Assembly (NCBI GenBank): GCA_003133425.1
Contig: PKXI01000332.1
Location: 1 to 7,682 of the forward strand
Length of the DNA stretch: 7,682 nt
Origin: Acidobacteriaceae bacterium
GTDB taxonomy: Bacteria; Acidobacteriota; Terriglobia; Terriglobales; Acidobacteriaceae
Direction of reading: 5' to 3'
The notes under the pieces are model-generated. The model made no database searches and was not told the DNA's origin. It worked only from the letters and a program-made list of their open reading frames with translations. Positions within the stretch are counted from its first letter, which is position 1. Every line of letters begins with the position of its first letter. The position numbers were made by a program, and so were the translations under genes. Below, piece by piece: positions 1-7,682 of this stretch.

Positions 1-76
1 ATTTTAGCCGGACACTACTGCTAATTTAATTACCCCTGCACAACGGCACCATGACTACTTTGCTACGATGCCGTGA

Positions 77-922
77 CTAGTTTTCAGTGTAGAACTGCGC
101 GATATTACGAAATTTCAGCTGACGGGCGGCCACCAGCAAGTCAATGGGAACGGCTTTGAGTTCGGCCAGGTGCTTTTTGAGTACGTTGCCCAGCAGACCG
201 GTGCCCGCTTCATGATCGGTATGGATGCCGCCCGGCGGCTCGGAAACAATCTCGTCGACGCAGCCAAGCGCGGCCACCTCGGGCGCTGAAATGCGCATGG
301 CTTCTGCGGCCAACTGCTTATGCGAAGCGTCGCGCCACATGATGGCCGCGCAGGACTCGGGCGTGATCACGAAGTAGAGGGCGTTTTCAAGAATCAGCAC
401 GCGGTCGGAGACGGCCAGAGCCAGGGCTCCGCCCGATCCGCCTTCGCCACTGATGACCGAGATGGTGGGAACGCGCAGGCGGGACATCTCAAGAATGTTG
501 CGGGCGATGGCCTCGGCTTGTCCACGTTCTTCGGCGCCCAGGCCAGGATAAGCGCCCGGCAGATCGATGAGGCTGATGACCGGACGGCCGAATTTTTCGG
601 CAATCCTCATGCAGCGCAGTGCCTTGCGATAGCCCTCGGGATGGGGCATACCGAAGTTGCGCTTTACGCGTTCCTTGGTGCTGCCGCCCTTGCGATTGCC
701 GATCACCAGGACCTCTTCGCCGGCGAGGCGCGCCATACCGCAGGCCACGGCCTCATCGTCGCCATAGGCGCGATCCCCGTGAATCTCGCTGAAATCAGTG
801 AAGATCCGCTCGATGAAGTCCATGGGGTAAGGCCGCTGGGGATGACGTGCCCGTTCGATTCTGACCCACGCCGGTGAAACTGCCGGCGCCTGATGGGAAG
901 TTCCGGTTTCCTGTTCGCTCAT
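77..922 (-). CDS. accA: Acetyl-CoA carboxylase carboxyltransferase subunit alpha, N-terminally short
   Basis: With AccD, AccA transfers the carboxyl group from carboxybiotin on AccB to acetyl-CoA, making malonyl-CoA for fatty acid synthesis in the cytoplasm. The 281-residue product matches AccA from about residue 18 onward: an ARHPQRPY segment (25-32), RNFGMPHPEGYRKALR (88-103), the DLPGAYPGLGAEERGQ segment (120-135) and the glycine-rich GEGGSGGALA loop (159-168) typical of the crotonase-fold active site. E. coli AccA, recalled from memory, has about 41 more residues before this block, forming N-terminal helices; these are absent here. The ATG at 922 is chosen because a GGGAGAGG purine run lies about 10 bases upstream. 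A TTG at 1003 would add 27 arginine-rich residues that resemble no AccA sequence. The gene has its own upstream promoter candidate and ends in TAG. A second full-length accA elsewhere in the genome cannot be excluded. Confidence 0.93.
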   Translation of the reverse strand: MSEQETGTSHQAPAVSPAWVRIERARHPQRPYPMDFIERIFTDFSEIHGDRAYGDDEAVACGMARLAGEEVLVIGNRKGGSTKERVKRNFGMPHPEGYRKALRCMRIAEKFGRPVISLIDLPGAYPGLGAEERGQAEAIARNILEMSRLRVPTISVISGEGGSGGALALAVSDRVLILENALYFVITPESCAAIMWRDASHKQLAAEAMRISAPEVAALGCVDEIVSEPPGGIHTDHEAGTGLLGNVLKKHLAELKAVPIDLLVAARQLKFRNIAQFYTEN

Positions 923-968
923 CTTATTCTGGTGCCTCTCCCGGCAGCGTCGCCGTCGGCACTCCTTG

Positions 969-997
969 ATTCTACGGGTAGTAAGCGGTTGGGACAA
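969..997 (-). promoter_or_regulatory. Candidate sigma70-type promoter for accA
   Basis: Read on the minus strand, TTGTCC (992-997, four of six matches to TTGACA) and TAGAAT (969-974, five of six to TATAAT) are separated by exactly 17 bases. Transcription would start near 962, leaving a leader of about 40 bases before the accA ATG at 922. This suggests accA can be transcribed independently of the oxidoreductase operon upstream. The assignment is by eye only. Confidence 0.4.
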
Positions 998-1199
998 ATG
1001 CAATTATCAGTTTTGGATAGGGGAAGGTTGCCTGCTGGCTTCGGGGTTCGGATTATTTCTCAGGTTCCACAGACGAGACCTTGGGCACCGGGATGTCCGC
1101 TGTCTTATTTGTTTTGGTCGTTTCGCAGGTTCAGAATCGAGGGGCACGCGGCACACTGGCCATCGGTATGCCGAGGCGGAAAGGGATTCAAAACAAATG

Positions 1200-1247
1200 C
1201 AGCGAGTCAGCCCCCGCTTCGCGGGGATAGCGGGTCAGCAAGTCAGC
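1200..1247 (-). repeat. Hairpin flanked by imperfect 12-base direct repeats; possible terminator
   Basis: A perfect 6-base stem CCCCGC/GCGGGG (1212-1217 and 1221-1226) closes a 3-base loop. It is bracketed by CAGCGAGTCAGC (1200-1211) and CAGCAAGTCAGC (1236-1247), which match at 11 of 12 positions. A second, weaker hairpin GCAAG/CTTGC can form at 1238-1255. The element begins about 32 bases after the stop of the hoxU-like gene, where a terminator would be expected. There is no immediate U-run on the minus strand, only a looser T-rich stretch about 12 to 20 bases further on. It could be a terminator, an mRNA-stabilising hairpin, or a copy of an interspersed palindromic repeat. Confidence 0.4.
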
Positions 1248-1278
1248 GGGCTTGCGTGTAGGTGCATACAAAGTTCTC

Positions 1279-2004
1279 CTAGAGTGCGCCGTTTGCGTTG
1301 CCGGATCTTTGCGCGGCCAGACGTGATACGGTGTCGCCCTGCTTTACCATCTCGTGGACTGCGAAGCCCTTTTCCGCTAGCGCGCCGGTGGGGCAGGCCT
1401 GGACGCATTTGCCGCAGCCGGTGCAACTGCGGGCATGGCCCCAGTCGTCTTTGAGGTCGCTGACGATGCGGGAGTAGATACCGCGCGAGGCGACTTCCCA
1501 CACATGCGCGCCTTCGATTTCGGCGCAAACCCTTACGCAGCGCGTGCACAGGATGCAGCGATTGTGATCGAGGACGAAGCGCGGATGGGACATGTCGACC
1601 GGCATCCGCGGGTTGTTGTAGGAATAGCGCACGTGGGTTATGCCGAGGGATTGGGCCATCGATTGCAGTTCGCAATGGCTGTTGGAGACGCAGGATGAGC
1701 AGATGTGATTGCGCTCGACAAGGAGTAGTTCGACGGTCATGCGGCGGTATTGCGTGAGTTTTGCCGAGGAGGTCTTGATGGACATTCCATCCTGGATGGG
1801 AGTGGTGCAGGCGGCCAGCAGGCGGTCAGTTCCGGCGAGTTCGACCATGCATACGCGGCATGCGCCGACTGCGCTTAATCCTTTGAGATAGCAGAGCGTA
1901 GGAATCTGCTTTCCATTGGCGCGGGCTGCCTCGAGAATGGTTTCTCCTTCGTGCGCGGTCACCAGTTCACCATCGATGCGGACTGAAATCGTTTTGTTCG
2001 GCAA
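1279..2004 (-). CDS. hoxU: HoxU/NuoG-N-type iron-sulfur diaphorase subunit
   Basis: This is an electron-wire subunit that passes electrons from a NuoF/HoxF flavoprotein through a chain of Fe-S clusters. Domains in the 241-residue product: an N-terminal plant-type [2Fe-2S] fold with C38, C49, C52 and C66; a His-Cys3 [4Fe-4S] site (H100, C102, C105, C111) with HoxU-type rather than NuoG-type His spacing; and two C-terminal [4Fe-4S] sites, C150/C153/C156/C160 and C194/C197/C200/C204. The stretches NHICSSC, DHNRCILCTRCVRVC and EIEGAHVW are very close to cyanobacterial HoxU as I recall it, and the length is that of HoxU (about 240). A TTG start at 2004 is preferred over the ATG at 2085: AAAGGAG lies 7 bases before the TTG, the protein then begins as HoxU does, and the longer form would overlap the upstream gene by 52 bases with unrelated residues. 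No hoxY or hoxH follows. Confidence 0.9.
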   Translation of the reverse strand: MPNKTISVRIDGELVTAHEGETILEAARANGKQIPTLCYLKGLSAVGACRVCMVELAGTDRLLAACTTPIQDGMSIKTSSAKLTQYRRMTVELLLVERNHICSSCVSNSHCELQSMAQSLGITHVRYSYNNPRMPVDMSHPRFVLDHNRCILCTRCVRVCAEIEGAHVWEVASRGIYSRIVSDLKDDWGHARSCTGCGKCVQACPTGALAEKGFAVHEMVKQGDTVSRLAAQRSGNANGAL

Positions 2005-2011
2005 CGGGTTG

Positions 2012-2018
2012 CTCCTTT
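2012..2018 (-). promoter_or_regulatory. Strong ribosome binding site deciding the TTG start of hoxU
   Basis: On the minus strand AAAGGAG is followed by 7 bases and then TTG (2004-2002). It lies inside the 29-base gap after the stop codon of the upstream fusion gene (TGA at 2036-2034). Its position fixes the hoxU start at TTG rather than at the in-frame ATG at 2085, for which I see no equally good site. Confidence 0.75.
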
Positions 2019-2033
2019 CGGGCTCTATCGGTC

Positions 2034-5000
2034 TCACTTCGCACTTGCGGTGATTCTCAGATCGCAGCGAAGACAGCGGCGGCATTCCTCGAGCGCTTCC
2101 TGCGGGCTGAGGCCGGCGACTACTTCATCCTGCGAATGCGCTCTTGCCTGCGCGGGCAGGGCATGGGCGGTGTGGCGGCGGCTGAGGCTTGGCTCACCCG
2201 GCGCCTGGCGGCTGTATTCGAAGTCCGGGAAAATGCGCTCCCAGCGCAGGACTGCGGTTCCCTGGTCAGACTTAAGATTTTGGGGTACCAGGCGCTCATC
2301 AATTTTGCGCGCTGCCTGCTTGCCCCCGCTCATGGCGTTGGACATGTTGGATGCGCCGGTGATGACGTCACCGCCGGCATAGAATCCGGGGCGGCTGGTC
2401 TCAAGCGTGAATCGATCGACGGCGAGCGTGCCTTCCTCCTTGAGTTCAAGGCCGGAGGCGCGGCAGAAGTCCTGGTCAAAGGTTTCACCGACGGCGAGAA
2501 TGACGCTGTCGCATTCGTAGCGTTGCACTTCATCGGTGGGGATGGGGCGGCGACGGCCGGATTTATCGTACTCGCCGAGACGCGTCTTGACGATCTCGAT
2601 GGCCTTTACGCTGCCGTCCGGACCGCCGATGATGCGATGCGGCGCGGCGAGGAAGACGAAGCGCACACCTTCTGCTTCGGCCGCTTCAACTTCCTCTTCG
2701 ATGGCGGGCATGTCTTTGCGCTCGCGGCGATAGAGGATGGTGGCGCTGCCGCCCATGCGCAGAACGGTACGTGCGGAATCGATGGCTGCGTTACCGCCGC
2801 CGATTACGGCCACCTTGGAACCCATCGCGACGTTATTATGACGGGCTACGGACTCAAGGAACGGCAATGCCGGGTAGACGTTCTTCAGCTCGGTTCCGGG
2901 CAGATAGAGCCAGGATTCCTTCCACGTTCCGATGGAGAGGAAGACGGCATCGAAGCTGCTGGCGAGTTCATTGAGCGGAATGTCGAAGCCGACCCTGGTG
3001 TTGAAGACCATCTTTACGCCGACGCCCTCGATGAGATCGAGTTCGCGGCGGAGGACGGACTTGGGCAGGCGGTACTCGGGAATTGCGAAACGCAACATGC
3101 CGCCGGCTTCGCTGCGCTCTTCAAAGATAGTGACATCGTGGCCGAGCATGGCTAGATAGAACGCTGCGGTGAGGCCGGTGGGGCCTGAACCGGCAACGGC
3201 GACCTTGCGGCCGGTAGGCTCGAGTTTGCGCGCACGGATTCGCTCGAGCAGGGGGGCGAAACGGTCAGACTGATAGATTTCGTCGGCGATGAAGCGGTGC
3301 ACCTCGCGCATGTTCACCACTTCGTCGAAGGATTGGCGGCGGCAGCGGTTATCGCAAGGATGCTGGCAAACCCGGCCGGTGGATGCGGGCAAGGGGTTGT
3401 CGAGAACGACGGATTCAAATGCGTCTTCGAGGCGGCCTTCCTGAAAGAGTTCGAGGAAGCGCGGGATATTCATGCGCAACGGACAACTGTTTTCGCAGGG
3501 TGAGAGGGCGAGTTCCTGACAGACGCCTGCGCGGCAGCGGTGAGCGACGATGTGGTCTTCGTACTCCTCGCGGAAGTGGCGGATGGTGGTGAGCACCGGG
3601 TTCGGCGCAGATTGGCCGAGGCCGCAGAGCGAACATTCACGGACCATGCGGCCTAGTTCGTCGAGAAGGGGCAGGTGGTCTGAGGTTCCATCGCCTCTGG
3701 TGATGGCGTTGAGAATGCTGAGCGCTTTGTTGAGGCCGACTCTGCATGGGACACACTTGCCGCAGGACTCGGAATGCGTGAATTCGACAAAGTAGCGGGC
3801 CACATCGACCATGCAATTGTCTTCATCGAGAACGACCATGCCGCCGGAGCCCATGATGGAGCCGATCTGCGCGAGGGATTCGTAGTCGACGGGTGTGTCG
3901 AGCATTTCGACGGGGATGCAGCCGCCGGAGGGTCCGCCGGTTTGCACTGCTTTTACGCGGCGGCCAGCGACTGCGCCTTCGCCGATGTCGTAGATGAAGC
4001 TCTTGAGCGGAGTGCCGAGGGGCATCTCGACCAGACCGGTGTTCTGGATTTTGCCGACGAGCGAAAACACCTTGGTGCCGGGACTCTTGGCGCTACCGGT
4101 CTCAGAAAACCATTGCGGGCCGCGGCTGACGATGGGGGCGATGTTGCACCAGGTTTCTACGTTGTTGATATTGGTCGGCTTGCCATACAGGCCTTTTTGC
4201 GCGGGGAACGGAGGGCGGGGATGCGGGCGGCCGGCGAAGCCTTCAAGCGAAGCGATGAGGGCTGTTTCTTCGCCGCAGACAAAGGCGCCTGCGCCCTGCA
4301 CCAGCTCGATGTTGAAGTTGAATCCGCGGTCGAGGATATTGTTGCCGAGCATTCCATATTCGCGGGCTTGCTCGATGGCGCGCGTGAGACGGCGAACGGC
4401 GAGCGGGTACTCGGCACGCACGTAGACGATGCCTTCGGTGGCGCCCATGACGTAGGCACCGATGATCATGCCCTCGAGCAGCGAATGCGGATCGCCTTCG
4501 ATCTCGTTGCGATTCATGTACGCGCCGGGGTCGCCCTCGTCGGCGTTGCAGATGATGTATTTGACGTCGGACTTGGCCTTGGCAAGGAAGTCCCACTTGT
4601 TGCCGGTGAGGAAACCGGCGCCGCCACGGCCACGCAGCCGGGCTGCCTTGATCTGCTCGATTACCGCGTCTTTGCGGCCGTCGATGAGCACCTTGTAGAG
4701 GGCCTGGTAGCCGCCGACGGCGATGTATTCCTCGATGTCGGAGGGATTGATGAGGCCGCAGTTGCGAAGGACGATCTTCTTTTGGCCTTTGAAGAACGGG
4801 AGCGCGTTCCAATGTGCGATCTTCGGGTAGCCCTGGCCGTATTTCACGTTGGCGGTGATGTGGTCCCACTCTTCGATTTTGCAAAGGATGAGATCGGGGG
4901 GCATGATGCCGCTAGAGATGCCTTCGAGAATGCGGCCTGCGTCGTGGGCCTGCACGCGATGCAAGATGACGAGCGGGCAGCCGGGAAGCCGGACGCCTAC

Positions 5001-5225
5001 GAGCGGCTCCTCAAAGCACGAACCGAAGCAACCGACGCCTGTGAGTTGCACGTCGAGCCCGCTGCCTTGAATGGCCCCGTTCAGGGCGTGAAAGAGTTCT
5101 TCCGCGCCGTTGCCACGGCCACAGGTACCCATGCCCACGGTCAGGCGTGGGACGGCTGGTATCAGCTTGGCCAAGCCGGATTCACGTACAGCGTTAAATG
5201 CGCCGATGTCCTGAATTCGCGGCAT
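2034..5225 (-). CDS. NuoF/HoxF diaphorase fused to GltD/NfnB-type NADPH oxidoreductase
   Basis: A 1063-residue two-flavin fusion. Residues about 25-115 are a thioredoxin-like NuoE-type domain with C35, C66 and C70. Residues about 150-555 are NuoF/HoxF: GRGGAGF (199-205) and NADEGDPGA (227-235) for FMN and NADH, GAGAFVCGEETAL (311-323), and a [4Fe-4S] site from C488, C491, C494 and C534. Residues about 560-975 are GltD-like: N-terminal cluster cysteines C564, C569, C577, C581, C620, C624 and C628; an FAD GxGxxG loop at 679-684; a second Rossmann loop GGGNAA (809-814) followed by YRRER (832-836), a pattern linked to NADPH binding; and a GGD FAD motif at 951-953. The tail carries C1048, C1051 and C1054. 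The ATG overlaps the upstream stop as TAATG. Inferred role: NADPH/NAD(H) electron exchange, perhaps with ferredoxin. Ordinary HoxF and NuoF lack the second half. A hydrogenase or formate dehydrogenase partner encoded elsewhere remains possible. Confidence 0.93.
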   Translation of the reverse strand: MPRIQDIGAFNAVRESGLAKLIPAVPRLTVGMGTCGRGNGAEELFHALNGAIQGSGLDVQLTGVGCFGSCFEEPLVGVRLPGCPLVILHRVQAHDAGRILEGISSGIMPPDLILCKIEEWDHITANVKYGQGYPKIAHWNALPFFKGQKKIVLRNCGLINPSDIEEYIAVGGYQALYKVLIDGRKDAVIEQIKAARLRGRGGAGFLTGNKWDFLAKAKSDVKYIICNADEGDPGAYMNRNEIEGDPHSLLEGMIIGAYVMGATEGIVYVRAEYPLAVRRLTRAIEQAREYGMLGNNILDRGFNFNIELVQGAGAFVCGEETALIASLEGFAGRPHPRPPFPAQKGLYGKPTNINNVETWCNIAPIVSRGPQWFSETGSAKSPGTKVFSLVGKIQNTGLVEMPLGTPLKSFIYDIGEGAVAGRRVKAVQTGGPSGGCIPVEMLDTPVDYESLAQIGSIMGSGGMVVLDEDNCMVDVARYFVEFTHSESCGKCVPCRVGLNKALSILNAITRGDGTSDHLPLLDELGRMVRECSLCGLGQSAPNPVLTTIRHFREEYEDHIVAHRCRAGVCQELALSPCENSCPLRMNIPRFLELFQEGRLEDAFESVVLDNPLPASTGRVCQHPCDNRCRRQSFDEVVNMREVHRFIADEIYQSDRFAPLLERIRARKLEPTGRKVAVAGSGPTGLTAAFYLAMLGHDVTIFEERSEAGGMLRFAIPEYRLPKSVLRRELDLIEGVGVKMVFNTRVGFDIPLNELASSFDAVFLSIGTWKESWLYLPGTELKNVYPALPFLESVARHNNVAMGSKVAVIGGGNAAIDSARTVLRMGGSATILYRRERKDMPAIEEEVEAAEAEGVRFVFLAAPHRIIGGPDGSVKAIEIVKTRLGEYDKSGRRRPIPTDEVQRYECDSVILAVGETFDQDFCRASGLELKEEGTLAVDRFTLETSRPGFYAGGDVITGASNMSNAMSGGKQAARKIDERLVPQNLKSDQGTAVLRWERIFPDFEYSRQAPGEPSLSRRHTAHALPAQARAHSQDEVVAGLSPQEALEECRRCLRCDLRITASAK

Positions 5226-5238
5226 TATTTTTTCTCCT
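5223..5238 (-). promoter_or_regulatory. TAATG overlap and ribosome site coupling the fusion gene to hoxE
   Basis: The hoxE-like gene ends in TAA (5227-5225) and the fusion gene begins with ATG (5225-5223), sharing one base. AGGAG (5238-5234) sits 8 bases before this ATG, inside the end of hoxE. The arrangement predicts translational coupling and matched amounts of the two subunits. Confidence 0.75.
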
Positions 5239-5776
5239 GCGTGAGTGCTCTTACTTCGCGCTGCAAGGTGCGCTCGTTTACGTGACTCAGGATGTGGTGG
5301 TTGACTTCAACCACCGGAGCCAGCGCGCACTGGCCGAAACAGGCGACGGTGCGGATGGTGAACTTGCGGTCAGGCGTAGTGAGCGCGAGTTTGTCTGCCT
5401 CGCTGGATTCGCTGACTTCAGGATCGCTCAGGCCGAGATCGAGGCAGACCTTGGCCAGCAGGTCGCGCGAGCCGCGGGTGTGGCAGGCAGTGCCGCGGCA
5501 GACGCAGATGACGTTGTCGCCTTGCGGATCGAGATTGAAGAGCGCGTAAAAGGTGGCGGCGCTGTAGATTCTGGCCGAAGGGACACCGGTCTGATCCGCG
5601 ATATAGCGCAGCGACTCCATGGAGAGAAACTTGTGCGCGTTGGCGGTTTGGACGGCTTCCAATATTCCCAGCAGGGCACCGGGCTTGTCTTTGTGCTTTG
5701 CGATTACCTGGTCGATGAGTAGCTTTTCGTGAGCTTCAAGGACCTCGTGGACAACTTCACTGGCGGCGGTTGGCAT
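5225..5776 (-). CDS. hoxE: NuoE/HoxE-type [2Fe-2S] subunit
   Basis: First gene of the three-gene operon. NuoE-type proteins hold one [2Fe-2S] cluster in a thioredoxin-like fold and pair with NuoF; the cluster is often viewed as a side store or an exit route for electrons. The 183-residue product has the N-terminal helical part (about 15-80, including SLRYIADQTGVP and the SAATFYALF segment, 72-80) and the four expected ligands C93, C98, C146 and C150 in the motifs CRGTACHTRGS and CFGQC. Length is normal for the family. The ATG at 5776 has GGAGG 4 bases upstream, in a longer GGGGAGGA run. hoxE is used as a symbol because the neighbours are HoxF-like and HoxU-like; nuoE would be equally defensible, and a formate dehydrogenase gamma (FdsG-like) role cannot be ruled out from sequence alone. 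Confidence 0.9.
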   Translation of the reverse strand: MPTAASEVVHEVLEAHEKLLIDQVIAKHKDKPGALLGILEAVQTANAHKFLSMESLRYIADQTGVPSARIYSAATFYALFNLDPQGDNVICVCRGTACHTRGSRDLLAKVCLDLGLSDPEVSESSEADKLALTTPDRKFTIRTVACFGQCALAPVVEVNHHILSHVNERTLQREVRALTQEKK

Positions 5777-5885
5777 GCTTCCTCCCCACCCTGACTACAG
5801 GACCGGCTCCGAGGAGAGGAGACAGGAGATAAAGGAAAAGAGCACTCGCCAACAACAATTGGGATACCTGGCGAAAGAGGATAAT

Positions 5886-5919
5886 GCGCTTTAACGGCAA
5901 GCGCTATCCGTACGCGCTT
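5886..5919. repeat. Three alternating inverted half-sites upstream of hoxE
   Basis: GCGCTT (5886-5891), AAGCGC (5899-5904) and GCGCTT (5914-5919) are spaced by 7 and 9 bases. The middle copy can pair with either neighbour, so two mutually exclusive 6-base stems are possible in RNA; alternatively these are binding half-sites for a regulator. The set lies 110 to 143 bases before the hoxE start codon. Confidence 0.4.
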
Positions 5920-5981
5920 CTCCCCAGAGATTGTCCGTTGGAACATTGATACTGTCCGGTGTGGTTCCGATGTGCCTCAGA

Positions 5982-5997
5982 TCACAGTCGATTGTGA
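5982..5997. promoter_or_regulatory. TCACA-N6-TGTGA dyad, candidate operator
   Basis: A perfect 5-base inverted repeat with a 6-base spacer sits roughly in the middle of the divergent region. The arms are those of a CRP/FNR-family site but in the opposite order (CRP sites read TGTGA-N6-TCACA), so a CRP assignment is not justified. A symmetric DNA-binding dimer controlling one or both divergent units is plausible. Confidence 0.3.
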
Positions 5998-6130
5998 CTA
6001 TTGAGTTTGGCGTGCGGCTAAAGGTAAGGGGCAACGTGGGTTAGGCTGAAAGATCCTCCCCGGAGGAACAGGTTTGGACTCGGAAGTGGCTGCCGAGCAG
6101 TTTCCGGTTTGCCGATCAGGCAATCATAAT

Positions 6131-6162
6131 TTGTTCAGGACTCAAATCCATCTCTATATAAT
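6131..6162 (+). promoter_or_regulatory. Candidate promoter for the NmrA-like gene
   Basis: A perfect TATAAT lies at 6157-6162 inside TATATAAT. The -35 is weak: TTGTTC (6131-6136) sits 18 bases before an overlapping TATATA (6155-6160), or 20 before the perfect hexamer. Transcription would start near 6169, giving a leader of about 78 bases. A TTGCC-N5-GGCAA inverted repeat (6109-6123) lies just upstream of the -35. Confidence 0.45.
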
Positions 6163-6246
6163 TCGGTCTGCATTGAGTTGTGAACGCAGAAATCCCCGGG
6201 TGATGTGAGCACGGATCGTGCAGAAAGTCTGCAATGGAGGAAGGTC

Positions 6247-7200
6247 ATGGCTGATCTAAAGGTAATTGCGGTTGTAGGAGCGACCGGCGCGCAGGGCGGC
6301 GGTTTGGTTCGTGCGATTCTTAACGACCCAAATGGCGGTTTTGCCGCGCGGGTGCTTACCAGGGATGTGAACGGTGCGAAGGCGAAGGAGTTCGCGAAGC
6401 TGGGCGCTGAGGTTGTAGCCGCAGACGTCGACGACGCGGCGAGTCTGAAGAAAGCATTCGAGGGCGCATATGGAGCCTATTGCGTAACGTTTTTCTGGGC
6501 GCACTTTTCTCCGGAAAAGGAGATGGCAGAAGCGAAGGCAATGGCGGAGGCCGCGAAGGCTGCAGGTCTGCGACACGTGATCTGGTCGACGCTGGAGGAC
6601 ACGCGCAAGTGGGTACCGCTGAGCGACGACCGCATGCCGACGCTTCAGGGCAAATACAAGGTCCCGCACTTTGACGCCAAGGGCGAGTCCGACCACTTTT
6701 TCACAGACGCGGGAGTTCCGACGACGTTCCTGCTGACGTCGTTCTATTGGGACAACTTTATTTACTTCGGCATGGGCCCGAAAAAGGGACCGGACGGAAA
6801 GTTGGGCATCACACTTCCGATGGGCGACAAGAAACTGCCGGGCATCGCCGCCGAAGACATTGGCAGGTGCGCCTACGGCATATTCAAAAAAGGCGATGAG
6901 TTCATCGGCAAGCGGGTTGCAATTTCAGGCGAGAATTTGACCGGCGCGCAGATGGCAGCGGTTTTCAGCGAAGTGCTCGGGAAGGAAGTCCGCTACAACA
7001 GCGTGCCTCCCGAGGTGTACCGCGGGTTCGGTTTCCCCGGCGCGGATGATTTGGGCAACATGTTTCAGTTCAAACGCGACTTCGAAGACTATTTTTCCGG
7101 GGCGCGCCGCCCTGAATTCGGCCGGAGCCTGAACCCCTCATTACAAAGCTTCAAGATGTGGCTGACGCAGAACAAGAACGCGATTCCGCTCGAAGACTAG
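6247..7200 (+). CDS. NmrA-like NAD(P)-binding protein (HSCARG/NMRAL1-like)
   Basis: An atypical short-chain dehydrogenase-fold protein of 317 residues. The Rossmann loop GATGAQG (11-17) opens the protein, and T38-R39 after the second strand is where NmrA/HSCARG proteins contact the NADP 2'-phosphate. Downstream, segments such as HFDAKGE, the GFPGADDLGNMFQF stretch and a LNPS...W tail line up with human HSCARG (NMRAL1) as I recall it, including the C-terminal region, so this is a full-length family member. Known members act as NADP(H)-ratio sensors rather than enzymes; some bacterial relatives (QorB-like) reduce quinones. No signal peptide or membrane segment is visible. The ATG at 6247 is chosen because GGAGG lies 6 bases upstream; a GTG at 6205 would add 14 unsupported residues. 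It is divergent from the oxidoreductase operon, so a regulatory or functional link through NADPH is possible but unproven. Confidence 0.88.
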   Translation: MADLKVIAVVGATGAQGGGLVRAILNDPNGGFAARVLTRDVNGAKAKEFAKLGAEVVAADVDDAASLKKAFEGAYGAYCVTFFWAHFSPEKEMAEAKAMAEAAKAAGLRHVIWSTLEDTRKWVPLSDDRMPTLQGKYKVPHFDAKGESDHFFTDAGVPTTFLLTSFYWDNFIYFGMGPKKGPDGKLGITLPMGDKKLPGIAAEDIGRCAYGIFKKGDEFIGKRVAISGENLTGAQMAAVFSEVLGKEVRYNSVPPEVYRGFGFPGADDLGNMFQFKRDFEDYFSGARRPEFGRSLNPSLQSFKMWLTQNKNAIPLED

Positions 7201-7359
7201 TAGGAAGTGCCTGACGCTAGTCCACGGCGCAGGTCCGGGCCTGGCGGCTCGGGCTTGCGCTGGATTCCGCTTTATCCACACATCTAATCCAGTTTTCATG
7301 CGTGGCGGCGGTGAGGTGTGCCGGGCAACAATGAATGACGGAGAATCCTGGAGACCGGC

Positions 7360-7682
7360 GTGACGGGCAAACTGGAAATGATTGTGGGGCCGATGCGGAG
7401 CAACAAGACCGCGGAGCTGCTGCGGAGAATCGAGACGCGGCGGCAGTATGCCAAGCAGTACGTGATGCTGTTGAAGCCGAGTGACGATACCAAGGCGGCG
7501 GCCGGAGTGGTGGAAAGCCGGAATCGGAACGGATGCGGGAAGATGGAGGCGGTTGAGTTCCGGTCTGCCGATCCGTGGACGGTGCTGCCGGTTCTGGCGG
7601 CTACGGAACAGCAGATTGGCAAGCGTGTGGAATGTATAGCCATCGACGAGGGGCAGTTTGTTCAGGATCTCTTCGCGTTTAC
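7360..7682 (+). CDS. tdk: Thymidine kinase, N-terminal part (runs off window)
   Basis: Thymidine kinase phosphorylates thymidine to dTMP using ATP in the pyrimidine salvage pathway. About 107 residues are present before the window ends in mid-codon. Type II Tdk features: a P-loop at residues 10-17 reading GPMRSNKT, followed by AELLRRIETRRQYAKQ; a VMLLKPSDD segment (35-43) matching the family KPxxD; a SRNRNG stretch resembling the family SHNG; and DEGQF (96-100) matching the Walker B-like DEAQF. Two departures are visible: Asn15 where the family usually has Gly before the catalytic Lys16, and Gly98 for the usual Ala. The GTG start at 7360 has GGAG 6 bases upstream (7350-7353) and an in-frame stop at 7336 bounds it. 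An ATG at 7378 would leave only three residues before the P-loop. The nucleoside- and zinc-binding C-terminal half lies outside the window. Confidence 0.8.
   Translation, partial: MTGKLEMIVGPMRSNKTAELLRRIETRRQYAKQYVMLLKPSDDTKAAAGVVESRNRNGCGKMEAVEFRSADPWTVLPVLAATEQQIGKRVECIAIDEGQFVQDLFAF

Follow-up and report, generated by a model that had tools for sequence, protein, structure and literature searches.

The nearest described relatives of the locus analysed here are bifurcating enzymes of the Bfu kind and hydrogenases of the Hox kind. In the definition of Schut et al. (2022), Bfu enzymes use NAD(H), ferredoxin and a third substrate simultaneously; their BfuB subunit has Complex1_51K, NADH_4Fe-4S and IPR017896 (clusters B3 and B4) domains, and non-bifurcating homologues are said to lack the histidine ligand of cluster B2. 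StnABC and the Nfn-Bfu enzymes (Sporomusa ovata, Caldicellulosiruptor and, as NfnABC, Thermococcus sibiricus) join a BfuBC-type core to a permuted GltD/NfnB NADPH module with two [4Fe-4S] clusters and FAD, placed inside the NuoG-like subunit. The available text of PMC10482914 describes K170 of StnC, the lysine ligand of the FAD-proximal cluster, as strictly conserved. Sub-type II BfuABC, from Hydrogenedentota and Acidobacteriota, is said to be without clusters B3, B4 and B5 (PMC11406978), and the main text of that paper uses none of the terms GltD, NADPH, fused or fusion. Among [FeFe] hydrogenases, the HydDB rule for group A2 (glutamate synthase-linked) looks to the gene that follows the one for the catalytic subunit, which has to encode GltD but not NuoF.

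Compared with HoxEFUYH, the group 3d-type [NiFe] hydrogenase, our locus has the same E-F-U order and a U that is HoxU by curated cut-off, but its F carries an NADPH module and has roughly double the length, and its clade is without YH at the locus. The BfuBC-type core, the B2 ligand positions and the permuted NADPH module are common to it and to StnABC/Nfn-Bfu; here, however, the module stands at the C-terminus of BfuB, and the ferredoxin-like and FdhF-like domains are absent. With NfnAB it shares the NfnB fold and the NADPH/FAD/two-[4Fe-4S] module, here circularly permuted, while the NAD(H) site is that of NuoF; a Pfam scan of five window proteins found no gene for NfnA (NAD(H)/a-FAD). Sub-type II BfuABC, as it is described, is alike in the absence of B3/B4 and differs at B5, which is said to be absent there whereas the N-terminal cysteines are kept in F here. 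As in group A2, a GltD-type domain is linked to hydrogenase in relatives of this locus, but GltD and NuoF are one chain, encoded upstream of a HydA-type U. Among solved sequences, F, U and the relatives' hydrogenase large subunit all come nearest to NiFe-BfuABCSL of A. mobile (HydABCSL, 7t2r), which has a ferredoxin-binding B3/B4 domain and hydrogenase subunits and is without the NADPH module. Since the Bfu census demanded the very domain that is replaced here, and the A2 rule excludes NuoF, neither printed rule would pick out the fused F; our literature searches, covering few subscription journals, found no paper describing a NuoF-GltD fusion.

The E-F-U operon and its fused F subunit

The window is the whole stretch of DNA analysed, 7,682 nucleotides long, and the host of the E-F-U gene set is a soil bacterium. 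The ORF listing confirms three overlapping reading frames on the minus strand, of 183, 1063 and 268 amino acids. E (5225..5776, minus strand) is a HoxE/NuoE-like, thioredoxin-like [2Fe-2S] protein and BfuC homologue (PF01257, 4e-36), whose nearest PDB chains are HydC, Nfn-ABC C and StnA. U (1279..2085, minus strand), a HoxU-like homologue of BfuA and of the NuoG N-terminus, matches PF13510, PF10588 and a 4Fe-4S dicluster domain in Pfam and passes the HoxU equivalog model NF005745 (352.1 bits; curated cut-off 333). Its predicted clusters are a [2Fe-2S], a Cys3 4Fe-4S site and the 4Fe-4S dicluster; the catalytic domain is absent, and Pfam finds neither an inserted GltD nor an FdhF-like part in its 268 residues. 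Because many relatives of U have 236-245 residues, the start at 2085 may be too early and the true start may lie downstream. The BfuC and BfuA partners required of a Bfu enzyme are thus encoded by the adjacent E and U genes. The next gene is accA (77..1003, minus strand; PF03255, AccA, 3e-114), and the reading of the initial annotation, an E-F-U order followed by accA without hydrogenase genes, is borne out by the reading frames and Pfam. We judge accA a neighbour only, outside the complex; it was rejected as a functional partner, lying 3' of U in only 14 of the 27 window-type loci examined.

F (2034..5225, minus strand) is a single chain with a thioredoxin-like [2Fe-2S] domain, NuoF and a GltD/NfnB-like module. 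Pfam places PF01512 at residues 192-363, PF10589 at 474-558, PF14691 at 561-652 and PF07992 at 674-968; the first two are the Complex1_51K and NADH_4Fe-4S domains required of BfuB, and no ferredoxin-type 4Fe-4S domain (IPR017896, clusters B3 and B4) is found in F by Pfam, PF14691 and the GltD module following residue 560. The N-terminal [2Fe-2S] domain and NuoF core (residues 1-572; 3510..5225, minus strand), with the predicted FMN/NADH site, cluster B1 and the B2 ligands, have as best PDB sequence match 7t2r_B, subunit B of the bifurcating NiFe hydrogenase of A. mobile (E 5e-185). Residues 573-1063 (2034..3509, minus strand) form the circularly permuted GltD/NfnB-like module, which replaces the ferredoxin-like domain and would hold two [4Fe-4S] clusters, FAD and NADPH. 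The module is complete, as had been claimed, with two dinucleotide loops, a YRR motif (Y832, R833 and R834, invariant in 44 aligned fused proteins) and a CxxC (1051, 1054) at the C-terminus of F; the domain content likewise supports one chain with a site for NAD(H) and FMN and another for NADP(H) and FAD, which would bring the cell's two chief electron carriers together on a single protein.

The AF2 model of the F chain by itself, free of E, U and cofactors, has a mean pLDDT of 87.8 and a pTM of 0.81. Among the matches listed, its residues 23-640 align with the whole of BfuB including the ferredoxin-domain region (9n5v_B 2-591, 562 aligned), and residues 571-1057 align with the NADPH domain of StnC. 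Judged from sequence and model, the GltD module takes the chain position of the BfuB ferredoxin-like domain; it may also dock on U, as in Stn. A likeness to bifurcating Nfn and Stn enzymes had been noted at the outset, and the nearest solved relatives are indeed Stn/Nfn-ABC, HydABC and NiFe-Bfu; the idea of a Stn on one chain holds for the modules but not for their arrangement, GltD being here at the StnB ferredoxin-domain position and in Stn on the NuoG-like subunit. Its predicted domains ally the fused complex with the Bfu and Hox enzymes but take it beyond the Bfu definition as published.

All five positions that bind B2 in A. mobile BfuB map by sequence onto F (C471, T509, H558, C564 and C569), the histidine and three cysteines being present in 72 of 72 fused proteins and Thr509 in most. 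Because unfused HoxF of canonical operons carries the same ligands, they are no proof of a bifurcating site, and their value as a mark of bifurcation is weakened. At the junction (residues 558-581; 3483..3554, minus strand), H558, C564 and C569 are followed by the GltD-cluster cysteines C577 and C581, and 7 residues separate the last B2 cysteine from the first GltD-cluster cysteine in every one of the 69 fused proteins that match the motif, out of a set of 72 (L025, L035 and L146, fused but with the motif unmatched, were left out). Of 45 unfused proteins that lack a neighbouring Y, 43 have 11-12 residues before the next cysteine, the two exceptions being interrupted fused copies (L022 and L177). 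We take the ligand sets of the GltD-domain clusters, apart from the StnC lysine, to be those of dihydropyrimidine dehydrogenase. At the FAD-proximal cluster, where StnC has lysine, the window has His643, as do 68 of 72 fused proteins, the other four having lysine. Four cysteine ligand positions of E are invariant (65 fused loci examined), as are 15 cysteine positions of U (66 examined). In the 12 closest YH-less pairs dN/dS ranges from 0.04 to 0.16 in F and from 0.04 to 0.28 in U; E, F and U of the window clade are kept under purifying selection, with every cluster cysteine retained.

Relatives and hydrogenase neighbours

At least 120 relatives match F at 83-91% identity across 96-100% of its length (7996 scored), and in 47 of the 80 loci listed the alignment extends beyond residue 900; the fusion is therefore no chance event, occurring far more often than chance would allow. 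The label "hydrogenase-less" does not carry over to the fused subunit, and as a family trait it is ruled out: relatives lie in hoxEFUYH-type operons, the acidobacterial ones with YH directly after U, and outside the window clade fused F is otherwise paired with a U of the [FeFe]-hydrogenase type or, in rare cases, with one of the molybdopterin type. In a set of 384 genomes, a [NiFe] large-subunit gene adjoins fused F in 19 of 19 genomes of the NiFe-linked type. An H match (E <= 1e-140) adjoins it in none of the 25 window-type genomes, where the sequence 3' of U, as first taken, measures 143 bases at L156 (G331) and 505-822 at a further 14 YH-less loci, several of them later extended, and where the downstream side of G326 was left out. 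These typed counts exclude six fused loci whose U partner is unassigned (L006, L015, L027, L030, L034 and L040). At L030, Y and H lie upstream of the fused locus.

The YH-less sequences form one clade within the NiFe-linked ones, with support of 0.63 in the F tree (built without the interrupted or cut rows L022, L047, L089 and L177) and 0.17 in the U tree, values that rerooting may have shifted. There is moderate support for YH absence as a trait of the window's clade alone, in which the hydrogenase genes would have been lost from the operon. Fused F and canonical HoxF occupy separate clades of the F tree. In the F tree the Mo-linked fused F, together with three FeFe-linked ones from Firmicutes, cluster with HydB proteins that have the ferredoxin domain (support 0.93), so the fusion may have had two origins or have been transferred by recombination. 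FeFe-linked loci have a U of the HydA type and NiFe-linked loci one of the HoxU type, and F retains the module in both, which fits docking of the module on F.

Electron path and candidate third partners

We consider the chances slightly better than even that E-F-U is a soluble three-subunit Fe-S flavoprotein that goes back to the diaphorase part of a Hox-type [NiFe] hydrogenase and passes electrons between NADP(H) and NAD(H), with NADP(H) at the ferredoxin arm and U as a third port. NADPH would reduce the FAD of the GltD module, and electrons would travel by way of the two [4Fe-4S] clusters of the module to B2 and the HoxE [2Fe-2S] cluster, and then to FMN and NAD+, or in reverse. Because the module occupies the BfuB ferredoxin-domain position, NADP(H) probably stands in ferredoxin's stead at the arm that HydABC and Stn use for ferredoxin. 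The second arm would lead from B1 to the HoxU clusters, and once led to or from hydrogenase; since it is intact though the hydrogenase genes have left the operon, a third partner probably still docks on U, most likely ferredoxin, flavodoxin or a protein encoded elsewhere. According to the accessible part of PMC7363133, the HoxEFU of Synechocystis needs no HoxYH in order to pass electrons between NAD(P)H, ferredoxins and flavodoxin. It counts against the proposal that U is retained in full although NADP(H)/NAD(H) exchange by itself would not need a third arm.

Closer agreement with Stn, whereby NADPH electrons would travel via U, the FMN/B2 core would bifurcate and free ferredoxin would react at or near B2 or HoxE, strikes us as quite unlikely. 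The modules are as in Stn, with the same permuted GltD fold, the B2 histidine and cysteines are kept, and earlier work, as given in the available text of PMC11647496, suggested HoxE to be necessary for ferredoxin reactivity in Synechocystis; but the StnB ferredoxin-like domain is missing, its place in the chain held by the GltD module, histidine stands for StnC K170, and U is without the inserted parts.

E-F-U might instead be a second diaphorase, docking in trans on a remote HoxYH and coupling H2 to NADPH and NADH, although we hold this to be improbable. The initial annotation had counted consistent co-occurrence with distant hoxYH as evidence against its proposal, and HoxH is encoded at a distant site in 24 of 25 window-type genomes; this does not decide the matter, because the distant H has its own unfused hoxEFU in 11 of the 11 window-clade loci opened and HoxH is present in 31 of 35 genomes without the fusion from the same block (60 genomes, 25 window-type and 35 others, set by listing order rather than named taxonomy, with approximate edges). 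An ancestor that worked with YH, the conservation of U and the separate isolation of HoxEFU and HoxYH from Synechocystis (PMC7363133, accessible part) favour such docking, but at four sites that hardly vary in NiFe-linked U, 131 (beside C132) and 244 among them, window-type U is different.

Of the readings considered, a plain NADPH:NAD+ transhydrogenase, uncoupled from energy and keeping the U arm for stability alone, is the hardest to credit. PntB is absent from 21 of 25 window-type genomes, which would suit it, but is about equally rare in the fusion-free block genomes (present in 7 of 35, p 0.75), so that compensation for missing PntAB, showing no difference within the block, was rejected as evidence; every U cluster cysteine is retained, moreover, and stability need not demand that.

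A group-4 [NiFe] operon lies divergently beside E-F-U in three genomes and occurs in 19 of 25 window-type against 8 of 35 other block genomes (Fisher p 6e-5), as might be expected if E-F-U were the input module of a membrane-bound, complex-I-like group-4 hydrogenase, in place of NuoEFG. Strong as the raw association is, it is not significant in a phylogeny-aware test on the HoxH gene tree (LR 7.15, p 0.13), and the operon is absent from six window-type genomes and lies near the canonical Hox operon in four (G331, G020, G338 and G327). In G327 (L183) it precedes hoxE by 36 bases and shares its strand, which makes such a partnership less likely, and we have demoted it to a rival of very low probability.

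Meaning for the Hox and Bfu families

In complexes linked to [NiFe], [FeFe] and molybdopterin partners, the ferredoxin arm of the HydABC/Stn/Hox core would have been swapped for an NADPH arm. If NADP(H) is truly at the low-potential port, the coupling mechanism of this core could be tested in the absence of ferredoxin, on a pair of pyridine nucleotides. It is conceivable, though rather doubtful, that a bifurcating flavin and iron-sulphur core with NADP(H) as low-potential partner would divide the electrons of H2 between NADH and NADPH where a hydrogenase is attached, and that in the window clade it would join NADH and NADPH, or split them, against the carrier at HoxU, as an energy-coupled transhydrogenase with no ferredoxin at its low-potential port. 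The YH-less clade offers a natural case for the long-suspected independent role of HoxEFU.

Gene content and spread of the fused subunit

In the window, E (5776-5225, 183 aa), F (5225-2034, 1063 aa) and U (2085-1279, 268 aa) lie on the minus strand, F overlapping both of its neighbours, and the next gene after U is accA (1003-77, also minus). The initial annotation had described F as a diaphorase subunit fused to an NADPH oxidoreductase, and domain and HoxU-model searches of the window proteins bear out its domain assignment: the F chain runs from a thioredoxin-like [2Fe-2S] domain through a complete NuoF to an equally complete GltD/NfnB-like NADPH module, and U scores above the curated HoxU cut-off and has no catalytic domain. 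An NmrA-like NAD(P)-binding gene (6205-7200) and the start of an apparent thymidine kinase gene (7360-7680, by eye) are divergent from E-F-U.

Among the matches listed, the nearest relatives that bear a name are Acidobacteriaceae-type MAGs, with 91% identity to a partial Terracidiphilus contig (L017), which most likely places the host within or close to this family. The F match extends beyond residue 900 in 47 of the 80 matches listed and ends near residue 583 in 31; the other two (L017 and L047) are cut by contig ends. E-F-U is the gene order at fused loci wherever the contig is long enough. Of the ten U proteins scanned, eight have [FeFe]-hydrogenase domains (PF02906 and PF02256); they come from MAGs labelled Paludibacter, Omnitrophota, Lentisphaerae, Akkermansiaceae, Spirochaetes, PVC and Firmicutes. 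Another, beside a fused F in a Dehalococcoidia MAG (L043, 683-5845), carries the molybdopterin domain PF00384, and the last (L023) is short. At L023 and L030, the Y and H genes sit on the upstream side of E-F and not downstream of U. Acidobacterial fused loci outside the window's clade have a short U followed directly by Y (PF01058) and H (PF00374), the latter bearing RICGIC and DPCLSC motifs; the closest PDB match of one such H (L007) is the bifurcating NiFe-hydrogenase large subunit from A. mobile. Within the window's clade, no YH follows U.

L177, L178 and the FeFe-linked L042 each have F split into two ORFs, and in L022 a run of N breaks it; either assembly error or decay may be the cause. 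One genome with a YH-linked fused F (G170) has a second, 47% identical (L181:5639-15172), whose 840-aa U has by eye a molybdopterin-oxidoreductase-like extension and is adjoined by NfnA- and NfnB-like genes.

Phylogeny and selection

A phylogeny built on the NuoF part of 129 sequences unites the 25 YH-less ones in one clade inside the NiFe-linked ones (support 0.63) and places canonical HoxF elsewhere than fused F. YH-less U sequences cluster again in the U tree (support 0.17), where the window's U belongs with HoxU and is separate from the HydA-type U found at FeFe-linked loci. These placements indicate that fused F has functioned alongside U of more than one type and, most simply, that the hydrogenase genes were lost once from the locus of the window's clade. 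One grouping speaks against a single origin of the fusion: the Mo-linked fused F and three FeFe-linked ones from Firmicutes cluster with ferredoxin-domain HydB (support 0.93). Among unfused proteins, two ferredoxin-domain BfuB (L115 and L116) come closest to the main fused group; at their loci (L179 and L180), BfuB is accompanied by E, U and, by eye, an FMN glutamate-synthase-like protein of ~527 aa.

Across the 12 closest YH-less pairs, dN/dS was 0.037-0.164 for F, 0.038-0.278 for U and 0.073-0.316 for E. Ligand residues are invariant in E (4/4 cysteines, 65 loci), in U (15/15 cysteines, 66 loci) and in F, where the B1 and B2 cysteines, His558 and the GltD-cluster cysteines 577, 581, 620, 624 and 628 are unchanged in 72 fused proteins, as are C1051 and C1054 in the 69 extending that far; C35, C66 and C70 are kept in 71, the remaining row being gapped. 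Given the low dN/dS and these invariant ligands, we conclude that E-F-U of the YH-less clade is still functional. Ligand alignment finds the B2 ligands in canonical HoxF too, which cautions against over-reading their conservation in fused F. Few U positions divide the clades: NiFe-linked sequences are nearly fixed at 103, 131 (adjoining C132), 166 and 244, and YH-less ones are altered there.

Hydrogenases and PntB in the same genomes

Fused F is present in 44 of the 384 genomes covered from the order of G020 (completeness filter 80): 25 of window type (80-93% identity) and 19 at 73-75%. By match coordinates, H lies beside F on one contig in all 19 of the latter; an H match (E<=1e-140) beside F was found in 0/25 window-type genomes (the G331 contig ends early and G326 was left unopened). 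A distant H is present in 24 of the 25, G334 being the exception, versus HoxH in 31 of the 35 other genomes of the same block (adjacent in handle order, with approximate edges). In all 11 window-clade genomes opened with readable E, F and U (L085-L089, L097, L101, L102 and L182-L184; nine belonging to the 25), the distant locus is hoxEFUYH with unfused F, spread over more than one frame in L086, L088 and L089. In G337 (L182:3-9808), a maturation-protease-like gene accompanies the canonical hoxEFUYH; both lie next to an apparent pyruvate:ferredoxin oxidoreductase (by eye), ~6 kb from the fused E-F-U.

PntB occurs in 4/25 window-type versus 17/19 YH-linked genomes. We rejected its lack as a clue to the role of fused F, since block genomes without the fusion are similarly poor in it (7/35; p 0.75 versus window-type), so that the lack goes with the block. 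A complex-I-like operon of a group-4 [NiFe] hydrogenase is divergent from E-F-U in G333, G337 and G371 (L173:5410-11827, also L166 and L165), with a large subunit of 360 aa bearing RVCGICSNIH and DPCYSC. This subunit has matches in 31/384 genomes, including 19/25 window-type versus 8/35 other block genomes (p 6e-5), but a correlated-evolution test against fused F on a HoxH gene tree was not significant (p 0.13). The group-4 hydrogenase lies instead near canonical Hox in G331, G020, G338 and G327. In the last (L183:7121-13227), 36 bases separate the end of the large-subunit gene from canonical hoxE on the same strand, and the two hydrogenases may share one operon.

Relation to known enzymes and predicted electron path

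By the published definition (Schut et al. 2022), which requires IPR017896 in BfuB, membership of Bfu is ruled out. Identity with Stn is likewise ruled out, because GltD is on F and not on the StnC subunit, and K170 of StnC (PMC10482914) is replaced by His at the matching position of the window's F. Acidobacteriota BfuABC homologues without B3, B4 and B5 are mentioned in PMC11406978. HydDB defines class A2 by the presence of GltD and the absence of NuoF in the gene downstream of the catalytic one, a rule that would miss the FeFe-linked forms. The literature searched yielded no description of a NuoF-GltD fusion.

NADPH electrons would pass through FAD, two [4Fe-4S] clusters, B2, the HoxE cluster and FMN to NAD+, with the U arm joining at B1. 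H2 electrons would enter through U in the hydrogenase relatives; in the window's clade this port would be free for another partner. The first candidate would be ferredoxin or flavodoxin, because HoxEFU from Synechocystis, on its own, passes electrons back and forth between NAD(P)H, ferredoxins and flavodoxin (PMC7363133, whose authors raise bifurcation as a possibility). The predicted enzyme of the window would work like a member of the Bfu/Stn/Hox group with one arm exchanged.
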